Below, one piece after another: positions 1 to 64,000 of a stretch of DNA of 64,000 bases. Source of the stretch: Flavonifractor sp. An10. Lineage in GTDB: Bacteria; Bacillota; Clostridia; Oscillospirales; Oscillospiraceae. Each line of letters begins with the position of its first letter. Position 1 is the stretch's first letter. The translations under genes were made by a program, and so were the position numbers. A model generated the notes under the pieces. That model had not been told where the DNA came from, did no database searches, and worked only from the letters and a program-made list of their open reading frames with translations. The DNA is taken from NCBI RefSeq assembly GCF_002161215.1, contig NZ_NFMB01000006.1, positions 124,001 through 188,000 of the forward strand, read 5' to 3'.

Positions 1-15
1 GGAGGTGAGCGTATC

Positions 16-378
16 GTGACACGAACCTTTACCTGCATCGTCTGCCCCAACGGCTGTGAGATCACCGCCGAATACGATGGCGCCCGGGTGGGCGCCATCA
101 CCGGGGCCACCTGCCCCAAGGGGGAGGACTACGTCCGCCAGGAGCTCACCGACCCCCGGCGCACCATTGCCACCAGCGTCCCCGTGGACGGGGGCGGGCT
201 GCCCCTGGTCAGCGTGCGCCTCAACCGCCCCATCCCCAAGAAGGACATCTTCCGGGTGATGGAGGCCGTCAATGCCGTCCGGCTCCAGGCTCCCGTCTCC
301 ATCGGCCAGGTGGTTCTGGCCGACGTGTGCGGCCTGGGCGCCGACGTAATCGTCACCAAAAACGTGCCCCGCGCCTGA
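16..378 (+). CDS. DUF1667 domain protein (small Cys-rich redox partner)
   Basis: A 120-residue protein of the DUF1667 family. The N-terminus has the family CxxC motif (CIVCPNGC, about residues 7-14), a third cysteine in GATCPKGE, and a later VCGLGADV segment. These proteins normally end operons that encode two FAD oxidoreductases related to the anaerobic glycerol-3-phosphate dehydrogenase subunits, so its partners probably lie just left of the window. The start is GTG at 16, served by GGAGGTGAG at positions 1-9. It is a diverged paralog of the protein at 19534-19908, which sits in a complete version of such an operon. The exact biochemical role of DUF1667 is not established; a metal-binding electron-transfer or assembly role is inferred from the cysteines. 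Confidence 0.9.
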   Translation: MTRTFTCIVCPNGCEITAEYDGARVGAITGATCPKGEDYVRQELTDPRRTIATSVPVDGGGLPLVSVRLNRPIPKKDIFRVMEAVNAVRLQAPVSIGQVVLADVCGLGADVIVTKNVPRA

Positions 379-415
379 CGCGGGAACGTTTGGATAGTCC
401 CAATCAAACTTTTTA

Positions 416-424
416 TGGTATACT
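416..424 (+). promoter_or_regulatory. Possible extended -10 promoter for the garR operon
   Basis: TGG followed by TATACT at 419-424 fits an extended -10 element. No convincing -35 hexamer is seen at the usual spacing. A strong ribosome site (AAGGAGGAA, about 428-436) follows, so transcript and translation starts lie close together. Confidence 0.4.
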
Positions 425-442
425 GTTAAGGAGGAATTTCTT

Positions 443-1321
443 ATGAAAATCGGACTCATCGGCCTTGGCATCATGGGCAAGCCCATGGCGAAGAACCTGC
501 TCAAGGCGGGCTATGATCTGACTGTCAGCGATCTGAACAAGGCCGCCGTGGACGAGGTGGTGGCCGCCGGCGCCAAGGCCGCCACCAACGCGGAGATTGG
601 CGAGACCTGCGACGTGGTGCTCACCATGGTGCCCAACAGCCCCCAGGTGAAGGCCGTCATGCTGGGCGAGGACGGCGTGGCCGCCCACATGAAGCCCGGC
701 AGCGTGTTCATCGACATGAGCTCCATCAACCCCGTGGCCTCCAAGGAGATCGCCGCCGAGCTGGCCAAGAAGGGCATCGAGATGCTGGACGCCCCCGTGT
801 CCGGCGGCGAGCCCAAGGCCATCGACGGCACCCTGTCCTTCATGGTGGGCGGCAAGCAGGAGGTCTTTGACAAGTACAAGGATCTGCTGGGCGCCATGGG
901 CGCCTCTGTGGTGCGCTGCGGCGACGTGGGCGCCGGCAACACCACCAAGCTTGCCAACCAGATCATCGTGGCCTGCAACATCCAGGCCCTGTCCGAGGCC
1001 CTGACCCTGGCCAAGATGGCGGGCGTGGAGCCCGAGCTGGTCTTCCAGGCCATCAAGGGCGGCCTGGCCGGCTCCACCGTCATGAACGCCAAGGCCCCCA
1101 TGATGATTGAAGGCAACGACAAGCCCGGCTTCAAGATCGACCTGCACATCAAGGATCTGAACAACGCCCTGGACTGCGCCCACACCGTGGGCTCCCCCCT
1201 GCCCATGACCGCCGCGGTGCAGGAGATCTTCCAGTGGCTGCACAACAACGGCTGCGGCCAGGACGACCACAGCTCCATCATCAAGTACTACAAGAAGCTC
1301 ACCGGCATCGAGTCCCTGTGA
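443..1321 (+). CDS. garR: 2-hydroxy-3-oxopropionate (tartronate semialdehyde) reductase
   Basis: A 292-residue beta-hydroxyacid dehydrogenase. The N-terminal Rossmann motif GLIGLGIMGKPMAKNL (residues 4-19) binds NAD(P)H. The substrate-binding signature DAPVSGGEPKA follows at about residue 115, and the catalytic lysine region GAGNTTKLANQI at about 168-179. The C-terminal helical domain is complete. Length is normal for GarR/GlxR. The family also contains 3-hydroxyisobutyrate dehydrogenases, but a glycerate kinase two genes downstream favours reduction of tartronate semialdehyde to glycerate. The gene is followed after 27 bp by a DapA-family aldolase, so the three genes probably form one operon for sugar-acid or hydroxypyruvate/glyoxylate metabolism. 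Confidence 0.88.
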   Translation: MKIGLIGLGIMGKPMAKNLLKAGYDLTVSDLNKAAVDEVVAAGAKAATNAEIGETCDVVLTMVPNSPQVKAVMLGEDGVAAHMKPGSVFIDMSSINPVASKEIAAELAKKGIEMLDAPVSGGEPKAIDGTLSFMVGGKQEVFDKYKDLLGAMGASVVRCGDVGAGNTTKLANQIIVACNIQALSEALTLAKMAGVEPELVFQAIKGGLAGSTVMNAKAPMMIEGNDKPGFKIDLHIKDLNNALDCAHTVGSPLPMTAAVQEIFQWLHNNGCGQDDHSSIIKYYKKLTGIESL

Positions 1322-1348
1322 GGCCCGACGACGAGAGGTGACTTTGCC

Positions 1349-2248
1349 ATGAATACGGATTTTATCAAGGGCGTTGTGGTGCCCATACTCACCCCCATTG
1401 ACGCCGACGAGCGCATCGACGAGGCCAGGCTCCGCGCCCAGGTGGACTACGTCATCGACGGCGGCGTGTCCGGCATCCTGGCCTTCGGCAGCAACGGCGA
1501 GTTCTACATGGTGGAGGAGGACGAGATGGAGCGGGGCCTGAAGCTCATGGTGGATCAGGCCGCGGGCCGCGTCCCCGTCTACTTCGGCATCGGCGCCATC
1601 AGCACCAGGAAGTGCTGCCGCCTGGCCCAAATGGCGGCGGCCAACGGGGCCGCGGGCATCAGCGTGCTCCAGCCCATGTTCCTCAAGCCCACCTATGCCG
1701 AGCTGCTGCGCCACTTCAAGACCATCGCCGAGAGCGTGCCCGGCGTGCCCATGCTGCTCTACAACAACCCCGGCCGGGTGGGGTACACCCTCACCGCCGA
1801 CCTGGTGGATGAGCTGGCCCACACGGTGGACAACATCGTGGGCATGAAGGACACCAGCGGCGACATCACCCTCACCTCCGAGTTCATCCGCCGCACCCGG
1901 GACGTGGACTTCAAGGTGTTCGGCGGCAAGGATACCCTGCTCTATGCCAGCCTGTGCCACGGCGCCGTGGGCGGCGTGTGCACCGCGGCCAACTTCATGC
2001 CCGAGCTGATCACCGACGTGTACAACAAGTTCGCGGCCGGGGATCTCAAGGGCAGCCTGGAGGCCCAGTTCAAGCTCAACCCGGTGCGCCTGTCCATGGA
2101 CGCGGCCAGCTTCCCTGTAGCGGCCAAGGACATGGCCAACCTGCGGGGCCGGGACGTGGGCGAGCCCTATCTGCCCAACCTCCCCACCCCGGAGGGGGCG
2201 GCCAGGGAGGGCTTCCGCCGCACCATGGCGGCCGCCGGCCTGATTTAA
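1349..2248 (+). CDS. DapA/NanA-family aldolase or dehydratase (2-keto-3-deoxy sugar acid type)
   Basis: A 299-residue class I aldolase of the dihydrodipicolinate synthase superfamily. The Schiff-base lysine is K167 in IVGMKDTSGD and the catalytic tyrosine is Y138 in LLYNNPGR; the substrate-carboxylate loop is GSNGEF near residue 47. The family includes dihydrodipicolinate synthase, N-acetylneuraminate lyase, 2-keto-3-deoxygluconate aldolase and 5-dehydro-4-deoxyglucarate dehydratase, and sequence alone does not separate them. Its place between a tartronate-semialdehyde reductase and a glycerate kinase suggests cleavage of a keto-deoxy sugar acid to pyruvate plus a three-carbon aldehyde, not lysine synthesis. 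That assignment is inference from context. Confidence 0.85.
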   Translation: MNTDFIKGVVVPILTPIDADERIDEARLRAQVDYVIDGGVSGILAFGSNGEFYMVEEDEMERGLKLMVDQAAGRVPVYFGIGAISTRKCCRLAQMAAANGAAGISVLQPMFLKPTYAELLRHFKTIAESVPGVPMLLYNNPGRVGYTLTADLVDELAHTVDNIVGMKDTSGDITLTSEFIRRTRDVDFKVFGGKDTLLYASLCHGAVGGVCTAANFMPELITDVYNKFAAGDLKGSLEAQFKLNPVRLSMDAASFPVAAKDMANLRGRDVGEPYLPNLPTPEGAAREGFRRTMAAAGLI

Positions 2249-2279
2249 CCCCATCCGTGGGGCTGTGTGGGAGGATAGC

Positions 2280-3512
2280 ATGAAACTCAGACAAGACTGT
2301 GAGGAGATTGTCCGCCGGGCCATCGCCGCCGTCCAGCCGGACGCGGCGGTGCGCCGGGCCCTGGAGGGGAAGTCGTTTCCCGCCGGCCGGCTGGTGCTGG
2401 TGGCGGCGGGCAAGGCGGCCTGGTCCATGGCCCGCGCCGCCCACGACTGCGTGGGGGAGCGGCTGGACGGCGGCATCGTCATCACCAAGCACGGCCACGC
2501 CCAGGGGCCCATCGGCTCCCTGCTCATCCGGGAGGCGGGCCACCCCGTCCCCGACCACGACACCTTCTCCGCCACCGAGGAGGCCCTGGCCCTCACCAGC
2601 GGCCTGACGGAGGCGGACACGGTGCTCTTCCTGCTCTCCGGCGGCGGCTCGGCCCTGTTTGAGGCCCCCCTGGTGCCCCCGGCGGAGCTCCAGGACATCA
2701 CCCGGCAGCTGCTCTCCTGCGGGGCGGACATCGTGGAGATGAACACCATCCGCAAGCGGCTCTCCGCCGTCAAGGGCGGCCGCTTTGCCCGGCACTGCGC
2801 CCCGGCGAAGGTGTTCTCCATCGTCCTGTCCGACATCATCGGCGACCCCCTGGATATGATCGCCTCCGGCCCGGCCTATCCCGACTCGTCCACCTGCGAC
2901 GACGCCCGGGCCATCGCCGCCAAGTACGGCCTGCACCTCTCCCCGGCGGCGGCGCGCTGCCTGGAGGAGGAGACCCCCAAGACGCTGGACAACGTGGACA
3001 CCGTGATCACCGGCAGCGTGCGGGAGCTGTGCGCCGCCGCCGCCGGGGCCTGCCGGGAGCTGGGGTATGAGCCGGTGGTGCTCACCGACAGCCTGGACTG
3101 CGAGGCACGGGAGGCCGGGGCCTTCCTGGCCGCCATCGCCCGCAGCCACCAGGATACCGGCCGCTCCCTGGCCTTCCTGGCCGGAGGGGAGACGGTGGTG
3201 CACCTGACCGGCACCGGCCTGGGCGGGCGCAACCAGGAGCTGGCCCTGTCCGCCGCGGCGGGCATCGCCGGCCTGGCGGACACCGCCGTGTTCTCCGTGG
3301 GCAGCGACGGCACCGACGGCCCCACCGACGCCGCCGGCGGCTTCGTCACCGGCCAGACCCGGGACGCGCTGGCCGGGCAGGGCGTGCGCATCTTCGATGT
3401 TTTGAAGGACAACGACGCCTACCACGCCCTGGAGGCGTGCGGCGGCCTGCTGCGCACCGGCGCCACCGGAACCAATGTGAACGACGTGGCGGTTCTTCTG
3501 ATCCGCCGCTGA
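2280..3512 (+). CDS. Glycerate 2-kinase, GckA/TtuD (MOFRL) type
   Basis: A protein of about 410 residues of the type-2 glycerate kinase family, with an N-terminal DUF4147 domain and C-terminal MOFRL domain. Visible landmarks are LVAAGKAAWSMA near the start, LFLLSGGGSALFE, MNTIRKRLSAVKGG, SDIIGDPLDMIASGP, and the C-terminal GLGGRNQELAL and GSDGTDGPTDAAGG. It would phosphorylate glycerate to 2-phosphoglycerate, feeding lower glycolysis. The ATG at 2280 is preferred over an in-frame GTG at 2265 because GGGAGGA (2269-2275) lies at correct spacing. It completes the reductase-aldolase-kinase operon, and a strong hairpin follows the stop codon. Confidence 0.9.
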   Translation: MKLRQDCEEIVRRAIAAVQPDAAVRRALEGKSFPAGRLVLVAAGKAAWSMARAAHDCVGERLDGGIVITKHGHAQGPIGSLLIREAGHPVPDHDTFSATEEALALTSGLTEADTVLFLLSGGGSALFEAPLVPPAELQDITRQLLSCGADIVEMNTIRKRLSAVKGGRFARHCAPAKVFSIVLSDIIGDPLDMIASGPAYPDSSTCDDARAIAAKYGLHLSPAAARCLEEETPKTLDNVDTVITGSVRELCAAAAGACRELGYEPVVLTDSLDCEAREAGAFLAAIARSHQDTGRSLAFLAGGETVVHLTGTGLGGRNQELALSAAAGIAGLADTAVFSVGSDGTDGPTDAAGGFVTGQTRDALAGQGVRIFDVLKDNDAYHALEACGGLLRTGATGTNVNDVAVLLIRR

Positions 3513-3534
3513 CCTTCTTCCCAACCCTTTCCCA

Positions 3535-3574
3535 GCGCCCCCGACCCCAGCCGGAGCCGGGGGCGCACCCTTTT
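3535..3574 (+). terminator. Rho-independent terminator after the glycerate kinase
   Basis: A 9-bp perfect GC stem, GCGCCCCCG (3535-3543) with CGGGGGCGC (3558-3566), is followed by ACCCTTTT. It separates the garR operon from the LysR gene. Confidence 0.75.
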
Positions 3575-3597
3575 GACGGCCAAGGAGTGAACCGGAC

Positions 3598-4536
3598 ATG
3601 GACGTGAAACAGATGCTCTATATGGTGACCATCGCCCAGGAGGGCGGCATCAGCAAGGCCGCCGCCAAGCTGTTCATTACCCAGTCCGCCCTGGATCAGC
3701 AGCTGCTCAAGCTGGAGCACGAGCTGGGTACCCCCCTGTTCTACCGCTCCCGCAGCAGCTTTTCCCTCACCGAGGCGGGCCGGGTGTACGTGGACTACGC
3801 CCAGCGGATGCTGGAGCTGAAAAACGAGGCCTACCGCATCATCCACGATCTGGCCGGCCAGCGGCGGGGCACCCTCACCCTGGCCTTCGCGCCGGAGCGG
3901 GGGATGGAGATGTTCATGGACGTGTACCCCCGCTTTTACCGGGACTACCCCCAGGTGAAGGTGGTGCCCCGGGAGATGGGGGTGCGCCGGCAGCTGGAGC
4001 TGCTGGGCGGGGACGGGCTGGATCTGGGCTTCATCTCCAAGAAGGACGGGCCCCTGCCCGGTATCGACCAGGTGACCCTGTGCCAGGAGGAGTTCCTCCT
4101 CATCACCCCGCCGGATCACCCCCTGGCCGCCCGGGCCGCCCCGCCGGGGGAGCCGCTGACGGTGCTGGACGTGTCCTGCCTGCGGGAGCTGACCTTCTGC
4201 CTGATCTACCGCCAGTCCACCCAGCGGGAGGTCATCGACCCCCTCTTTGACGCGGCGGGGTGCAAGGCCAACCTGTTCCTGGAGACCGGCAGCAACCGGG
4301 CCAACATCTCCATGGTGCGCCGGGGCCTGAGCTGCTCCATCCTGCCCGCCCACTACGTCCGGGGGGTGGAGGACGTGGCCCGCTTCCGCCTGTCCGCCCA
4401 CCCCACCTGGACGGTGACCGCCTGCAGCCGCCGGGGCCGCTACCTGTCCCAGGCCGCCCGGTACTTCATCCGCCTGGCGGGGGAATACTTTCAGTCCGCC
4501 GGGGCCGACCCCGGGGAAAAGGAGCTGAGCCAATGA
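3598..4536 (+). CDS. LysR-family transcriptional regulator
   Basis: A 312-residue protein with the LysR winged HTH at residues 1-60 (QMLYMVTIAQEGGISKAAAKLF, recognition helix around ITQSALDQQLLKLE), a linker helix, and a periplasmic-binding-like effector domain from about residue 90. Length is typical. The ATG at 3598 follows a short AAGGAG site. The stop overlaps the start of the DUF362 gene (ATGA at 4533-4536), so the two are translationally coupled and the regulator may control its own operon or the sugar-acid operon upstream. The effector is unknown. Confidence 0.92.
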   Translation: MDVKQMLYMVTIAQEGGISKAAAKLFITQSALDQQLLKLEHELGTPLFYRSRSSFSLTEAGRVYVDYAQRMLELKNEAYRIIHDLAGQRRGTLTLAFAPERGMEMFMDVYPRFYRDYPQVKVVPREMGVRRQLELLGGDGLDLGFISKKDGPLPGIDQVTLCQEEFLLITPPDHPLAARAAPPGEPLTVLDVSCLRELTFCLIYRQSTQREVIDPLFDAAGCKANLFLETGSNRANISMVRRGLSCSILPAHYVRGVEDVARFRLSAHPTWTVTACSRRGRYLSQAARYFIRLAGEYFQSAGADPGEKELSQ

Positions 4537-5588
4537 GCACCATCTATGAGATCTTCGGCCGCGACGCCCACGCCATGACCATCGCCCTGATGGAGCGGGC
4601 GAAGGCGGCCGCCGCCATCCCCGCCGGGGCGTCCGTGGCCCTCAAGCCCAACCTGGTGGTGGCCGGCCGCCCGGAGGACGGCGCCACCACCCACGCCGGC
4701 GTCCTCTCCGGCGCCATCGAGTACCTGCGGGAGCACGGGGTGCGGGACATCTCCATCATCGAGGGCTCCTGGGTGGGGGACAGCACCGGCCGGGCCTTCC
4801 GTACCGCCGGGTACGACGCGGTGGGGCGGAAATACAACGTGCCCCTGTACGACCTCAAGGGGGACAAAACCCGCCGGGTGGACACCCCCCTGCGGCCCAT
4901 GGACATCTGCTGCCGGGCCCTGGACGCGGGGTACCTCATCAACCTGCCGGTGCTCAAGGGCCACTGCCAGACCCGCATGACCTGCGCCCTCAAGAACTGC
5001 AAGGGCTGCCTGCCCGACCGGGAGAAGCGGCGCTTCCACGCCGAGGGCCTCATGGAGCCCATCGCCGCCCTGGCCGCCGCCCTGAGGCCGGCCCTCACCA
5101 TCGTGGACAGCATCTGCGGCGATCTGGACTTCGAGGAGGGGGGCAACCCGGTGCCCACCGGCCGGATGCTGCTGGGCACCGACATGGTGCAGCTGGACGC
5201 CTACGGCTGCCGCCTCATGGGCCTGGAGCCGGCGCAGGTGCCCTACATCGGCCTGGCCGAGGGCTGGGGCGCGGGCAGCGCCGCCCTGGCGGAGGGGGAT
5301 ATCGTCCGCCTCAACACCCCCGCCGACGGGGCGGAGTACCCCGCCCCGTCGGGCACCGTGGCCGCCCTCACCCGCTCCGTCCAGGCCAAAAGCGCCTGCT
5401 CCGCCTGCTACGCCAGCCTGGTGCGGGCCCTGTACCGCCGGGGCGGCGGGAAGCGGGCCGTCGCCATCGGCCAGGGCTGGAAGGGCGTGCCCTTCGACGG
5501 GCTGGGCATAGGCGCCTGCTGCGACTGCGCCCGGGAGCAGGTGAAGGGCTGCCCGCCCTCCCCTGAGGACATCCTCCGCGCCCTGTGA
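4533..5588 (+). CDS. DUF362 domain protein
   Basis: A 351-residue DUF362 protein. Recognisable parts are KPNLVVAGRPEDGATTHAGV near residue 35, IIEGSW near 77, INLPVLKGHCQTRMTCALKNCKGCLP around 145-170, and a Cys-rich C-terminus with CSACYASL and ACCDCAREQVKGC. DUF362 proteins often carry a ferredoxin-like 4Fe-4S region; here the C-terminal cysteines could hold a cluster, but the spacing is not a standard 2x[4Fe-4S] motif. Start ATG at 4533 overlaps the LysR stop. The enzymatic role of the family is largely unknown. A strong terminator lies 32 bp after the stop. Confidence 0.88.
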   Translation: MSTIYEIFGRDAHAMTIALMERAKAAAAIPAGASVALKPNLVVAGRPEDGATTHAGVLSGAIEYLREHGVRDISIIEGSWVGDSTGRAFRTAGYDAVGRKYNVPLYDLKGDKTRRVDTPLRPMDICCRALDAGYLINLPVLKGHCQTRMTCALKNCKGCLPDREKRRFHAEGLMEPIAALAAALRPALTIVDSICGDLDFEEGGNPVPTGRMLLGTDMVQLDAYGCRLMGLEPAQVPYIGLAEGWGAGSAALAEGDIVRLNTPADGAEYPAPSGTVAALTRSVQAKSACSACYASLVRALYRRGGGKRAVAIGQGWKGVPFDGLGIGACCDCAREQVKGCPPSPEDILRAL

Positions 5589-5620
5589 CGGCACCGGAAA
5601 CCGAACTGACTCAGTGAACC

Positions 5621-5656
5621 GGCGCCCCGGCCTGGAAACAGGCCGGGGCGCCTTTC
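5621..5656 (+). terminator. Rho-independent terminator after DUF362 gene
   Basis: A perfect 13-bp inverted repeat, GGCGCCCCGGCCT (5621-5633) and AGGCCGGGGCGCC (5640-5652), has a 6-nt loop and a short T run. Confidence 0.88.
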
Positions 5657-5740
5657 TGCCCGGGAGCGGTTAGAATCCACAAATTCCGGGCAGCAGATCC
5701 AGCACAATAGACAAATAAAGAAAAGCAAGGCGAATTTCTG

Positions 5741-5769
5741 TTGACTATTCTGTGAAATGTGATTACAAT
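5741..5769 (+). promoter_or_regulatory. Sigma-A promoter of the sugar ABC importer
   Basis: TTGACT (5741-5746) and TACAAT (5764-5769) are separated by exactly 17 bp. The surrounding stretch is AT-rich in an otherwise GC-rich sequence. Transcription should start near 5776, immediately before the palindromic operator at 5784. Confidence 0.88.
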
Positions 5770-5783
5770 AATATCGTAGCAGT

Positions 5784-5797
5784 TGGAAACGTTTCCA
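5784..5797 (+). promoter_or_regulatory. LacI/CcpA-type operator
   Basis: TGGAAACGTTTCCA is a perfect 14-bp palindrome with the central CG typical of LacI/GalR-family sites. It lies about 15 bp past the -10 box, where a bound repressor would block elongation or initiation. The likely ligand is the LacI regulator at 9158-10174, although CcpA binds similar sites. A partial half-site (GAAACGATTCC) follows at about 5799-5809. Confidence 0.85.
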
Positions 5798-5849
5798 GAA
5801 ACGATTCCAGCCGCGCAATCTCATCAAGTTTTCTAGGAGGTCAATGGAA

Positions 5850-7223
5850 ATGAAGAAGATTCTTGCACTGGGCCTCACTGCGGCCCTGTCCCTGTCTCTC
5901 CTGGCCGGCTGCGGCGGCGGCACCGGAACGCCCGCCGAGACCGGCTCCGCCGGAACGGATGCCCCTGCCGCTGAGACCGGCTCCGGCTCCGGCGGCTCCG
6001 TCTACTACCTGAACTTCAAGCCCGAGCAGGACGCTCAGTGGCAGGAGCTGGCGGAGATCTACACCGAGGAGACCGGCGTGCCCGTCAAGGTGGTCACCGC
6101 CGCCTCCGGCACCTACGAGACCATGCTGACCAGCGAGATGGCCAAGGACGACGCCCCCACCATGTTCCAGGTCAACGGCCCCGTGGGTCTGAACAGCTGG
6201 AAGGACTACTGCTATGACCTGTCCGGCTCCGCCCTCTACGGCGAGCTGACCAGCGACGATTACGCCCTGAAGAACGGGGACGAGGTGGCCGGCATCGCCT
6301 ACGTCATCGAGTCCTACGGCATCATCGTCAACCAGACCCTGCTGCAGCAGGCCGGCTACACCGTGGAGGACATCCAGTCCTTTGACGATCTGAAGGCCGT
6401 GGCCGAGGACATCACCGCCCGCAAGGACGAGCTGGGCTTCTCCGCCTTCACCTCCGCCGGTATGGACAGCTCCTCCGACTGGCGCTTCAAGACCCACCTG
6501 GCCAACCTGCCCATCTACTTCGAGTACCAGGACAAGGGCATCACCTCCACCGACGCCATCGAGGGCACCTACCTGGACAACTACCGCAACATCTGGGATC
6601 TGTACATCAACAACGCCACCTGCGACCCCGCTGAGCTGACCGCCAAGACCGCCAACGACGCCGTCAACGAGTTCACCTCCGGCCAGGCCGTGTTCTATCA
6701 GAACGGCTCCTGGGAGTACGGCAACGTGGTGGGCGAGGGTAAGCTGTCCGACGCGGACGTGACCATGATCCCCATCTACATCGGCGTGGGCGACGAGGCC
6801 AACCAGGGCCTGTGCACCGGCTCCGAGAACTACTGGTGCGTCAACAAGAACGCCTCCGCTGAGAACATCCAGGCCACCCTGGACTTCATGTACTGGTGCG
6901 TCACCGACGAGACCGCCCTGCAGGCCATGACCGGCGGCGAGGGCGCCATGCCCTCCGGCGGGGCCGGTATGGCGTTCGCCATCCCCTTCCAGGCCGCTCC
7001 CGAGTCCAGCAACCCCTTCGTGGCCCTGGACGCTCAGATGACCGCCGACGGCAAGACCCCCGTGTCCTGGAACTTCACCACCATGCCCTCTGAGGAGTGG
7101 AAGAACGTGCTGGGTTCCGCCCTGGCTGTCTACGCCGCCGACCAGACCGACGCCAACTGGGATGCCGTGGTGTCCGCCTTCGTGGACAACTGGGCCGCCG
7201 AGTACGCCCTGGCCAACGGCTGA
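5850..7223 (+). CDS. Sugar ABC transporter substrate-binding lipoprotein
   Basis: An extracellular solute-binding protein (family 1) of about 457 residues. It starts with a lysine-rich n-region, a hydrophobic core and the lipobox LLAGCGGG, so the cysteine near residue 20 would be lipidated. A Gly/Ser/Thr-rich linker follows, then the binding fold with VKVVTAASGTYETMLTSEMA and a GQAVFYQNGSWEYGNV segment typical of carbohydrate binders. ATG 5850 gives 9-nt spacing to TAGGAGG (5834-5840); ATG 5844 is an alternative adding two residues. Two permease genes follow; no ATPase is present, so a shared MsmX/UgpC-type ATPase encoded elsewhere is expected. The malQ gene nearby suggests a malto-oligosaccharide substrate. 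Confidence 0.93.
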   Translation: MKKILALGLTAALSLSLLAGCGGGTGTPAETGSAGTDAPAAETGSGSGGSVYYLNFKPEQDAQWQELAEIYTEETGVPVKVVTAASGTYETMLTSEMAKDDAPTMFQVNGPVGLNSWKDYCYDLSGSALYGELTSDDYALKNGDEVAGIAYVIESYGIIVNQTLLQQAGYTVEDIQSFDDLKAVAEDITARKDELGFSAFTSAGMDSSSDWRFKTHLANLPIYFEYQDKGITSTDAIEGTYLDNYRNIWDLYINNATCDPAELTAKTANDAVNEFTSGQAVFYQNGSWEYGNVVGEGKLSDADVTMIPIYIGVGDEANQGLCTGSENYWCVNKNASAENIQATLDFMYWCVTDETALQAMTGGEGAMPSGGAGMAFAIPFQAAPESSNPFVALDAQMTADGKTPVSWNFTTMPSEEWKNVLGSALAVYAADQTDANWDAVVSAFVDNWAAEYALANG

Positions 7224-7259
7224 GGCTGTGTAAGCTGAACAAGAGAAAGCATTGGCTTT

Positions 7260-7360
7260 CCGGGGCCGCCGGAATGAGTCCGGCGGCCCCGGTTCTTAAA
7301 CGCCGCCCGGGCAGGCCGCGCACCTGACTGGAGCGCGGTCTGCCCGGACGGCGCATTTTC
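7260..7360 (+). terminator. Two tandem intercistronic hairpins between binding protein and permeases
   Basis: First a perfect 14-bp stem, CCGGGGCCGCCGGA (7260-7273) with TCCGGCGGCCCCGG (7279-7292), followed by TTCTT. Then a 21-bp near-perfect stem, 7301-7321 with 7333-7353, followed by CATTTTC. Such hairpins commonly reduce expression of the permeases relative to the binding protein or protect its mRNA 3' end. Confidence 0.75.
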
Positions 7361-7383
7361 AATTCTTTGAGGGGGGATCGGCT

Positions 7384-8235
7384 GTGCAAAAAGCCATCAG
7401 GAAATACTGGCCGATTTTTGTGCTGCCCACGCTGGCCGCCTTTACCATCGGCTTCATCATCCCGTTCATCCAGGGCGTCTACCTGGCCTTCTGCCAGTTC
7501 ACCACCGTGCGGGACGCCACCTTCATCGGCATCTCCAACTTCATCCGGGCCATCAGCGACTCCACCTTCACCCACGCCTTCTGGTACAACTGCGCCTTCG
7601 TGGTGGTGAGCACCCTGGCCATCAACATCGGCGGCCTGGCCGTGGCCCTGATCCTCACCCGCGGCATCCGGGGCACCAACGCCTTCCGCACCGTGTTCTT
7701 CATGCCCAACCTGATCGGCGGCATCGTGCTGGGCTACATCTGGCAGATCCTGCTCAACTGCGTGCTCAGCCTGCTGGAGAAGCCCCTGCTCACCCTGGAC
7801 GCCACCGCCGGCTTCTGGGGCCTGGTGATCCTCATGTGCTGGCAGCAGATCGGCTACATGATGATCATCTACGTGGCCGGGCTGCAGAGCGTGCCCGACA
7901 CCCTGGTGGAGGCCGCGGAGATCGACGGCGCCACCCGCTGGCAGACCTTCTGGAAGGTGAAGCTGCCCATGCTCATGCCCTCCATCACCATCTGCCTCTT
8001 CCTGACCATCACCAACAGCTTCAAGCTCTTTGACCAGAACATGGCCCTCACCGGCGGCCAGCCCGCCCACCAGAGCGAGCTGCTGGCCTACAACATCTAC
8101 TACACCTTCTACGGCCGCTCCGGGCCCCAGTGGCGCGGCATCGGCCAGGCCAAGGCCGTTATCTTCTGCGTGATCGTGGTGGCCATCGCCCTGATCCAGC
8201 TGCGGGCAACCCGCAAGAGGGAGGTACAGCAGTAA
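7384..8235 (+). CDS. Sugar ABC transporter permease, MalF/UgpA type
   Basis: A 283-residue inner-membrane permease with six predicted membrane segments. The EAA loop that contacts the ATPase is visible as VEAAEIDGATRWQTFWKVKLPML (about residues 177-199). Start is GTG at 7384 after a GAGGGGGGAT ribosome site. Its TAA stop overlaps the ATG of the next permease by one base (TAATG), indicating coupled translation and a heterodimeric channel. Confidence 0.93.
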   Translation: MQKAIRKYWPIFVLPTLAAFTIGFIIPFIQGVYLAFCQFTTVRDATFIGISNFIRAISDSTFTHAFWYNCAFVVVSTLAINIGGLAVALILTRGIRGTNAFRTVFFMPNLIGGIVLGYIWQILLNCVLSLLEKPLLTLDATAGFWGLVILMCWQQIGYMMIIYVAGLQSVPDTLVEAAEIDGATRWQTFWKVKLPMLMPSITICLFLTITNSFKLFDQNMALTGGQPAHQSELLAYNIYYTFYGRSGPQWRGIGQAKAVIFCVIVVAIALIQLRATRKREVQQ

Positions 8236-9077
8236 TGAAACAGAAAACCCTGCGCTCCAACCGGATCTGGAGCATTGTGATGACCATCGTGTGCGTCATC
8301 TACATGTACCCCATCTTCATGGTGCTCATGAACTCCCTGAAGGTGGAGAGCGCCATCAGCACCAGCACCGCCTTCGACCTGCCCAACGCCGATACCTTCG
8401 CGGGCCTGGCCAACTATGAGAACGCCATCGGCTCCCAGGGCTTCCTGCTCAGCCTGTTCTACACCGCCTTCATCACCATCACCTCGGTGCTGGCCATCCT
8501 GATCTTCTGCTCCATGTTCGCCTGGTACATCACCCGGGTGAACAACCGCTTCACCAAGATCCTCTATCTGCTGTGCGCCTTCTCCATGGTGGTGCCCTTC
8601 CAGATGGTCATGTTCACCCTGTCCTCCCTGGCGGACACCCTCCACCTGAACACCCCCTGGGTGCTGTGGATCATCTACCTGGGCTTCGGCGCGGGCCTGG
8701 CGGTGTTCATGTTCTGCGGCTTCATGCGCAGCGTGCCCATCGACATGGAGGAGGCCTCCATGATCGACGGCTGCAGCCCCATCCAGACCTACTTCCATAT
8801 CGTGTTCCCCCTGCTGCGCCCCACCATGATCTCGGTGGCCATCCTGGAGGCCATGTGGATCTGGAACGACTACCTGCTGCCCACCCTGATTCTGGACATC
8901 CAGAAGTACCGCACCATCTCCATGCTGATCCAGTTCTTCAAGGGCAGCTACGGCCGGGTGGAGATGGGCCCCATGATGGCATGCATCATGCTGGCCATCC
9001 TGCCCATCATTGTGGTCTATCTGCTGGCCCAGAAGCACATCATCAAGGGCGTCGTGGCCGGCGCGGTCAAGGGCTGA
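8235..9077 (+). CDS. Sugar ABC transporter permease, MalG/UgpE type
   Basis: A 280-residue CUT1-family permease with six membrane segments; the EAA motif is MEEASMIDGCSPIQTYFHIVFPLLRP (about residues 171-196). The ATG at 8235 shares one base with the preceding stop codon. It pairs with the upstream permease to form the membrane channel of the importer, whose binding protein is at 5850-7223. Confidence 0.93.
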   Translation: MKQKTLRSNRIWSIVMTIVCVIYMYPIFMVLMNSLKVESAISTSTAFDLPNADTFAGLANYENAIGSQGFLLSLFYTAFITITSVLAILIFCSMFAWYITRVNNRFTKILYLLCAFSMVVPFQMVMFTLSSLADTLHLNTPWVLWIIYLGFGAGLAVFMFCGFMRSVPIDMEEASMIDGCSPIQTYFHIVFPLLRPTMISVAILEAMWIWNDYLLPTLILDIQKYRTISMLIQFFKGSYGRVEMGPMMACIMLAILPIIVVYLLAQKHIIKGVVAGAVKG

Positions 9078-9157
9078 GCCGCCTCCGGGGAGCGGCCCCG
9101 CCGCTCCCCCGTCCCCTTCGGCTGTGCATGGATTTTTGAGAGGGATTGGGATGTGGT

Positions 9158-10174
9158 ATGACCATCAAGGACATTGCCCGGCTGTCTGGATACAGCCTGG
9201 GCACCGTCTCCCGGGTGCTCAATGACCACCCGGACGTGAGCGAGCAGGCCCGGGAGCGGGTGCTGGCCGTGGTGCGGGAGCACGGCTTTCAGCCCAACTC
9301 CAACGCCCGCCACCTGAAAATGCAGGCCCAGTCGGCGGTGGCGGTGCTGGTAAAGGGCACCCAGAACCTGCTCTTTGCGGACATCCTGGAGCGGATCCAG
9401 TCCCGGCTCCAGGACAACGGCGAGGAGGTGTACGTGGCCTACCTGGACGAGGACGCCGACGAGGTGCAGTACGCCGTCCAGCTCGCCCGCCTCCGCCGGC
9501 CCAAGGGCTTTCTCTTCCTGGGGGGCGACCTGGAGTTCTTCCGCACGGAGTTCCGCCCCCTCACCGTGCCCTGCGTGCTGCTGACCAACAGCGCCCGGGG
9601 CCTGGGCTATGACAATCTGTCCAGCTTCACCACCGACGACGCGGCGGCGGCGGGCGAGGTGATCGACTATCTGTACACCTGCGGCCACCGGTGCATCGGC
9701 GTGCTGGGGGGCAACCTGTCCGGGGAGCAGATCAGCTCCCAGCGCCTGCGGGGCGTCTACGCCGCCATGGCCCGCAACGGCCTGGACTTCGACCCGGCCC
9801 GGCAGTATGAGCCCTGCCGCTACTCCATGGCGGAGGGCTACCGGGCGGCCAAGCGCCTGCTGGAGCGGGAGCCGGGCCTGACCGCCCTCTTCGCCCTGGG
9901 CGACGTGATCGCCCTGGGGGCCATGCGGGCCCTAGCCGACCAGGGCCTGTCCGTACCCGGCGACATCTCGGTGGTGGGGTATGACGGCACCTCCTCCGCC
10001 GCCTACAGCGTGCCCCGCCTGACCACCATCCGGCAGGACACGGCCCAGTTGGCGGAGCGGGGGGTGCAGACCCTGCTGCGGGGCATCCACTATGCCCAGC
10101 CCCCCATCCACGAGGCGGTGCCCTTCACCCTCCTCCAGCGGGAGAGCGTGCGGGTGCTGGGCCCGGCCCCCTGA
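9158..10174 (+). CDS. LacI-family transcriptional regulator
   Basis: A 338-residue regulator. The HTH is MTIKDIARLSGYSLGTVSRVLNDHPDVSEQARERV at the extreme N-terminus, followed by the hinge helix (NSNARHLK) and a periplasmic-binding-like sugar domain ending with VVGYDGTSSAAYSVPRLTTIRQD. ATG 9158 gives the canonical LacI start; an in-frame TTG at 9146 would add four residues. Located directly after the importer, it most likely represses that operon through the palindrome at 5784-5797. Confidence 0.92.
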   Translation: MTIKDIARLSGYSLGTVSRVLNDHPDVSEQARERVLAVVREHGFQPNSNARHLKMQAQSAVAVLVKGTQNLLFADILERIQSRLQDNGEEVYVAYLDEDADEVQYAVQLARLRRPKGFLFLGGDLEFFRTEFRPLTVPCVLLTNSARGLGYDNLSSFTTDDAAAAGEVIDYLYTCGHRCIGVLGGNLSGEQISSQRLRGVYAAMARNGLDFDPARQYEPCRYSMAEGYRAAKRLLEREPGLTALFALGDVIALGAMRALADQGLSVPGDISVVGYDGTSSAAYSVPRLTTIRQDTAQLAERGVQTLLRGIHYAQPPIHEAVPFTLLQRESVRVLGPAP

Positions 10175-10203
10175 ACGTCAAAACCAAGAAAGAGTGTGTT
10201 GTG

Positions 10204-11706
10204 ATGATGCGAAGTGCCGGCATTCTGATGCCGCTCACCTCCCTGCCCTCCCCCTGGGGGGTGGGCACCCTGGGGGCGGAGGCCCGCGCCTTTGTGGATT
10301 TTCTGGCCCGGGCGGGCCAGACGTACTGGCAGGTGCTGCCCATCGGGCCCACCAGCTACGGCGACTCCCCCTATCAGGCCTTCTCCTCCTTCGCCGGCAG
10401 CCCCTACCTCATTGATCTGGACGATCTGTGCGCCGAGGGCCTGCTGAAGCCGGAGGAGTATCAGGGCCTGGACTGGGGAGAGGATCCGGAGCGGGTGGAC
10501 TACGGCCTGCTGTACCGGCAGCGCTTCCCCGTGCTGCGCCAGGCGGTGCGCCGCCTGCGGGCCCGGCGGCTGGAGGAGCTGGCCGCCTTCTGCGCCCGGG
10601 AGGCGGACTGGCTGGACGACTACGCCCTGTTCATGGCCCTCAAGGGCCGCCATGACGGCGCGCCCTGGAGCCAGTGGCCCGCCCCCCTCCGCCGGCGGGA
10701 GCCGGCGGCCCTGGCCGCCGCGGCCCGGGAGCTGGACGGGGAGCTGTGGTTCTGGAAGGGCGTCCAGTTCCTGTTCTTCCGCCAGTGGGAGGCCCTGAAG
10801 GCCCGGGCGGCGGAGCAGGGGGTCGCCATCATCGGGGATCTTCCCATCTACGTGGCCGAGGACAGCGCCGATGTGTGGGCCGACCCGTCCCAGTTCCAGA
10901 TGGACGAGGCCCTCCGCCCCACCGGCGTGGCGGGCTGTCCGCCGGACGGCTTCTCCGCCGACGGCCAGCGGTGGGGCAACCCCCTGTTCGACTGGGAGGC
11001 CATGAAGGCCGACGGCTACCGCTGGTGGCTCCGCCGCATCTCCTTTCAGTTCCGCTTCTACGACGTGCTGCGCATCGACCATTTCCGGGGGTTTGAGGCC
11101 TACTACGCCATCCCCGCCGGGGCGGAGAACGCCAAAAAGGGCTTCTGGAAGCCGGGGCCGGGGCTGGACTTCTTCCGGGCCCTGGAGGCGGCCATCGGAA
11201 AGCGGCCCATCATCGCCGAGGATCTGGGCTTCCTCACCCCCGCCGTCCACCAGCTCCTCGCCGACACCGGCTTCCCCGGCATGAAGGTGCTCCAGTTCGC
11301 CTTCGACAGCCGGGACGGCGGCGGCCGGGCCTATCAGCCCCACAACTACCCCGCCAACTGCGTGGCCTATGTGGGCACCCACGACAACGACACCGCCCTG
11401 GGCTGGCTGGCCGAGGCGGAGCCGGCGGACGTGGCCCTGGCCCGGGAGTACCTCCACCTGGATCCGGCGGAGGGGGAGAACTGGGGCATGATGCGGGCCG
11501 TCTGGGCCAGCACGGCGGACTGCGCCGTGGTGCAGATGCAGGACGTGCTGGGCCTGGGCAACGAGGCGAGGATGAACACCCCCTCCACCCTGGGGGGCAA
11601 CTGGCAGTGGCGGGCCCGGCCCGGCTTTGCCGCGCCGGAGCTGGCCGCCCGCCTCCACCGGCAGATGGAGCTCTATGAGCGCCTGCCGGCGGAACCCGCC
11701 GGATAA
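10204..11706 (+). CDS. malQ: 4-alpha-glucanotransferase (amylomaltase)
   Basis: A GH77 enzyme of about 500 residues. It shows the family opening GILMPLTSLPSPWGVGTLG, then YWQVLPIGPTSYGDSPYQAFSSFAG, the catalytic nucleophile region RIDHFRGFEAYYAIP (Asp near residue 284), the acid/base region IAEDLGFLTP (Glu near 339) and GTHDNDTALGW. It transfers malto-oligosaccharide chains in the cytoplasm. Several starts are possible (GTG 10201, ATG 10204, ATG 10207); ATG 10204 is chosen. Co-location with the LacI-controlled importer points to maltodextrin use. Confidence 0.94.
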   Translation: MMRSAGILMPLTSLPSPWGVGTLGAEARAFVDFLARAGQTYWQVLPIGPTSYGDSPYQAFSSFAGSPYLIDLDDLCAEGLLKPEEYQGLDWGEDPERVDYGLLYRQRFPVLRQAVRRLRARRLEELAAFCAREADWLDDYALFMALKGRHDGAPWSQWPAPLRRREPAALAAAARELDGELWFWKGVQFLFFRQWEALKARAAEQGVAIIGDLPIYVAEDSADVWADPSQFQMDEALRPTGVAGCPPDGFSADGQRWGNPLFDWEAMKADGYRWWLRRISFQFRFYDVLRIDHFRGFEAYYAIPAGAENAKKGFWKPGPGLDFFRALEAAIGKRPIIAEDLGFLTPAVHQLLADTGFPGMKVLQFAFDSRDGGGRAYQPHNYPANCVAYVGTHDNDTALGWLAEAEPADVALAREYLHLDPAEGENWGMMRAVWASTADCAVVQMQDVLGLGNEARMNTPSTLGGNWQWRARPGFAAPELAARLHRQMELYERLPAEPAG

Positions 11707-11720
11707 AAGCATCAAAAAAA

Positions 11721-11752
11721 GCGCCTGATGGAGACATCAGGCGCTTCTGTGT
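11721..11752 (+). terminator. Terminator of malQ
   Basis: A 10-bp perfect stem, GCGCCTGATG (11721-11730) and CATCAGGCGC (11735-11744), has a GAGA tetraloop followed by TTCTGTGTG. Confidence 0.8.
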
Positions 11753-12433
11753 GTCGAAAAAGCGGCAAAGCCGCTTTTTCGAGAAAGACCACATGGCGGA
11801 AGAGGTTCGTTTTCTTTGAAAAAGTCGGCTCTTCCGCCATGAGAAGTGTCATTTCCGAGGCGCACCCCCCAGGGGGCCCTCTCTTGCCCCTTCGGGGCAA
11901 TTCACCTTGTGTCCCCGGAAATGACGGATTTTGATTTGATTCCTGCGGCTGCCTGCGCCCGCAGGCGCGTTTCGAGGCCAACCGCCGTTTGCGGCGGCGC
12001 TTAGGCCGAGATGGCCGCAGGCTGCGCAGCCGTAGGCGGCCTTGCCGTCTTACGGATGCGGCGTGCCCCTTGCGGGTAAACTCTGCGAGGCTTTCCTTCG
12101 GGGGAGGGTTTTTCGGCAGCCTGACGACGTAAGTCATGTCTTTCTTTTTGGAAGAGTAGGTTAAAACCGATATTTCTTAATGGAGAAAAAAATGCCGCCC
12201 GCAGGGCGGCCGACCAGCTACGAGCCCAGCGCAGCGGGTCGCAGTTGGAAAGGGGGAGCAAGGGAGCGGGCGGATGACGTCTTTTTTGCCTCAGTCATTA
12301 AAAGACGTCGGAGCAAAGCGGACTTTGCTCCGACGTGGTACGAATGGCGATACAGAACTTTTCAAAAAATCCCGTAATATCAATGGTTTCCGGGCCTGCC
12401 GGATAGCAAATAACTTGTATTAGCCCCCCTATC
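11753..12433. repeat. Gene-free hairpin-rich region
   Basis: No convincing coding region is seen. The stretch starts with the palindrome TCGAAAAAGCGGC/GCCGCTTTTTCGA (11753-11782). A 12-bp inverted repeat ATGGCGGAAGAG (11793-11804) / CTCTTCCGCCAT (11829-11840) follows. A 10-bp inverted repeat GTCATTTCCG (11848-11857) / CGGAAATGAC (11916-11925) encloses smaller GC hairpins. Further GC-rich palindromic pieces run to about 12.35 kb, including duplicated GACGTC blocks near 12278 and 12303. It resembles collapsed intergenic repeats or miniature elements. Confidence 0.6.
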
Positions 12434-12466
12434 GGGCGGCTGTTTTGATGACAGCCGCCCTTTTTC
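12434..12466 (+). terminator. Orphan rho-independent terminator
   Basis: GGGCGGCTGT (12434-12443) pairs with ACAGCCGCCC (12451-12460), followed by TTTTTC. No intact gene precedes it, so it is probably the end of a lost gene. Confidence 0.8.
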
Positions 12467-12520
12467 TATCCCCAAATCAAGTGTGCGTATTAGGGTGGGA
12501 AATCCCCTGATTTTTCACCT

Positions 12521-12796
12521 GTGGGCGGCGTAAACGAAGCCGCCCATATCCTTTCCCTCATGGGAGGCCAGGCGAAGATAACGCTGTTCGATCAGGAGAA
12601 AATCGCCGAGATCCACGACTACAACGTGGCAAAGGCTGCTCGGCAGGAGGGCCGTGAAGAAGGCATTCGTGCCATGGTCAGTACGCTCAGAAGTATGTCT
12701 GTGGAACAAAAGCAGATAGCACAAAAACTGGTAGAGCAGTTTGGACTTTTGCCCCAGGCTGCGGAGGAAAAAGTAAAACAGTACTGGAAGCAATAG
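12521..12796 (+). pseudogene. C-terminal fragment resembling Rpn/PD-(D/E)XK transposase-nuclease
   Basis: An open frame of 91 residues that looks like the charged helical tail of an Rpn-family recombination-promoting nuclease: EIHDYNVAKAARQEGREEGIRAMVSTLR then a QKQIAQKLVEQFGL segment. The catalytic nuclease domain is absent. The frame opens at a GTG without a good ribosome site. Assignment rests only on the general look of the tail and is tentative. Confidence 0.45.
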
Positions 12797-12911
12797 TAGT
12801 AAAAGCTCCCCGCATTTTAAGAAGTAGTGTCAGGATTTTCAGCAGATGAAGATCCTGGCACTGTTTTATTTTGGAATATGATATACTCTGTGAATCTGGA
12901 TATAGTGCAAT

Positions 12912-12980
12912 TATGCCGACGGTGCTGCCGACTATAATGACTAGGACTATACCGAATATGACGACGGCTGGGACGATTAA
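12912..12980 (+). pseudogene. Decayed tail of an acidic DYG..DGVTDY repeat protein
   Basis: Translation gives YADGAADYND, an in-frame TAG, then [11 protein letters not shown] and a TAA stop. This matches the repeat unit and the WDD ending of the lipoprotein at 32950-33978. The match extends past the stop: CTATCCGGCTGCGC here (12983-12996) resembles CCATCCGGCTGCGG at 33981. It is therefore a degenerate copy of the end of that gene plus the first codons of the following one. Confidence 0.7.
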
Positions 12981-13003
12981 CTCTATCCGGCTGCGCAAAC
13001 GAT

Positions 13004-13162
13004 ACCGATGCGGACGCGGCCAAGCTGCGCCGGTACCTGTCTGAGCGGAGCAAGATCCTGCCCCGCCGCACCACCGGCACCTGCGCCATGCATCAGCGCC
13101 AGCTGACCGAGGCCATCAAATGCGCCTGTCAGATTTCTCTGCTACCCTTCGTCACCGACTAA
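13004..13162 (+). pseudogene. rpsR: 3' fragment of ribosomal protein S18 gene
   Basis: The frame ending at TAA 13160-13162 reads [21 protein letters not shown], then a [19 protein letters not shown] stretch and ISLLPFVTD. This is the C-terminal two-thirds of bacterial S18 (compare the family pattern [26 protein letters not shown]...LLPF). The N-terminus and start are absent and the join is to an unrelated acidic-repeat tail. Two substitutions in the normally basic KRAR segment (here KCAC) suggest relaxed selection. It sits just before a terminator. Confidence 0.85.
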
Positions 13163-13173
13163 AAGCATGGACA

Positions 13174-13205
13174 CCCCCGGGCCATTGACTGGCCCGGGGG
13201 TATGG
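13174..13205 (+). terminator. GC-rich terminator after the S18 fragment
   Basis: CCCCCGGGCC (13174-13183) pairs perfectly with GGCCCGGGGG (13191-13200) around a 7-nt loop. There is no long T run. It may have been copied together with the rpsR tail. Confidence 0.65.
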
Positions 13206-13437
13206 ATGGAATTTTTCAGGCGGAAACGGTGGTTCCGCAAGAAATTCTCCGACACATGATCCAGACACACCAAAGTCTAGCAGATTGAAACAGCACATCC
13301 GATTTGCACCATCGGTAAAAACTGCGTCATAAGAGGCTGGCTTTGGGGCGAGCACCCACAACGCATAGACATCCACCGCTTAAAGAGGGTAAGCTGCGGC
13401 TGTGGCACGCCCCCGCTGTTTGGAGGGAGAAGATTGA

Positions 13438-15606
13438 TCAGAAGCCGAGCATGCGTTCCAGAAAGGTGCTACCCATATAGATGTTGGTACTGGAGATCGC
13501 GGAGACCCACATCCACGCTGTCAGGAAGGAACACAGGAACGTGCCCGTCCAGATAGATTTGGTGAGCTTATAGCAAATCCTGGAAACAAAGATGGTGATG
13601 GGAACAAAGATGATTGTAGCCCCGGTAACAGAGCCTTCGCTGATCAAGTTCACATAGAAATTGGTGGGGTCGGATCCGGTGTACATGCCGATGACATGAA
13701 TTGCATGATTAATCCAGACGCCGAGTGACCCAATAACCACAGTGCCAATCAGCGGCATAACGAACTTCTTCTCCTTCAGGGACACCATGTTTACTGCCGC
13801 GTTGGTCACAAAATACACCGGGACCAGGAAGATCAGATAACGCAGAGCCTGGGTCCAGTGGATCAGTTGCATATCGGTAAAAACACACATCCATAGTCTG
13901 TAGTCCTGCCCGAACAAATAGCGGATCATAGCCATTGAGGCATAGCAAGCCATAAAAATTACTACCGACAAAAGCAGAGTCCGCAGGAACGCACTCCTGC
14001 TCATCTTGATGCCCAGAATCTCCAGTCCGTTCTTGTTGTGTATCCTTTTGTTTATCAAGACATAGGCGGCGATGAGCACCAGCAGGAGTATCGCAGACCA
14101 ACTCATATAGACGTAAACAAAGTTCGCCGTTTTATCTAGCGGAAGGAACTTATTCGAAGGCATTAACACCACCAGTGGGTTACTCAGCATCTTCATGCTG
14201 TTGTTGCACAGGTAGCTGCAGAACGTGCAGATTATAACGATCAGAACCATAAATATACCGTACTGTGCCTTGCTGTATACGATGTAGTTTGAGGCGGGAT
14301 GCTCCAAGGCAACAGGAGCGTAATAGGAGCCTTTAAGCAGCCACCCGATCAGGGCCACAGCAAAGCCCAGCATAGACAGCATAGCCGCAAAGTTGAGATA
14401 CTCCCGCACGATCCAAATGATATTGTCGGCAGGGATCCCTTGATCTTCGGCAAGAGGCCCGTTGTTAAAGTCCACCACCTGCTGGGCATATTCCACCAAC
14501 TTGCCTGCAGTGCTTTCGCAGAAGGACTCAAAGAACTCTGCGGAGTGGGTAGCGTGATCCACAGGGATGACGATGCGGGTGCTGCGCGCCTCGATCGCAT
14601 CGAGGAGCGCATTGTTGTCAAGGATAGAAGCGGAGTCGAAGTCGCCCAACTGTACCCCGGTTCCGTCGGCTTCATTGACCACCTGAACCCAGGTATCCAC
14701 GGGCAGAGTATCTCCCGTTTGGAAATAGCTGTTTGGGAAAACGGGGTCAGCTAGACTCATATAGTTGTGGTCCCAGTTGCCGCACAGGAGCGCGATGTTC
14801 GTCTGTAGATAGCGGGTCACCTCGTGCCCAGCAACGGACACTTTTTGGGGTGCGAGCGCGTCCACGATACCGATTCCGGTATTGCCGATGGACACCACGC
14901 CTTTAATGCGTGTATTGATATACTCGGAATACTCCTCGGACTTGGCGTCAAAGAATTTCCGCTGATCCTCGTTCAGATACTGGTCGGCCAGCACGAAAGC
15001 GTCTTGAGCGATCTCCTCTTCGGTGAAGGAAATACCGAACTCGTTATACATGAAATTAATCAGCATATCGTTTAAGGTGAAATAGGGGCAATCCAGCATG
15101 GCGGCGTAGCCGCAACGGTATCCTCCCTGAGAGTGTCCGGCAATAATGATCTTGGTGGGGTCGACGAAGGTAAGAGTCCGTACATAGTTCACGGCGTCCC
15201 ACAGCCCTTGGGATGTGACCGCCATATTTTCAACGCCGCTACCGTCCTCATCGTACATGGGCTGGCCAGACAGTCCAGAGCCGTACGAGCTGACATTTAG
15301 GACTACATAACCGCGCCGGGAGAGCTCCTGCGCGAATCCATTCATCACATCTTTTGTACAACCGCCACCATGGGAGAGGACCACGCAGGGGAGACTACTG
15401 TTAGAGTTTGTATAGGCCGGAGTGTACAAATCGCCATCCTGCACAGCTCCGCGTGCGTCGAACTTAACTCTCTCAATATTTACCCGCCCAAAAGAAGTTT
15501 GTACCATGGAGGCCATGAAGCTAAAGATCAAAATCAGGCAGGCAAACAAAAGTGCATAGTGTTTGCATCCCTCTCTGGTCGATAGCGAAAAAAAACGTCT
15601 TTTCAT
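13438..15606 (-). CDS. Membrane-anchored alpha/beta hydrolase with polytopic C-terminal domain
   Basis: About 722 residues. An N-terminal signal anchor (about 18-40) precedes an extracytoplasmic alpha/beta-hydrolase domain: LPCVVLSHGGG (oxyanion region, near 72-82), nucleophile elbow IIIAGHSQGGYRCGYA (Ser near 160), and a possible catalytic His in VDHATHS near 355. From about residue 405 on, seven or eight hydrophobic segments form a membrane domain. The chosen ATG (15604-15606) follows GAGGAGGG at good spacing; a GTG lies one codon upstream. The fusion of a secreted hydrolase to a polytopic domain occurs in uncharacterised clostridial proteins; substrate unknown. No neighbour shares its operon, and its base composition is less GC-rich than that of its neighbours. 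Confidence 0.85.
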   Translation of the reverse strand: MKRRFFSLSTREGCKHYALLFACLILIFSFMASMVQTSFGRVNIERVKFDARGAVQDGDLYTPAYTNSNSSLPCVVLSHGGGCTKDVMNGFAQELSRRGYVVLNVSSYGSGLSGQPMYDEDGSGVENMAVTSQGLWDAVNYVRTLTFVDPTKIIIAGHSQGGYRCGYAAMLDCPYFTLNDMLINFMYNEFGISFTEEEIAQDAFVLADQYLNEDQRKFFDAKSEEYSEYINTRIKGVVSIGNTGIGIVDALAPQKVSVAGHEVTRYLQTNIALLCGNWDHNYMSLADPVFPNSYFQTGDTLPVDTWVQVVNEADGTGVQLGDFDSASILDNNALLDAIEARSTRIVIPVDHATHSAEFFESFCESTAGKLVEYAQQVVDFNNGPLAEDQGIPADNIIWIVREYLNFAAMLSMLGFAVALIGWLLKGSYYAPVALEHPASNYIVYSKAQYGIFMVLIVIICTFCSYLCNNSMKMLSNPLVVLMPSNKFLPLDKTANFVYVYMSWSAILLLVLIAAYVLINKRIHNKNGLEILGIKMSRSAFLRTLLLSVVIFMACYASMAMIRYLFGQDYRLWMCVFTDMQLIHWTQALRYLIFLVPVYFVTNAAVNMVSLKEKKFVMPLIGTVVIGSLGVWINHAIHVIGMYTGSDPTNFYVNLISEGSVTGATIIFVPITIFVSRICYKLTKSIWTGTFLCSFLTAWMWVSAISSTNIYMGSTFLERMLGF

Positions 15607-15743
15607 CACATTCCCTCCTCAACGATAAAGTGATAGCGAAAGCAACCTGTACTGTATGATAGGACGCATCCGCCATATAGGCGGATACTATGGACGGTTT
15701 TCTCCCTTGACCACACCTCTTTTCGTGACTTTGTGTAAATGAC

Positions 15744-15782
15744 CGGGCAGGGGCCATGCCCTGCCTGTTTTGTCCTTTTTTG
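15744..15782 (+). terminator. Terminator-like hairpin
   Basis: GGGCAGGG and CCCTGCC (about 15745-15765) form a short stem followed by TGTTTTGTCCTTTTTTG. It lies in the 530-bp gap between the divergent hydrolase and glpP genes, with no plus-strand gene before it. Confidence 0.55.
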
Positions 15783-15828
15783 TTTCCTCCCTGTATACTA
15801 CCTCCAATCTGAAAACAGAATATGCAAA

Positions 15829-15861
15829 AGCGCGGCTGTCCCTCACAGCCGCGCTTCTCTT
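15829..15861. terminator. Bidirectional hairpin upstream of glpP
   Basis: AGCGCGGCTGT (15829-15839) pairs with ACAGCCGCGCT (15845-15855) around CCCTC, followed by TCTCTT on the plus strand. Confidence 0.6.
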
Positions 15862-16002
15862 CACTCATGCGCATAAAAACATATTAGTTTTTCAAAACTA
15901 AAATAGCAGATTCACAAATTTCTGTCAATAGCATTTTCAATTTTATATATTTCGCACAATTATCTGTGTCGATTTTTGACAGTCCTGGCGTGCCGCAGGG
16001 GC

Positions 16003-16031
16003 TTGCAATTTTGCGGCGGAGCTGTTATGAT
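16003..16031 (+). promoter_or_regulatory. Sigma-A promoter of glpP
   Basis: TTGCAA (16003-16008) and TATGAT (16026-16031) are spaced by 17 bp, leaving a leader of about 100 nt before the glpP ATG at 16137. Confidence 0.75.
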
Positions 16032-16136
16032 AAAGATACCTCAGTGCAGAGAAATGATGAGATGCGCAGAGCGGGGAAATGCCGCTTTGCGCTTTTTTCT
16101 GCTGGGGCATTGTTTTCACATCGGGAGGAGAGGCAC

Positions 16137-16706
16137 ATGGAAACACCGCAGCTTTTGGAGCTTCTGGCCGCCGGGCCGGTCATTGCGGCGGTTAAGGACG
16201 AGGAAGGGCTGGCACAGGCGCTGGAGAGCGACGTCTCCGTGCTGTTTCTCCTCTACGGCGACATCCTGACCATCCGGGACACGGCGGAGCGGGTGCGGGA
16301 GGCGGGCAAGCGGGTCTTTGTCCATTTGGATCTGATTGATGGACTGGCCGCCCGGGAGATCTCCGCTGACTTTATCGCCCGCAGCACCAGTGCCGACGGG
16401 GTGATCTCCACCAAGGCGGCCCTGACCCGCCGGGCGCGGGAACTGGGTCTGGTGGCCATCCAGCGGATTTTTCTGCTGGACTCCATGGCGCTGAAAAACG
16501 TGGAGCGGCACTTCTCCCACGAGTCCGCCGACCTGGTGGAGGTGCTGCCCGGCCTGATGCCCAAGATTATCCGCCGCCTGTGCGACACCACCGGCAGGCC
16601 CATCATCGCCGGGGGACTGATCACCGACAAGGAGGACGTGACCGGCGCCCTGGGCGCCGGGGCGGTGGCTGTTTCCTCCACCAATCCCGCCGTGTGGCGC
16701 ATGTAG
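16137..16706 (+). CDS. glpP: Glycerol-3-phosphate-responsive antiterminator
   Basis: A 189-residue GlpP-family protein. Conserved segments include GPVIAAVKDEEGL at the start, VLFLLYGDILTI, KRVFVHLDLIDGLA, FIARSTSADGVISTK, QRIFLLDSMALKNV, VEVLPGLMPKIIRRL and the C-terminal PIIAGGLITDKEDV followed by AGAVAVSSTNPAVW. In Bacillus GlpP binds glycerol-3-phosphate and lets RNA polymerase read through leader terminators of glp genes. The start ATG 16137 has GGGAGGAG (16123-16130) upstream. The gene directly precedes the glycerol operon, with a terminator-like hairpin in between, exactly the layout expected for this control. Confidence 0.93.
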   Translation: METPQLLELLAAGPVIAAVKDEEGLAQALESDVSVLFLLYGDILTIRDTAERVREAGKRVFVHLDLIDGLAAREISADFIARSTSADGVISTKAALTRRARELGLVAIQRIFLLDSMALKNVERHFSHESADLVEVLPGLMPKIIRRLCDTTGRPIIAGGLITDKEDVTGALGAGAVAVSSTNPAVWRM

Positions 16707-16743
16707 CCCGGCCCAACTGTACATCGTTTGTTTCCGGAGAGTG

Positions 16744-16797
16744 AGAGCGAAACAGAGCCGCCCCCCTGTGGGGCTGTCCTGTCCCGCTCTTTTTTTC
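16744..16797 (+). promoter_or_regulatory. Leader terminator, probable GlpP antitermination site
   Basis: AGAGCG (16744-16749) pairs with CGCTCT (16785-16790), followed by seven T. The inner part has complementary CCCC and GGGG blocks around CTGT. It lies in the 142-bp gap between glpP and the first oxidoreductase gene. A terminator here, directly after glpP, is the established target type for GlpP; its use here is inference. Confidence 0.65.
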
Positions 16798-16848
16798 TTC
16801 TGTACCGGGGGGAGAGCTCCCCGCACCCTGTCTTGTGGAGGTTTTGCT

Positions 16849-18285
16849 ATGTACGACGTCCTCATCATCGGCTGCGGCATCACGGGCGCGGCCACGGCCT
16901 TTGAGCTGTCCAAATACCGGCTCCGGGTGGGCATCCTGGAGCGGGAGAATGACGTGGCCGACGGCACCACCAAGGCCAACTCCGCCATTCTCCACGCCGG
17001 CTACGACCCCCTGCCCGGCTCCCTGATGGCCCGGCTCAATGTGCGGGGCGTGGCCCTGGCCCGGCAGCTCTGCACCGCCCTGGACGTGCCCTATTCCCCC
17101 TGCGGCTCCCTGGTGCTGGGCTTCACCCCGGCGGATCGGGAGGCCCTGGCGGAGCTGTACCGGCGGGGAAACGTCAACGGCGTGCCCGGCCTGGCCCTGC
17201 TCACCGGGGACGAGGCCCGGGCCCTGGAGCCCAGCCTGTCCCCGGCGGTGACCGCCGCCCTCCACGCCCCCTCGGCGGCTATCTGTTCTCCCTGGGAGTA
17301 CTGCCTGGCCCTGGCGGAGACGGCGGTGCGCAACGGGGCAGAACTCCACCTGGAGACGGCAGTCACCGGCCTGTACCCCACGGAGACAGGCTGGCGGGTG
17401 GAGACCAGCCGGGGGGAGCTGGAGAGCCGGTGGGTGGTCAACGCCGCCGGGCTGGACGCCCAGGTCGTCCACGAGATGGCGGCCCCCCGTACCTTCACCC
17501 TTCATCCCTCCCGGGGCCAGTACTTCCTGCTGGACAAGAGCGAGGGGGATCGGGTGGGCCGGGTGATCTTCCAGTGCCCCAACGAACACGGCAAGGGGGT
17601 GCTGGTGACCCCCACAGTCCACGGCAACCTGCTGGTAGGCCCCAACGCCGAGCCGGTGGAGGGGGACGACACCGCCACCACCGCCGCCGGCCTGGATTTT
17701 GTGCGAGGAACCGCCCTGCGCTCGGTGCCGTCGGTGGACTTTCGGACTGTCATCCGCAGCTTCGCGGGGGTGCGGGCGGTAGCCGACACCGGGGACTTCG
17801 TCATTGAGGAGGCCGCGCCCCGGTTCCTGGATCTGGCAGGTATCTGCTCCCCTGGCCTGTCCGCCGCCCCCGCCGTGGGAGAGTACGCCGCAGAGCTGAT
17901 GGGGCGGGCGGGCCTGCCCCTTGAGCGGAAGGCCAGCTTTCAAGCTTCGCGCCGCCGGGTGCGTTTCAAGGAGCTACCCGAGGGGGAAAAGGCCCGCCTG
18001 GCGGCGGAACGGCCCGACTACGGCCGGATCATCTGCCGCTGCGAGACCGTCACGGAGGGGGAGATCCTGGACGCCCTCCGCGCCCCCATCCCGCCCCGGT
18101 CGGTGGACGGGGTGAAGCGCCGGGTGGGCGCCGGGCTGGGCCGCTGTCAGGGCGGCTTCTGCGGCCCCCGGGTGGTGGAGCTGCTCTGCCGGGAGCTGGG
18201 CTGCTCCCCGGGGGAGATCGTGCAGGACAGGGCTGGCTCCTGGCTGCTGGCCCGGGAGACGAAGGGAGGAAAGACCGATGTATGA
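16849..18285 (+). CDS. GlpA-like FAD oxidoreductase with C-terminal [2Fe-2S] (BFD-like) domain
   Basis: A 478-residue enzyme. An N-terminal FAD-binding DAO domain begins MYDVLIIGCGITGAATAFEL (GxGxxG) and includes GTTKANSAILHAGYDP and LHPSRGQYFLL. The C-terminal 90 residues form a BFD-like [2Fe-2S] domain with cysteines in IICRCE and GRCQGGFCGP. This architecture matches the large subunit of anaerobic glycerol-3-phosphate dehydrogenases and related clostridial enzymes. ATG 16849 follows GGAGG. It overlaps the next gene by 8 bp. With the partner oxidoreductase, a DUF1667 protein and glpK it should convert glycerol-3-phosphate to dihydroxyacetone phosphate. Confidence 0.9.
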   Translation: MYDVLIIGCGITGAATAFELSKYRLRVGILERENDVADGTTKANSAILHAGYDPLPGSLMARLNVRGVALARQLCTALDVPYSPCGSLVLGFTPADREALAELYRRGNVNGVPGLALLTGDEARALEPSLSPAVTAALHAPSAAICSPWEYCLALAETAVRNGAELHLETAVTGLYPTETGWRVETSRGELESRWVVNAAGLDAQVVHEMAAPRTFTLHPSRGQYFLLDKSEGDRVGRVIFQCPNEHGKGVLVTPTVHGNLLVGPNAEPVEGDDTATTAAGLDFVRGTALRSVPSVDFRTVIRSFAGVRAVADTGDFVIEEAAPRFLDLAGICSPGLSAAPAVGEYAAELMGRAGLPLERKASFQASRRRVRFKELPEGEKARLAAERPDYGRIICRCETVTEGEILDALRAPIPPRSVDGVKRRVGAGLGRCQGGFCGPRVVELLCRELGCSPGEIVQDRAGSWLLARETKGGKTDV

Positions 18286-19537
18286 TCTCATTGTCATCGG
18301 CGGCGGCCCCGCCGGTCTGGCCGCCGCCTGCGCCGCCTGGGAGGCGGGGCTGCATCGGGTTCTGATCGTGGAGCGGGACAGGGAACTGGGGGGGATCCTC
18401 AACCAGTGCATCCACAACGGCTTCGGGCTTCACTACTTCAAGGAGGAGCTCACCGGCCCGGAGTACGCCGGACGGTTTGTGAATATGCTCCGTGACACCG
18501 GAGTGGAGGTGCGGCTGGATACCATGGTGCTGGAGGTGGGGGCTGACCGCCGGGTTCATATGGTGGGGAAAGCCACCGGCTATCGGGTAGAGGAGGCACG
18601 GAGCGTCCTGCTGGCCATGGGCTGCCGGGAGCGCACCCGGGGGGCTATCTCTATTCCCGGCACCCGACCCGCCGGCATCTTCACCGCCGGAGCCGCCCAG
18701 CGGTATGTGAACATGGAGGGGTGGCTGCCCGGGGAGCGGGTGGTGATCCTGGGCAGCGGGGACATCGGCCTCATCATGGCCCGGCGCATGACCCTGGAAG
18801 GGGCCAAGGTGCTGGCCTGCGTGGAGGTCATGCCCTATTCCGGCGGCCTGAACCGAAACATCGTCCAGTGCCTCCACGACTATGACATCCCCCTCTATCT
18901 CTCCCACACCGTCACCGAGATCCGGGGAAAGAACCGGGTGGAGCAAGTGGTGGTGTCAAAGGTGGACGAGCAGCGGCGGCCCATTCCGGGGAGCGAGATG
19001 ATCTTTGACTGTGACACCTTGCTGCTGTCGGTGGGGCTGATCCCGGAGAACGAGCTCACCCGCCAGGCGGGCATCGCCATCGACCCCCGCACCAGCGGCG
19101 CGGTGGTGTATGAGAATATGGAGACCTCCCTGCCCGGGGTGTTCGCCAGCGGCAATGTGGCCCACGTTCACGATCTGGTGGACTTTGTCACCGCCGAGAG
19201 CCAGCGGGCCGGGCGGGCCGCCGCCCGCTATGTGCTGGAGGGGGCGGGCCCGGAGGAGTCCGCACTGGAGGTGGTCAGCGGGGACTGCGTCACCTACACA
19301 GTGCCCCAGCACATCCGCCCAGGCCGGGTGGAGCAGGGGTGCGAGCTCTTTTTCCGGGTCAACCGGGTGTGCGGGCCCAGCCGGATTGCAGTCACCAGCG
19401 GCGGCCGCCAGCTGGCCGCCTTCCGCCGGGACTGCCTGGCCCCCGGCGAGATGGAACACATCACTCTACCCCGGGCACTGCTGGATAAGGCCGATGGAGC
19501 CATTACCATTGCCGTCGAGGAGGTGAAGGCCGGATGA
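18278..19537 (+). CDS. FAD/NAD(P)-dependent oxidoreductase, partner subunit
   Basis: A 419-residue two-dinucleotide-binding flavoprotein. The FAD site is MYDLIVIGGGPAGLAAACAA at the start, the second nucleotide motif is RVVILGSGDIGLIMARRM near residue 152, and the FAD-closing motif is GVFASGNVAHVHD near 287. It also carries GILNQCIHNGFGLHYF near residue 40. It is regularly encoded between a GlpA-like enzyme and a DUF1667 protein in Clostridia. It overlaps the previous gene by 8 bp and the next by 4 (ATGA), so the three are produced together, most likely as one complex. Confidence 0.9.
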   Translation: MYDLIVIGGGPAGLAAACAAWEAGLHRVLIVERDRELGGILNQCIHNGFGLHYFKEELTGPEYAGRFVNMLRDTGVEVRLDTMVLEVGADRRVHMVGKATGYRVEEARSVLLAMGCRERTRGAISIPGTRPAGIFTAGAAQRYVNMEGWLPGERVVILGSGDIGLIMARRMTLEGAKVLACVEVMPYSGGLNRNIVQCLHDYDIPLYLSHTVTEIRGKNRVEQVVVSKVDEQRRPIPGSEMIFDCDTLLLSVGLIPENELTRQAGIAIDPRTSGAVVYENMETSLPGVFASGNVAHVHDLVDFVTAESQRAGRAAARYVLEGAGPEESALEVVSGDCVTYTVPQHIRPGRVEQGCELFFRVNRVCGPSRIAVTSGGRQLAAFRRDCLAPGEMEHITLPRALLDKADGAITIAVEEVKAG

Positions 19538-19908
19538 AGGAACTCATCTGCATTGTCTGTCCCAGGGGCTGCCATCTGAAGGTGGACGAGGCCTGCGGCT
19601 ACACGGTCACGGGCAATGGCTGTCCCCGGGGGGAGGCGTATGGAAAGCGCGAGCTGACCCATCCCACCCGGGTGATCACCTCCACAGTGCGCTGTACCGG
19701 CGGCGCATACCCCCGCTGCCCGGTCAAGACCAGCGGCCCCGTGCCCAAGGAGCGGATTTTTGACGTGGCGGCGGCGCTGGACGGTATCACGGTGGAGGCG
19801 CCTGTCCGGCTGGGGCAGGTAGTGGTAAAGGACGTCTGCGGCACCGGGGCCGACTTTGTGTCCACCCGGGCACTGCCGCAGACAGATGAGGCGGCGGGAG
19901 GCGCGTAA
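19534..19908 (+). CDS. DUF1667 domain protein
   Basis: A 124-residue paralog of the protein at 16-378. Cysteines occur in [16 protein letters not shown], a central TVRCTGG and YPRCPVK pair, and VCGTGADF. Start codon overlaps the preceding stop (ATGA). It is the third member of the glycerol-oxidation triple, followed one base later by glpK. A small metal- or cluster-carrying accessory role is inferred. Confidence 0.9.
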
Positions 19909-19909
19909 T

Positions 19910-21415
19910 ATGGGCAAGTACATTTTGGCCCTGGATCAGGGCACCACCAGCTCCCGGGCCATTCTCTTCGACCGGGAGCAGAACATCCTGGGGGTGAGCC
20001 AGCGGGAGCTGGCGCAGCACTACCCCCGGGAGGGCTGGGTGGAGCAGGACGCCATGGAGATCTGGTCTACCCAGTACGGCGTGATGATGGAGGCCATCGC
20101 CCGGTCGGGGGTGGAGCCGCCGGAGATTGCCGCCATCGGCATCACCAACCAGCGGGAGACCACCATCCTGTGGGACAGGGCCACCGGCCGGCCCCTGCAC
20201 AACGCCATTGTGTGGCAGTGCCGCCGCACGGCGGAGCTGGTGGATCAGCTCCGCTCCGACGGGCTGGAGGAGCACATCCGGGCCGTCACCGGCCTGCTCC
20301 CCGACGCCTACTTCTCCGCCACCAAGCTCAAGTGGCTGCTGGATCACGTGGAGGGGGCGCGGGAGAAGGCGGCGCGTGGGGAGGTGCTCTTCGGCACGGT
20401 GGACAGCTGGCTGGTGTGGAAGCTCACCGGCGGGGCGGTTCACGTCACCGATGTGACCAACGCCTCCCGCACCATGCTCTTCGATATCCACAGGCTGGAC
20501 TGGGACGACACCCTGCTGGAGGCTTTGGACATCCCCCGCTCCGTGCTGCCGGAGGTGCGCTCCTCCAGCGAGATCTACGGCTATACCGACATACAGGGGG
20601 TACGCATCCCCATCGCGGGCATGGCCGGCGACCAGCAGGCCGCCCTCTTCGGCCAGGGCTGCTTCTCCCCCGGGGACGCCAAGAACACCTACGGCACCGG
20701 CTGCTTCCTGCTGATGAACACCGGGGATACCCCCTGTGAGAGCAGGAACGGCCTGCTGACCACCATTGCCGTGGGCCTCAACGGCAAGGTGGAGTACGCC
20801 CTGGAGGGCTCGGTGTTCGTGGGGGGCGCGGTGATCCAGTGGCTGCGGGACGAGCTGCGCTTTTTCCCCGACAGCCGGGACGCGGAGTACTACGCCCGGA
20901 AGGCGCCCGACAACGGGGGCGTGTACCTGGTGCCCGCCTTCACGGGGCTGGGGGCGCCCTACTGGGACATGTACGCCCGGGGCATGCTCATCGGCCTCAC
21001 CCGGGGCACCCGGCGGGAGCACATCACCCGGGCGGCCCAGGAGTCCATCGCCTACCAGGTGGCAGACCTGGCCCGGGCCATGGAGGCGGACACCGGGGTG
21101 CCCCTCACCAGCCTGAAGGCCGACGGGGGCGCCAGCCGGGACGGCTTCCTCATGCAGTTCCAGGCGGATATCCTGGGCCGGGCGGTGCTGCGTCCCGCCA
21201 TCCGGGAGACCACCGCCCTGGGGGCGGCCTATCTGGCCGGCCTGGCCGCCGGCGTGTGGGAGAGCCGGGAGGAGCTCTCCCGCCTGTGGCGGTGCGACAC
21301 CACCTTCTCCCCCGCCATGGACGCCCGGCACCGGGAGTGCCTGCTGGCGGACTGGCACCGGGCCGTGGAGCGCTGCCGGGGATGGGTAAATCAGGCCGAT
21401 AGCTCCACGCTGTGA
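19910..21415 (+). CDS. glpK: Glycerol kinase
   Basis: A 501-residue FGGY kinase that phosphorylates glycerol with ATP. Landmarks: [16 protein letters not shown] at residues 6-21, [30 protein letters not shown], the substrate region [32 protein letters not shown] and a C-terminal [23 protein letters not shown] 19910 directly follows the DUF1667 stop. The kinase feeds glycerol-3-phosphate to the upstream dehydrogenase; no glycerol facilitator gene is seen in the window. Confidence 0.95.
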
Positions 21416-21544
21416 GATATCGCAAGATTCCCCCCTTTCGGAGCGGGGAGGATAAACGCTGATTTTGGGGGATGTTTTTCTGCATGCGGCAGACGCCCTC
21501 TGAAAAGTCGCCAGGCAGCATACCTACATGAAAACTCAGAGGAA

Positions 21545-21592
21545 GAACGCCTCCGAGGAGCCTTGGTTTGGGGCTCCTTGGGGGCGTTCCAT
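21545..21592 (+). terminator. Terminator of the glycerol operon (dispersed repeat copy 1)
   Basis: GAACGCCTCCGAGGAGCC pairs with GGCTCCTTGGGGGCGTTC, followed by CATTTTAG. The hairpin and the bases after it (ATTTTAGTGCTAGAATA) recur in similar form at 30524-30583. Confidence 0.75.
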
Positions 21593-21706
21593 TTTAGTGC
21601 TAGAATATAGGCTAGCCATCAGCAAATTGCCGCTACCGCAGACCATTTCACAGGACGGTGTGTTAGAAAAGTGTTAAAAACAAAAAAGCAAGTGGTCAAA
21701 AAGCGA

Positions 21707-21742
21707 AAAAAGTACCGCATTCCAACGGAATGCGGTACTTTT
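21707..21742. terminator. Bidirectional terminator beside the tRNA fragment
   Basis: An A-rich run, then GTACCGCATTCC, a 3-nt AAC loop, GGAATGCGGTAC and a T run. On the minus strand it would end tRNA-Met transcription. Confidence 0.8.
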
Positions 21743-21791
21743 TGGTTGGGGGAAGGATTTGAACCTTCGATCTCCGGGTTATGAGCTGCTG
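21743..21791 (-). other. Truncated tRNA-Met 3' end: attachment-site scar
   Basis: Read on the minus strand, the sequence holds CTCATAA (anticodon loop with CAT), the variable region, a complete T-arm (AAGGTTCAAATCCTT), the acceptor 3' strand CCCCCAA and an encoded CCA at 21745-21743. The 5' half (acceptor 5' strand and D-arm) is missing beyond about 21791. Such half-tRNAs arise when tyrosine-integrase elements insert into tRNA 3' ends. Flanking DNA to the right has GGGTCAGGTTATGGGTCAA (about 21903-21921), similar to integrase arm repeats at 43571. No integrase remains here. Confidence 0.75.
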
Positions 21792-21971
21792 CCGGCGGTT
21801 CAATCCGTTGATTTCAGACGCTTTCCGACCCCTTTTGTTCCGAAAATCTTCCAAATCCCGGAGGTCATATGCTCTCCGCTCCGCCGGGATTTTTCCTGTT
21901 CTGGGTCAGGTTATGGGTCAAGGCAGCAGCCCTGCCTCAAAATTTGCGCCGGATATAAACAAAGAAAAGTC

Positions 21972-22490
21972 CTATGTGCCTGCCCTGTCCTTGCCGGGCG
22001 GCATAATCCAGAACTTCATGGCCGGATAGCTGAGTATGACCTGCACCGCAATGTTGACCAGGTTGGCCAGCGTGGGCGCCAGCGGCTGGGGCACCCCCAG
22101 GCTCAGAAAGAGTGCCTGGCTGTAGGCCGGCAGGGCAGCGGAGAGCAGCACCAGCACCACCGCCAGCAGAATATACTTGGGCACCGCCCGGCGGAACTGC
22201 GCATTGGAGCGGAACACCAGATTTTTCTGGACAAAGAAGTTGACGGCCTGGGCGGCGGCCGTGGCCGCGAGAAAGCTCAGGAAGCCGCACAGGCCCAGGT
22301 CGTTGGCCACATCGGTGTAGTCGAAGAAGAGGAAGCGAAAGGGCAGCGTGCGCAGCGGGGTGAAGAGAAGGCCGGTACACAGCCACATGACCAGGAAGTT
22401 GACTATGGTGGCGCAGTTGGACAGCAGGTTGAAGAGGATAAATTCCCACAGGGTCGGGTGGGTGCCGATCCACCGTTTCAGGGCAGTCAC
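21972..22490 (-). CDS. GtrA-family membrane protein
   Basis: A 172-residue small membrane protein with four hydrophobic segments, typical of GtrA-like proteins that help move lipid-linked sugars across the membrane. LWEFILFNLLSNCATIVNFLVMW and AAAQAVNFFVQKNLVFRSN carry the family look. Its start overlaps the stop of the GH3 gene upstream (22487-22490), so it is the last gene of the minus-strand glycosidase operon. The GtrA substrate is not evident; glycosyltransferase partners are not in the window. Confidence 0.85.
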   Translation of the reverse strand: MTALKRWIGTHPTLWEFILFNLLSNCATIVNFLVMWLCTGLLFTPLRTLPFRFLFFDYTDVANDLGLCGFLSFLAATAAAQAVNFFVQKNLVFRSNAQFRRAVPKYILLAVVLVLLSAALPAYSQALFLSLGVPQPLAPTLANLVNIAVQVILSYPAMKFWIMPPGKDRAGT

Positions 22491-24910
22491 GGCTCCGCCA
22501 CCTTCTTTCGATCCATCCGGCGCTTCCGCCGCCAGGCCGCCAGCAGATGAACCGCCCCCCGGCAGAACCGGCCGTTGAAGAGCTCCACCAGAGCCCGCAC
22601 CATGTCCATGTCCACCATGCCCGCCGTCATTTTGGCAACGGCCCGGAAGGGCATGCCTAGGCGGAACAGTGCGTTGAGATCCGGCTTGTCCGCCGGGGCG
22701 GCTCTATCCGCCTGGCGCCGGAGGATTCGGTACACCAACCGGCCCGCCCATCCTTTTGCATAACGGAGCTGGGAAAAGGTGTCGTTCTCGGTGAGAGGGG
22801 CGGCGCGGTTCCACCTGGCGGGAGGGATGGGCCGGCCCAGCAGGGCGGTGAATTCCTGGTCGGTGACCTGGTGAACCTGCCCTGTAATATAGTGGGGCAG
22901 CCCGGACAGGTCATAGGGAGCCGGTGCCCCGGAACCCTCTACGGACAGGGAGCCGGAGAGGCGGATGTCGGCGCAGGAGGCCCCCACCATCACCTGATAG
23001 ATGCCCTCCTCTGCCTCCCAGCGGCCGGTTTTGACATTAAAATAGCGGAAGGCGTATGCATCCAGAGGAATGGTCACCCGGCGGGACTCGCCGGGCGCCA
23101 GAGAGACCTTGGCAAAGCCCTTCAGCTCCAGGGCCGGGCGGAAAAGCAGGCTGTCCGGCTTGGCAATATAGAGCTGGGCGACCTCCGCCCCGGCCGCAGG
23201 GCCGGTGTTGGTCAGGGTGAAGGACACCTGCCGGGACGTGGCCTCCAGGCCATCATAGGCAAAGCTGGTGTAGCTCAGCCCGAAGCCGAAGGGGAAGCGG
23301 ACGGGCACCCGGGCGGTCTGGTAATAGCGGTAGCCCACGAAGGGCCCCTCCCGGTACTCGGCAGTGCGCTCCCGGCCGGGATACCAGGGGGCGCAGGGGG
23401 TATCCTCCAGCCTCATGGGCCAGCTCTCGGCCAGCTTGCCGGAAGGGGTGACCCGGCCGGTAAGCACGTCTGCCGCGCCGCCGGCCCCGGCCTGTCCCCC
23501 CAGCCCGCCCAGCAGCAGGGCCTTACAGTGAGCAATCCAGGGCGTCTCCACCGGCGCGCCGCAGGTGAGCAGCACCACCACGTCGGGGTTGACGGCGGAC
23601 ACGGCCTCCAGCAGCTTGATCTGGTTGTCCCGCAGGGCCAGGGACTCACGGTCGAGCCCCTCGGTCTCCGTCCGCTCGTCCAGGCCCAGATAGGCCAGAA
23701 CCACATCCGCCGTCCGGGCCAGCGCCGCGGCCTCGGCCAGCAGGCCGGCGTCCTCCCCGCCGTGGCGGAGGAAGCCGGGGGCGTACCCCGCCACCTCCAG
23801 GCCGCTCTCCCTGAGACAGTCCAGAGGGCTGTCCACCCGGGTGGGATTGACACAGCTGGAACCGCCCCCCTGAAACCGCAGCCTGTCCGCGAAGTCCCCG
23901 ATCACGGCCACCCGGGTGCCGGGGGCCAGGGGGAGCAGGCTGCCCTCGTTTTTCAGCAGCACCGCGCATTCCGCGGCGGCCCGGCGGGCAAAGGCGTGGT
24001 GGGCTTCCCGGTCGAAATCCGGGACGGAGCGCGCGGCCGCGGGCGTTTCCGGCAGATTGCGGAGCAGTTCTGCCGCCATCTTTGTTACCCAGGCGCTGTC
24101 CAGCCGCCCGGAGCGGACGGCTGCCAGCAGCTCCCTGTCAGCGGCGGGGCCGGCGGCGGGCATTTCCAGATGGCTGCCCGCCGCCACCCCGGCCGCATGG
24201 TCGTTGGAGCCGCCCCAGTCGGTGACTACACAGCCGCCGAAGCCCCACTCGTCCACCAGAATATCCCGCAGCAGCTGCCGGTTCTCGTTGGCATAGATGC
24301 CGTTGATGCGGTTGTAGGCGGACATGATCCATTGGGGATGGCCCTCCTTCACCGCGATTTCAAAGCCGGTGAGGTAGAGCTCCCGCAGGGTGCGCTCGTC
24401 CACCACGCTGTCGGAGTGCATGCGCAGGGTCTCCTGGCTGTTGACGGCAAAGTGCTTGGGGCAGGCGGCCGTCCCCTGGGACTGGATGCCCCGGATACAG
24501 GCCGCCGCCAGCTTGCCGGAGAGGCAGGGATCCTCCGAAAAGTACTCAAAATTCCGGCCGCACAGAGGGGAGCGCTTGATATTCAGCCCCGGCCCCAGCA
24601 GCACATCCACCCCCAGGGCGGCGGCCTCCGCCCCCAGATGCCGGCCGATCTCCTCCTCCAGGGCCACATCCCAGGCGTTGGCCAGGGTGGCCGGGGCGGG
24701 GTAGCAGGTGGCGGGCAGGCTGGGGTTGAGCCCCAGATGATCCGCCGCCCCCGCCTGCTTCCGCACCCCCAGCGGCCCGTCGGAGAAGCAGATGGACGGG
24801 ATGCCCAGCCGGGGCATCGCCTTGCTGGTGAACTGGGTTCCGCCGGAGAGAAGGGCGCACGCCTCCTCCAAGGTCAGATGTTTCTCACGCTTGTCGTGAT
24901 CCCTCGGCAC
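22487..24910 (-). CDS. Glycoside hydrolase family 3 (beta-glucosidase type), canonical order
   Basis: An 807-residue cytoplasmic-type GH3 enzyme. The N-terminal barrel has GVDVLLGPGLNIKRSPLCGRNFEYFSEDP, CPKHFAVNSQE and the nucleophile in VVTDWGGSNDH (Asp near residue 228). The alpha/beta sandwich domain follows (AAECAVLLKNEGSLLPLAPG, then SGKLAESWP) and an FnIII-like C-terminal domain (PFGFGLSYTSFAYDG, TNTGPAAGAEVAQLYI). The tail of about 130 residues is basic and has GH3-unrelated sequence. GTG start at 24910 lies one base after the preceding stop, with GGGGGAG 8 nt upstream. No signal peptide. It would hydrolyse imported beta-glucosides. Confidence 0.93.
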   Translation of the reverse strand: MPRDHDKREKHLTLEEACALLSGGTQFTSKAMPRLGIPSICFSDGPLGVRKQAGAADHLGLNPSLPATCYPAPATLANAWDVALEEEIGRHLGAEAAALGVDVLLGPGLNIKRSPLCGRNFEYFSEDPCLSGKLAAACIRGIQSQGTAACPKHFAVNSQETLRMHSDSVVDERTLRELYLTGFEIAVKEGHPQWIMSAYNRINGIYANENRQLLRDILVDEWGFGGCVVTDWGGSNDHAAGVAAGSHLEMPAAGPAADRELLAAVRSGRLDSAWVTKMAAELLRNLPETPAAARSVPDFDREAHHAFARRAAAECAVLLKNEGSLLPLAPGTRVAVIGDFADRLRFQGGGSSCVNPTRVDSPLDCLRESGLEVAGYAPGFLRHGGEDAGLLAEAAALARTADVVLAYLGLDERTETEGLDRESLALRDNQIKLLEAVSAVNPDVVVLLTCGAPVETPWIAHCKALLLGGLGGQAGAGGAADVLTGRVTPSGKLAESWPMRLEDTPCAPWYPGRERTAEYREGPFVGYRYYQTARVPVRFPFGFGLSYTSFAYDGLEATSRQVSFTLTNTGPAAGAEVAQLYIAKPDSLLFRPALELKGFAKVSLAPGESRRVTIPLDAYAFRYFNVKTGRWEAEEGIYQVMVGASCADIRLSGSLSVEGSGAPAPYDLSGLPHYITGQVHQVTDQEFTALLGRPIPPARWNRAAPLTENDTFSQLRYAKGWAGRLVYRILRRQADRAAPADKPDLNALFRLGMPFRAVAKMTAGMVDMDMVRALVELFNGRFCRGAVHLLAAWRRKRRMDRKKVAEP

Positions 24911-24911
24911 C

Positions 24912-27839
24912 TTAAAGACTCCCCCGGTTCTTTTTATACCCCTTCAGCAGCAGGATTTCACCCGCCGCCAGGGCAGCGGCCAGCACCACGTCGATGACGA
25001 TCATGCCCATCTTCCAGGGCTCCATCCGCACAGCCACCTCACCGGAGTATTCATAGCCGTTGGCAAAGGTGTAGAGAATGTTGTGGCAGGCGGTGCGCAT
25101 ATAGTTCAGGGAAGTGGCGCTGGTGTAGTCCTCCAGTTCCTGAGCGCCGCCCACGGCGGAGGAGAGCATCATATCACCGCCGTTGCGGATGGCCCGGTCG
25201 GCGCTCTTGTAGTTCTGCGCCTGGGCAAAGGAGTCGGTGACCACCACGCCCTGGAAGCCCCATTCACCCCGAAGCAGGTCGTTGAGCAGAGCGGAGCAGG
25301 AGCCTGTCCACTGCGTGCCGATGTAGTTCAGAGCGGACATGACCGCGGTGGCCCCGCCCTCCTTGACGGCCATCTCAAAGCCCTTCAGATAGAGCTCCCG
25401 GGCGGCCTGTTCCGTGCTCCAGACGCAGATCTGGTTCTCCCGGTTCTGCTCCAGATCGTTGAGGGCAAAGTGCTTGATGTAGCAGTACACGCCCTTGTCC
25501 TGGGCCCCCTTGGTCTCGGCGGCGGCCATATAGCCGGTAAGCATGCCGTCCTCCGAGTAGTACTCAAAGTTGCGCCCGGAGAAGGCGGAACGGTGGATGT
25601 TCATGGCCGGGCCATACCAGCCGTTGACGCCCAGCTCCCGGGCCTCCTGCCCGATTTGGGAGCCCCGCTCGTAGGCCAGATCCTTATTCCAGGTGCAGGC
25701 AATCAGGGTGGCACAGGGGAATGCGGTGCCGCTGTTGCCATTGAAGAAGGAGGACAGGCCTGCCGGGCCGTCCACATCTACGGTATATACCTTGCCGATA
25801 TGACTGATGGCGCCGCCCTGGTAGCCGCCGGAGGAGATCATATAGCGCATGTCCTCCACGGTGAGCTGATCCAGCATATCCTCCCACAGGGGGTCGTCAT
25901 AGTCCAGGCCGTACATGTCCTTCATGGTCAGGCCGTTGTCCTCTCCCATTACCGGCGCCACATCGCTGGGATCGTTCTCGGCAAAGGGGTCATAGTTGGA
26001 GTTGTTGACGTAGACCGCCTTGTATTCCTCCGGCATTTCGTAGCTGGAGGGGCCGGCGGTGGCCTCCTCGTAATTGGCAAAGCCGTCCGCCCGGCTCAGA
26101 TAGGTCACGTCTCCCTCGATCCACTGGAAGAGGTCCTGGGCCGCCGCCTGGTCGGTGGAGCGGGGGTTGTCCTCACCATAGACAATGTCCTCATCCAGGG
26201 TATAGGTCTGCTGGGCCAGCACGGTGTGGGAGTCGGAGCGGATGCTCACGGTATAGTCCCCGTGCTCCAGCACATAACAGCCGTGTCCGTAGGAGTCATA
26301 GGACGCCATATCCTCCAGAGCAATGGAGAAAGAGATGGTCTGGCTCTCCCCCGGCTCCAGCAGGTCGGTCTTGGCAAAGTCAATCAGGTTGACGGACGCC
26401 TTTTCAATTCCGCCGTTGTAATAGGGCGGCGTATAGTAGACCTCTACCACGTCCTTGCCTGCCTGATCGCCGGTATTGGTCACCGTCACGTCAAAGATGA
26501 GGTTTCCGTCCCCGTCGGCAGTCATCGCCCCCATCTCCTGGGTGAACTGGGTATAGCTCAGGCCATAGCCGAAGGGATACTGCACAGCGGCATCGTAGTC
26601 CAGGAAGCCCTCCTCGTCCGCCGTCTCGTAGAATTTATAGCCCACATAGATGCCCTCTACATTGTGTACAAAGGAGACGATGGGGTTCCCCTCCGTGCCG
26701 AACTCCTCCATGTTCGTATAGCGGAAGTCACCGATGTTGTTGAAGTTATTGATGGAGGTCAGATCATATACCCAGGTATCCACCAGGCGGCCGGAGGGAT
26801 TGACCGTGCCGTTGAGCACGGAGCCCAAAGCATTGAAGCCGGTCTGCCCGGGGCCGGCGATGGTGACCACGCCGCCGATGTTGTCGTACTCCTCCACCCA
26901 GCCCAGCTCAAATGCGTTGGCGCTGTTGTACACCACGACCACGTTTTCATAAGTGGAAGTGACATAGTCGACCATTTCCCGCTCGGTTTTGCTCAGCTCC
27001 AGGATCGTCTGGCCCTCTGTGAAGTCGCCGGGATTTCCTTCGTAGGTGACCGCTGTCACGTCGGTGGGCAGGTCAGCGCCCTCGCCGCCCACACGGGTGA
27101 TCACGATGAGCGCCGTGTCGGAAAAATCCCGGGCGCTGTCCAGCAGTTCCTGGGGGTACTCACTCATCATGGGCTCCGGCAGCGTCCAGTCCTGCTCCAC
27201 TCGGGCGATTCTGGGCCGGTCGGAGCGGTAGGAGACATAGAAGTCGGACAGCTCCGTGTTCAGCTCAAATCCGGCGTTTTCCAGGCCGTCCAGCAGGGTG
27301 ACGGCGGTGGAGGTGTCTACCGCGCCGGAGCCCGTCCCGCCGTAACAGGGGTTGGTGGAGGCCCATCCGAACACATTCAGCCTGGTGTTCTGGGCCAGGG
27401 GGAGCAGGCCGTCGTTCTCCAGCAGGACAATCCCCTCCCCGGAGATCTCCTCAATCAGCGCCTCGCTTTCCGCCTTTGTCTCCGCGCTCAGCTCCGCAGG
27501 CACGGCGAACACCAGGCTCATCACGTTGCTCAGGGGGTTCAGGCAGATCAGGTTTGCGCCCAGCGCAAGGGTCAGGATGCAGGCCAGCACCGATTCGCCC
27601 CGCACCAGGCGCTTGACTGCGCGGGATTTTTTCCGCATGGCAATCCACAGGACAATGGTGGCCGCCAAAACGGCGAAGAATGGAATCAGATAGGGCAGCG
27701 CCTGCATGGTGTAGTCGTATACATCCTGCATATTCAGCACATCAGCCGCTCCGGCGGCGCCGGCCGCCGGCATCGCTGCCGCCAGCCCTCCCATACAGGC
27801 CGCCGCGGCAAGACATCTGTTCGCGCTTCTTTTCAACAC
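24912..27839 (-). CDS. Membrane-anchored GH3 glycosidase with reversed domain order
   Basis: A 975-residue protein. The N-terminus has a signal-like stretch (10-32) and two membrane segments (about 48-68 and 86-108). The GH3 sandwich domain comes first (GEGIVLLENDGLLPLAQNTRL near 133; NPSGRLVDTW), then an FnIII-like domain (YPFGYGLSYTQF), and only then the barrel (VDVDGPAGLSSF, NIHRSAFSGRNFEYYSEDG, CYIKHFALNDLEQ, nucleophile region GVVVTDSFAQ). A last membrane segment (about 943-965) ends the protein. This swapped order is known from a few rumen Firmicute beta-glucosidases. GTG 27839 follows GAGGAGGAG. Four membrane segments suggest the catalytic part works outside the cell. Confidence 0.9.
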   Translation of the reverse strand: MLKRSANRCLAAAACMGGLAAAMPAAGAAGAADVLNMQDVYDYTMQALPYLIPFFAVLAATIVLWIAMRKKSRAVKRLVRGESVLACILTLALGANLICLNPLSNVMSLVFAVPAELSAETKAESEALIEEISGEGIVLLENDGLLPLAQNTRLNVFGWASTNPCYGGTGSGAVDTSTAVTLLDGLENAGFELNTELSDFYVSYRSDRPRIARVEQDWTLPEPMMSEYPQELLDSARDFSDTALIVITRVGGEGADLPTDVTAVTYEGNPGDFTEGQTILELSKTEREMVDYVTSTYENVVVVYNSANAFELGWVEEYDNIGGVVTIAGPGQTGFNALGSVLNGTVNPSGRLVDTWVYDLTSINNFNNIGDFRYTNMEEFGTEGNPIVSFVHNVEGIYVGYKFYETADEEGFLDYDAAVQYPFGYGLSYTQFTQEMGAMTADGDGNLIFDVTVTNTGDQAGKDVVEVYYTPPYYNGGIEKASVNLIDFAKTDLLEPGESQTISFSIALEDMASYDSYGHGCYVLEHGDYTVSIRSDSHTVLAQQTYTLDEDIVYGEDNPRSTDQAAAQDLFQWIEGDVTYLSRADGFANYEEATAGPSSYEMPEEYKAVYVNNSNYDPFAENDPSDVAPVMGEDNGLTMKDMYGLDYDDPLWEDMLDQLTVEDMRYMISSGGYQGGAISHIGKVYTVDVDGPAGLSSFFNGNSGTAFPCATLIACTWNKDLAYERGSQIGQEARELGVNGWYGPAMNIHRSAFSGRNFEYYSEDGMLTGYMAAAETKGAQDKGVYCYIKHFALNDLEQNRENQICVWSTEQAARELYLKGFEMAVKEGGATAVMSALNYIGTQWTGSCSALLNDLLRGEWGFQGVVVTDSFAQAQNYKSADRAIRNGGDMMLSSAVGGAQELEDYTSATSLNYMRTACHNILYTFANGYEYSGEVAVRMEPWKMGMIVIDVVLAAALAAGEILLLKGYKKNRGSL

Positions 27840-27949
27840 GGGAAACTCCTCCTCGCTTCTGTATTGGGCCGGTTCCTTCCGGCACCTTACAGCAATACCC
27901 TAGCACAGTTTGGAGATCCGTGCGCGCGGCCGGCACAGACTGACGGGTT

Positions 27950-27968
27950 TTCAGCAAAATTTGCTGAA
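27950..27968. promoter_or_regulatory. Palindromic operator candidate upstream of the GH3 operon
   Basis: TTCAGCAAAATTTGCTGAA is a perfect 9+1+9 palindrome, 110 bp before the GTG of the first GH3 gene. Its cognate regulator is not identified. Confidence 0.5.
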
Positions 27969-27986
27969 GCAATCATATAAAATGCA

Positions 27987-28025
27987 CAAAAAGAGGCGGC
28001 GGTTTTTAGTTCAAGTGCCGCCGCC
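27987..28025 (-). terminator. Terminator overlapping the histidine kinase stop
   Basis: On the minus strand GGCGGCGG (28025-28018) pairs with CCGCCGCC (28002-27995), followed by TCTTTTTG. The first arm lies inside the last codons of the kinase. Confidence 0.8.
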
Positions 28026-29321
28026 GGACTGTGGAAAGAGCACCCTCAGCTCGAACCAGCCTCCGCCGACCTGGACGGTGGCCGCCCCGCCGTATTTCCT
28101 GGCCACGTAGCGGATGCTCTTCAGGCCGTAGCCGTGGAAGCGGGGATCCCCCTTGGTGCTGGCGGGCAGGCCGTCCTCAAAGGCCAGCTGATCCTCGCAG
28201 TAATTCTCCAGGCGCAGCAGAACAAAGCCCTTCTGGGCCGATATGGTCATATGAATCAGCCGCTTTTCCGGGTCGGCAATCTTCTCCTCGTATTCAATGG
28301 CGTTGTCCAGGGCGTTACCCACCAGGGTGCACAGATCCATCACATCCATGAAGTCCAGCAGCCTTCCATCGGCCACGCAGGTGAGGGTGATTTGATTGCG
28401 CGCGCAGTAAAGGTCCTTGCTGGTGAGCACCGTGTCCAGCACCGAATTGTCCGTCTTGTTCTGGGCCTCGTACTGCCGGATGTCCGCCTCCATGGCGTCC
28501 AGGAAGGCCCCGCGCCGGGCGGCATCCGGCTCCGCCCGCAGCACGGCGATCTGGTGCTTGAGGTCGTGGTATTTCCGGTTGATCAGCTCGATGCTCTCCC
28601 TGGACTGCTGGTACTGGATGTACTGGTTCTGAAGCACATTCTGCACGGCCTCCAGTTCCCGGCGGATCCGGAGCTCACCGCACTGGAGCAGATGGGCGAA
28701 CAGGATGGCCACGCCCCCCAGATCCACCAGGGTGCGGATGTTGAGCACCGCCGCCCCGTAGGGCCCGCTGAAGGGGGTGCGTGCGGAGACAAAGCTCAGG
28801 TTGCTGACGGCAAAGACCGCCACGCCGATGATAAAGGCGGAACCCAGTTCCCTCCCGGTGATGCCCAGGCGCTGCTCCGGGGTCAGATGCCGCCGCACCA
28901 GCCATCCCATCAGCAGGAAGACTCCGCCGTATACCCCCGCCAGCACCAGGAAGCCGGGGGCGCGCTGCGCGCCGTCCGGCCACAGGAAGCAGTGGAGCTG
29001 CCACTCCAGTGAGGCGGCCAGCTCGGCCAGCACGAAGGCCTGGACACAGAGGTAGCCCGCGTCCAGAGGGGCGGCGCCGCCGCAAAGCCAGAGAAACAGA
29101 AACATCAGGCCCACCGCCGCGGCCATGCATGGAATCCAGAAGGGGAGCGGAAGCCCGCCGGTGGGGCCCAGAAAGGCCCCCTGAACGGCCAGGGCTCCCG
29201 CAGCGGCCAGCCAAAACCGCCAGCCGCGCAGCCGCCCCCGCAGGGGCAGCACATAGATCAGGCAGGCGCACCACTCCGCCAGGGCGGTGTAAAGGCGGGG
29301 AATGTCCGGCATGGGGTTCAT
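28011..29321 (-). CDS. Sensor histidine kinase, AgrC-like (GHKL ATPase)
   Basis: A 436-residue membrane kinase. Residues 10-225 contain about six hydrophobic segments. A coiled region leads to the phosphoacceptor motif YHDLKHQIAVL (His near residue 255). The GHKL ATPase has the N-box LVGNALDNAIE (near 337) and a G-box around HGYGLKSIRYVARKYGG. This is the AgrC/ComD class, which usually senses peptides. Its start overlaps the response regulator stop (29318-29321), so the pair is one operon with the regulator first. No peptide precursor gene is seen. Confidence 0.92.
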   Translation of the reverse strand: MNPMPDIPRLYTALAEWCACLIYVLPLRGRLRGWRFWLAAAGALAVQGAFLGPTGGLPLPFWIPCMAAAVGLMFLFLWLCGGAAPLDAGYLCVQAFVLAELAASLEWQLHCFLWPDGAQRAPGFLVLAGVYGGVFLLMGWLVRRHLTPEQRLGITGRELGSAFIIGVAVFAVSNLSFVSARTPFSGPYGAAVLNIRTLVDLGGVAILFAHLLQCGELRIRRELEAVQNVLQNQYIQYQQSRESIELINRKYHDLKHQIAVLRAEPDAARRGAFLDAMEADIRQYEAQNKTDNSVLDTVLTSKDLYCARNQITLTCVADGRLLDFMDVMDLCTLVGNALDNAIEYEEKIADPEKRLIHMTISAQKGFVLLRLENYCEDQLAFEDGLPASTKGDPRFHGYGLKSIRYVARKYGGAATVQVGGGWFELRVLFPQSGGGT

Positions 29322-30028
29322 TTGACCACCTCGCCCAGATAGTTGGTCAGGGCCTCCATGAAGGCGGCCCGGCGGGGGCGGCTGAGCTGGAGCTGCTCCC
29401 CGTGAACCAGGGCGGAGCCGTCCTGCACCCCGTCTACGTGCTCCAGATTGATGAGATAGCCGTTGTTGCCGCGGAAAAAGTGAAGCCCCTCCAGCCGGGC
29501 CTCAACCTCCTTCATCGTCCCGGTGGAGGAGTAGACGCCCGCGGCGGTATGGTACAGCAGGGTGTGGCCCTGGCTCTCCACATAGTAGAGCAGGGACACG
29601 TCCACCTTCTGGCTGCCGCCCTTCACCGGGATCACGAGATACTTCCGTTCCCGGCGCTTCATGCGGGCGACCGCCCGCTCCAGCCGCTGGGTGAAGGCAA
29701 AATAGCTCACCGGCTTGAGCACATAGTCCAGCGCATCCACGGCATAGCCCTTGATGGCATACTGGGCCATGTTGGTGATGAAGATGATTACCACCTCGCT
29801 GTCCCGCCTGCGGATCTCTTCCGCCGCCGTCATTCCGTCCAGGAAGGGCATCTCCACATCCAGGAGGATCAGGTCAAACTGGGCCCGGTACCCCTCCACA
29901 ATTTCGTCGCCATCGGTATAGACCGCCACCTCGATGGGCTCGCCGCTCTCCCGGCTGTACCGGCCCAGATAGTCCTGAAGCTGCCGGGCATAGCTGGGAT
30001 CATCCTCTACGATTGCGATATGAAGCAT
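29318..30028 (-). CDS. LytTR-family response regulator (AgrA-like)
   Basis: A 236-residue regulator: receiver domain (acidic pocket IVEDDPS, phosphorylated Asp in LILLDVEMP near residue 54, Lys in YVLKPVSYF near 103) followed by a LytTR DNA-binding domain (about 130-235, with FFRGNNGYLINLEHVDGV). ATG 30028 is used; a TTG six codons upstream would overlap the ribosome site GGAGGGGGG. It is cotranscribed with the kinase. LytTR regulators often control secreted products; the neighbouring GH3 operon is a possible target. Confidence 0.92.
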   Translation of the reverse strand: MLHIAIVEDDPSYARQLQDYLGRYSRESGEPIEVAVYTDGDEIVEGYRAQFDLILLDVEMPFLDGMTAAEEIRRRDSEVVIIFITNMAQYAIKGYAVDALDYVLKPVSYFAFTQRLERAVARMKRRERKYLVIPVKGGSQKVDVSLLYYVESQGHTLLYHTAAGVYSSTGTMKEVEARLEGLHFFRGNNGYLINLEHVDGVQDGSALVHGEQLQLSRPRRAAFMEALTNYLGEVVK

Positions 30029-30523
30029 ACGGCTGCCCCCCTCCAAGATGTGGCTGTCTGCTTCTTAGTATAGCAGGAATCCCGCATTTTGCAAAAGCAT
30101 ATCGTGTGATATTCTGTAAGAAGTCTATGTCAATGCCTCACCCGTGAAAACGCAAAAGCTCCACACTGTCAGGGAAGCAAGTGTTCGCGTCAAGTCTAGA
30201 TGACAGACATCACCCACCCACGTGTGGGGCAAGCAGAGCACCTGGCTTGCCGCAAGCGGCCGCCAAACGCCTTTTGCGGGCAGAAGCCCGCACCCACTTT
30301 GCACCGTGAGCATCCGGCGTACTCAAGCACGAGGCGGACAGGCAGGAGGAAACCGCTGTCGCGGCCGTGTGCACCCTGTGTGCCGGTTTCAGAGCGGAAG
30401 CGGGGCAAGCTGCCCCCGGAACGGGAATTTCGGCGGTGTTGGGCCGTGTGTGGGGCGGTGGCTGTCTGGGACAGCCATGACGCGGCGATCCTGGCCATCC
30501 AGAACATTCAATTCCAGAAGAAG

Positions 30524-30583
30524 AACGCCTCCGGGGAGTCCCGTTTCGGGTTCTCTGGGGGCGTTCGATTTTAGTACTAGGAT
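30524..30583 (+). repeat. Dispersed hairpin repeat (copy 2) in a gene-free stretch
   Basis: GAACGCCTCCGGGGAG and a GGGGGCGTTC arm, followed by GATTTTAGTACTAGGATA, closely match 21545-21606. The 30.05-30.95 kb interval has no credible gene; its open frames are compositional. Confidence 0.65.
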
Positions 30584-30617
30584 AAAGAGAGGTGGTCGCA
30601 AGCGCCCCGCCTCCCGG

Positions 30618-30648
30618 CCTGAACGCCCCGCAGCGCGGGGCGTTCAGG
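30618..30648. terminator. Perfect 14-bp hairpin
   Basis: CCTGAACGCCCCGC (30618-30631) pairs with GCGGGGCGTTCAGG (30635-30648) with a 3-nt loop. There is no T run, so it may be structural and not a terminator. Confidence 0.5.
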
Positions 30649-30815
30649 CTGTCGCGGAAGATGCACCTTTTCGCCACAGCCGGCGGTTTTAGGTGGTCGT
30701 CAATTTGAAAAGTCCAGCGATCCCGGGGGTTAAATGTTGCCCGTAATATGGTGAGCCGTTTCCATTTCGCTTTTGCCGTGATGCATACCATCAAAAATTG
30801 TCTCCATCCGATCAG

Positions 30816-30856
30816 AAAGGACGTGCTGGGAATGACCCTGCGCACGTCCTTTTTGA
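30816..30856 (+). terminator. Rho-independent terminator
   Basis: AAAGGACGTGC (30816-30826) pairs with GCACGTCCTTT (30842-30852), followed by TTG. No plus-strand gene is recognisable before it. Confidence 0.65.
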
Positions 30857-31127
30857 TTTATCTTCCTGCCGGCTGCGATGGTGGTATGTACCCCTTACGA
30901 CGCGGGTAAAAATCAGGCATAAGCGCAATACGGGCACCTGACGTATCAGAAATATCAGTACTTTACATATTATTTACACAAAATTGACATCCGCCATGTC
31001 GCTGACAGTCCTGATTTTTGCTAGATTATTAAAATGGATATGTCATACCCTGGGATTCTACAGGGGCGACCCCGAAAATCCGGCAGACGGTTCGTATTCT
31101 TCTGCTGGAGGGGATGGAGGGATCGGA

Positions 31128-31868
31128 ATGGTGCGGACAGAACACAGCATCGTGGGCCAGGTATATGAGGCGAAGACAGACCCGGAGGCGGCGGATCGCC
31201 TGATCGGCCAGTACATGGGCTTTATTCGCAGTGAGACGGTAAAATTCACTCACGCCGCCCCGGAGGACGGCCACGAGGACGAGCTGAGCATCGCCATGCT
31301 GGCCTTCTACGAGGCCATCCTGAGCTATGAAAAGGGGCGGGGGGCGTTTCTCCCCTATGCGGCCCGGGCCATCCGGAACCGGCTCATCGACCACTACCGG
31401 GCGGAAAAGCGGCACGGAAACGTGATCTCCCTCCACACGCCCCTGGGCACGGAGGAGGACGGCGGTGAGCTGCTGGACACCATCCCAGACACGGTGGATC
31501 ATGCGGACGCCTATGAGACGCGCACGGCCAGCCAGCGGGAGATTCAGGAGTTCGGCGCCCAGCTGGCGGCCTTCGGCATCTCCTTTTCCGATGTGGCGGA
31601 CAACTGCCCCCGGCAGGAGCGCACCCTGGCCGCCTGCCGCCGGGTGCTGGATCACGCCCGGGCCCATCCGGAGCTGCTGGATCGGCTGGTGGAGACGGGC
31701 CGCCTGCCCATGAACGAGCTGGCGGCGGGCTCCGGCACCGACAAAAAGACCATGGAGCGGCACAGGAAGTATCTGGTGGCCATTCTGCTGGCCTTCACCA
31801 ACGGCTATGAGATCATCCGGGGGCACCTGCGGCAGCTGGCCCCGGCGAAGGGAGGGAGCGGAAAATGA
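31128..31868 (+). CDS. sigI: RNA polymerase sigma factor, SigI family
   Basis: A 246-residue SigI-type sigma factor. Region 2 appears as RLIGQYMGFIRSETVKFTHAA then EDELSIAMLAFYEAILSYEKGRGAFLPYAARAIRNRLIDHYRAEKR, and SLHTPL follows. The C-terminal SigI domain contains FGISFSDVADNCPRQERTLAACRRV and KKTMERHRKYLVAILLAFTNGYEIIRGHL. ATG 31128 has GGAGGG six bases upstream. It overlaps the anti-sigma gene (ATGA at 31865). SigI factors of Firmicutes answer heat or extracellular polysaccharide signals through RsgI; here it heads a polyphosphate/CotH-type locus. Confidence 0.93.
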   Translation: MVRTEHSIVGQVYEAKTDPEAADRLIGQYMGFIRSETVKFTHAAPEDGHEDELSIAMLAFYEAILSYEKGRGAFLPYAARAIRNRLIDHYRAEKRHGNVISLHTPLGTEEDGGELLDTIPDTVDHADAYETRTASQREIQEFGAQLAAFGISFSDVADNCPRQERTLAACRRVLDHARAHPELLDRLVETGRLPMNELAAGSGTDKKTMERHRKYLVAILLAFTNGYEIIRGHLRQLAPAKGGSGK

Positions 31869-32767
31869 GCTATCTGGTCATGGAAACCCACCCGGCCTAC
31901 GCGGTGCTGCTGGACGAGGAGGGGCGCTTTCTGAAGGCGGCCAACCTGCGCTACCAGGTGGGAGACACCGTCCAGGACATTGTGGAACTGCAGCCGCCCA
32001 AGGCGAAGTCCCCCGCCCTGTGGAAGCCCCTGTCCGGCGTGGCCGGCCTGGCCGCCTGCCTCTGCCTGGTCTTCTTTGGCTACTACCAGCCCAACTACAC
32101 GGCCTACGGCACGCTGCGCATCCAGATCAACCCGGATGTGGAGATGACGGTCAGCCGTACCGACCGGGTGCTGGGACTGGATGGCCTGAATGAGGACGGC
32201 GAGGCGCTGATCGCCGGCTACGCCTACCAGGGCAAAGACCGGGAGACCGCCGCCGGCGAGCTGGTGGAGCGGGCCATTGATATGGGCTATCTCTCCGACG
32301 GAGAAACCGTGTCCATCACCGTCACCAGCGCCGACGCCGATTGGCAGGCCCGGGAGGAACAGGAGGCCCGGGAGGATCTGGAGGAGCGTTACGGGCAGAC
32401 CATTGTGATTCAGATCGGCCCCCTGGAAGAGGAGCCCCCTGCAACAGAGATCGTGATCCCGGTGACACCGCCCACGCCGGAACCCACGCCGGAGCCATCT
32501 CCGGAGCCGACTGCTCCGCCGGCGATTCCGGATAACACGGACTACGGCACCAGCGGCGATGGTGTGACTGACTACCAAGACACCGATTACGGCCCATACG
32601 CCGACGGCGTCACCGACTACACGGACACCGGCGGGGAAACGTACAGCGACGGCGTCACGGACTATGAGGCCCGGGATGACGACGACTGGGACGACAGCCG
32701 GGATGACGGCGACGACGATGACGATGATGACAGCGAGGATGATGACGACGGCGGGGATGACGACTGA
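31865..32767 (+). CDS. rsgI: RsgI-type anti-sigma factor with acidic repeat tail
   Basis: A 300-residue protein. The cytoplasmic N-terminal anti-sigma domain (1-50) has YLVMETHPAYAVLLDEEGRFLKA. One membrane segment lies near 58-75. The conserved extracytoplasmic RsgI domain follows (LRIQINPDVEMTVSRTDRVLGLDGLNEDGEALI). Then come a Pro/Glu-rich linker (TPEPTPEPSPEP), three 15-residue repeats of the DTDYGPYADGVTDY type (32534-32668), and a run of Asp. Known RsgI proteins end in carbohydrate-sensing or protease domains; this one ends in what looks like a thrombospondin-type-3-like calcium-binding array. It should hold SigI inactive until an outside signal. Confidence 0.9.
   Translation: MSYLVMETHPAYAVLLDEEGRFLKAANLRYQVGDTVQDIVELQPPKAKSPALWKPLSGVAGLAACLCLVFFGYYQPNYTAYGTLRIQINPDVEMTVSRTDRVLGLDGLNEDGEALIAGYAYQGKDRETAAGELVERAIDMGYLSDGETVSITVTSADADWQAREEQEAREDLEERYGQTIVIQIGPLEEEPPATEIVIPVTPPTPEPTPEPSPEPTAPPAIPDNTDYGTSGDGVTDYQDTDYGPYADGVTDYTDTGGETYSDGVTDYEARDDDDWDDSRDDGDDDDDDDSEDDDDGGDDD
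32534..32668 (+). repeat. Three 45-bp tandem repeats in rsgI
   Basis: Units 32534-32578, 32579-32623 and 32624-32668 encode variants of (N/D)TDYGxxxDGVTDY plus one residue. The third is the most diverged. They match the four units in the next gene. Confidence 0.85.
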
Positions 32768-32949
32768 GGCGCCGCAAATAAGCGGATAAAAATTTTGAAA
32801 GAAACCCCGGTTTGGGGGGCGGGCCCCCGTATTCTCCCCATGTAAGCCAAAGAGAAAAACTTTTTTGCAAGACCCCGTTTTTCAGGCAGCGGCTTCGTAA
32901 TCTATCAGCAGAGAACACAAAACAAACTGTATTTTCTGAGGTGAATGAG

Positions 32950-33978
32950 ATGAAAAAGAACTTCACTCCCAAGCTGTTTGGACTGGCCCTGACCACTGCC
33001 CTGACCCTGACCACCCTGACCGCCTGCGGAGGCGGCACCACCGCGCTCCAGCCGGGCACGGACGCCCAGGGCGCCGCCCTCACCCCCGCCCCGGAGAGCC
33101 CCGCCGCAAGCGTGGGCACCGTGCTGCTGAGCGTCAACCCGGAGATCGAGATGGACTACGACGAGGCGGGCAACGTGGTGGCCCTCAATGGCCTCAACGA
33201 CGACGGGAAGGCCGTCCTGGCCTCCTACACCGGCTATGAGGGCAGGGCCTGCACCGCCGTCGTCGGCGAGCTGGTGAATGAGATCAACGCCGGCGGCTAC
33301 TTCGATACCACCATCGACGGCCATGAGAAGAACATCGTCCTCAAGCTGGAGCGGGGCTCCCGGTATCCCAGCGACCAGTTCCTCAACGAGCTGGCCCAGG
33401 CGGTTCGCCTGGTGGTGGAGGCCGATCAGATCGGCTCCCAGACCGTGGCCCTGGACGATGACGACTACGATGATACATACGCCGACAAGGGTTACATCAA
33501 CGCCCAGGCGGCGCAGGGTATCCTCTCCACCCAGCTGGGCCGGGATGATATCCAGTTCGTGGAAAAGGACTACGATCTGGACGACGGGGAGTACGAGGTG
33601 GAGTTTGTCATGGACGGCGTGGAGTATGAGTACGAGGTCAACGCCGTCACCGGCAAGGTCACGGAGATGGACGCGGACTACCAGGACTACGACGACACCG
33701 ATTACGGCCCCGGCAGCGACGGAATCACGGACTATGCGGATACGGACTATGGCCCCAACGCGGACGGCGTCACCGACTACGACGACACGGACTACGGCCC
33801 CAATGCCGACGGCGTCACCGACTACGACGACACCGACTACGGCCCCAATGCCGATGGCGTCACCGACTACAGCGATGATGACTGGGACGATGACGGCGAT
33901 GATGATTGGGACGACGATGATGATTGGGACGACGATGATGATTGGGACGACGACGATGACGACGACTGGGACGACTGA
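32950..33978 (+). CDS. Lipoprotein with RsgI-like domain, PepSY domain and acidic repeats
   Basis: A 342-residue predicted lipoprotein: signal peptide with lipobox LTTLTACGGG (Cys near 26). Residues about 58-110 repeat the RsgI extracytoplasmic pattern (LLSVNPEIEMDYDEAGNVVALNGLNDDGKAVL). A PepSY-like domain lies around 180-245 (GYINAQAAQGILSTQLG, then YEVEFVMDGVEYEYEVNAVTG). Four 45-bp repeats encoding DTDYGPNADGVTDYD (33694-33873) follow, and a WDDDDD tail. It shares both the sensor fold and the repeat cassette with the anti-sigma factor, so it may compete for or present the same ligand. ATG 32950 has GAGGTG six bases upstream. Confidence 0.88.
   Translation: MKKNFTPKLFGLALTTALTLTTLTACGGGTTALQPGTDAQGAALTPAPESPAASVGTVLLSVNPEIEMDYDEAGNVVALNGLNDDGKAVLASYTGYEGRACTAVVGELVNEINAGGYFDTTIDGHEKNIVLKLERGSRYPSDQFLNELAQAVRLVVEADQIGSQTVALDDDDYDDTYADKGYINAQAAQGILSTQLGRDDIQFVEKDYDLDDGEYEVEFVMDGVEYEYEVNAVTGKVTEMDADYQDYDDTDYGPGSDGITDYADTDYGPNADGVTDYDDTDYGPNADGVTDYDDTDYGPNADGVTDYSDDDWDDDGDDDWDDDDDWDDDDDWDDDDDDDWDD
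33694..33873 (+). repeat. Four 45-bp tandem repeats encoding DTDYGPNADGVTDYD
   Basis: Units start at 33694, 33739, 33784 and 33829. Units 3 and 4 are nearly identical at DNA level, pointing to recent duplication. The spacing of Asp residues and the DGVTDYDD core resemble calcium-binding thrombospondin type 3 repeats. Confidence 0.9.
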
Positions 33979-34657
33979 GTCCATCCGGCTGCGGCACGAG
34001 CTGAAGCACCAGATCTCTCCCCAGGAGGATCTGGTGCTCGCCGGCCGGCTGCGGAAGCTCTTCCGCCGCGACGCACACGCGGGCGCGGACGGAACCTACC
34101 GGATCACCAGCCTGTATTTTGACACACCCTATGACGCCGCCCTGCGGGAGAAGCTGGACGGGGTGGATCGGCGGGAGAAATTCCGCCTGCGGTACTACGG
34201 GGATGATCCCGCCTGGCTGAAGCTGGAGAAGAAGTATAAAATCAACGGCCTGTGCGGCAAGCGCAGCGCCCGGCTGTCCCGGGCGGAGGCGGAGGCCCTG
34301 CTGTCGGGGGAGCACGGCTTTTTGCTGGAGAGCGGCGACCCCCTGCTGCTGGAGTTCTACAGCAAGCTGCGGGGGAACGGCCTGGCGCCCCGTACCGTGG
34401 TCTGCTACGACCGGGAGGCCTTCGCCTATGCGCCGGGCAATGTGCGCGTCACCCTGGACCGGAACATCCGCACCGGACGCAGCGCCCTGGAGTTCTTCCA
34501 ACCGGAGCGGTTCGCCCTCAGGCCCCTGGATGGATCCACGGTGCTGGAGGTCAAATACGACGCGTTTCTGCCCGAGCTGGTGCGCCTGGCGGTGCAGACC
34601 CCCAACCGGCGGGCCGGGGCCTGCTCCAAGTACGCCCTGTGCCGCCGGTTCGACTGA
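33956..34657 (+). CDS. VTC domain protein (polyphosphate polymerase-like)
   Basis: About 233 residues with the VTC/polyphosphate polymerase fold (CYTH-like tunnel): RLRHELKHQI at the start, ITSLYFDTPYDAALREKLDG, FRLRYYG, WLKLEKKYKINGLCGKRSARLS, VVCYDREAFAY, VRVTLDRNIRTG and VLEVKYDAFLPELV. The alternating basic and acidic residues are those that bind phosphate and metal in this family. The only early start in frame is ATG 33956, inside the Asp-rich end of the preceding gene and without a ribosome site, so translation is probably coupled. Bacterial VTC proteins are usually neighbours of DUF4956 and CotH genes, as here. Confidence 0.88.
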   Translation: MTTTGTTESIRLRHELKHQISPQEDLVLAGRLRKLFRRDAHAGADGTYRITSLYFDTPYDAALREKLDGVDRREKFRLRYYGDDPAWLKLEKKYKINGLCGKRSARLSRAEAEALLSGEHGFLLESGDPLLLEFYSKLRGNGLAPRTVVCYDREAFAYAPGNVRVTLDRNIRTGRSALEFFQPERFALRPLDGSTVLEVKYDAFLPELVRLAVQTPNRRAGACSKYALCRRFD

Positions 34658-34683
34658 AAAACATACGGGAAGGAGTGGCCTCC

Positions 34684-35358
34684 ATGACCACCTTTCAGGA
34701 TATCTTCCAATCCAGCTTTCTGGAGCGGCTGGACAGCGTCTCCCTGCTGGATACCGCCATCGCCCTGGCGCTGGCCTTTCTGCTGGGCCTGTTCATCTTC
34801 CTGGTGTATAAGCGGAGCTACAGCGGGGTCATGTACTCCCCCAGCTTCGGCGTGACCCTCATCGCCCTCACCCTGATCACCACCCTGCTGATCCTGGCGG
34901 TGACCAGCAACATCGTCCTCTCCCTGGGCATGGTGGGCGCCCTGTCCATCGTCCGCTTCCGCACCGCCGTCAAGGAGCCCATGGACATCGCCTTCCTGTT
35001 CTGGGCCATCGCCGCGGGCATTGTGCTGGCGGCGGGGCTGATCCCCCTGGCGGTGGTGGGCAGCCTCTTTGTGGGCGTGGTGCTGCTGGTGTTCTCCCGG
35101 CAGAAAAACGGCGAGTCCCCCTACATCCTGGTGGTTCACTGCGCGTCCCAGGACGAGGAGGCCCAGGTTCGGGCGCTGGTGGAGGCCCGGGTGCGGCGGC
35201 TCAACCTGAAGAGCAAGAGTGTCTCCCCCGGTCAGATTGAGCTGAATTATGAGGTGCGCCTCCGGGACGCGGACACCGGCTTTGTGGGTGAGCTGGGTGC
35301 CATGGCAGGGGTGAGCCATGTGGTGCTGGTCTCCTACAACGGGGACTACATGGGCTAG
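34684..35358 (+). CDS. DUF4956 membrane protein
   Basis: A 224-residue protein with three or four N-terminal membrane segments (about 22-42, 56-80, 98-135) and a soluble C-terminal domain (about 140-224). The family core GMVGALSIVRFRTAVKEPMDIAFLFWAIAAGI is clear. DUF4956 proteins accompany VTC-domain polymerases and are assumed to form the membrane part of that system. ATG 34684 has AAGGAG upstream. It is separated by 3 bp from the cotH gene. Confidence 0.92.
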   Translation: MTTFQDIFQSSFLERLDSVSLLDTAIALALAFLLGLFIFLVYKRSYSGVMYSPSFGVTLIALTLITTLLILAVTSNIVLSLGMVGALSIVRFRTAVKEPMDIAFLFWAIAAGIVLAAGLIPLAVVGSLFVGVVLLVFSRQKNGESPYILVVHCASQDEEAQVRALVEARVRRLNLKSKSVSPGQIELNYEVRLRDADTGFVGELGAMAGVSHVVLVSYNGDYMG

Positions 35359-35361
35359 GCC

Positions 35362-36798
35362 ATGATCCGCCACCGACACATCGAGGGCATCTGCGCGCTG
35401 GCCATGGTGCTGGCCCTGACGCTGACGGGGCTGCTCTTTTTCGGGGAGCGCCTGGGGCTTCAGGCCGCCAGCGCCGCGCCGGAGTACGCCGCCCGCCTCT
35501 TTGACGGCAGCCGCGTCCACACTGTGGATATTCAGGTGGAGAACTGGGCGCAGTTCCTGGCGGACGCGCCGGCGGAGGAATACGTCCCCTGCACCGCCGT
35601 CATTGATGGAGAGACATTTCACCAGGTGGGCCTGCGGGCCAAGGGGAACAACTCCCTGCGGCTGACAGAGGAATACGGCCTGAGCCGGTACAGCCTCAAG
35701 CTGGAGTTCGACCACTATGTGGACGGGGGGAGCTACCACGGCCTGGACAAGTTCTCCCTGGACGCCTCCTTTCAGGACAACAGCTATCTGAAAACCTGGC
35801 TGGCGTACGACATGATGGCTTTCATGGGGGTGCCCGCCCCGCTGTGCAGCTATGTGTGGGTGACGGTGAACGGCCGGCCCTGGGGGCTGTTCCTGGCCAT
35901 CGAGGAGCCGGAGGAGGCCTTTGCCCGGCGGAACTTCGGCGCGGATCACGGGCAGCTCTACAAGCCGGACTACACCTCCCTGAACGCGGAGAACGCCGAC
36001 CTGGCCCTGCGGTATGTGGATGATGACCCGGCCAGCTACCCCAATCTCTTTGATAACGCCAAATTTGACGTGGACGCCGGAGATCAGGCCCGGCTGATCC
36101 GGGCCCTGCGGGTGCTGTCCACCGGGGAGAACCTGGAGACGGCGGTGAACGTGGACGAGGTGCTGCGGTATTTTGTGGTGCAGGTGTTCGTCATGAACTG
36201 GGACAGCTACCTGGGCCACACGGGGCACAACTACTTCCTCTACGAGGAGGACGGGGTGCTCTCCATCCTGCCCTGGGACTACAATCTGGCCTTCGGCACC
36301 TACGCCCTGGGCATGACCAATCCCATCCGCGACCCCAACGTGCTCCTCAACTGGCCCATCAACACCCCCGCCCGGGGGGAGACCATGCTGGAGCGGCCCC
36401 TCTACCACAACCTGATGAAGAACGACGAATATTTTGCCCGGTACCACGCCTATTTTGACCAGCTGCTCACGGAATACTTCGAGAGCGGCCGGTACGAGGC
36501 GGAGATCCGGGAGACCCAGGCGCTGATCGCCCCCTATGTGGAGGCGGATCCCACAGCCTTCTGCTCCTATGAGGAGCATCTGCTGGCGGTGGACACCCTG
36601 CTGGAGGTGTGCTGCCTGCGATCCGAGAGCGTCCGGGGCCAGATGGAGGGGCTCTATCCCGCCACGCTGGCCCAGCAGGCGGAGCACCCCGGCGCAGGGG
36701 TGGACGCCTCCCACATCGCCCTGGGGAATCTGGGGGATTTTGGGGATCTGGAGGATGCCAGGGCGCGGCAGGACATTGCCCTGGCCGCTCTGGAATGA
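35362..36798 (+). CDS. CotH-family protein kinase, membrane-anchored
   Basis: A 478-residue protein with an N-terminal signal anchor (about 10-30) and a CotH kinase domain. Visible features: VGLRAKGNNSLR (near 90), SLKLEFDHYVDGG, LDKFSLDASFQDNSYLKTWLAYDMM, GLFLAIEEPEEAF, and the catalytic/metal region MNWDSYLGHTGHNYFLYEEDG with D281, then ILPWDYNLAFG with D306. CotH is an atypical kinase; in Bacillus it phosphorylates spore-coat proteins. Here it ends the sigI operon and a terminator follows. The phosphate acceptor is unknown; the acidic, Thr/Tyr/Ser-containing tail proteins of the operon are candidates. Confidence 0.9.
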   Translation: MIRHRHIEGICALAMVLALTLTGLLFFGERLGLQAASAAPEYAARLFDGSRVHTVDIQVENWAQFLADAPAEEYVPCTAVIDGETFHQVGLRAKGNNSLRLTEEYGLSRYSLKLEFDHYVDGGSYHGLDKFSLDASFQDNSYLKTWLAYDMMAFMGVPAPLCSYVWVTVNGRPWGLFLAIEEPEEAFARRNFGADHGQLYKPDYTSLNAENADLALRYVDDDPASYPNLFDNAKFDVDAGDQARLIRALRVLSTGENLETAVNVDEVLRYFVVQVFVMNWDSYLGHTGHNYFLYEEDGVLSILPWDYNLAFGTYALGMTNPIRDPNVLLNWPINTPARGETMLERPLYHNLMKNDEYFARYHAYFDQLLTEYFESGRYEAEIRETQALIAPYVEADPTAFCSYEEHLLAVDTLLEVCCLRSESVRGQMEGLYPATLAQQAEHPGAGVDASHIALGNLGDFGDLEDARARQDIALAALE

Positions 36799-36850
36799 AC
36801 CGGGCCCATCCAGTCCATGATGTCCGGAACAGCTGCATATGAAAACATAT

Positions 36851-36887
36851 CCCTCCGAGGCGGAATCGCCGCATCGGAGGGATTTTC
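36851..36887 (+). terminator. Terminator of the sigI-cotH operon
   Basis: CCCTCCGA (36851-36858) pairs with TCGGAGGG (36874-36881) with an inner GGCG/CGCC stem, followed by ATTTTC. Confidence 0.8.
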
Positions 36888-36982
36888 ACAGCGTATTTCG
36901 CCGGCTCAAACGTATTTTTGAAACATTCCTTCTGTGGTGTTGTGTATCGCTGCGAAGGAGGCGAAGGCCATGCGAAAAACAC

Positions 36983-37251
36983 TGAGGATCTGTACTACGG
37001 CGAAATCCGGCCCCACAACCGGGAGATCAATATGGACTCCAAGCTGGAGAAAGCCATGGGCCGGGCGGAGGAGTGCGAGTAGAAACTCACCATCCTGTTG
37101 GAGAGGGAGGCTAAGGCCTTCCTGCTGGGGCTGATCGGCGCGGGCAATGAAGGCAGCAGCTCCCTAGCCCTGGAGCATTTCATCCGGGGTTTTCCGACTG
37201 GGGATGAAGCTGGCTGTGGAGGGCCTGGATGAGGTGGAGGGGGGTGGATAG
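36983..37251 (+). pseudogene. Decayed DUF6809-like small protein
   Basis: The frame reads EDLYYGEIRPHNREINMDSKLEKA, typical of the small DUF6809 proteins of mobile elements, then an in-frame TAG at 37080, continues as LLEREAKAFLLGLIGAGNEGS, and needs a one-base shift at GGTTTTCC (near 37186) to reach FRLGMKLAVEGLDEVEGGG and TAG 37249. The start region is also disturbed. It lies directly before a broken integrase, as in intact elements. Confidence 0.6.
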
Positions 37252-37254
37252 AGC

Positions 37255-38271
37255 ATGAGCAAGCGCAGGGCCAATGGGGAGGGCAACCTCCGCAAGCGGA
37301 AAGGCGGCCAAGGTTGGCCGATACACCGTGTTCCAGTGGATGGAGGAATGGTTTGAGCACTACGCCAAGATAAAAGTACGGCCATCCTCCCACCAGACCT
37401 ACCGTGGGTACATCGACAACCACATCAAGCCCAATATTGGAAGAATCCCGCTGGAAAAGCTCACTTCTCCGGAACTACAGAAGTTCTACAAGAAGCTGCT
37501 GGCCAACGGTCGCGTAGACCGATTGGAATCCAGGCACCAGGCCAAAGGGCTGAGCCCCAAGACAGTGCGGAACATCCACCAGATCATCTCCTCTGCGATG
37601 AGCTTAGCCAAAGAGCAGAAACTAATCGTCGCCAATCCGGCGGAGGGCTGCGCCCTGCCCAGGCTGGAGCACCGGGAGATGAAAACTCTGCCGGTGGAAC
37701 AGCTACAGTCCTTCCTGAGAGAGGCAAAAGAAAGCGGTGTGTATGAGCTCTACTACCTGGAGCTGGCCACCGGGCTCCGCCGGGGAGAACTTCTCGGTCT
37801 GAACTGGGAAGACATTGATTTGGAGCGGGGCGACCTCCGGGTTAAGCGGCAGATCGCCCGGATCAACGGCGAGGTGGTGGAGCCCCCCTGAAAACGAAAA
37901 ACGCCTACCGCACCCTGCCGCTGGCAGAGGATACGATAGACGTCCTGAAAGCACAGAGAAAGAAAGCAGGGGGCAGTCCCTGGGCATTCCCCAGCCCCAC
38001 CGGTAGGCCGATCTCCCCGGACAGCGTGCTGCATATGCTCCACCGGGTGCTGAAACGGGCGGGCCTGCCTAGGGTAAGGTTCCACGATTTAAGGCACACA
38101 TTTGCCACCCTGGCACTGCAGAACGGGGTGGACGTGAAAACGGTGTCTGGAATGCTGGGACACTTCTCAGCGGGGTTCACCCTGGACACCTACGCTCATG
38201 TGACCACGGCCTCCCAGCGGCAGGCGGCCAAGACGATGGGCAGTGTCCTCTCCGGCAGTTTCCAGTCCTGA
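37255..38271 (+). pseudogene. Tyrosine recombinase (integrase), disrupted
   Basis: A phage-type integrase pseudogene. It opens MSKRRANGEGNLRKRKGG, then loses part of the N-terminal arm domain and changes frame. The core continues as RYTVFQWMEEWFEHYAKIKV, LATGLRRGELLGLNWEDIDLERGDLRV (first catalytic Arg), stops at TGA 37889 because of a one-base loss in a run of six C, and resumes as LKTKNAYRTLPL through FHDLRHTFATLALQNGVD (His, Arg) and DTYAHVTTA (Tyr). Two lesions make it inactive unless frameshifting restores it. Confidence 0.85.
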
Positions 38272-38352
38272 CCGCTCCGAGATCCCGTATGGGTCACGGT
38301 TTGGGCCAGACGAAAACGGCAAAAATAATCAGCTCGGAAAAGTGATGAAAAC

Positions 38353-38392
38353 AAAAAGAAACCCGCCAGAATCCACGGATTCTGACGGATTT
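38353..38392 (-). terminator. Terminator for minus-strand remnant
   Basis: CCGCCAGAATCC (38363-38374) pairs with GGATTCTGACGG (38377-38388); on the minus strand a TTTCTTTTTG tract follows. Confidence 0.65.
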
Positions 38393-38578
38393 ATGAAACT
38401 GAACTTCCAACAGTGGAGACGGTCTGGAACTGACCATTCAAGCCTGCCATTTTCACCAAATTCTTCATCACGTACTAGGCAATTGAGCCATTCTCATTCC
38501 GGTATTTGAAATATTCGAGGGCAAAAGTATTGATGGTCGCCAAAATCAAATCAGACGAGCAAAATTGCCATCCTGCCA
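38391..38578 (-). pseudogene. Possible 3' remnant of a mobile-element gene
   Basis: The minus strand reads LATINTFALEYFKYRNENGSIA, a TAG, then YVMKNLVKMAGLNGQFQTV and SSVS before TAA at 38393-38391, directly followed by a terminator. The protein-like composition on both sides of the stop suggests a broken C-terminus. Family not recognised. Confidence 0.35.
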
Positions 38579-39113
38579 ATTACTTTTTAAGCGCTTTACG
38601 GTTCGCTCATTGGCTCTTGATGATTTTTCAAAGACCGCTTTGAATATGGAGAAAATTCATGAATCTTGTAAAGCGGCTAGCCGTTACAAGACGCTGGTAC
38701 AATACGCTCTGCCAGAACGGCTTACTATCAAACGGGATTCCCAGACTCAAGACGAACTTTACGAAGCCAACGCAAGCCCCAAAGAATTGAAGGGAAGAGA
38801 AGATTCCTATAGAAAAAGCGCCGAACTGCTGGCGAGGACAGCTAACGAACTTTGGCAACGTACCGGCGAATCTGACAATTCGCTTTTCTCTGAAGACACC
38901 CTTCAGCTGCAAGTTGAGTTTGACAAACTACAGGTAAAAGTTGCTAGAGCAGCCGAATTTTTCGGCAGAGAACCTCCTTTTTCTTCTGCTAATGAGATGA
39001 AGATGGCAATACAGGTTTATTACAATGCAGCAGACGAGAACCAGAGTGACCCCATAAAAGTGTACCAACTCGAAAATTCAATCATTTTGCATACAAATTT
39101 CTTTGTGGACTGA
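38565..39113 (+). CDS. Hypothetical protein, possibly 5'-truncated
   Basis: An open frame of 182 residues, less GC-rich than the core genome. It is hydrophilic and helical (KIHESCKAASRYKTLVQ, KSAELLARTANELWQRT, LQVEFDKLQVKVARAAEFFG) with no recognised domain, no signal peptide and no membrane segment. The ATG at 38565 lacks a ribosome site, and a neighbouring frame starting near 38533 runs into it, so the true start may be lost. It lies among remnants of integrated elements. Confidence 0.45.
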   Translation: MPSCQLLFKRFTVRSLALDDFSKTALNMEKIHESCKAASRYKTLVQYALPERLTIKRDSQTQDELYEANASPKELKGREDSYRKSAELLARTANELWQRTGESDNSLFSEDTLQLQVEFDKLQVKVARAAEFFGREPPFSSANEMKMAIQVYYNAADENQSDPIKVYQLENSIILHTNFFVD

Positions 39114-39186
39114 TCATGCTGATGCTAAAAAATGACATAGAAGAAGCAGTCCCTGAAATTCGGAATCAGGCGCTAAAAAGACTGAA

Positions 39187-39387
39187 CTATTCTTCCGCAA
39201 AATAGACAACGTCAGATTCACCTGCGTATGCAAGGGGGACCTTTGCGAGAACATGTATGGCTCCGTCCTCATAATGGACGGAAACGGCTCGAGGTCTGAC
39301 CGTATTCTCAGATGGGGTAAACTGACGGCTTTTCTGATCCGTTTGTGCCCGGTGGACAACACCGCCTTCAGCGAATGACTGAACCAT
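39187..39387 (-). pseudogene. Short protein-like remnant
   Basis: A minus-strand frame of 66 residues ending RPRAVSVHYEDGAIHVLAKVPLAYAGESDVVYFAEE looks like the C-terminus of a real protein. No ribosome site precedes its ATG. It overlaps other open frames on the same strand, so assignment is weak. Confidence 0.25.
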
Positions 39388-39415
39388 CTGTGGAAAGGAT
39401 TCTCATACCACAAAA

Positions 39416-39453
39416 ACACAGCCCCGGCTCCACAGAGCCGGGGCTGTGTTTTC
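39416..39453. terminator. Bidirectional terminator beside the toxin gene
   Basis: ACACAGCCCCGGCTC (39416-39430) pairs with GAGCCGGGGCTGTGT (39435-39449), flanked by A and T runs. It lies downstream of the minus-strand toxin gene. Confidence 0.85.
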
Positions 39454-39502
39454 CTATGGCAACATTTTGGACAGTACCTCTAGCAGGCAGCAAAAGCAAG
39501 AT

Positions 39503-39820
39503 TCATTTGAGCAGCCTGGGGTAATCCGTTGTACCGTTTACTACCCGGTAGATGTAAACTGTGTCCCCGTTCACCCGATAAACTGCGACATACGTGTTCG
39601 TCAATACCAGCTTCCGGTAATTTTCTGCCGCCAGCAGAGGATCTGGATGGATCTGACCGATCAGCGGGAAGTCCCGGAGCCGCAAAATTGTCTGTCGGAT
39701 GGTCTGGTAAATGCCCCGGGCGGACTGAACTCCCACCTGGGTGATGTGGAACTTGATGATCTCCCTGATATCCTGTTCCGCTGGGGCGAGATAGAGCAGC
39801 TTATACCTCTTCGTAGGCAT
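39503..39820 (-). CDS. Type II toxin, RelE/ParE family
   Basis: A 105-residue RelE/ParE-fold protein: LLYLAPAEQDIREIIKFHITQ at the start, then RLRDFPLIGQIHPDP and the C-terminal sheet KLVLTNTYVAVYRVNGDTVYIYRVVNG. This class either cleaves mRNA on the ribosome or inhibits gyrase; which one cannot be told here. Its start lies 20 bp inside the antitoxin gene, so translation is coupled. Confidence 0.88.
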   Translation of the reverse strand: MPTKRYKLLYLAPAEQDIREIIKFHITQVGVQSARGIYQTIRQTILRLRDFPLIGQIHPDPLLAAENYRKLVLTNTYVAVYRVNGDTVYIYRVVNGTTDYPRLLK

Positions 39821-40076
39821 GGAACAGTTCCTCCATCCCGGCGTCCAACTCCTCCTGCGTATACGCCGGGTCGCCTCTCAGACGGCTCATCTCCGCCTCG
39901 TAGATCTTGTCCCGATGGCGGTACATCTTCTCCCGCTCCTCAAAGGCGGCCATGCTCATAAACACCCCATCATCCTCCCCCTTATTGGTGATGAAGATGG
40001 GCTCCCCAGAGACCTTTGCTAATTCAGAGATTGCGGTATAGTCATTCCGAAGTGCGGACGATGGCCTGATTTTCAT
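39801..40076 (-). CDS. Type II antitoxin, Phd/YefM-like
   Basis: A 91-residue antitoxin. The N-terminal Phd/YefM DNA-binding part is MKIRPSSALRNDYTAISELAKVSGEPIFITNKGEDDGVFMSMAAFEE, and the C-terminal acidic region (YTQEELDAGMEELFHAYEEV) would wrap the toxin. ATG 40076 follows AAGGAG. First gene of the toxin-antitoxin operon, controlled by the promoter/operator at 40104-40140. Confidence 0.88.
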   Translation of the reverse strand: MKIRPSSALRNDYTAISELAKVSGEPIFITNKGEDDGVFMSMAAFEEREKMYRHRDKIYEAEMSRLRGDPAYTQEELDAGMEELFHAYEEV

Positions 40077-40103
40077 GCGACTCGCTCCTTATATATCGCT
40101 TTA

Positions 40104-40140
40104 TTGATAATATTATATCAAAAGGATACACAACATGCAA
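40104..40140 (-). promoter_or_regulatory. Promoter and operator of the toxin-antitoxin operon
   Basis: On the minus strand TTGCAT (40140-40135) and TATAAT (40117-40112) are 17 bp apart. The -10 box lies inside an inverted repeat TTGATA-6-TATCAA (40104-40121), a fitting site for autorepression by the antitoxin. Confidence 0.75.
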
Positions 40141-40383
40141 CAAGGAAGTTGTTGGCGCAAGATAAAATATATTGAAACATATATTTACAATAAAATCTGA
40201 ATTTAATCAATATAAACGACGGTAAATTCAAATATTGTCCTACTTGTGTGCTTCATCCTGGGCCTGCGGTATCATTGCTATAGCTCGCAAGAGCCGGCGC
40301 GTCACCCCATCCACCCACCGGATTGCCTCGGTTTCCGGAGATCGAGAGCAATCCGGCACATGATACAAGGAGGTATCCTTCTA

Positions 40384-41983
40384 TGTGCTACTATTCCCCC
40401 ATACCTGCGGCCTATTATGGCCCCCCTTACATGCTGGTTCCACCTCAGTATGTGCAACAGGTCACCCAGATCTCGGACGCACTTATCCAGGCCAATTTGA
40501 AGAACTGGCAGCTTCAGCAGCAGATGGCACAGCGTCAGATGGCAGAGGAGGCCTACAGCAGTATGGCTGTGTCGAACAACGGGTGCACCTACACGGTGGG
40601 CAAGTCAAACAACGCGCTCCTGCTCATGAATGCATCTATCGTGTGGGCCTTCCACGTGATTCCGGAGCCGCTGTTTGACCTTCCGGAGTTTTACTGCATC
40701 AGACTATCCTGCATGGAGCGGGTATTGGTTTTGGACGCAGCGCACTACGGATCTGACCGTACCCTGCTCACTGCCTTCCAGGAGTGCCCCGTTGTTGATG
40801 TCTGCCTCCGCCGCACAACCAAGATCACAGCCGAGCTGTTGCGCACAGCGGTCTCCAAAGTGGTTCAATGCGTCCGTCTGGACTACTATGCCGGGTGGGG
40901 CAGCGCTGGAGATGGCAACCACCACTTTGCCGCCTTCGCTGGCTTTACCACCCATCGGTCAGGCCGGAGAAGCTCGGTACCCGCTGAGCCTGTTCCGCTC
41001 CAGAGTTCCGCTGCGGCAACGGCAACAACAGTATCCTGTCCCGGAAGGACCAACCGCTGTTTATCCTGGACGAGTATTGCTCTGCCAGCTCCAAAGCGAA
41101 TGCGGCCGCCTTTGCTGAGATCCTGATCACGAGGCAGATTACCTGGGAACACCACAGGAAGCAAAGCAGCCTGCCGCTCCCGGCGATGCCGATGATTCTG
41201 TCGGATCATGCCTCCTCGTTGAGCTGCATGCCAGAGGCCTTTCTGATGGAGCTGACCCGGGGCAAGTTCGACAGGGAGGCCTGGGTGGGAAAAAGCGGCC
41301 TGCTCCAGTACCAGCAGGACTACTTGACAGCCTTTTTGGCCTACACAGAGGCCAATCTGGACACCCTGAAGTCCGCACTGCGGCGGCAAAGCCGGGACGT
41401 CTTGACAACGCCGTCTGCAGGATCCCTGAATGAGGCTTGCCGGCAGTTGCTGGGGATTCTGTCCGCCCTCGATGAGTTCCTGGCGGAATTTTACAGGGAT
41501 ACAGACCCGGAAAGCATCCCCTTGATTTGGGAGAGGCAGGAGGAACGATGGGATTGCCTGCTATCCCTGCTGAAGCAGACCTCGGAGCGTGGGCTGGCAC
41601 ATGTGCCCGCAGTCCAGGATTTCATCGATGTGGCCCGTTCGCACCTTCGTGCTGGGCGTTTGACCCTCACTCCCATGTCCGGTGAGAGATGTTCCACCGG
41701 GAATCCGTTGGTGTATTACGACCAGGACTTTCTCTGCTTCCCTTCAAATGCGTTCTAGCTTATCTGCCAAGCGATCACCCAGAGCAGGCCGTATGTCCTG
41801 TGCGCCTTGAAGAAGGAGGGGCTGCTCGCCGGAGCTCCCGCCAATTCAGAGACCCGGATGACCCGGATCAGCGTCTACAATGTCTATGGTGTGCGGGAGA
41901 CTGTCTATGTCTACAAGGTCAATCGCAGTGCGTTTGAGGAGTTTGGAAATTCCCTCCAGCTGGAAGGGATGGCAGACGTATGA
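40384..41983 (+). pseudogene. Large mobile-element gene of unknown function, broken
   Basis: Reading starts at ATG 40384 (GGAGGTAT upstream) with MCYYSPIPAAYYGPPYMLVP and a Gln-rich helix, continues through RLDYYAGWGSAGDGNHHFAAF, then needs a shift near 40960 (plus a stop at about 40995) into CGNGNNSILSRKDQPLFILDEYC and a long frame ending at TAG 41756. It continues in frame after that stop as LICQAITQSRPYVLCALKKEG to VRETVYVYKVN and TGA 41981. The LFILDEYC segment recalls a Walker B of an ATPase, but no family is recognised. At least two lesions make it a pseudogene. Confidence 0.6.
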
Positions 41984-42188
41984 GAGGACAAGAGCTGAAG
42001 CTGCAAACTGGGAGGACCTTCCTCTGGTTCTGAGGATTGAGGGCCTGATGGATCTTCTCAGCATTGGTCGGAATAGCGCCTACACACTGGTCAACTCCGG
42101 GACAATCCAGTGTATCCGGGTTGGAAATCTGGTCCGCATCCCACGGCAGTGTGTGATGGACCATCTGAATGTGAAAACCTCGGCGTAA
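41880..42188 (+). CDS. Excisionase-like helix-turn-helix protein
   Basis: The frame ends with an excisionase-type HTH: LPLVLRIEGLMDLLSIGRNSAYTLVNSGTIQCIRVGNLVRIPRQCVMDHL. This is the MerR-like winged fold of Xis/excisionase proteins encoded beside tyrosine integrases. The first half of the open frame overlaps the preceding pseudogene and is probably not real; the true start, likely near 42000, has no clear ATG in frame, so this may be truncated. A terminator follows. Confidence 0.6.
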   Translation: MSMVCGRLSMSTRSIAVRLRSLEIPSSWKGWQTYERTRAEAANWEDLPLVLRIEGLMDLLSIGRNSAYTLVNSGTIQCIRVGNLVRIPRQCVMDHLNVKTSA

Positions 42189-42196
42189 AGGAAAAC

Positions 42197-42234
42197 GAGG
42201 GGACGGTCGCCGCAAGGCGACCGTCCCCTCTTAA
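42197..42234 (+). terminator. Terminator after the excisionase frame
   Basis: GAGGGGACGGTCGCC (42197-42211) pairs with GGCGACCGTCCCCTC (42216-42230) with a GCAA tetraloop, followed by TTAA. Confidence 0.8.
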
Positions 42235-42392
42235 TCCGCCGGACAAAGCGGCGGGATTCAGGTACCCCAAATACGTTAAGATAGGATTTTGCCTGTTAGT
42301 TTAGTGGGTGATTGACGGGCCGTCGTGATACCGATAAAATAGATATGCCCATATCACGGCGAAATCGACTCAGCACCCGGAAAGGAGTTATC

Positions 42393-43575
42393 ATGGCACG
42401 AAAATCAACTAGAGGTGCACAAGGTTCTGGCTCGATACGGAAGAGACCTGACGGACGTTGGGAGGCCCGGTACACATCCGGCGATAATCCCCAAACGGGG
42501 AAGCAGGTGCAGCACTCTATCTATGGGAAAGCGCAGAAAGAGGTTCGGGAAAAACTGCGCTCTATTACTGCAAAGATTGACAAGGGCGTCTATACGGAGC
42601 CAATAAGAATCACATTAGGAGAGTGGCTGGATACCTGGCTGAAAGAATATACCGGAAATATGAAGCCACACACCAAGAAGTCCTATGAGGCAACCGCAAA
42701 AACCACATCAAGCCAGTACTAGGTAAAGTGCGTATCCAAGAACTGCCCCCGATACACATCCAAAAGTTCATAAATGGACTGACCAACAGTAAGGATAACA
42801 GCAAGCCGCTGAATCCCAAAACGGCAAAAAATATCCATGGTGTGCTCCATAGCGCGCTACAGCAGGCCGTTAGGATTGGGTATCTGAGCGCAAATCCTGC
42901 TACTATGGCCATTTTACCCAAGCGATCTGCCTCAGAGATTAATCCTTTGAAGGACAAAGAGGTGGCTCAATTCCTAGCAGAGATCAAAGGACATAAATTT
43001 GAGTATCTCTACTTGGTAGACCTCTTTACCGGCATTCGGCAGAGTGAGATCATTGGCTGCAGTGGGATGACGTAGACTTCGACCAGGGCTGCGTGACCAT
43101 ACGGCGTCAGTTACAGTTTTTAGGCTCCAAATACGGTGGCTATCAGTTCACGAGCCCTAAAAACAATAAGATCCGACAGATTTATCCCGCAAAATTTGTA
43201 ATGGATACGCTGCGCCAGCAGAAACGCCGCCAAGCAGAGATGAGGCTATTGGCGGGCCCTGCGTGGTCAAATCCAAATAGTTTGGTATTTACCGATGAGT
43301 TTGGAAAGCATCTGAACCACGATCTGGTTTACAGGCACCTGAAACGGCTCTTTATCAAAATGGGCTTGCCAAAACTGAGATTTCACGACCTCCGCCATAG
43401 CTATGCAGTGCTCTCCATCCAGGCGGGAGACGATATAAAAACAGTACAAGAGAACCTGGGTCATTACTCCGCCGCATTTACTCTGGATGTCTACGGACAC
43501 GTCACAGAGCAGATGAAACGCAGTAGCTCAGAGCGAATGGAGCAGTACATCCACATGCTGGATAAGGCGCAATAA
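42393..43575 (+). pseudogene. Tyrosine recombinase (integrase), two frameshifts
   Basis: ATG 42393 follows AAAGGAG. The arm domain reads GSGSIRKRPDGRWEARYTSG. The frame shifts near 42695 (GCAACCGCAAAAACC), giving TAG at 42720, and again near 43056 (GGCTGCAG), giving TAG at 43074. Joined pieces make a full integrase: VDLFTGIRQSEIIG, then DQGCVTIRRQLQF, FHDLRHSYAVLSIQAGDD with His-xx-Arg, and AFTLDVYGHVTEQ with the catalytic Tyr. Each lesion is a single base, so loss of function may be recent or the calls need checking. Confidence 0.85.
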
Positions 43576-43594
43576 GGGTCAAAATAAGGGTCAA
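43571..43594 (+). repeat. Direct repeat of integrase arm type
   Basis: AATAAGGGTCAA occurs twice in tandem immediately before and after the integrase stop codon, the usual place of arm-binding sites near the element end. Confidence 0.55.
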
Positions 43595-43653
43595 CGTCGC
43601 GCCCAGAAATATTACGTAAATATTTAAGACGCGATTATGCAAAAAACAATAAA

Positions 43654-43691
43654 AGAAGGCTGCAATTCTTAACAAATTGCAGCCTTCTCTT
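43654..43691. terminator. Hairpin after the integrase
   Basis: AGAAGGCTGCAATT (43654-43667) pairs with AATTGCAGCCTTCT (43675-43688), followed by CTTG on the plus strand. Confidence 0.75.
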
Positions 43692-43833
43692 GAAATGCCA
43701 GATCAATCTGGACATTTACAGCCCAAAAGGTCTGGACTTCTGTCCGGCGGCGCTTTTGCGCCGTACAAGCGTTTTCGCCGCAGGTGAAAACCTTGGCGCA
43801 GGGCGGATTCACTCCGCCCGAGCATGTAAAAGC

Positions 43834-45179
43834 GGTCAGGTAGAATAAATTTCGCAAAAATAAAAAGAGACATGGTTTGCAGATCTCTGGTAGAATGAAG
43901 TCGCGACACACCATTCGAAAGGAGACAGCAAACCATGTCCGAGAAAATTGTACAGCTAAACGAAGAAGTTATCAAGGGGCAGCTCAAGGAACTTGTACGC
44001 GGAAGTGTAGAGGAAACCCTCAACGAGCTGCTGGAGGCTGAGGCAGAGAAATTGACTCAAGCAGCCCGGTACGAGCGTAATGAGCAGCGCCAGGGCTACC
44101 GCAGCGGCCACTACAACCGCAACCTCACCACCACTTCCGGGGATGTCACCCTCAAGGTGCCTAAGCTGAAAGGGATCTCCTTTGAAACGGCTATCATTGA
44201 GCGGTATCGCCGCCGGGAAAGCAGCGTGGAAGAGGCTCTCATTGAGATGTACCTGGCCGGCGTATCCGTCCGGCGCGTGGAGGACATCACCGAGGCCCTC
44301 TGGGGCAGCAAGGTCTCACCCTCCACCATCAGTGAGCTGAACAAGAAAGCGTATGTCCACATTGAGGATTGGCGGAACCGCCCTCTGCAGGGCGGACGCT
44401 ATCCGTATGTCTATGTGGATGGGATCTACCTGCGCCGTAACTGGGGTGGAGAGTTTGAAAATGTGGCTATTCTGGTGGCGATTGCGGTCAATGAGGACGG
44501 ATATCGTGAGGTTCTTGGCGCTGCCGAGGGTATGAAGGAGGACAAAGCCAGCTGGGTCAGTTTCTTCCAGTGGCTGCATAGCCGTGGCCTGGATGGCGTG
44601 AAGCTCATTGTTGGCGACAAGTGCCTTGGCATGCTGGAAGCTGTGGGAGAAGTGTTTCCTGAGGCCAAATACCAGCGTTGTACCGTCCACTTTTACCGTA
44701 ATGTGTTCTCGGTCACACCTCGCTCTAAGGTGAAGCTGGTAGCCAAAATGCTCAAGGCGATCCATGCTCAGGAGAGCAAGAAAGCTGCCCGGGAAAAGGC
44801 CAAGGCCGTGGTGGAGGAACTGCGCTCCATGAAACTGAAAGAGGCCGCCCAGAAGGTGGAGAATGGCATTGAGGAAACGCTGACCTATTGCGATTTTCCC
44901 AGTGAGCACTGGACCCGTATCCGTACCAATAATGTGATTGAGAGGCTGAACCGAGAGATCCGCCGCCGTACCCGTGTGGTTGGCAGCTTCCCGGACGGCA
45001 ACTCAGCTCTAATGCTGGTTTGTGCCCGGCTGCGCCATGTAGCCGGTACTCAGTGGGGCAACAAGAAGTACATGAACATGAAGCACCTGGAGGCGACCTT
45101 GGAGGATGCCTCCATTGCTGGCTGACTTCATTTACGGCAGAGTCTGCGAACTAAAGTGCGAAAAATTCTTGACACGACC
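43834..45179 (+). mobile_element. IS256-family insertion sequence
   Basis: A 1346-bp element. The ends are imperfect inverted repeats: left GGTCAGGTAGAATAAATTTC and right, read inward, GGTCGTGTCAAGAATTTTTC. Both sides are flanked by the identical 9-bp TGTAAAAGC (43825-43833 and 45180-45188), a target duplication of the size made by this family. It contains one intact transposase gene and is inserted in a reading frame that can be rejoined across it. Confidence 0.92.
43935..45125 (+). CDS. IS256-family transposase (mutator type)
   Basis: A 396-residue DDE transposase with no visible lesion. The N-terminal part contains NEQRQGYRSGHYNRNLTTTSG. Catalytic candidates are Asp in YVYVDGIYLRRNW, Asp in IVGDKCLGMLEAVGEVFP, and Glu in NVIERLNREIRRRTRVVG; the HFYRNVF segment is conserved. 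ATG 43935 follows GAAAGGAGAC. Because ends, duplication and gene are all intact, the element may still be mobile. Confidence 0.95.
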   Translation: MSEKIVQLNEEVIKGQLKELVRGSVEETLNELLEAEAEKLTQAARYERNEQRQGYRSGHYNRNLTTTSGDVTLKVPKLKGISFETAIIERYRRRESSVEEALIEMYLAGVSVRRVEDITEALWGSKVSPSTISELNKKAYVHIEDWRNRPLQGGRYPYVYVDGIYLRRNWGGEFENVAILVAIAVNEDGYREVLGAAEGMKEDKASWVSFFQWLHSRGLDGVKLIVGDKCLGMLEAVGEVFPEAKYQRCTVHFYRNVFSVTPRSKVKLVAKMLKAIHAQESKKAAREKAKAVVEELRSMKLKEAAQKVENGIEETLTYCDFPSEHWTRIRTNNVIERLNREIRRRTRVVGSFPDGNSALMLVCARLRHVAGTQWGNKKYMNMKHLEATLEDASIAG

Positions 45180-45246
45180 TGTAAAAGCAAAGGGTGGAGG
45201 CCGTCTCCGGCGGCCAAAACCCAAAAAGAAAGACACGACGTAAGGG

Positions 45247-45287
45247 TTAAGCCCCATAGGTACACAATGTGAACCTATGGGGCTTAA
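45247..45287. terminator. Perfect 15-bp hairpin
   Basis: TTAAGCCCCATAGGT (45247-45261) pairs with ACCTATGGGGCTTAA (45273-45287). It marks the boundary between the IS-bearing remnant and the minus-strand unknown operon. Confidence 0.7.
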
Positions 45288-45298
45288 GCTATGTATGG

Positions 45299-45340
45299 GG
45301 GAAAGAGGCTATGCGATTTTACTCGTATAGCCTCTTTTGC
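45299..45340 (-). terminator. Terminator of the four-gene minus-strand operon
   Basis: AAGAGGCTATGCGA (45303-45316) pairs with TCGTATAGCCTCTT (45323-45336) with one G-U pair; minus-strand reading ends in CTCTTTCCCCC, plus-strand in CTCTTTTGC. It lies 20 bp beyond the last gene of the operon. Confidence 0.7.
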
Positions 45341-45359
45341 TACAATTGAAGTATTCCTA

Positions 45360-45578
45360 TCAGACACATCTGCACAAAATTTCTTGTTTGACACAATCCC
45401 GCTCGTAAGATGCCCGCCGAATATAAATGAGATGAGGGTATATACGCTGTACGTATGAAAGATATGTGATTTTCCCTTGGGCAAATTGATTATCGAGTTT
45501 TTCTAATTCCCGATCCGTTTCGCACAACATAGATGTCAAATTAGAACAATATTCGCATAATTTTTCGATATCCGTCAT
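45360..45578 (-). CDS. Small hypothetical protein, last gene of unknown operon
   Basis: A 72-residue helical protein (MTDIEKLCEYCSNLTSMLCETDRELEKLDNQFAQG...) with five cysteines and two at the very end (CRCV). ATG 45578 has AGGAGG at 8-nt spacing, so it is a real gene. It follows the SEL1 protein gene by 130 bp and precedes a terminator. No family is recognised. Cysteine spacing (CEYC, CRC) could bind a metal, but this is speculation. Confidence 0.6.
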   Translation of the reverse strand: MTDIEKLCEYCSNLTSMLCETDRELEKLDNQFAQGKITYLSYVQRIYPHLIYIRRASYERDCVKQEILCRCV

Positions 45579-45708
45579 TAGACGATACCTCCTAAAAATG
45601 TTATGAGGCGTTAGCCCAGAGAGTATACCTCCACCGCCAACGCCCCATATCTGTTTTGTAGCATATCATACGGTAAGTAGGCTGTCAATATGCTTCACAC
45701 AAAAATGT

Positions 45709-47715
45709 TCAGGAGAAATTCTCCTTCAGCAAATCTTTTGCGCGCTGATTGCCTTGCTCAGCAGACTTTTTCAGCCAATATTTTGCTTCTTCCCGGTTAC
45801 AGGGAACACCTCGTCCATTCAGATAGCAGTATGCTAAGTTGCATTGGCCGACATTATCGCCACGTTCTGCTGCTATGGAATAATACTGCGCCGCTTTCTC
45901 TAAATCAGACGGGGTTCCTCGGCCCACCTCATACATCCACCCAAGATTTGTTGGCGCACCACATTGTCCTAATTCTGTAAGTGACACCCATTGTTCAATA
46001 GCCATTTCATATGCACTCTGTTTTTCATTGTCATCTGTGCAACCAAAATTTTCGATATTCATGAGCATATATGCGAAATCAAAAACTCTGTTAGGGCACC
46101 CATATTTCAGGACTTCTAAGCCCCAAAGTAAACCTTGCACCCAATCTTTTTTAAATGGTTCATCACCATTATAGTAACGTAGAAAGATAGATCCAGCCGC
46201 TCTGTAGAATCCAGTCTGGTACGCAGTCAGAAAATGTTGGACCGCAGAGAAGTAATCAATTTCTCCACAAGCATTGTTTAAATCTGTAACACCCAGCGCA
46301 TATTCTGCGAATATATCCCCCTGTTCTGCAAGTTCCTGGACATATGGTAAAAACTGTTTTACTAATTTTTCATCCGGCGAATCGTAAAACAGAGCATATA
46401 GCAAGGAACTAATGCACTCGCCCGAATCATACCCAACTTTTAAATAGTCTTTCGCCAAATTATCATCTTTAATGTAATCTCCATTCTCATAGTATCCATC
46501 ACACAACAGCCAATAGAGCAGAGCATTTGCTTTCCCATAGCCTGCATCAGATAGCTTTTCTAAGAGCGGACGTACTTCAACGGGATGGTATGTGCGGAAC
46601 AATTCGGATGCTTCATAAAATAGAGCATCCAAATCTTCGGTATCGTTGCTATCATCCGCATCAGAGTCCGCATTCTCTGGAACAAGCAGTCCTCTGTCAC
46701 AAGCCTCTCGCAGATTAAACAACATCTCCAAAATAAGATCATAACTGTTAACGGTCATACCCATATCAACAGTCGCTTCTTGGCGGATATACTTTTTCGT
46801 CAGTTCCTCGCGCAGCAGCGCCTCGTCCATTCGAATACCCTGCTGACTCAATTCATCTGTAATTGTTTCGACAACATACTGTTCCTCACCGCTTAAAAGT
46901 TCCAGTTTCTTCATTCCGCAAAGCGGAATTAGATATGCTTCTGGCATACGGGAAATTTGTAATCCTCCCAAAAGGTGCTGCCTCAAATGGCTATTTTCGT
47001 CAATAGATTTGATAAAATCGAAGAGTCCGATATTTGCTTTAGGAGAGATTCCAATGGTACCCATCGCCGTTTTCAGCAACAACAGGTCGGAAGTTGTCCA
47101 GTTACCCTTTGTAATGTCGTAAAAATCCCGGACGAGGCATACGATTTTAGTAGTATCATCTAAATCAGTATATTCCACTCCATCAAACAGCTGATACTCA
47201 ATGGAGTTTTGCCAGTTCAGTAGATTGACATTTCGTTCCAAACGCTCCACACGATTTTCAAGCTGTATTACATCGCTACGGCTCTGCTTGAAAAAAGCCG
47301 CAAGGGTAGCGTAAACCTCATTGATTTCCCATTCTATTGCCACCACGGAGGCATTCAACTTATTATTGACGGCAGTAATCAAATCGAAAGTCATCAAATT
47401 TTGCTCAGCAAGACGTTGTATAGTTTGCTGCGCTGCATACTGGGCAATCGCTCTATTGTGATTGATCTTGTCCTGAAGTCTTTTATTGCTACCAGTGATC
47501 CCCCCGAGTAGCCGCCTCAGTCCCTTTTTTTGTGCAAGCTCCTGCTCATAATTTTCACCCATTGTGAGAGCAGAAACGCTTTCAAATACAAGGCGATTAA
47601 TCTCCTGTCGATTACTCTTAAAACTGGCAATCATCGATTCAATATTGGTGTCCAGTTCAGTCCGATCCTCTTGATTGAGAAATGCCGGATCAATGATTTT
47701 CAGTTCCGTACTCAT
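45709..47715 (-). CDS. Coiled-coil protein with C-terminal SEL1 repeats
   Basis: A 668-residue soluble protein. Residues 1-200 are helical and coiled-coil (INRLVFESVSALTMGENYEQELAQKKGLRRLLGG, then NHNRAIAQYAAQQTIQRLAEQNL and SRSDVIQLENRVERLERNVN). The middle is unassigned. The C-terminal 240 residues carry TPR-like units ending in clear SEL1 repeats (NLGWMYEVGRGTPSDLEKAAQYYSIAAERGD, NLAYCYLNGRGVPCNREEAKYWLKKSAEQGN). ATG 47715 follows GGAGAGGG. It is less GC-rich than the core genes. SEL1 proteins act as scaffolds; with the glycine-rich membrane protein encoded upstream it may form an effector-sensor pair. Function unknown. Confidence 0.75.
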   Translation of the reverse strand: MSTELKIIDPAFLNQEDRTELDTNIESMIASFKSNRQEINRLVFESVSALTMGENYEQELAQKKGLRRLLGGITGSNKRLQDKINHNRAIAQYAAQQTIQRLAEQNLMTFDLITAVNNKLNASVVAIEWEINEVYATLAAFFKQSRSDVIQLENRVERLERNVNLLNWQNSIEYQLFDGVEYTDLDDTTKIVCLVRDFYDITKGNWTTSDLLLLKTAMGTIGISPKANIGLFDFIKSIDENSHLRQHLLGGLQISRMPEAYLIPLCGMKKLELLSGEEQYVVETITDELSQQGIRMDEALLREELTKKYIRQEATVDMGMTVNSYDLILEMLFNLREACDRGLLVPENADSDADDSNDTEDLDALFYEASELFRTYHPVEVRPLLEKLSDAGYGKANALLYWLLCDGYYENGDYIKDDNLAKDYLKVGYDSGECISSLLYALFYDSPDEKLVKQFLPYVQELAEQGDIFAEYALGVTDLNNACGEIDYFSAVQHFLTAYQTGFYRAAGSIFLRYYNGDEPFKKDWVQGLLWGLEVLKYGCPNRVFDFAYMLMNIENFGCTDDNEKQSAYEMAIEQWVSLTELGQCGAPTNLGWMYEVGRGTPSDLEKAAQYYSIAAERGDNVGQCNLAYCYLNGRGVPCNREEAKYWLKKSAEQGNQRAKDLLKENFS

Positions 47716-47768
47716 TTATATGCCCTCTCCTATCCTCCGTATGTTTCAGCATTTGCAACACGTAGCAA

Positions 47769-48029
47769 TTATTCCACATAGACATCTCCCATTGAACTAT
47801 CAAGTAAGATGCTGATTATAATTTTATTTTCTTGTTTCTCAATACTTACAATGTTCTTATCTTCAAAGCAATACTTGTAACCCGTGTTGAAAATCTTAGG
47901 AAGTATTTTATCCGCACACAAAAGGTCATCTGGACTTTCAACTGGATTTTCCAACTTAAAAGATAATTGCACATTATTCATATCAATGTGATTCTTAAAT
48001 GCAATAATAATCTGTTTTTTCTGTTTCAT
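47769..48029 (-). CDS. Small hypothetical protein
   Basis: An 86-residue protein with alternating beta-strand-like segments (KQIIIAFKNHIDMNNVQLSFKLENP, then NIVSIEKQENKIIISILLDSS). ATG 48029 has AAGGAG eight bases upstream. It sits between the two large genes of the operon (gaps of 80 and 53 bp), so it is probably a partner or immunity-like component. No family recognised. Confidence 0.6.
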   Translation of the reverse strand: MKQKKQIIIAFKNHIDMNNVQLSFKLENPVESPDDLLCADKILPKIFNTGYKYCFEDKNIVSIEKQENKIIISILLDSSMGDVYVE

Positions 48030-48109
48030 AATTACGACTCCTTTTTAGCGTATTTGAGTGAGAGAAATAGCATGAAGTACTTTGCAAGTATTTTACCTCG
48101 CTTATTCAA

Positions 48110-49816
48110 TTATCTATCCAATAACTTAGTCAACTCATCTTTCATTTTTTCCCGCTCAGAGCGGACTTTTTCAAGGGCGGATTGGAACTGCTTTTCGTCT
48201 GAAACCATTCGCTCTAATCTTCTTTCTCCCTGTTTTTGCACTAAATTTATCTGTTTTGCCGCATACATACCTTTGCGGGCCGCATGGAGGGATAGCTCTC
48301 GCCCGGTCACCTGTCTGCCAATCTCTACAGGATCAACTTTGGCTGGGGCCTCTGAGGAGAAAATACCTGCCCCGTTGGACGCATCTTCCACCAACACTCC
48401 AATTCCACGCACAAACTCTTCATCAGCAGGAAGGTATACCCTGGCACGTCCGCGAATTAACCGCTCAATTTGCTCTCTAACCAAAATATCAGCAAATTGT
48501 TCTTGATCAGTGCTTGCGAACATATCCAGAAGGGTTTCCCCTTGCAGAGCGCGCGTCAAATCTTCAAGAATAATATCAATCTCTTCCTGCGTCAACAGGT
48601 AATCTTGAGCCTGTTGACAGAAACTGTCTTCTATCATTTTGGTCAATGCGACAGCGTCATCTTCGATGAATTGTCCCACAATAGATCGAGTGGCACTCCC
48701 GCCTGCACTTCCGCCAGCCGCGCCTCCGGCCAAAGACACCAAAAAGCCTGCGATATTGCCTGCTCCGGGTGCAATCAAACTCAATACATACTTTCCAGCC
48801 AAAACACCTGCGGTTCCGCCTACAATTCCACCAGTTGTTGAAACAACATTTTTGAAAAGCTGCTTTCCTGAGATACGGCCCTGAAAAGCATTACGAATAT
48901 CCTGAGCGGAAAGAACAGCTATCATTACGCTGGCGGTAATTAGATTTCCGCGAAGCAGCTTGGAAGCGTCATTCATCGCTGCGGCCCCGTAAATATTCGC
49001 TCCGCTACGAAGCGAATTTGAGATATACGCCGATGCTTTCGGGCCTATCATTTCCGTAATCTGCTTAGTAGGTGCCATCAACGCTTTAGGTAACGCCGTA
49101 CGCATCAATTGGGATGTGACTACCGAGTTGATAAAAGCGATTCCACCAATTTGAATTCCTGAATAAAGCGCATTTTCAACGGCAAGGTCGAGGGAGTCTC
49201 CCCGCCATATACACTGGGCAAAAGCAATCAGAGTAGATATTCCAAGCGCACTCGCAGAGACAATAGCTCCATTGACGGCATCAAAAGTCAAAGATTCGAT
49301 TGTGCCAAACTTTACAATATTTAAGGCCTGTTTGTAAGTAAACTGGCCTTTCCGCACCAAGTCCTTTGCATCGGCTGGATTTGTGACGCCTGGAACCTGT
49401 CCGCTTCTGATTCTGTTAGCCATGAGTTCAACAGCTTTTTCATACTGATCTGAAGGAACCTCCAACTGCATCGGAGAGCCGTCTAAATTGATATAACGGT
49501 ACTTTCCTTGATTAAAAGCAGCAGCAACAGAATCAGCGGCTGTTTGACAGTATTTTGTTTGAATACGGATGCCATTGACCAATCGGTCTGCTCCATCTTT
49601 GGCATTGTCTCCGCCAACTATAGAAGCATCTTTTCCAGTTAATTTATCGTATAAGTGATTGGCTTGTTCCGCAGCATACCCATGGCCCTGTGCGGCATGG
49701 AATTTGTCCATGTGTGTTTGAAAAGCCGCTGAATTCATATCAGAGTTGACCGCACCTGAATATTGTGCTCCTGTTTGCTTATCCTTGTTACGTTTGGTAG
49801 AAAACATATCTTCCAC
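48110..49816 (-). CDS. Glycine-zipper membrane protein of unknown function
   Basis: A 568-residue protein, first gene of the operon. The N-terminal 160 residues are polar (FQTHMDKFHAAQGHGYAAEQANHLYDKLTGKDA, DGADRLVNGIRIQTKYCQTAADSVAAAF). Hydrophobic segments lie near 183-205, 219-240 and 290-304. Residues about 325-378 form a long glycine zipper (GGIVGGTAGVLAGKYVLSL, then FLVSLAGGAAGGSAGGSA). The C-terminus is acidic then coiled-coil and basic (LERMVSDEKQFQSALEKVRSEREK). GTG 49816 is preceded by GGGTGAT; ATG 49807 is possible. The zipper suggests membrane insertion or pore formation. No characterised family is recognised. Confidence 0.75.
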   Translation of the reverse strand: MEDMFSTKRNKDKQTGAQYSGAVNSDMNSAAFQTHMDKFHAAQGHGYAAEQANHLYDKLTGKDASIVGGDNAKDGADRLVNGIRIQTKYCQTAADSVAAAFNQGKYRYINLDGSPMQLEVPSDQYEKAVELMANRIRSGQVPGVTNPADAKDLVRKGQFTYKQALNIVKFGTIESLTFDAVNGAIVSASALGISTLIAFAQCIWRGDSLDLAVENALYSGIQIGGIAFINSVVTSQLMRTALPKALMAPTKQITEMIGPKASAYISNSLRSGANIYGAAAMNDASKLLRGNLITASVMIAVLSAQDIRNAFQGRISGKQLFKNVVSTTGGIVGGTAGVLAGKYVLSLIAPGAGNIAGFLVSLAGGAAGGSAGGSATRSIVGQFIEDDAVALTKMIEDSFCQQAQDYLLTQEEIDIILEDLTRALQGETLLDMFASTDQEQFADILVREQIERLIRGRARVYLPADEEFVRGIGVLVEDASNGAGIFSSEAPAKVDPVEIGRQVTGRELSLHAARKGMYAAKQINLVQKQGERRLERMVSDEKQFQSALEKVRSEREKMKDELTKLLDR

Positions 49817-49944
49817 AAGGCATCACCCCATCATAAAACTCAACAATTTAATAATAATCCGCCCGCAAGTTTATGTCAATTTTCCTTCTGTAAAATGGCC
49901 ATATTTCATAGAGCTTTGTATTTTAAGATTCCCCAATAATATGA

Positions 49945-50868
49945 TTATAGCACCGCAGGTGGACAATAATCGTCTCTTTTCACGCCCCCCCTGTTTTTTA
50001 TACCGCCATTTGCAATTATCCACCATACTTGACAAGGTAGACAATAGTTTTCGTCCCTTACTCCTCGCCTGGCCTTGTTCACCAGCCGGAACGCCTCCCG
50101 CCAGCATTGCAGCTCGCTTCCTGGATACTGCCTGCGCAGGTGCTCCAGAGCCGTCTTTCTCGCTTTTGTCACGCCGTCCGGGGAGAGCATCTCCCGCAGG
50201 CCCATTTCGTCGGCGGACAGCTTCTCATAGCCGTAGACGCCGAAGGTGTGGCCCAGGATAGAGCGGTCCTTGGCGCTCAGGGAGCGGAACAGCGGTTCCA
50301 GCAGTTCCAGGCACACCTTCCGGTAGACGATCTGCTCCGCAGAGGCTCCCTGCCGGTGGGACAGGAGCCGCTCCAGAGGATCACCCTCCTCGTCCTCCTT
50401 CTGCAGGTCAAATACAGAGAGAAAATGGGTGTTGTATCCGATTAACCGTGCGGTTTCTGTTTCGGAGATGCCCGTCTGCGCGGCGATCTCCTCCACAGTT
50501 TTGACCTCCGTATGGTAAAGCCGCTGGGCCAGACGCACCCGCGCCATCTCGTCCTTGCTCAGGGCCATGACGCCCAGATTGGTCTCCAGATAGCGGTACA
50601 TCCGTCCACGCAGGAAGGGGTAGAGCCAGGTGGTCACTTTCCCGGCCTCCTCGTCATAGCCGCCGGTCCGTATCCGCTCCCATAGCTCCAGACTCCCCTC
50701 CGCGCACAGATCCTCCAGCAATGTCACCGCTGCAGCATCTTTACACCCAAATTTTTTGGCCGCGTCCAGGGCGATGGCCCGGATAAAGTTCTCCAACTGT
50801 CCGTAGAGTTGATCAAAGGAACTGGCATCACCAGCCTGAACTCGCCAATACAGCTCCTCATTCGTCAC
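49945..50868 (-). CDS. Sigma-70-like RNA polymerase sigma factor of a mobile element
   Basis: About 307 residues. Region-2-like sequence (VTNEELYWRVQAGDASSFDQLYGQL, LEDLCAEGSLELWERIRTGGYDEEAGKVTTWLYPFLRGRMYRYLE) is followed by a region-3-like HTH (VKTVEEIAAQTGISETETARLIG). The C-terminal part has a helical region-4-like segment (FRSLSAKDRSILGHTFGVYGYEKL). GTG 50868 is chosen, just after the stop of the DUF6076 gene, with a G-rich ribosome site. It probably drives genes of the mobilizable element. The last 30 residues are unusual and may lie beyond the conserved end. Confidence 0.8.
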   Translation of the reverse strand: MTNEELYWRVQAGDASSFDQLYGQLENFIRAIALDAAKKFGCKDAAAVTLLEDLCAEGSLELWERIRTGGYDEEAGKVTTWLYPFLRGRMYRYLETNLGVMALSKDEMARVRLAQRLYHTEVKTVEEIAAQTGISETETARLIGYNTHFLSVFDLQKEDEEGDPLERLLSHRQGASAEQIVYRKVCLELLEPLFRSLSAKDRSILGHTFGVYGYEKLSADEMGLREMLSPDGVTKARKTALEHLRRQYPGSELQCWREAFRLVNKARRGVRDENYCLPCQVWWIIANGGIKNRGGVKRDDYCPPAVL

Positions 50869-50903
50869 AGACCACCGCCCCCTCTTTCTTCCTGTGGTGA
50901 AAC

Positions 50904-52298
50904 TCAGGTGTTTCGTTTTGGTCTCCCTCTGGGCCTGCTCTTTCTCTGGACGCCGCACAGCGGATACAGGTTCTCTTTGGACAGAGAGGTGTTGAACGCC
51001 TCGTAGCTTGTCCCCGGTTTTGTCCAGGCCGTGTGGTAGAGCTCCTTGGCCTTCTCATGCAGCAGATCCCGTTCCTCTGCCGTAATGTTGCCACGTGACT
51101 TGTCCTTGTCGATTCGCTGGAAACAGCGGTAGAGGGCCTGGGACAGGGGGCTGTCCTCCGCCTCCTCCTTGACCTTCCGGAGTCGGTAGCCAAGCTGGGC
51201 GCAGGTGTACTTGGGATTGGTAGGGTTGGGCAGGTCGCAATATTTGGTGTGGTAGCCCTTTTGTAGCAGGAAATACCGCCCGCAGTTCTCGCAACGGCGG
51301 ATCAGATGGCCGGCCTCCAGCCCCTTGTAGAAATCCAGTTTCAACATGGTCTGGAGCCGGTCTGCCTCGTAGTACTCGCAGACTTTAAAGATGCCGGAGC
51401 CGGGAGCCGTTTCCTGGGGACGCAGATGGATTCGCACGTCATCCGCGTAGGTAAAGAAACCGGACCCGTCCACAGGATTGGCGACCCACTTGTGGGCGCG
51501 CTCGTGGAACAGGAATTCATGCAGCGACGCCACATAGTTGTCCGGCGTCAGTTTCTCCAGCGGAGTGAGGCCCATCCGAACAAACGCCCGAAGCGTCTGA
51601 CAGACCGACATGATATCCACCAAAAGTTTTCTATAATTCTCGCAGTAACGCTTATAATATCTCCACTTATCTCTCAGGGGGCCGGGCATGATCAGCAGCG
51701 CCCTGGTCTTTTCCGGAGGAGCCGGTGGGATTGGAGGTTGTGGCTCAGACGTGGTGTAGCGTTCCTCGTCCCACTGCAAAGTCAGGATATCTTCCTCGCC
51801 ATAGTCCTCTGGGTGCTCCAGATAATCCTCGTAGTCCCCGATCGCGCCCAATATATTCCAATCCCGTTCCCCCAGTACGAAATCCTCCTCCGGGAACAGG
51901 GAATACTGCTCCGTGAGCGTCCGCGCCTCATAAAGAACTTCCGCGCCAGACTGGATCAGACGAAAAATTCTGTGCTGGAGCAGGGATTCGTGGAGCCGGA
52001 TCATCTCCTCGTTAGCGTCAAACCAGTCCTGCATCCGGCGATCCTTCTCATAGCGCCTCATGCTGTCTATCGCCCTGTCCAACATCCGCCGCAGTTCGTG
52101 GTACTCCTCCGGGGAGATATTCAGAACCTCCGCAGTCAGTTCCCCCAGGGGATACTCCCGGTCGTTCAGACCCAAAACTTTTTCCCCGATGTAGAAAGCG
52201 AGGGATGTAAACACAGAGGTCACCTCTTTTGTGTCCGCAAGCAGTTTTAATTTGTCTGCTGTTTCTCTGAGTGTATCAAAAAAATCTCCACAATACAA
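50904..52298 (-). CDS. DUF6076-type protein with C-terminal zinc-finger-like motif
   Basis: About 465 residues. A helical acidic N-terminal half (LTAEVLNISPEEYHELRRMLDRAIDSMRRYEKDRR) leads to a C-terminal zinc-finger-like stretch CENCGRYFLLQKGYHTKYCD followed by a charged tail (RCFQRIDKDKSRGNITAEERDLLHEKAKELYHTAWTKPGT). The combination is seen in proteins of Firmicute integrative elements. The frame is open to 52406 but would then overlap the divergent ATPase gene; a TTG at 52298 or a GTG further in are likely starts, so the start is uncertain. It is followed by the sigma factor gene 35 bp on. Confidence 0.75.
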   Translation of the reverse strand: MYCGDFFDTLRETADKLKLLADTKEVTSVFTSLAFYIGEKVLGLNDREYPLGELTAEVLNISPEEYHELRRMLDRAIDSMRRYEKDRRMQDWFDANEEMIRLHESLLQHRIFRLIQSGAEVLYEARTLTEQYSLFPEEDFVLGERDWNILGAIGDYEDYLEHPEDYGEEDILTLQWDEERYTTSEPQPPIPPAPPEKTRALLIMPGPLRDKWRYYKRYCENYRKLLVDIMSVCQTLRAFVRMGLTPLEKLTPDNYVASLHEFLFHERAHKWVANPVDGSGFFTYADDVRIHLRPQETAPGSGIFKVCEYYEADRLQTMLKLDFYKGLEAGHLIRRCENCGRYFLLQKGYHTKYCDLPNPTNPKYTCAQLGYRLRKVKEEAEDSPLSQALYRCFQRIDKDKSRGNITAEERDLLHEKAKELYHTAWTKPGTSYEAFNTSLSKENLYPLCGVQRKSRPRGRPKRNT

Positions 52299-52362
52299 GT
52301 AGAAGGGTGAGGATCGAGCGCCGGCGGTCCCCACCCTTACTCTTTTTGGAAGGGAGATTTTT

Positions 52363-53391
52363 ATGAAGAAGTTAGACACCATTGATGCGGATACCCTGCT
52401 GGGCATTCCCTACGAACCGCTCTCATTCATCGTGGAGGAACTGCTGCCCCAGGGCCTCCACCTGCTGGCGGGTGCGCCGAAGATCGGCAAGTCTTGGCTG
52501 GCCCTGTGGCTTTGCCTCCGGGTGGCACAGGGGGAACCTCTCTGGAATTTTGCCACAAAACCATGCGAAGTTCTGTACCTCTGCCTGGAGGACAGCTTTC
52601 AGCGCATCCAGAGCCGCCTCTTTGATTTGACCGAGGACGCGCCATCCACGCTGCACTTTGCCGTCATGTCGGAGCAGCTCCACAGCGGTTTGGTGCAGCA
52701 GATGGAGCGGTTCCTCCGGGAGCACCCGGCTACCGGGTTGGTGGTCATCGACACCCTCCAGCGTGTCCGGACAGCGAGCAATGAAGCCAATCCCTACGCC
52801 AGCGACTACCGGGACATCGGCGTACTGAAAGCCCTGGCGGACCGGCACCGCATCGCTGTCCTGCTGATTCACCACCTACGAAAACTGAGTGACGAAGATC
52901 CCATGAATATGATCTCCGGCACCACAGGCCTGAGCGGCGCCACGGACTCCAACTTCGTGCTCCGCAGGAGCAAGCGCAGAGAGAACACGGCCACCCTCTA
53001 CTGCACGGGAAGGGACATCTCCTATCGGGAGTTGTCCCTGGAGTTCGACGGTGAGAGCCATGTGTGGAACCTGCTTTCGGACGACTGCGGGGAGGCGGAG
53101 CAGTCCTGTGGGCAGATACTTTTTCTTCTCTCTGCCTTGCTGCGGGAGCGGCCAGAGATCTGCGCCCCTGCCAAGGCCCTGCTGGAAAAGATCGACCCTG
53201 ACGGTACGGAGGGCCTGACGCCCAATAGCTTCTCTCACAAGCTCCGCAAAAGTGTTGACGCTCTAAGGCGGAGCGGCATCGTGGTAACCTTCCGAAAGAG
53301 CAACGGAGAGCGGCTCATCTGCCTGAAAAGGGCCGATGGTGTCGATGATCCCACTGTGGAAAACACCGTCACCATCGACCCTGCCAATTGA
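52363..53391 (+). CDS. RepA-like AAA family ATPase
   Basis: A 342-residue RecA-fold ATPase of the plasmid RepA/helicase group. Walker A is LLAGAPKIGKSWLAL (near residue 36), Walker B is GLVVIDTLQRV (near 128), followed by VLLIHHLRK. The C-terminal third is a winged-helix-like region (LTPNSFSHKLRKSVDALRRSGIVVTF). ATG 52363 follows GGAAGGGAG. In mobilizable elements such proteins supply replication or maintenance functions next to mob genes, as here. Confidence 0.88.
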   Translation: MKKLDTIDADTLLGIPYEPLSFIVEELLPQGLHLLAGAPKIGKSWLALWLCLRVAQGEPLWNFATKPCEVLYLCLEDSFQRIQSRLFDLTEDAPSTLHFAVMSEQLHSGLVQQMERFLREHPATGLVVIDTLQRVRTASNEANPYASDYRDIGVLKALADRHRIAVLLIHHLRKLSDEDPMNMISGTTGLSGATDSNFVLRRSKRRENTATLYCTGRDISYRELSLEFDGESHVWNLLSDDCGEAEQSCGQILFLLSALLRERPEICAPAKALLEKIDPDGTEGLTPNSFSHKLRKSVDALRRSGIVVTFRKSNGERLICLKRADGVDDPTVENTVTIDPAN

Positions 53392-53540
53392 GTTGTGGAA
53401 GAAAATGCGACTGGGGCCGGGGATGCGGATTCCTCCCTTTCGGGAGGGCAAGCATCGCGTCCGGCTATACGCCGGCCACAGTTCCGGGACGCTGCCCCGA
53501 ACCCCAGTTTTCACGGGGAGCTATCGAGGAAGGAGTCTTA
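53392..53540 (+). other. Candidate origin of transfer region
   Basis: A 150-bp gap directly before mobC, where oriT normally lies in MobC/relaxase elements. It holds the inverted repeats CCTCCC (53432-53437) / GGGAGG (53442-53447) and CCGGC (53461-53465) / GCCGG (53471-53475). The nick site cannot be assigned by eye. Confidence 0.4.
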
Positions 53541-53858
53541 ATGCAGAGAGAAAAGAAAACGGAGATTATCACCCTGCGCGTGACGCCGCAGGTCAAAGAG
53601 CGCATCCGGGCCAAGGCGCGGGAGCTGAACCTGACCGTCACCGACTACCTGTGTCTCTGTGGGCTGGGTAAGAGGATTGTCCGGGTGGACGGTCTGGACA
53701 AGGTGCTGTCCGAACTGAAAGCCCAGGGTCGAAACCTCAACCAGCTCACCACCCTGGCCAACATGGGCAAGATCACCATCGTGTACGGAGACAGGCTGGC
53801 GGAGGGCTACGCCCAAATCAGCGAACAGCTCCGGCAGCTCCTGCGGGAGGTGACGTGA
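53541..53858 (+). CDS. mobC: MobC-like plasmid mobilization relaxosome protein
   Basis: A 105-residue protein. The N-terminal ribbon-helix-helix (KTEIITLRVTPQVKERIRAKARELNLTVTDYL) binds DNA and the C-terminal MobC domain contains DKVLSELKAQGRNLNQLTTLANMG. ATG 53541 follows AAGGAG. The relaxase gene starts 2 bp after its stop. Together they would process oriT. Confidence 0.92.
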   Translation: MQREKKTEIITLRVTPQVKERIRAKARELNLTVTDYLCLCGLGKRIVRVDGLDKVLSELKAQGRNLNQLTTLANMGKITIVYGDRLAEGYAQISEQLRQLLREVT

Positions 53859-53859
53859 G

Positions 53860-55227
53860 ATGGCTACTTTTACCGTCGTCAAGAACCGGGGCGGAGGCCG
53901 GGGCGCGCTGGGCGGAGTGCTGCGATACACCCAGCAGGACGAAAAGACGCTGTGGAAAGGGCAACGGTTAGCGACAGGCTGGAACTGCACCGCCCAGTCC
54001 GCTCTCTCCGAGATGCGGCTCACCAAGGATCGATTCCGAAAAACGGACGGGCGGCAGTGCTATCACTTTGTCCAGTCCTTTGCGGAGATAGACGACCTGA
54101 CACCCCAGGAGGCCCACGCCATTGCTCTGGAGCTGGCCCAGCGGGAGTTCCCTAACTTCGAGGTGCTGGTGGCCACTCATATCGACACCGACCATCTGCA
54201 CAGCCACCTGATCGTCAACAGCGTCAGCTTCCAGGACGGCAGGAAACTCCATCAGAGCGCCGCCGGCCTCCAGGCCCACCGGCTGGCCAGCGATGAGATC
54301 TGTGCCACCCACGGCCTGGAGATCCTACCGCCGCCTCAGAGACAGGTCAAGCAGAAACGCATGAGCAGCCGGGAATACCGCTCCGCCGCCAAGGGCGAGA
54401 GCTGGAAGTTCCGGCTGATGAACACCATCGACCAGTGTATGCGCTATGCCGCTACCAAGGAAGATTTTATCTCCCTGATGGAGAGCGAGGGCTACCAGGT
54501 GCGGTGGACAGATAGTCGGAAGAACATCACTTACACCACGCCGGAGGGTACGAAGTGCCGTGACGACCGACTCCACGACAGAAAGTACACCAAGGAGGTC
54601 ATGGAATATGAGTTCCGAATCCGAGCAGAGATTATCTCTGGAGGAATTGAAACAGCGGAATCGACCCCAAGCTATGCAGACGCCGCCTACGCCGCCGAAC
54701 ACTCCCACGAGGCAGGACTGGAACGATCTGCTGGCGGCGCTCACGGCCCTGTACCGGCTGGAGAGCACCAACAGCGGCCGGCTGGAGCGCCTGGAGGCCA
54801 GCGTTGCGGCACAGGAGGCCCTGTTTCGGGCGTTGAGCCGACAGGCGGGGCAGCTTCCCACCCAGGCCCAGCTGGAGGCGCTGGCGCGGGATGTGGCCCA
54901 AATGAGGGCGGAGCTGAAACAGGCTGGGAAGAAGAAAGAGTTTTCTGTTTCTCCGCCCAGTTTGGAGACGGCACTGTCCGTCCTGATCTGGCTGGCCCTG
55001 ATTTTGCTGGGCACGCTGGTGGGCATGGTGGTCCTGCGGACGATCTGGTCCGGCTTGGCCGCGCTCTGGAGCGCGGTGCGGACGCTGATCCCGTGAAGGA
55101 CGCCACTACCACGCACCAGCACGGCGACAGGAAAGCCCTCCGCAGGGAGAAAGAGAAAAAGATCGCCCTTGGCCATAAGGAGGACGATCATGAGGAAGAA
55201 CCGACTTGGCAGCAGACTATGAGCTGA
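53860..55227 (+). CDS. MobA/VirD2-type relaxase
   Basis: A 455-residue frame. The relaxase domain covers residues 1-250: candidate nicking Tyr in LGGVLRYTQQ (Y23), conserved HFVQSFAEID (near 69), and the metal-binding histidines in ATHIDTDHLHSHLIVNS (H107, H112, H114, H116). It would nick oriT and pilot the strand using a helper conjugation system. From about residue 255 the sequence becomes Gly/Ala/Pro-rich and unlike a folded protein, exactly where another gene (54608-55096) overlaps in a second frame. The last 40 residues are charged (KALRREKEKKIALGHKEDDHEEE). Confidence 0.88.
   Translation: MATFTVVKNRGGGRGALGGVLRYTQQDEKTLWKGQRLATGWNCTAQSALSEMRLTKDRFRKTDGRQCYHFVQSFAEIDDLTPQEAHAIALELAQREFPNFEVLVATHIDTDHLHSHLIVNSVSFQDGRKLHQSAAGLQAHRLASDEICATHGLEILPPPQRQVKQKRMSSREYRSAAKGESWKFRLMNTIDQCMRYAATKEDFISLMESEGYQVRWTDSRKNITYTTPEGTKCRDDRLHDRKYTKEVMEYEFRIRAEIISGGIETAESTPSYADAAYAAEHSHEAGLERSAGGAHGPVPAGEHQQRPAGAPGGQRCGTGGPVSGVEPTGGAASHPGPAGGAGAGCGPNEGGAETGWEEERVFCFSAQFGDGTVRPDLAGPDFAGHAGGHGGPADDLVRLGRALERGADADPVKDATTTHQHGDRKALRREKEKKIALGHKEDDHEEEPTWQQTMS
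54608..55096 (+). CDS. Coiled-coil membrane protein overlapping the relaxase gene
   Basis: A 162-residue protein in a different frame inside the relaxase 3' half. ATG 54608 has AAGGAGG (54592-54598) at 9-nt spacing, a better ribosome site than most genes here. A hydrophilic N-terminus (SSESEQRLSLEELKQRNRPQAM) leads to a coiled coil (LLAALTALYRLESTNSGRLERLEASVAAQEALF, LEALARDVAQMRAELKQAGKKKE) and a C-terminal membrane segment (SVLIWLALILLGTLVGMVVLR). This protein looks real, while the overlapping relaxase tail looks compositional. It may be a mobilization accessory. Confidence 0.75.
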   Translation: MSSESEQRLSLEELKQRNRPQAMQTPPTPPNTPTRQDWNDLLAALTALYRLESTNSGRLERLEASVAAQEALFRALSRQAGQLPTQAQLEALARDVAQMRAELKQAGKKKEFSVSPPSLETALSVLIWLALILLGTLVGMVVLRTIWSGLAALWSAVRTLIP

Positions 55228-55263
55228 GGCCAACCGTTCCCTGATATGGGAAGAAAGGCGAAT

Positions 55264-55548
55264 ATGAAAAAAGATTACGAGGAGTATCGGGACACCGGCG
55301 TTCTGGGCGGCTACCACCCGGAGATGGCCGTACTGCAGGAGCAGCGCGGTGGTGAAATTCTGACCACATTCCGTGACACCAATTACCAGCAGCGGGAGGA
55401 TTACCTGGAGAGCCAGCGGGAGATGCTCATCCGGGGGAAAGTGTTTCATGTGACCTCCGTATTTCCCAACCAAGCCATAGCGACGCCCACGGACAAGCTG
55501 CTCTCCCTCATCGACGCGGAGTTTTCCGAAAAGGGCCACAGCGCCTGA
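55264..55548 (+). CDS. Small hypothetical protein of the mobilizable element
   Basis: A 94-residue hydrophilic protein (MKKDYEEYRDTGVLGGYHPEM..., with TDKLLSLIDAEFSEKG at the end). ATG 55264 follows AGAAAGGCG; a start at 55246 is possible. It lies between relaxase and recombinase in the same direction. Family not recognised. Confidence 0.6.
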   Translation: MKKDYEEYRDTGVLGGYHPEMAVLQEQRGGEILTTFRDTNYQQREDYLESQREMLIRGKVFHVTSVFPNQAIATPTDKLLSLIDAEFSEKGHSA

Positions 55549-55632
55549 TGTTTCAGTAGACTTAGGGGAGCCGGTGAGGTATACTGTTGCTGCCCCATAC
55601 CGGCTTGCCCCAGGAAAAGGAGGTTACAAAAT

Positions 55633-57321
55633 ATGGCAAGCCAAAAATATAATATCCTCTATGGCCGGCTCAGTCAGGAGGACGAGCGGCAGGGGGAGTC
55701 CAACTCCATCCACAACCAAAAGCTGTTTCTGGAGAAGTACGCGGCAGACAATGGATTTGAGAACACCCTGTTCCTGTCTGACGACGGATACTCCGGGACC
55801 AACTTCGACCGGCCCGCGTGGAAGAAAATCGTGGAGATGATCGAGGACGGTGAGGTGGAGACCCTGATCGTCAAGGATCTCAGCCGGCTGGGACGGGAGT
55901 ACCTGCAGGTGGGACAGCTGACGGAACTCTATTTTCCAGAGAAGGGCGTCCGGTTCATCGCAGTCAACGACGGAGTGGATTCCCTGGTGGAGAGCAGCAA
56001 CGACTTCAACCCCATCCGCAACTGGGCCAACGAGCTCCACGCCAAGGACACCAGTAAGAAGGTGCGCGATGTTAAGAAGGTGCAGGCGGAGAATGGAGAA
56101 CGGCTGGGAGCCAAACCGCCCTACGGCTATAAGAAAAAAGACGCACAGTCCAAAGAGATCATACCGGATGAGGCGACCGCCTCCGTGGTATGCCGTATCT
56201 TTGAACTGTGCGCCGCAGGGAAAGGCCCTAACCAGATCGCCAGAATCCTGACCATGGAGCAGATCCTGAACCCAACTAACCAGTACTACCAGGCCACAGG
56301 GAGGGCCTGCAACCACTTGGACACGACCCGCCCACATAGCTGGTGCGGCAAGACGGTAGCCAATATCCTGGAGAACATCGTCTACCTCGGCCACACGCTC
56401 TCCCTGCGGCGAACAACGCTCTCCTACAAAAACAAAAAGCAGATCCGCAGGCCGGAGAGCGAGCAGATCCTGGTGAAGAACACCCACGCGCCGCTGATAT
56501 CTCAAGAGCTGTGGGATATCGTGCGGGATGTACGGGCGCACAAACGCCGCCCACCCAAGCACATGGAGGAGCCAAACCTGTTCTCCGGCCTGGTCTACTG
56601 CGCCGACTGCGGACAGTACTTGGTGCTCTGCCGGACGGAAAAGATGCGGGAGGATCAGTACTACTTCCGGTGCTCCACTTATGGCAAGCGAGGGAAGGAC
56701 GCCTGCAGCCCCCATCAGATCCGGGAGGCCGACCTGAAACAGATCGTGCTGGACGATCTGCACAGGGTGACCCACTTCGCACGGATGAAAGAGCGCCAGT
56801 TTGCGGAGTACATCAACCAGAAAAACACCCTGGAGCTGCGGCGGGAGATCAACCGTGTGCAGAAGGAGTTGGACGCTATGCGCCGCAGAGATGGGGAATT
56901 GAGCGCCCTGTTCAAGCGGCTCTACGAGGACAATGTGCTGGGGCGGGTGACCAACGAGCAGTTCCGGATGCTCTCCACCGACTACAATGCAGAGCAGAAA
57001 GAGCTGGAGTCGGCCATCCCCGCGAAGGAGGAGCAGTTGGAGCGGCTGAAAACCTCGGTCGCCAATGTGGATGCCTTCATCGAGAAGGCCAAGCAGTACA
57101 CCGCCATCGATGAACTGACGCCCCAGCTGCTGCGGCTGTTCATCCAGAGCATTGAGATCGGGGAGCGGTCGAAGAAACACTCCCGCTCCGCTGGCCAGAG
57201 CGTCCGGATTGTGTACCGGGACATTGGCGCGCTGGATACGCCCATGCGGGAGGGCGACTCCGCTCCACACATGACAAAACAAATCACAGAAAAAGAAGAA
57301 ATTATGCGGTTGTTGGCATGA
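55633..57321 (+). CDS. Large serine recombinase
   Basis: A 562-residue recombinase. The N-terminal resolvase domain has the catalytic Ser in LYGRLSQEDE (S14) and DGYSGTNFDRPAWKKIVEMIEDG, then LIVKDLSRLGREYLQVG. The recombinase domain follows (KPPYGYKKKD, NILENIVYLGHTL), a zinc ribbon (LVYCADCGQYL with a second Cys set in FRCSTYGKRGKDAC) and a long coiled coil (NQKNTLELRREINRVQKELDAM). Start ATG 55633 follows AAGGAGG. It appears intact and should integrate and excise the mobilizable element; its attachment core probably lies between 57322 and the tRNA-Arg gene. Confidence 0.94.
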   Translation: MASQKYNILYGRLSQEDERQGESNSIHNQKLFLEKYAADNGFENTLFLSDDGYSGTNFDRPAWKKIVEMIEDGEVETLIVKDLSRLGREYLQVGQLTELYFPEKGVRFIAVNDGVDSLVESSNDFNPIRNWANELHAKDTSKKVRDVKKVQAENGERLGAKPPYGYKKKDAQSKEIIPDEATASVVCRIFELCAAGKGPNQIARILTMEQILNPTNQYYQATGRACNHLDTTRPHSWCGKTVANILENIVYLGHTLSLRRTTLSYKNKKQIRRPESEQILVKNTHAPLISQELWDIVRDVRAHKRRPPKHMEEPNLFSGLVYCADCGQYLVLCRTEKMREDQYYFRCSTYGKRGKDACSPHQIREADLKQIVLDDLHRVTHFARMKERQFAEYINQKNTLELRREINRVQKELDAMRRRDGELSALFKRLYEDNVLGRVTNEQFRMLSTDYNAEQKELESAIPAKEEQLERLKTSVANVDAFIEKAKQYTAIDELTPQLLRLFIQSIEIGERSKKHSRSAGQSVRIVYRDIGALDTPMREGDSAPHMTKQITEKEEIMRLLA

Positions 57322-57324
57322 AAA

Positions 57325-57360
57325 CACAGAGGCGGACGGCTTCCACCGTCCGCCTCTGTG
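57325..57360. terminator. Hairpin after the recombinase
   Basis: CACAGAGGCGGACGG (57325-57339) pairs perfectly with CCGTCCGCCTCTGTG (57346-57360). There is an A run on the left and no T run on the right, so it would terminate best on the minus strand. Confidence 0.7.
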
Positions 57361-57425
57361 CCCAATGATCTGCCAGGTTCAGAAAATGTACCTGTGGGAA
57401 TCATCAGAAGCCGTGTCTTTCTTTT

Positions 57426-57502
57426 TGGTACGCCCGAAGGGACTCGAACCCCCAGCCTTCAGAACCGGAATCTGACGCTCTATCCAATTGCGCTACGGGC
57501 GC
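57426..57502 (-). tRNA. tRNA-Arg (anticodon CCG)
   Basis: The minus strand from 57502 begins GCGCCCGTAGC, with D-arm GCGCAATTGGATAGAGC, anticodon stem-loop CAGATTCCGGTTCTG (anticodon CCG), T-arm GGGGGTTCGAGTCCC and acceptor CGGGCGT followed by A and an encoded CCA (57428-57426). The acceptor ends with a G-U pair. The gene is complete. Its 3' end faces the mobilizable element. Confidence 0.93.
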
Positions 57503-57619
57503 ATTTCTCAACGTGCCTGATTATTATAGCAGTCTTTTCCCGGTTTGTAAAGAGAAAATTTCCACATTCCCCGCGGTGCGGCCTTGCCAAGGGGGCGGCC
57601 GGGGCGTACAATAGGACGG

Positions 57620-58348
57620 TCAGGGCCGGAAGGGCTCCAGGTACACCGCCATGGAGCGGCTCATCTCCCGGGAGAAGTCCGAGTTGTACTTGCGCCTGCA
57701 GAAGGCGTCCAGCCAGTCGGCGTAGGGCCGCGCCCCGGCGCTGCCGGCCAGCATGGCCTCCAGTTCGCCGGCATCCATGCGCCGGTAGGCATTTTCGTGG
57801 ACGATGTGCTCCAGGGCGCGGCGGGCGGGCTTGGCCCGCTCCAGCTGCTGGGCCGTGGGGTAGCCGAACACCGCCATGGCGGCGGGCACCACGTACTCCG
57901 GCAGGTTCAGCAACTCCCGGTGCGTCTCCGCGTGCTCCAGGATGTCCCCAATGTAGCAGGAGCCCAGCCCCAGGCTCCAGGCGGCGGTGACGGCGTTCTG
58001 GGCGGCGATGTTGGCGTCGGACAGGGCCAGCCACAGATCCCCCGCCTCCGGCTTCCGGGGCGCGCAGCCCCCGGCGGCGAAGGCGTCGTACCACTTCTGG
58101 CAGTCGGCGCAGAAAATCAGCACCATGGGCGCCCGGCCGATGAAGGGCTGGTGGTCGCAGGTGTCGGCCAGGGTGTCCTTGAGGGCCTGGTCGGTGATGT
58201 CCAGGATGGTGTAGAGCTGCTGGTTGCCGGCGGTGGGGGCGGCACAGGCCGCCTCCAGCACGGCCCGCTTCACCTCCAGCGGCACGGGGGTGTCGGCAAA
58301 GGCCCGGACGGACTTGCGGGCGTGGAGCTGCGCGAGAACCTCATTCAT
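57620..58348 (-). CDS. Nitroreductase family protein (FMN)
   Basis: A 242-residue nitroreductase. The opening HARKSVRAFADTPVPLEVKRAVLEAACAAPTAGNQQLYTI gives the FMN-phosphate Arg/Ser residues; the middle has DANIAAQNAVTAAWSLGLGSCYIGDI and FGYPTAQQLERAKPARRALEHIV. Such enzymes use NAD(P)H to reduce nitro groups, quinones or flavins. Single gene; ATG 58348 follows GGGAGGAA. Confidence 0.9.
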   Translation of the reverse strand: MNEVLAQLHARKSVRAFADTPVPLEVKRAVLEAACAAPTAGNQQLYTILDITDQALKDTLADTCDHQPFIGRAPMVLIFCADCQKWYDAFAAGGCAPRKPEAGDLWLALSDANIAAQNAVTAAWSLGLGSCYIGDILEHAETHRELLNLPEYVVPAAMAVFGYPTAQQLERAKPARRALEHIVHENAYRRMDAGELEAMLAGSAGARPYADWLDAFCRRKYNSDFSREMSRSMAVYLEPFRP

Positions 58349-58377
58349 GATAAAATTCCTCCCAGGATGTGATAAGG

Positions 58378-59235
58378 ATGAAGGAAATGGAATATACGGT
58401 GGAGGCGGGCGGCCCCCTGCTGCCCTTCCTGCTGGAGCGGGTCAGGGGGAGCCGCAACCACGTCAAGTCCCTGCTCACCCGGGGCCAGGTGGCGGTGGAC
58501 GGGAAAACGGTTACCCGCCACGACCATCCCCTGACGCCGGGGCAGCGGGTGGCGGTGCTGGCCGCGCCCCGGCCCGCCGCCCCCTTCCCAGTGCTCTATG
58601 AGGACGGCCGGATCCTGGTGGTGGACAAGTCCGCCGGGCTGCTGAGCATGGCCAGCGACCGGGAAAAGCTGCGCACCGCCTACCGCATGGCCACCGACTA
58701 CGTGCGGCAGAGCGACCCCAGGGGCCGGGTGTTCATCGTCCACCGGCTGGATCGGGACACCTCCGGCGTGCTCCTCTTCGCCAGGGACGAGGAAACCAAG
58801 CGGGCCTTTCAGGATCAGTGGGACGCCCTGGTGCGCCGCCGGGGCTATCTGGCGGTGGTGGAGGGCCGCCCGCCCAGGGAGGCGGACACGGTGCGCACTC
58901 TCCTGCGGGAGAACGCCGCCCACAAGGTCTACTCCGTCCGCTCCGGCGGCAAGGAGGCGGTGACTCACTACCGCACGGTTCAGAGCGGCTCCCGCTATAC
59001 CCTGCTGGAGGTGGACATCGACACCGGCCGGAAGAACCAGATCCGGGCCCACCTCAGCGAGCTGGGCTGCCCCGTGGCGGGGGACAAAACCTACGGCGCG
59101 GCCGCCGACCCCCTGGGCCGGCTGTGCCTCCACGCCCACGAGCTGCGCCTCACCGACCCCTTCACCGGGGAGGAGCGGGTCTTCCGGGCGGAGCCGCCCA
59201 GGGGCTTCCGGAGCCTGACCCGGCCGGGGCGGTAA
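58378..59235 (+). CDS. RluA-family pseudouridine synthase
   Basis: About 285 residues. An S4-like N-terminal region (LPFLLERVRGSRNHVKSLLTRGQVAVDGKTV) binds RNA. The catalytic domain has ILVVDKSAGLLSM and the active-site Asp in IVHRLDRDTSGVLLFARD (near residue 123), then GYLAVVEGRP, LLEVDIDTGRKNQIRAHLSELGCPVAGD. It isomerises uridine in rRNA or tRNA; the exact site cannot be told. ATG 58378 or 58387 are both possible. Divergent from the nitroreductase gene, with only 29 bp between starts. Confidence 0.92.
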   Translation: MKEMEYTVEAGGPLLPFLLERVRGSRNHVKSLLTRGQVAVDGKTVTRHDHPLTPGQRVAVLAAPRPAAPFPVLYEDGRILVVDKSAGLLSMASDREKLRTAYRMATDYVRQSDPRGRVFIVHRLDRDTSGVLLFARDEETKRAFQDQWDALVRRRGYLAVVEGRPPREADTVRTLLRENAAHKVYSVRSGGKEAVTHYRTVQSGSRYTLLEVDIDTGRKNQIRAHLSELGCPVAGDKTYGAAADPLGRLCLHAHELRLTDPFTGEERVFRAEPPRGFRSLTRPGR

Positions 59236-59298
59236 ATCCGCCCACATTGTACCACAGCGGTACAGCCGCCGTCCAGCACCTCCCGGAGGCAGACAGCA

Positions 59299-59330
59299 GC
59301 GCGCCGCCCCTGTTTCCAGGGGCGGCGCGC
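59299..59330. terminator. Bidirectional terminator between convergent genes
   Basis: GCGCGCCGCCCCTG (59299-59312) pairs perfectly with CAGGGGCGGCGCGC (59317-59330) with a TTTC loop. It separates the pseudouridine synthase from the minus-strand regulator. Confidence 0.75.
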
Positions 59331-59335
59331 CTGCG

Positions 59336-60391
59336 TCAGGGCCGGTGCGTCCCGTCCGGCGGGGCGAAGGGGGCCAGGATGGCCTCCAGCTCCGGATCGT
59401 CCCGGAGGAAGGAGAGCTCCTCGTCCTCCCGGATGGACTTGACCATGCCGGGCAGGAGAACCGCCCCCACGGGGGTTGCGTCCCCGCCGTTCAGGTGGGG
59501 ATAGAGCCCGCCGTCGTCCCAGGGCTGGTTCAGCCCCTCCACCAGCGCCCGCAGGGCGGAGAGGGCACCGTCCCGATCCCGCTCCGCCACCGCCTGCTGG
59601 AGCCGCCCCGCCGGGGCGGTGCCCGGGGGCATGGCGTACCGCTCCGCCGTCTCGGTGATCAAGGCGGTCAGGCGGCGGCCGGCCTCCAGCTCCCCGGCCC
59701 GGAGAGCCAGCTCCTGGAGGCTCACCAGGGCCTCATAGCACTCGGTGGCGGCGTTGAGCAGGTGCCGCTCCCACAGCTCCGCCGCCTCCTCCGTGCGGCC
59801 CGTCCGGCGGAGCAGCCCGGCCTTCAGGGAGTCCCGGTAGGGCCAGCGGTCGGAGAGCTGCCCCAGCAGCTCCTCCGCCCGGCCGTACTCCTCCCGCTCC
59901 ATGTGCCGGCCGATGAGCAGGTGGAGGGCCTGATCCCGCACGTCCCGGTCCTCGCTGTCCGCCAGGGCCTCGTTGAGCTCCCCCAGCCGCCGCCTGTACG
60001 GCTCCGGCTCCTCCACCGCCAGGGTGAAGAGAAGCCCGTTGAGGGTCATGGACAGGCTGACAGCCAGGCTGTCGCACCCCGGCCACTCCTGCCGCCGCGC
60101 CTCCGCCCAGCGGAAGGCGCTGTCGATGCCCTCCGCCTGGGCAATTTCGTACAGCTCCCCTGTCATGCGGGCAATCTCATCCCCCGTCAGCTCCTCCCGG
60201 AAGGAGAGCAGGCTGTTGAGATCCGTCCCCAGCAGCCGGGCCAGGGGGGCCAGCAGGGCCAGGTCGGGGCAGCTGGCCCCCCGCTCCCACTTGTTGACCG
60301 CCGGGGCGGTCACCCCCAGGGCCTGGGCCACCTGCTCCTGGGTCAGGCCCTTTTCCTTCCGCATGCGGCGGATGTTGGCGCTCAGCTTCAT
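59336..60391 (-). CDS. XRE-family regulator with helical-repeat C-terminus
   Basis: A 351-residue protein. The HTH_3 domain is at residues 4-58 (ANIRRMRKEKGLTQEQVAQALGVTAPAVNKWERGASCPDLALLAPLARLLG). The remainder is TPR-like helical repeat, with units such as GRAEELLGQLSDRWPYRDSLKAGLL and TEEAAELWERHLLNAATECYEALVSL. This architecture resembles the peptide-sensing or nutrient-state regulators common in Clostridia. ATG 60391 has AGGAGG at 10 nt; the GTG three codons upstream is too close to it. Confidence 0.88.
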   Translation of the reverse strand: MKLSANIRRMRKEKGLTQEQVAQALGVTAPAVNKWERGASCPDLALLAPLARLLGTDLNSLLSFREELTGDEIARMTGELYEIAQAEGIDSAFRWAEARRQEWPGCDSLAVSLSMTLNGLLFTLAVEEPEPYRRRLGELNEALADSEDRDVRDQALHLLIGRHMEREEYGRAEELLGQLSDRWPYRDSLKAGLLRRTGRTEEAAELWERHLLNAATECYEALVSLQELALRAGELEAGRRLTALITETAERYAMPPGTAPAGRLQQAVAERDRDGALSALRALVEGLNQPWDDGGLYPHLNGGDATPVGAVLLPGMVKSIREDEELSFLRDDPELEAILAPFAPPDGTHRP

Positions 60392-60497
60392 GAATACCAC
60401 GCCTCCTTTTCTGCCTCTATCCTACCAGAGGGTCGGCGCGGGGACAAGAGCGCCGTATTCAGCTTTTGGGCGGGAAATTGAAACCGCCGGTTAAACG

Positions 60498-60737
60498 CCG
60501 CCCGGGGCCGCCTCATCTGAGGCGGCCCCGGGCGGTTGCAGCCTGTCGAAAAACCTTTTTCGACAGGCTGCTGAACTTTTTGAAACTTTTTCCAAGTTTC
60601 AAAAGTTATTTGATCCAACGCGAAAGGGAACCCTGACGGTTCCCTTTCACACTATCCTTCCCTCCGAATCCTTCGGTCGGGGTATCAACAGCATCAACCG
60701 CCCGGAGCCGCTTCAAACGAAGCGGCCCCGGGCGGTT
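60498..60737. repeat. Array of four hairpins in the gap before ilvE
   Basis: Perfect 18-bp stem 60498-60515/60518-60535; perfect 15-bp stem CAGCCTGTCGAAAAA (60539-60553) with 60556-60570; 11-bp stem GAAAGGGAACC (60622-60632) with 60638-60648; 19-bp stem 60696-60714/60719-60737 with one mismatch. The first and last share the CCGCCCGG-GCCGC sequence. Several act as terminators for the convergent or flanking genes. Confidence 0.75.
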
Positions 60738-60774
60738 GTTTTCTATATGGGGAGGTGTGGAATGCGGATGAGGG

Positions 60775-61839
60775 TTACAGCTTGACCACCCAGCCGAAGG
60801 GGTCGGGCCGGGTGCCCCACTGGATGCCGGTGAGGGTGTCGTACAGCTTCTGGGCCAGGGGGCCGATCTTGCCCCCGTTGACCACCACGTGCTTGTCCTC
60901 CCAGCCCATCTCGCCGATGGGGGAGATGACGGCGGCGGTGCCGGTGCCCCAGGCCTCCTTCAGCGCGCCGCTCTCGCCGGCGTCGAAGAGCTCCTGGGCG
61001 GGGAGCTGCCGCTCCTCCACCTTCAGGCCCCAGCTCTTCAGCAGCTCAATGCAGGACTTGCGGGTGATGCCGGGCAGGACGGAGCCGGTGAGCTCCGGGG
61101 TGACCACCGTGTCCCCAATCTGGAACATGACGTTCATGGAGCCCACTTCCTCGATATACTTGCGGTGGACGCCGTCCAGCCACAGCACCTGGGCGTAGCC
61201 GTTCTCCTCGGCCCGCTCGCCGGCGCGGATGGAGGCGGCGTAGTTGCCGCCGCACTTGGTGTAGCCGGTGCCGCCCCGGACGGCGCGGACGTCCTCGCTC
61301 TCCACGTAGATCTTCACCGGGTTGATGCCCTCGGCGTAGTAGGCGCCCACCGGGCAGGTGATGATGGCGAAGATATAGTCGTGGGCGGCGTGAACCCCCA
61401 GGGAAGGGGTGGTGGCGATGATGAAGGGGCGGATATACAGGGAGGTGCCCGGGGCGCTGGGCACCCAGTCGGCCTCCAGCCGCACCAGCTGCTCCACCGC
61501 GGCCACGAAGTCCTCCTCCGGGATCTGGGGGATGCACATGCGGTCACAGGAGGAGTTGATGCGCCGGGCGTTCTCGATGGGACGGAAGAGCTGCACCCCG
61601 CCCTCGGGGTTGCGGTAGGCCTTCAGGCCCTCAAAGACCTCCTGGGCGTAGTGGAACACCATGGCGGAGGGATCCAGGGCGATGGGGCCGTAGGGGACGA
61701 TGCGCCCGTCGTGCCAGCCCTGGCCGGCGGTATAGTCCATGACGAACATGTGGTCGGTAAAGGTCTTGCCGAACACCAGCGTGCTGGGGTCGGGCTTGGG
61801 CTTGAGCACCGCGGCGCGCTGCACAGGATATTCCTTCAT
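60775..61839 (-). CDS. ilvE: Branched-chain amino acid aminotransferase
   Basis: A 354-residue class IV PLP aminotransferase of the longer BCAT type. Landmarks: IALDPSAMVFHYAQEVFEGLKAYR, IRPFIIATTPSLGV, the PLP lysine K195 in RGGTGYTKCGGNYAASI, QVLWLDGVHRKYIEEVGSMNVMF and GTGTAAVISPIGEM. It interconverts leucine, isoleucine and valine with their keto acids. ATG 61839 follows GAGGAGG. A palindrome upstream may mediate control. Confidence 0.94.
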   Translation of the reverse strand: MKEYPVQRAAVLKPKPDPSTLVFGKTFTDHMFVMDYTAGQGWHDGRIVPYGPIALDPSAMVFHYAQEVFEGLKAYRNPEGGVQLFRPIENARRINSSCDRMCIPQIPEEDFVAAVEQLVRLEADWVPSAPGTSLYIRPFIIATTPSLGVHAAHDYIFAIITCPVGAYYAEGINPVKIYVESEDVRAVRGGTGYTKCGGNYAASIRAGERAEENGYAQVLWLDGVHRKYIEEVGSMNVMFQIGDTVVTPELTGSVLPGITRKSCIELLKSWGLKVEERQLPAQELFDAGESGALKEAWGTGTAAVISPIGEMGWEDKHVVVNGGKIGPLAQKLYDTLTGIQWGTRPDPFGWVVKL

Positions 61840-61859
61840 GAGAATGGCCTCCTCAGTGT

Positions 61860-61876
61860 GGTACCAATTTGATACC
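61860..61876. promoter_or_regulatory. Palindromic operator candidate upstream of ilvE
   Basis: GGTACCAATTTGATACC is an imperfect palindrome of GGTAYCAA half-sites, 20 bp before the ilvE ATG, just beyond its ribosome site. The cognate regulator is unknown. Confidence 0.5.
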
Positions 61877-61970
61877 CTAAAGTATGCGCTTTTCCGCGGG
61901 AAAAGAATGTAAAGCGTGATACAATAGGAGAAAAGTTGTTGGATCCCGGGGCCGCCGCCGGGGCAGGTAC

Positions 61971-61999
61971 TTGTTTTTGGCGGCGTTGTCTGATATAAT
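61971..61999 (+). promoter_or_regulatory. Sigma-A promoter of gdpP
   Basis: TTGTTT (61971-61976) and TATAAT (61994-61999) are separated by 17 bp; the gene starts 58 bp further. Confidence 0.82.
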
Positions 62000-62056
62000 A
62001 AAATCTCTTATAATGTGTGCTCTGTGCGTAATGAGAAACGGCCTGGGAGGTGTCTC

Positions 62057-64000
62057 ATGCGGAAAAATAAGCTGACCCATCTGCTGGAGCCCGGCATGCG
62101 GCTCTATTTCGTGTTTCTGCTGCTGTTCGCGGCGGCCTCCGCCCTGTTCAGCGTCCCCATCGCGGTGATCGAGGCGGCGGTGGTGCTGGTGCTCTATCTG
62201 TATCTCCGCCGCACCAACGCCCAGCGGCAGAAGGAAATCCTCAAGTATATCGACTCGGTGACCTGCAACATGGACACGGCCACCAAGGACACCATGGTCA
62301 ACGCCCCCCTGCCCATGGTGATCTTCCGGCCGGAGAACGACGAGGTGATCTGGTCAAACGACCGCTTCCTCCAGCTCACCGGCGAGAAGGAGCACCTGTT
62401 CGACACCAAGCTCACCGCCGCGGTGCCCGACTTCTCCTCCCGCTGGCTGATGGAGGGCAAGACCGAGTGCCCCACCGAGGTGCGCATCGGGGAGCGGCGC
62501 TTCCTGGTGTTCGGCCACCTGGTGCGCACCGAGGAGCAGGGGGCCCGGGGCTACCTGGCCACCACCTACTGGGTGGACGTCACCGACTTCGCCCAGGTGC
62601 GGGACGACTTCTACGCCACCCGCCCCGTGGTGGCCATCCTCACGGTGGACAACTACGAGGAGCTGATGAAGGGGGCCAACGACTCGGCCAAGTCCGCCAT
62701 GCGCAGCGGCATTGACGACCGGCTGAGCCAGTGGGTGGCCCCCGCCCAGGGCCTGTTCTGCCGGTATGAGCGGGATCGCTATCTCTTTGTGTTTGAGGAG
62801 CGGTTTCTGGCCCAGTTCCAGGAGGGGAAGTTCTCCATCCTGGAGACCGTGCGGGAGGTGGCCAGCCCCTCCGGCATCCAGGCCACTCTGTCCATCGGCA
62901 TCGGCAAGGACGCGGAGAGCCTGGGGGAGCTGTTCCAGTACGCGGCCCTCTCGGTGGAGATGGCCCTGAGCCGGGGCGGCGACCAGGTGGTGGTGAAGAA
63001 CCGCTTCAACTTCGAGTTCTTCGGCGGGCGCACCAAGGAGCTGGAGAAGCGCACCAAGGTGAAGAGCCGGGTCATGGCCAACGCCCTGGGCGAGCTGATG
63101 GCCGACGCCTCCAGGGTGTTCGTCATGGGCCACAAGTACCCCGATCTGGACTGCATCGGCGCCGCCGCCGGCGTGTGCGCCATGGCCCGCAAGAAGGGGG
63201 CCCCGGTGCACATCGTCCGGGAGTCCGGCCAGAACCCGGCCAGCGAGATGTCCGACCGGCTGGGGGCCCTGCCCGAGTACAAGGACGTGTTCATCAGCGC
63301 CCAGGAGGCCATGATCCAGGCCGACGCCAACTGCCTGCTGGTGGTGGTGGACACCAACCGGCCGGAGCAGGTGGTGAGCCAGGATCTGCTGGAGGCGGTG
63401 CACAAGGTGGCGGTGATCGACCACCACCGCCGGGCCTCCTCCTATATCGCCGACGCGGCCCTCAACTTCCATGAGCCCTATGCCTCCTCCGCCAGTGAGC
63501 TGGTCACCGAGCTGCTGCAGTACCTGCTGGAGCCCGCCGACCTGCTCAAGACCGAGGCGGAGGCCCTGCTGGCCGGCATGGTGCTGGACACCAAGCAGTT
63601 CACCATGCGCACCGGCAGCCGCACCTTTGAGGCCGCCGCCTTCCTCCGCCGCTCCGGCGCGGACACCGGCGACGTAAAGAAGCTGTTCCAGAACGATCTG
63701 GAGGGCATGATCGCCAAGTACGACATCATCCAGAACGCGAAAATGGTCAAGGCCGGCATCGCCGTGGCCAAGGTGGATCACACCGTGGGCCGGGTCACCG
63801 CCGCCCAGGCCGCCGACGAGCTGCTCAACATCTCCGGCGTGGACACCTCCTTTGTCCTGTTCCCCGACCAGGAGGGACGGGTGATCCTCTCCGCCCGCAG
63901 CATGGGGGACGTGAACGTGCAGGTGGTGCTGGAGAAGCTGGGGGGCGGCGGCAACGCCGCCACCGCCGGCGCCCAGGTGCCGAACAAGTCGGTGGACGAG
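62057..64000 (+). CDS. gdpP: Cyclic-di-AMP phosphodiesterase GdpP (runs off the window)
   Basis: An open frame of 648 codons without a stop before the window end. Two N-terminal membrane segments (about 15-50) precede a PAS-like domain (PLPMVIFRPENDEVIWSNDRFLQL), a degenerate GGDEF domain (TVDNYEELMKGAND, LSIGIGKDAESLGEL, ALSRGGDQVVVK) and DHH/DHHA1 domains (VMGHKYPDLDCIGAAAGV near residue 356, VVVDTNR, VIDHHRR near 455). GdpP hydrolyses c-di-AMP to pApA at the membrane. ATG 62057 follows GGGAGG. Full proteins are about 660 residues, so only a few are missing. Confidence 0.95.
   Translation, partial: MRKNKLTHLLEPGMRLYFVFLLLFAAASALFSVPIAVIEAAVVLVLYLYLRRTNAQRQKEILKYIDSVTCNMDTATKDTMVNAPLPMVIFRPENDEVIWSNDRFLQLTGEKEHLFDTKLTAAVPDFSSRWLMEGKTECPTEVRIGERRFLVFGHLVRTEEQGARGYLATTYWVDVTDFAQVRDDFYATRPVVAILTVDNYEELMKGANDSAKSAMRSGIDDRLSQWVAPAQGLFCRYERDRYLFVFEERFLAQFQEGKFSILETVREVASPSGIQATLSIGIGKDAESLGELFQYAALSVEMALSRGGDQVVVKNRFNFEFFGGRTKELEKRTKVKSRVMANALGELMADASRVFVMGHKYPDLDCIGAAAGVCAMARKKGAPVHIVRESGQNPASEMSDRLGALPEYKDVFISAQEAMIQADANCLLVVVDTNRPEQVVSQDLLEAVHKVAVIDHHRRASSYIADAALNFHEPYASSASELVTELLQYLLEPADLLKTEAEALLAGMVLDTKQFTMRTGSRTFEAAAFLRRSGADTGDVKKLFQNDLEGMIAKYDIIQNAKMVKAGIAVAKVDHTVGRVTAAQAADELLNISGVDTSFVLFPDQEGRVILSARSMGDVNVQVVLEKLGGGGNAATAGAQVPNKSVDE

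What the first reader, a model, noticed from the sequence alone, without database searches (positions are those of the whole stretch)
31128..36798. SigI-controlled polyphosphate/CotH surface locus with acidic calcium-type repeats
Six tightly packed genes combine a SigI/RsgI signalling pair with a lipoprotein, a VTC polyphosphate-polymerase-like protein, DUF4956 and a CotH kinase. Known: VTC, DUF4956 and CotH genes tend to co-occur, and RsgI proteins sense extracellular ligands. New here is that the anti-sigma factor and the lipoprotein share both a sensor domain and a DYG..DGVTDY tail, joining sigma control to a phosphate-polymer or phosphorylation system. Inference: the locus may sense calcium or polyanions and respond by making or attaching polyphosphate or phosphorylating the acidic tails.
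Basis: partly seen in the sequence, partly recalled or inferred. Interest (0 to 1): 0.85.

Follow-up and report, generated by a model that had tools for sequence, protein, structure and literature searches.

The report
SigI operon with CotH-linked tail repeats
A conserved six-gene operon in gut Clostridia couples a membrane signalling switch to a secreted kinase-like protein, and the switch carries the same repetitive tail as the operon's surface lipoprotein, so the bacterium may sense whether its surface tails have been modified.

Summary
Six packed genes (31128-36798) encode SigI, RsgI, a lipoprotein, a VTC polyphosphate-polymerase domain, DUF4956 and CotH. RsgI and the lipoprotein share an RsgI_M (SEAL-type) domain and a repeat tail. 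It recurs: 55 of 80 named relatives hold all six genes, 53 in the same order. New: (1) a SigI-type promoter (CCCC-N19-CGTA) precedes both sigI and the lipoprotein gene, 101 of 115 regions with a relaxed pattern (75 of 111 with the first, stricter one). (2) The tail's constant unit is [S/T]-x-Tyr, not a calcium site. (3) The unit tracks CotH: 77 of 77 CotH-linked lipoproteins have six or more, 8 of 8 relatives without CotH in the locus at most one. Most likely CotH, a predicted Ser/Thr kinase, modifies both tails outside the cell, and RsgI's copy lets SigI read this. VTC/DUF4956 may supply exported polyphosphate, the weakest step. Sigma control is well supported by sequence; kinase-substrate is inference; calcium is not supported. 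VTC/DUF4956/CotH also occur without SigI in Clostridia, and sigI beside VTC and CotH was already printed for one C. perfringens locus.

The parts
31070..31100 (+). SigI-type promoter of sigI-rsgI: CCCCGAAAA ... CGTATTCT
   Evidence: motif in 45 of 55 sigI-upstream regions (relaxed pattern)
31128..31868 (+). sigI, RNA polymerase sigma-I factor
   Evidence: Sigma70_r2; ten best NCBIfam hits are SigI models, all below cut-off
31865..32767 (+). rsgI, transmembrane anti-sigma factor with RsgI_M (SEAL-type) domain, proline-rich stretch and [ST]xY/Asp tail
   Evidence: RsgI_M 1.1e-21; P90 aligns to residue 1 of chains 8u9o_B and 8hep_B
32531..32665 (+). RsgI tail stretch with three DGVTDY units
   Evidence: 56 of 56 CotH-linked RsgI have two or more [ST][DNG]Y
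32805..32835 (+). SigI-type promoter 1 of the lipoprotein-VTC-DUF4956-CotH unit
32873..32903 (+). SigI-type promoter 2 of the same unit
   Evidence: motif in 56 of 60 lipoprotein-upstream regions (relaxed pattern)
32950..33978 (+). lipoprotein: lipobox, RsgI_M (SEAL-type) domain with VNP site, PepSY domain, repeat tail
   Evidence: VNP site aligned to the NP of RsgI 8t9n
33694..33975 (+). lipoprotein tail: four ~15-residue units (DTDYGPNxDGVTDY) then Asp/Trp-rich end
33956..34657 (+). VTC-domain (triphosphate-tunnel) protein, no signal peptide seen; overlaps the lipoprotein gene
   Evidence: Pfam VTC 1.4e-29; model pLDDT 90, best PDB match Vtc4 3g3r E 2.4e-12
34684..35358 (+). DUF4956 membrane protein with C-terminal ACT-like domain
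   Evidence: model (pLDDT 78.5), weak Foldseek matches
35362..36798 (+). CotH kinase-like protein with N-terminal hydrophobic anchor
   Evidence: Pfam CotH 1.5e-60; aligns to 5jd9, D281 and D306 invariant in 7 sequences

Best explanation
A dedicated SigI/RsgI surface-modification operon. SigI drives itself and the lipoprotein-VTC-DUF4956-CotH genes from one promoter type (strongly supported by sequence). RsgI and the lipoprotein carry the same autoproteolysis-type SEAL domain (supported) and the same low-complexity tail of [S/T]-x-Tyr units (shown). CotH, predicted to face outside behind its hydrophobic anchor, phosphorylates the S/T of these tails (inferred from tail-CotH co-occurrence and from CotH acting on repeat regions of neighbouring gene products in Bacillus). 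RsgI's tail is therefore a copy of the kinase's substrate. Its modification state, or its binding to wall or matrix, changes the pull on the SEAL domain and releases SigI, closing a feedback loop (inferred). VTC and DUF4956 make and may export polyphosphate, which could be CotH's phosphate source outside the cell (speculative).
For: All six genes in 55 of 80 loci, 53 in the same order. Promoter: strict pattern 47 of 56 rsgI-lipoprotein gaps and 28 of 55 sigI-upstream regions, shuffles 0-2; pattern relaxed after seeing the misses: 56 of 60 and 45 of 55, 125 hits in 1.12 Mb, 2-9 in shuffles, 6 hits elsewhere, all beside operon genes. Whole genome: 4 hits (reversed control 1), 3 in this locus, 1 upstream of a PepSY lipoprotein gene. 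Published SigI consensus ACCCCC--AA-N15-CGAA and CCCYYAAA-N13-14-CGWA (PMC4711584, passages). Tail: in 75 of the 77 CotH-linked lipoproteins (two with fewer than three [DN][ST]xY left out) 1160 of 1192 Tyr from the first repeat on have S/T at -2; Tyr at +2 of S/T 0.81 against 0.12 shuffled. [ST][DNG]Y: 77 of 77 CotH-linked with six or more, 8 of 8 not linked with at most one; both labels need six changes on the SigI+RsgI tree and 4 of 4 supported independent pairs agree. RsgI: 56 of 56 linked have two or more; of 30 unlinked 26 have none, 4 one. L202 has CotH but no VTC/DUF4956 in the locus and keeps the units. RsgI and lipoprotein tails of a locus resemble each other more than permuted pairs (37 loci, p about 0.002). 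[quoted passage not shown]
Against: No experiment. Only 4 supported (6 on the best tree) independent CotH changes, sign test p 0.125. An earlier cruder tail measure gave 2 agreeing pairs of 3, none opposed, and 4 against 6 changes; the final measure was chosen after that. Operon CotH is acidic (mean net charge -33 over the last 440 residues, 76 proteins), as is the tail, whereas CotB and CotG repeats are Ser/Lys/Arg-rich. Without SigI the trio has no such tail nearby: of 19 class-level loci, 15 hold VTC, DUF4956 and CotH, and none of the 19 has a repeat ORF. In S. intermedius the CotH and DUF4956-like gene deletions altered Pel and aggregation, but no such effect is reported for the polyphosphate-polymerase deletion (PMC12345266, passages), which speaks against polymerase feeding CotH. 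Extracellular ATP is scarce (recalled). Lipoprotein promoters have a T-tract where described SigI promoters have an A-tract. L202, L210, L213 and L216 show no promoter by the pattern. Tyr, not S/T, could be the functional residue.
Confidence: 0.5

Rival explanations
1. The tails are calcium-binding stalks (thrombospondin-3 or dockerin-like N-x-D-G-x-x-D), and RsgI senses calcium or the surface environment through them; CotH acts on something else.
For: The main 15-residue unit reads N-x-D-G-V-T-D (sequence).
Against: The place of the loop's first Asp is Gly (sequence; loop definition recalled). Variant units (DSGY, TNY, NSGY) keep S/T and Tyr but lose the D-G-x-x-D frame: after the 15-residue units are masked, 411 of 797 Tyr still have S/T at -2 (shuffle 0.12). 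Six of the 8 lipoproteins without linked CotH keep an Asp-rich end without the unit.
Confidence: 0.15
2. The operon is an exopolymer or wall-polymer module: VTC-DUF4956-CotH modifies or regulates a surface glycan as in Pel loci, and the shared tails bind that polymer so that RsgI senses it mechanically, as cellulosomal RsgI sense polysaccharides.
For: CotH, a polyphosphate polymerase, DUF4956 and DUF4832 genes adjoin pelDEADAFG in streptococci and clostridia (PMC7112168, passages); deleting a CotH gene or a four-helix/ACT-domain gene that I take for DUF4956 changes Pel level and aggregation in S. intermedius (PMC12345266, passages); the window genome has a second trio beside a HEAT-repeat gene.
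Against: Among flank gene families found in five or more of the loci none was a polymer synthase by eye; the largest, ABC-transporter-like, is in 18 loci, the next in 8. The tail is absent from the 19 loci without SigI read at class level.
Confidence: 0.2
3. Plain envelope-stress SigI system: the lipoprotein is a duplicated, truncated RsgI acting as decoy or wall-spanning linker, and VTC/DUF4956/CotH are phosphate-stress genes that share the operon without acting on the tails.
For: SigI-RsgI-lipoprotein occurs without CotH or VTC in the locus (L072-L075, L196, L213), so that trio stands alone; a PepSY lipoprotein gene is a further promoter target.
Against: Does not explain why the tail unit is found only where CotH is in the locus.
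Confidence: 0.15

Closest known systems
cotB/cotH/cotG spore-coat phosphorylation module (Bacillus subtilis; PMC7821199, abstract and passages)
   Same: CotH-family kinase encoded beside proteins with low-complexity tandem-repeat regions rich in hydroxyl residues; both catalytic-type Asp kept
   Different: There the substrates are spore-coat proteins with Ser/Lys/Arg repeats; here a lipoprotein and an anti-sigma factor with acidic T/S-x-Tyr repeats under SigI
Cellulosome SigI/RsgI systems of Clostridium thermocellum (PMC12203970, PMC4711584, PMC6056542, passages)
   Same: sigI-rsgI pair, RsgI with self-cleaving periplasmic domain, variable C-terminal sensor, self-regulated SigI promoter with CGWA at -10
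   Different: The sensor is a repeat tail shared with a lipoprotein of the regulon, not a carbohydrate-binding module; the targets are VTC, DUF4956 and CotH
CotH-polyphosphate polymerase-DUF4956 accessory genes of Gram-positive Pel loci (PMC7112168, PMC12345266, passages)
   Same: Same three gene families, adjacent
   Different: No pel genes seen beside this operon; PMC12345266 states that its authors failed to find the trio outside the Pel locus, which the window and its SigI-linked relatives do not fit
NELoc-2 of Clostridium perfringens (PMC2879425, table passages)
   Same: sigI-annotated gene, a 348-residue cell-wall-predicted protein, VTC, a membrane protein in the DUF4956 position (named tubulin/FtsZ there; DUF4956 is my inference) and CotH in one locus
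   Different: Has a resolvase and a second VTC pair, then a 685-residue protein, a HEAT-repeat protein and a glycosyltransferase; whether the 348-residue protein is an RsgI or has this tail was not tested

Membership tests
SigI sigma factor | similarity to SigI models; sigma region 2 without a recognisable region 4 | tested here: inconclusive
   Pfam finds region 2 only, as expected; ten best NCBIfam models are SigI, but the best (151.5 bits) is below its 306 cut-off, as are the others
SigI sigma factor | autoregulated promoter with ACCCC/A-tract -35 and CGWA -10 | tested here: met
   consensus from PMC4711584. The tract is A or T here
RsgI anti-sigma factor | gene beside sigI, RsgI_M domain behind a transmembrane helix | tested here: met
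   hydrophobic stretch by eye
RsgI anti-sigma factor | N-terminal SigI-binding domain | tested here: inconclusive
   no Pfam match to residues 1-80
SEAL autoproteolysis domain | N-P cleavage site | tested here: met
   RsgI P90 aligns to residue 1 of chains 8u9o_B and 8hep_B, whose start at Pro I take as the cleaved form; lipoprotein VNP aligns to 8t9n NP. Cleavage itself not tested; RsgI_M being the SEAL domain is inference
VTC polyphosphate polymerase | triphosphate-tunnel fold close to Vtc4 | tested here: met
   Pfam 1.4e-29
VTC polyphosphate polymerase | tunnel Lys/Arg/Glu kept | tested here: met
   invariant K10, R70, R72, K86, K88, K95, R146, R157, E191, K193, K218 in 30 sequences; alignment to 3g3q. 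Match to named Vtc4 catalytic residues is recalled
VTC polyphosphate polymerase | makes polyphosphate | not testable with these tools
   needs enzyme assay
CotH kinase | similarity to solved CotH with both catalytic-type Asp | tested here: met
   5jd9 E 3.2e-14; D281 and D306 invariant in 7 sequences. D228Q as inactive form is in PMC7821199; D251 and the residue matching are recalled or read from the alignment
CotH kinase | phosphorylates S/T repeats | not testable with these tools
   needs phosphoproteomics
Thrombospondin-3/dockerin calcium repeats | D-x-[DN]-x-D-G-x-x-D loop with first Asp (recalled) | tested here: not met
   all four window units have Gly there; no Pfam calcium-repeat match at E 0.001
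Pel accessory module | next to pel genes | tested here: not met
   neighbours are a GH3 enzyme and a GHKL/LytTR pair upstream and recombinase pieces downstream

The most novel reading that the evidence does not exclude
A bacterial outside-in feedback loop in which an anti-sigma factor carries a decoy copy of a secreted kinase's own substrate. CotH phosphorylates [S/T]-x-Tyr tails on a lipoprotein and on RsgI outside the cell, using polyphosphate made and exported by VTC-DUF4956 instead of ATP, and RsgI reports the modification state to SigI through a force- or binding-sensitive SEAL domain.
Probability: 0.13. Interest if true: 0.93.

Novelty: new variant of a known kind. Interest (0 to 1): 0.77.

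Why it matters
If right, it gives CotH kinases outside spores a defined substrate and a regulator, and gives RsgI a new sensing principle: carrying a copy of the product's own modification site. It also offers a testable answer to where an extracellular kinase gets phosphate, and a reason why VTC, DUF4956 and CotH travel together. By record titles the carriers include Oscillospiraceae, Lachnospiraceae, Acutalibacteraceae, Anaerotignaceae and an Erysipelotrichaceae genome, several of them cultured isolates, so the ideas could be tested directly.

Tried and rejected
Calcium-repeat reading: examined through the constant residues and the relatives without linked CotH, lowered. Mobile-element reading: among flank families shared by five or more loci I saw no integrase, though one looks like a ParA ATPase (5 loci); recombinase pieces lie downstream in the window; not supported. 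Structure prediction of the lipoprotein was given up for VTC and DUF4956 because sequence already matched solved RsgI domains. Foldseek for DUF4956 gave only weak ferredoxin/ACT-type matches (E 1.4e-3 and worse). Ten literature searches listed no paper whose title or abstract is about a SigI-CotH-VTC operon with this tail; several listings were cut (one search shows 8 of 305), and this holds for that library only. The poultry-gut pattern in record titles could not be tested for enrichment. On checking, the odds of the novel case went from 0.15 to 0.13 because the polymerase deletion in PMC12345266 has no reported effect.

Dropped or limited rows: the 80 named loci are the best of 353. Among the 85 lipoproteins several are near-copies (74 distinct cores) and some unnamed-genome loci repeat named ones. 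Contig-end lipoproteins (L068, L070, L206-L209, L214, L215) were left out of the CotH comparison; L212, open at its 5' end, was kept. L216 (lipoprotein without the unit, contig end just downstream; its RsgI has three [DN][ST]xY) and L219 (no RsgI_M lipoprotein) were left out; L195, L199, L217, L218 repeat named loci; L085 (fused ORF) and L240 (found later; 14 units, CotH-linked) are not in the counts. L075 has no N-P site and is missing from the count. The 20 class-level loci are 20 of 62 matching genomes. The 15-residue unit statistics use a pattern that itself fixes ten positions, so their low amino-acid change is partly built in and is not used. In alignment A2 the L064 row lacks its N-terminal part through my choice of coordinates. 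Alignment A6 had a stray 10-residue row and was replaced by A7.
Full report
Anatomy. The six ORFs and their domains are confirmed at the stated place. RsgI (31865-32767) and the lipoprotein (32950-33978) both match Pfam RsgI_M. In window RsgI, P90 aligns with residue 1 of the solved chains 8u9o_B (RsgI9) and 8hep_B, as expected if these are the cleaved form, and the lipoprotein's VNP aligns with the NP of RsgI 8t9n. In C. thermocellum the periplasmic domain of RsgI self-cleaves and starts the release of SigI (PMC12203970, passages; the primary papers were not held). The lipoprotein also has a PepSY domain. The likely VTC start lies 23 bases inside the lipoprotein gene; taking the start as 233 residues before the stop, VTC begins before the lipoprotein stop in 52 of 55 complete loci, which suggests coupled translation.

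Recurrence. In the window's family, RsgI_M and VTC searches of 150 genomes followed by reading of loci where matches lay together gave the full operon in the window genome, G143, G145, G091 and G049, and split over contigs in G058 and a second time in G143. A scan with the VTC alignment gave 80 named loci, the best of 353. All six genes are in 55 of 80, 53 in the same order; the two others have CotH before the lipoprotein gene. Of the 25 incomplete ones, 21 start within about 0.6 kb of the locus start, one (L111) ends early, one (L155) starts 2.5 kb in, one (L085) has lipoprotein and VTC in one frame-shifted ORF, and one (L125) has almost 8 kb upstream without SigI or RsgI but keeps the promoter.

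Regulation. The gap between rsgI and the lipoprotein gene carries ACCCCGgTTTT...CCGTAttCTat with CCCC-N19-CGTA. With the first strict pattern 47 of 56 gaps and 28 of 55 sigI-upstream regions matched, spacing 19 in 49 of 50 gap hits, shuffles 0-2. After seeing the misses (mostly CGTATCCT upstream of sigI) I relaxed the pattern: 56 of 60 and 45 of 55, 125 hits in 1,118,598 bases against 2-9 in five shuffles; the 6 hits outside the two preset windows also lie just upstream of operon genes. The remaining misses printed there look like near variants by eye. With the pattern, L202, L210, L213 and L216 show none. Across the whole window genome CCCC-N19-CGTAWYCT occurs four times (reversed control one): three in this locus and one 122 bp before a PepSY lipoprotein gene. 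By eye that lipoprotein's relatives stand divergently beside sigI in 6 named loci. Described SigI promoters have ACCCCC or CCC-type -35 elements with an A-tract, and CGAA or CGWA at -10 (PMC4711584 and PMC6056542, passages). In the window the tract is A before sigI and T before the lipoprotein gene.

Tails. In 75 of 77 lipoproteins from CotH-bearing loci (two with fewer than three [DN][ST]xY left out), counted from the first repeat on, 1160 of 1192 tyrosines have S or T two residues earlier, and 1160 of 1437 S/T have Tyr at +2, against 0.12 (maximum 0.14) in shuffled tails. Over everything after the RsgI_M core in all 77, PepSY included, it is 1261 of 1653; after masking the 15-residue unit 411 of 797, against 0.12 shuffled; in 7 relatives without linked CotH it is 12 of 95, the shuffled level. 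The eight relatives without CotH in the locus (L072-L075, L196, L204, L205, L213) have at most one [ST][DNG]Y, every CotH-linked one six or more; six of the eight keep an Asp-rich end, L074 and L075 do not. Five of the eight genomes have no CotH match at all, three have one elsewhere. On a tree of SigI plus RsgI (74 rows, 6 without CotH) the CotH label and the tail label each need six changes; the four independent pairs on supported branches all agree (p 0.125). An earlier cruder measure gave two agreeing pairs of three, none opposed. RsgI tails behave alike: 56 of 56 CotH-linked have two or more units; of 30 RsgI proteins not near a CotH match have none and 4 have one. L202 has CotH in the locus but VTC only elsewhere in its genome, and has the units. 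G136 has a CotH elsewhere but none in its SigI locus, and lacks the units. RsgI and lipoprotein tails of one locus are more alike than permuted pairs (37 loci, p about 0.002); relatedness is only partly controlled.

Enzymes. CotH aligns to the solved Bacillus CotH 5jd9 with D281 and D306 invariant in 7 sequences; D228Q inactivates CotH in PMC7821199, and its match to D281 is my alignment reading. CotH has a hydrophobic N-terminal stretch in 10 of 10 loci printed (by eye), so its domain probably faces outside. VTC models well (pLDDT 90) and its best solved match is Vtc4, with tunnel-type basic and acidic residues invariant. DUF4956 models as membrane helices plus a C-terminal ACT-like domain, like the S. 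intermedius protein SIR_1592 described in PMC12345266 (passages).

Controls and counter-evidence. The trio VTC-DUF4956-CotH is not confined to this operon. A class-level search found VTC of this subfamily in 62 of 391 genomes; of 20 loci read, one (L240) has the full operon with the tail; the other 19 have VTC and DUF4956, 15 of them CotH too, and none has SigI, RsgI_M or a repeat ORF. By my reading, CotH lies within a few kilobases of a VTC match in 25 of the 39 CotH-bearing family genomes (one with a broken VTC match). The tail thus belongs to the SigI form, not to the trio. Operon CotH proteins are acidic (mean net charge -33, 76 proteins), which does not favour docking of an acidic tail without metal ions. 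In S. intermedius no effect is reported for the polyphosphate-polymerase deletion, unlike CotH and SIR_1592.

Interpretation. Bacillus CotH polyphosphorylates Ser-rich repeats of CotB and CotG, products of its gene cluster, and Thr repeats of ExsB are probably CotH targets (PMC7821199, abstract and passages). The same logic fits here: repeat tails beside CotH that are missing when CotH is not in the locus. The new element is that the anti-sigma factor carries a copy of the tail. The simplest loop is that CotH modifies both tails and RsgI reports the outcome. How modification changes SEAL release is open, as is the role of VTC-DUF4956; exported polyphosphate as phosphate donor is my speculation.

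Novelty. SigI near VTC and CotH was printed for C. perfringens NELoc-2 (PMC2879425, table passages); in the passages seen the regulatory link is not drawn. The trio is known from Pel loci (PMC7112168, passages). PMC12345266 says its analyses failed to find the trio outside the Pel locus; the present operon does not fit that. The shared tail, its link to CotH and the common SigI promoter were not met in the ten searches named in Tried and rejected. Hence a new variant of a known kind.

Noticed in passing
L164:2614-3408 (own genome, G000:C11): Fourth copy of the SigI-type promoter, 122 bp before a PepSY lipoprotein gene; next to a choice-of-anchor I/SLH protein gene. By eye, relatives of both lie beside sigI in several named loci.
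   Followed up: partly
L082:6470-13101 (own genome, G000:C9): Second VTC-DUF4956-CotH module without SigI, followed by a 751-residue protein without Pfam match and a HEAT-repeat protein, much like the order in C. perfringens NELoc-2.
   Followed up: partly
L085:3600-5423: Lipoprotein and VTC lie in one 607-residue ORF because the frame shifts inside the tail repeats: slippage (phase variation) or assembly error.
   Followed up: no
L071:293-1555: VTC and DUF4956 in one ORF, with the DUF4956 N-terminal part missing.
   Followed up: no
L084, L097, L098, L105, L109, L120, L139 and others: Several contigs begin at or near the lipoprotein tail, so the repeats seem to break assemblies and the operon may be under-annotated.
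   Followed up: no
L083-L162 record titles: Many carriers look like chicken-gut isolates or MAGs by name (naming habits recalled); no enrichment test was possible.
   Followed up: no
L110, L111, L114, L129 upstream of sigI: By eye the promoter contains an inverted repeat (CCCCGGTTTT ... [quoted passage not shown]
   Followed up: no
window 37274-38271: Tyrosine recombinase coding sequence in at least two ORFs just downstream of the operon (Pfam for the first piece; second piece by eye).
   Followed up: no
window 39503-40076 (-): Two small overlapping ORFs that look like a ParE-type toxin and its antitoxin, by eye only.
   Followed up: no
L204, L205: SEAL-type lipoproteins with PepSY-like repeats (by eye) and the SigI-type promoter, but no sigI in the stretch held: possible regulon members in trans.
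   Followed up: partly
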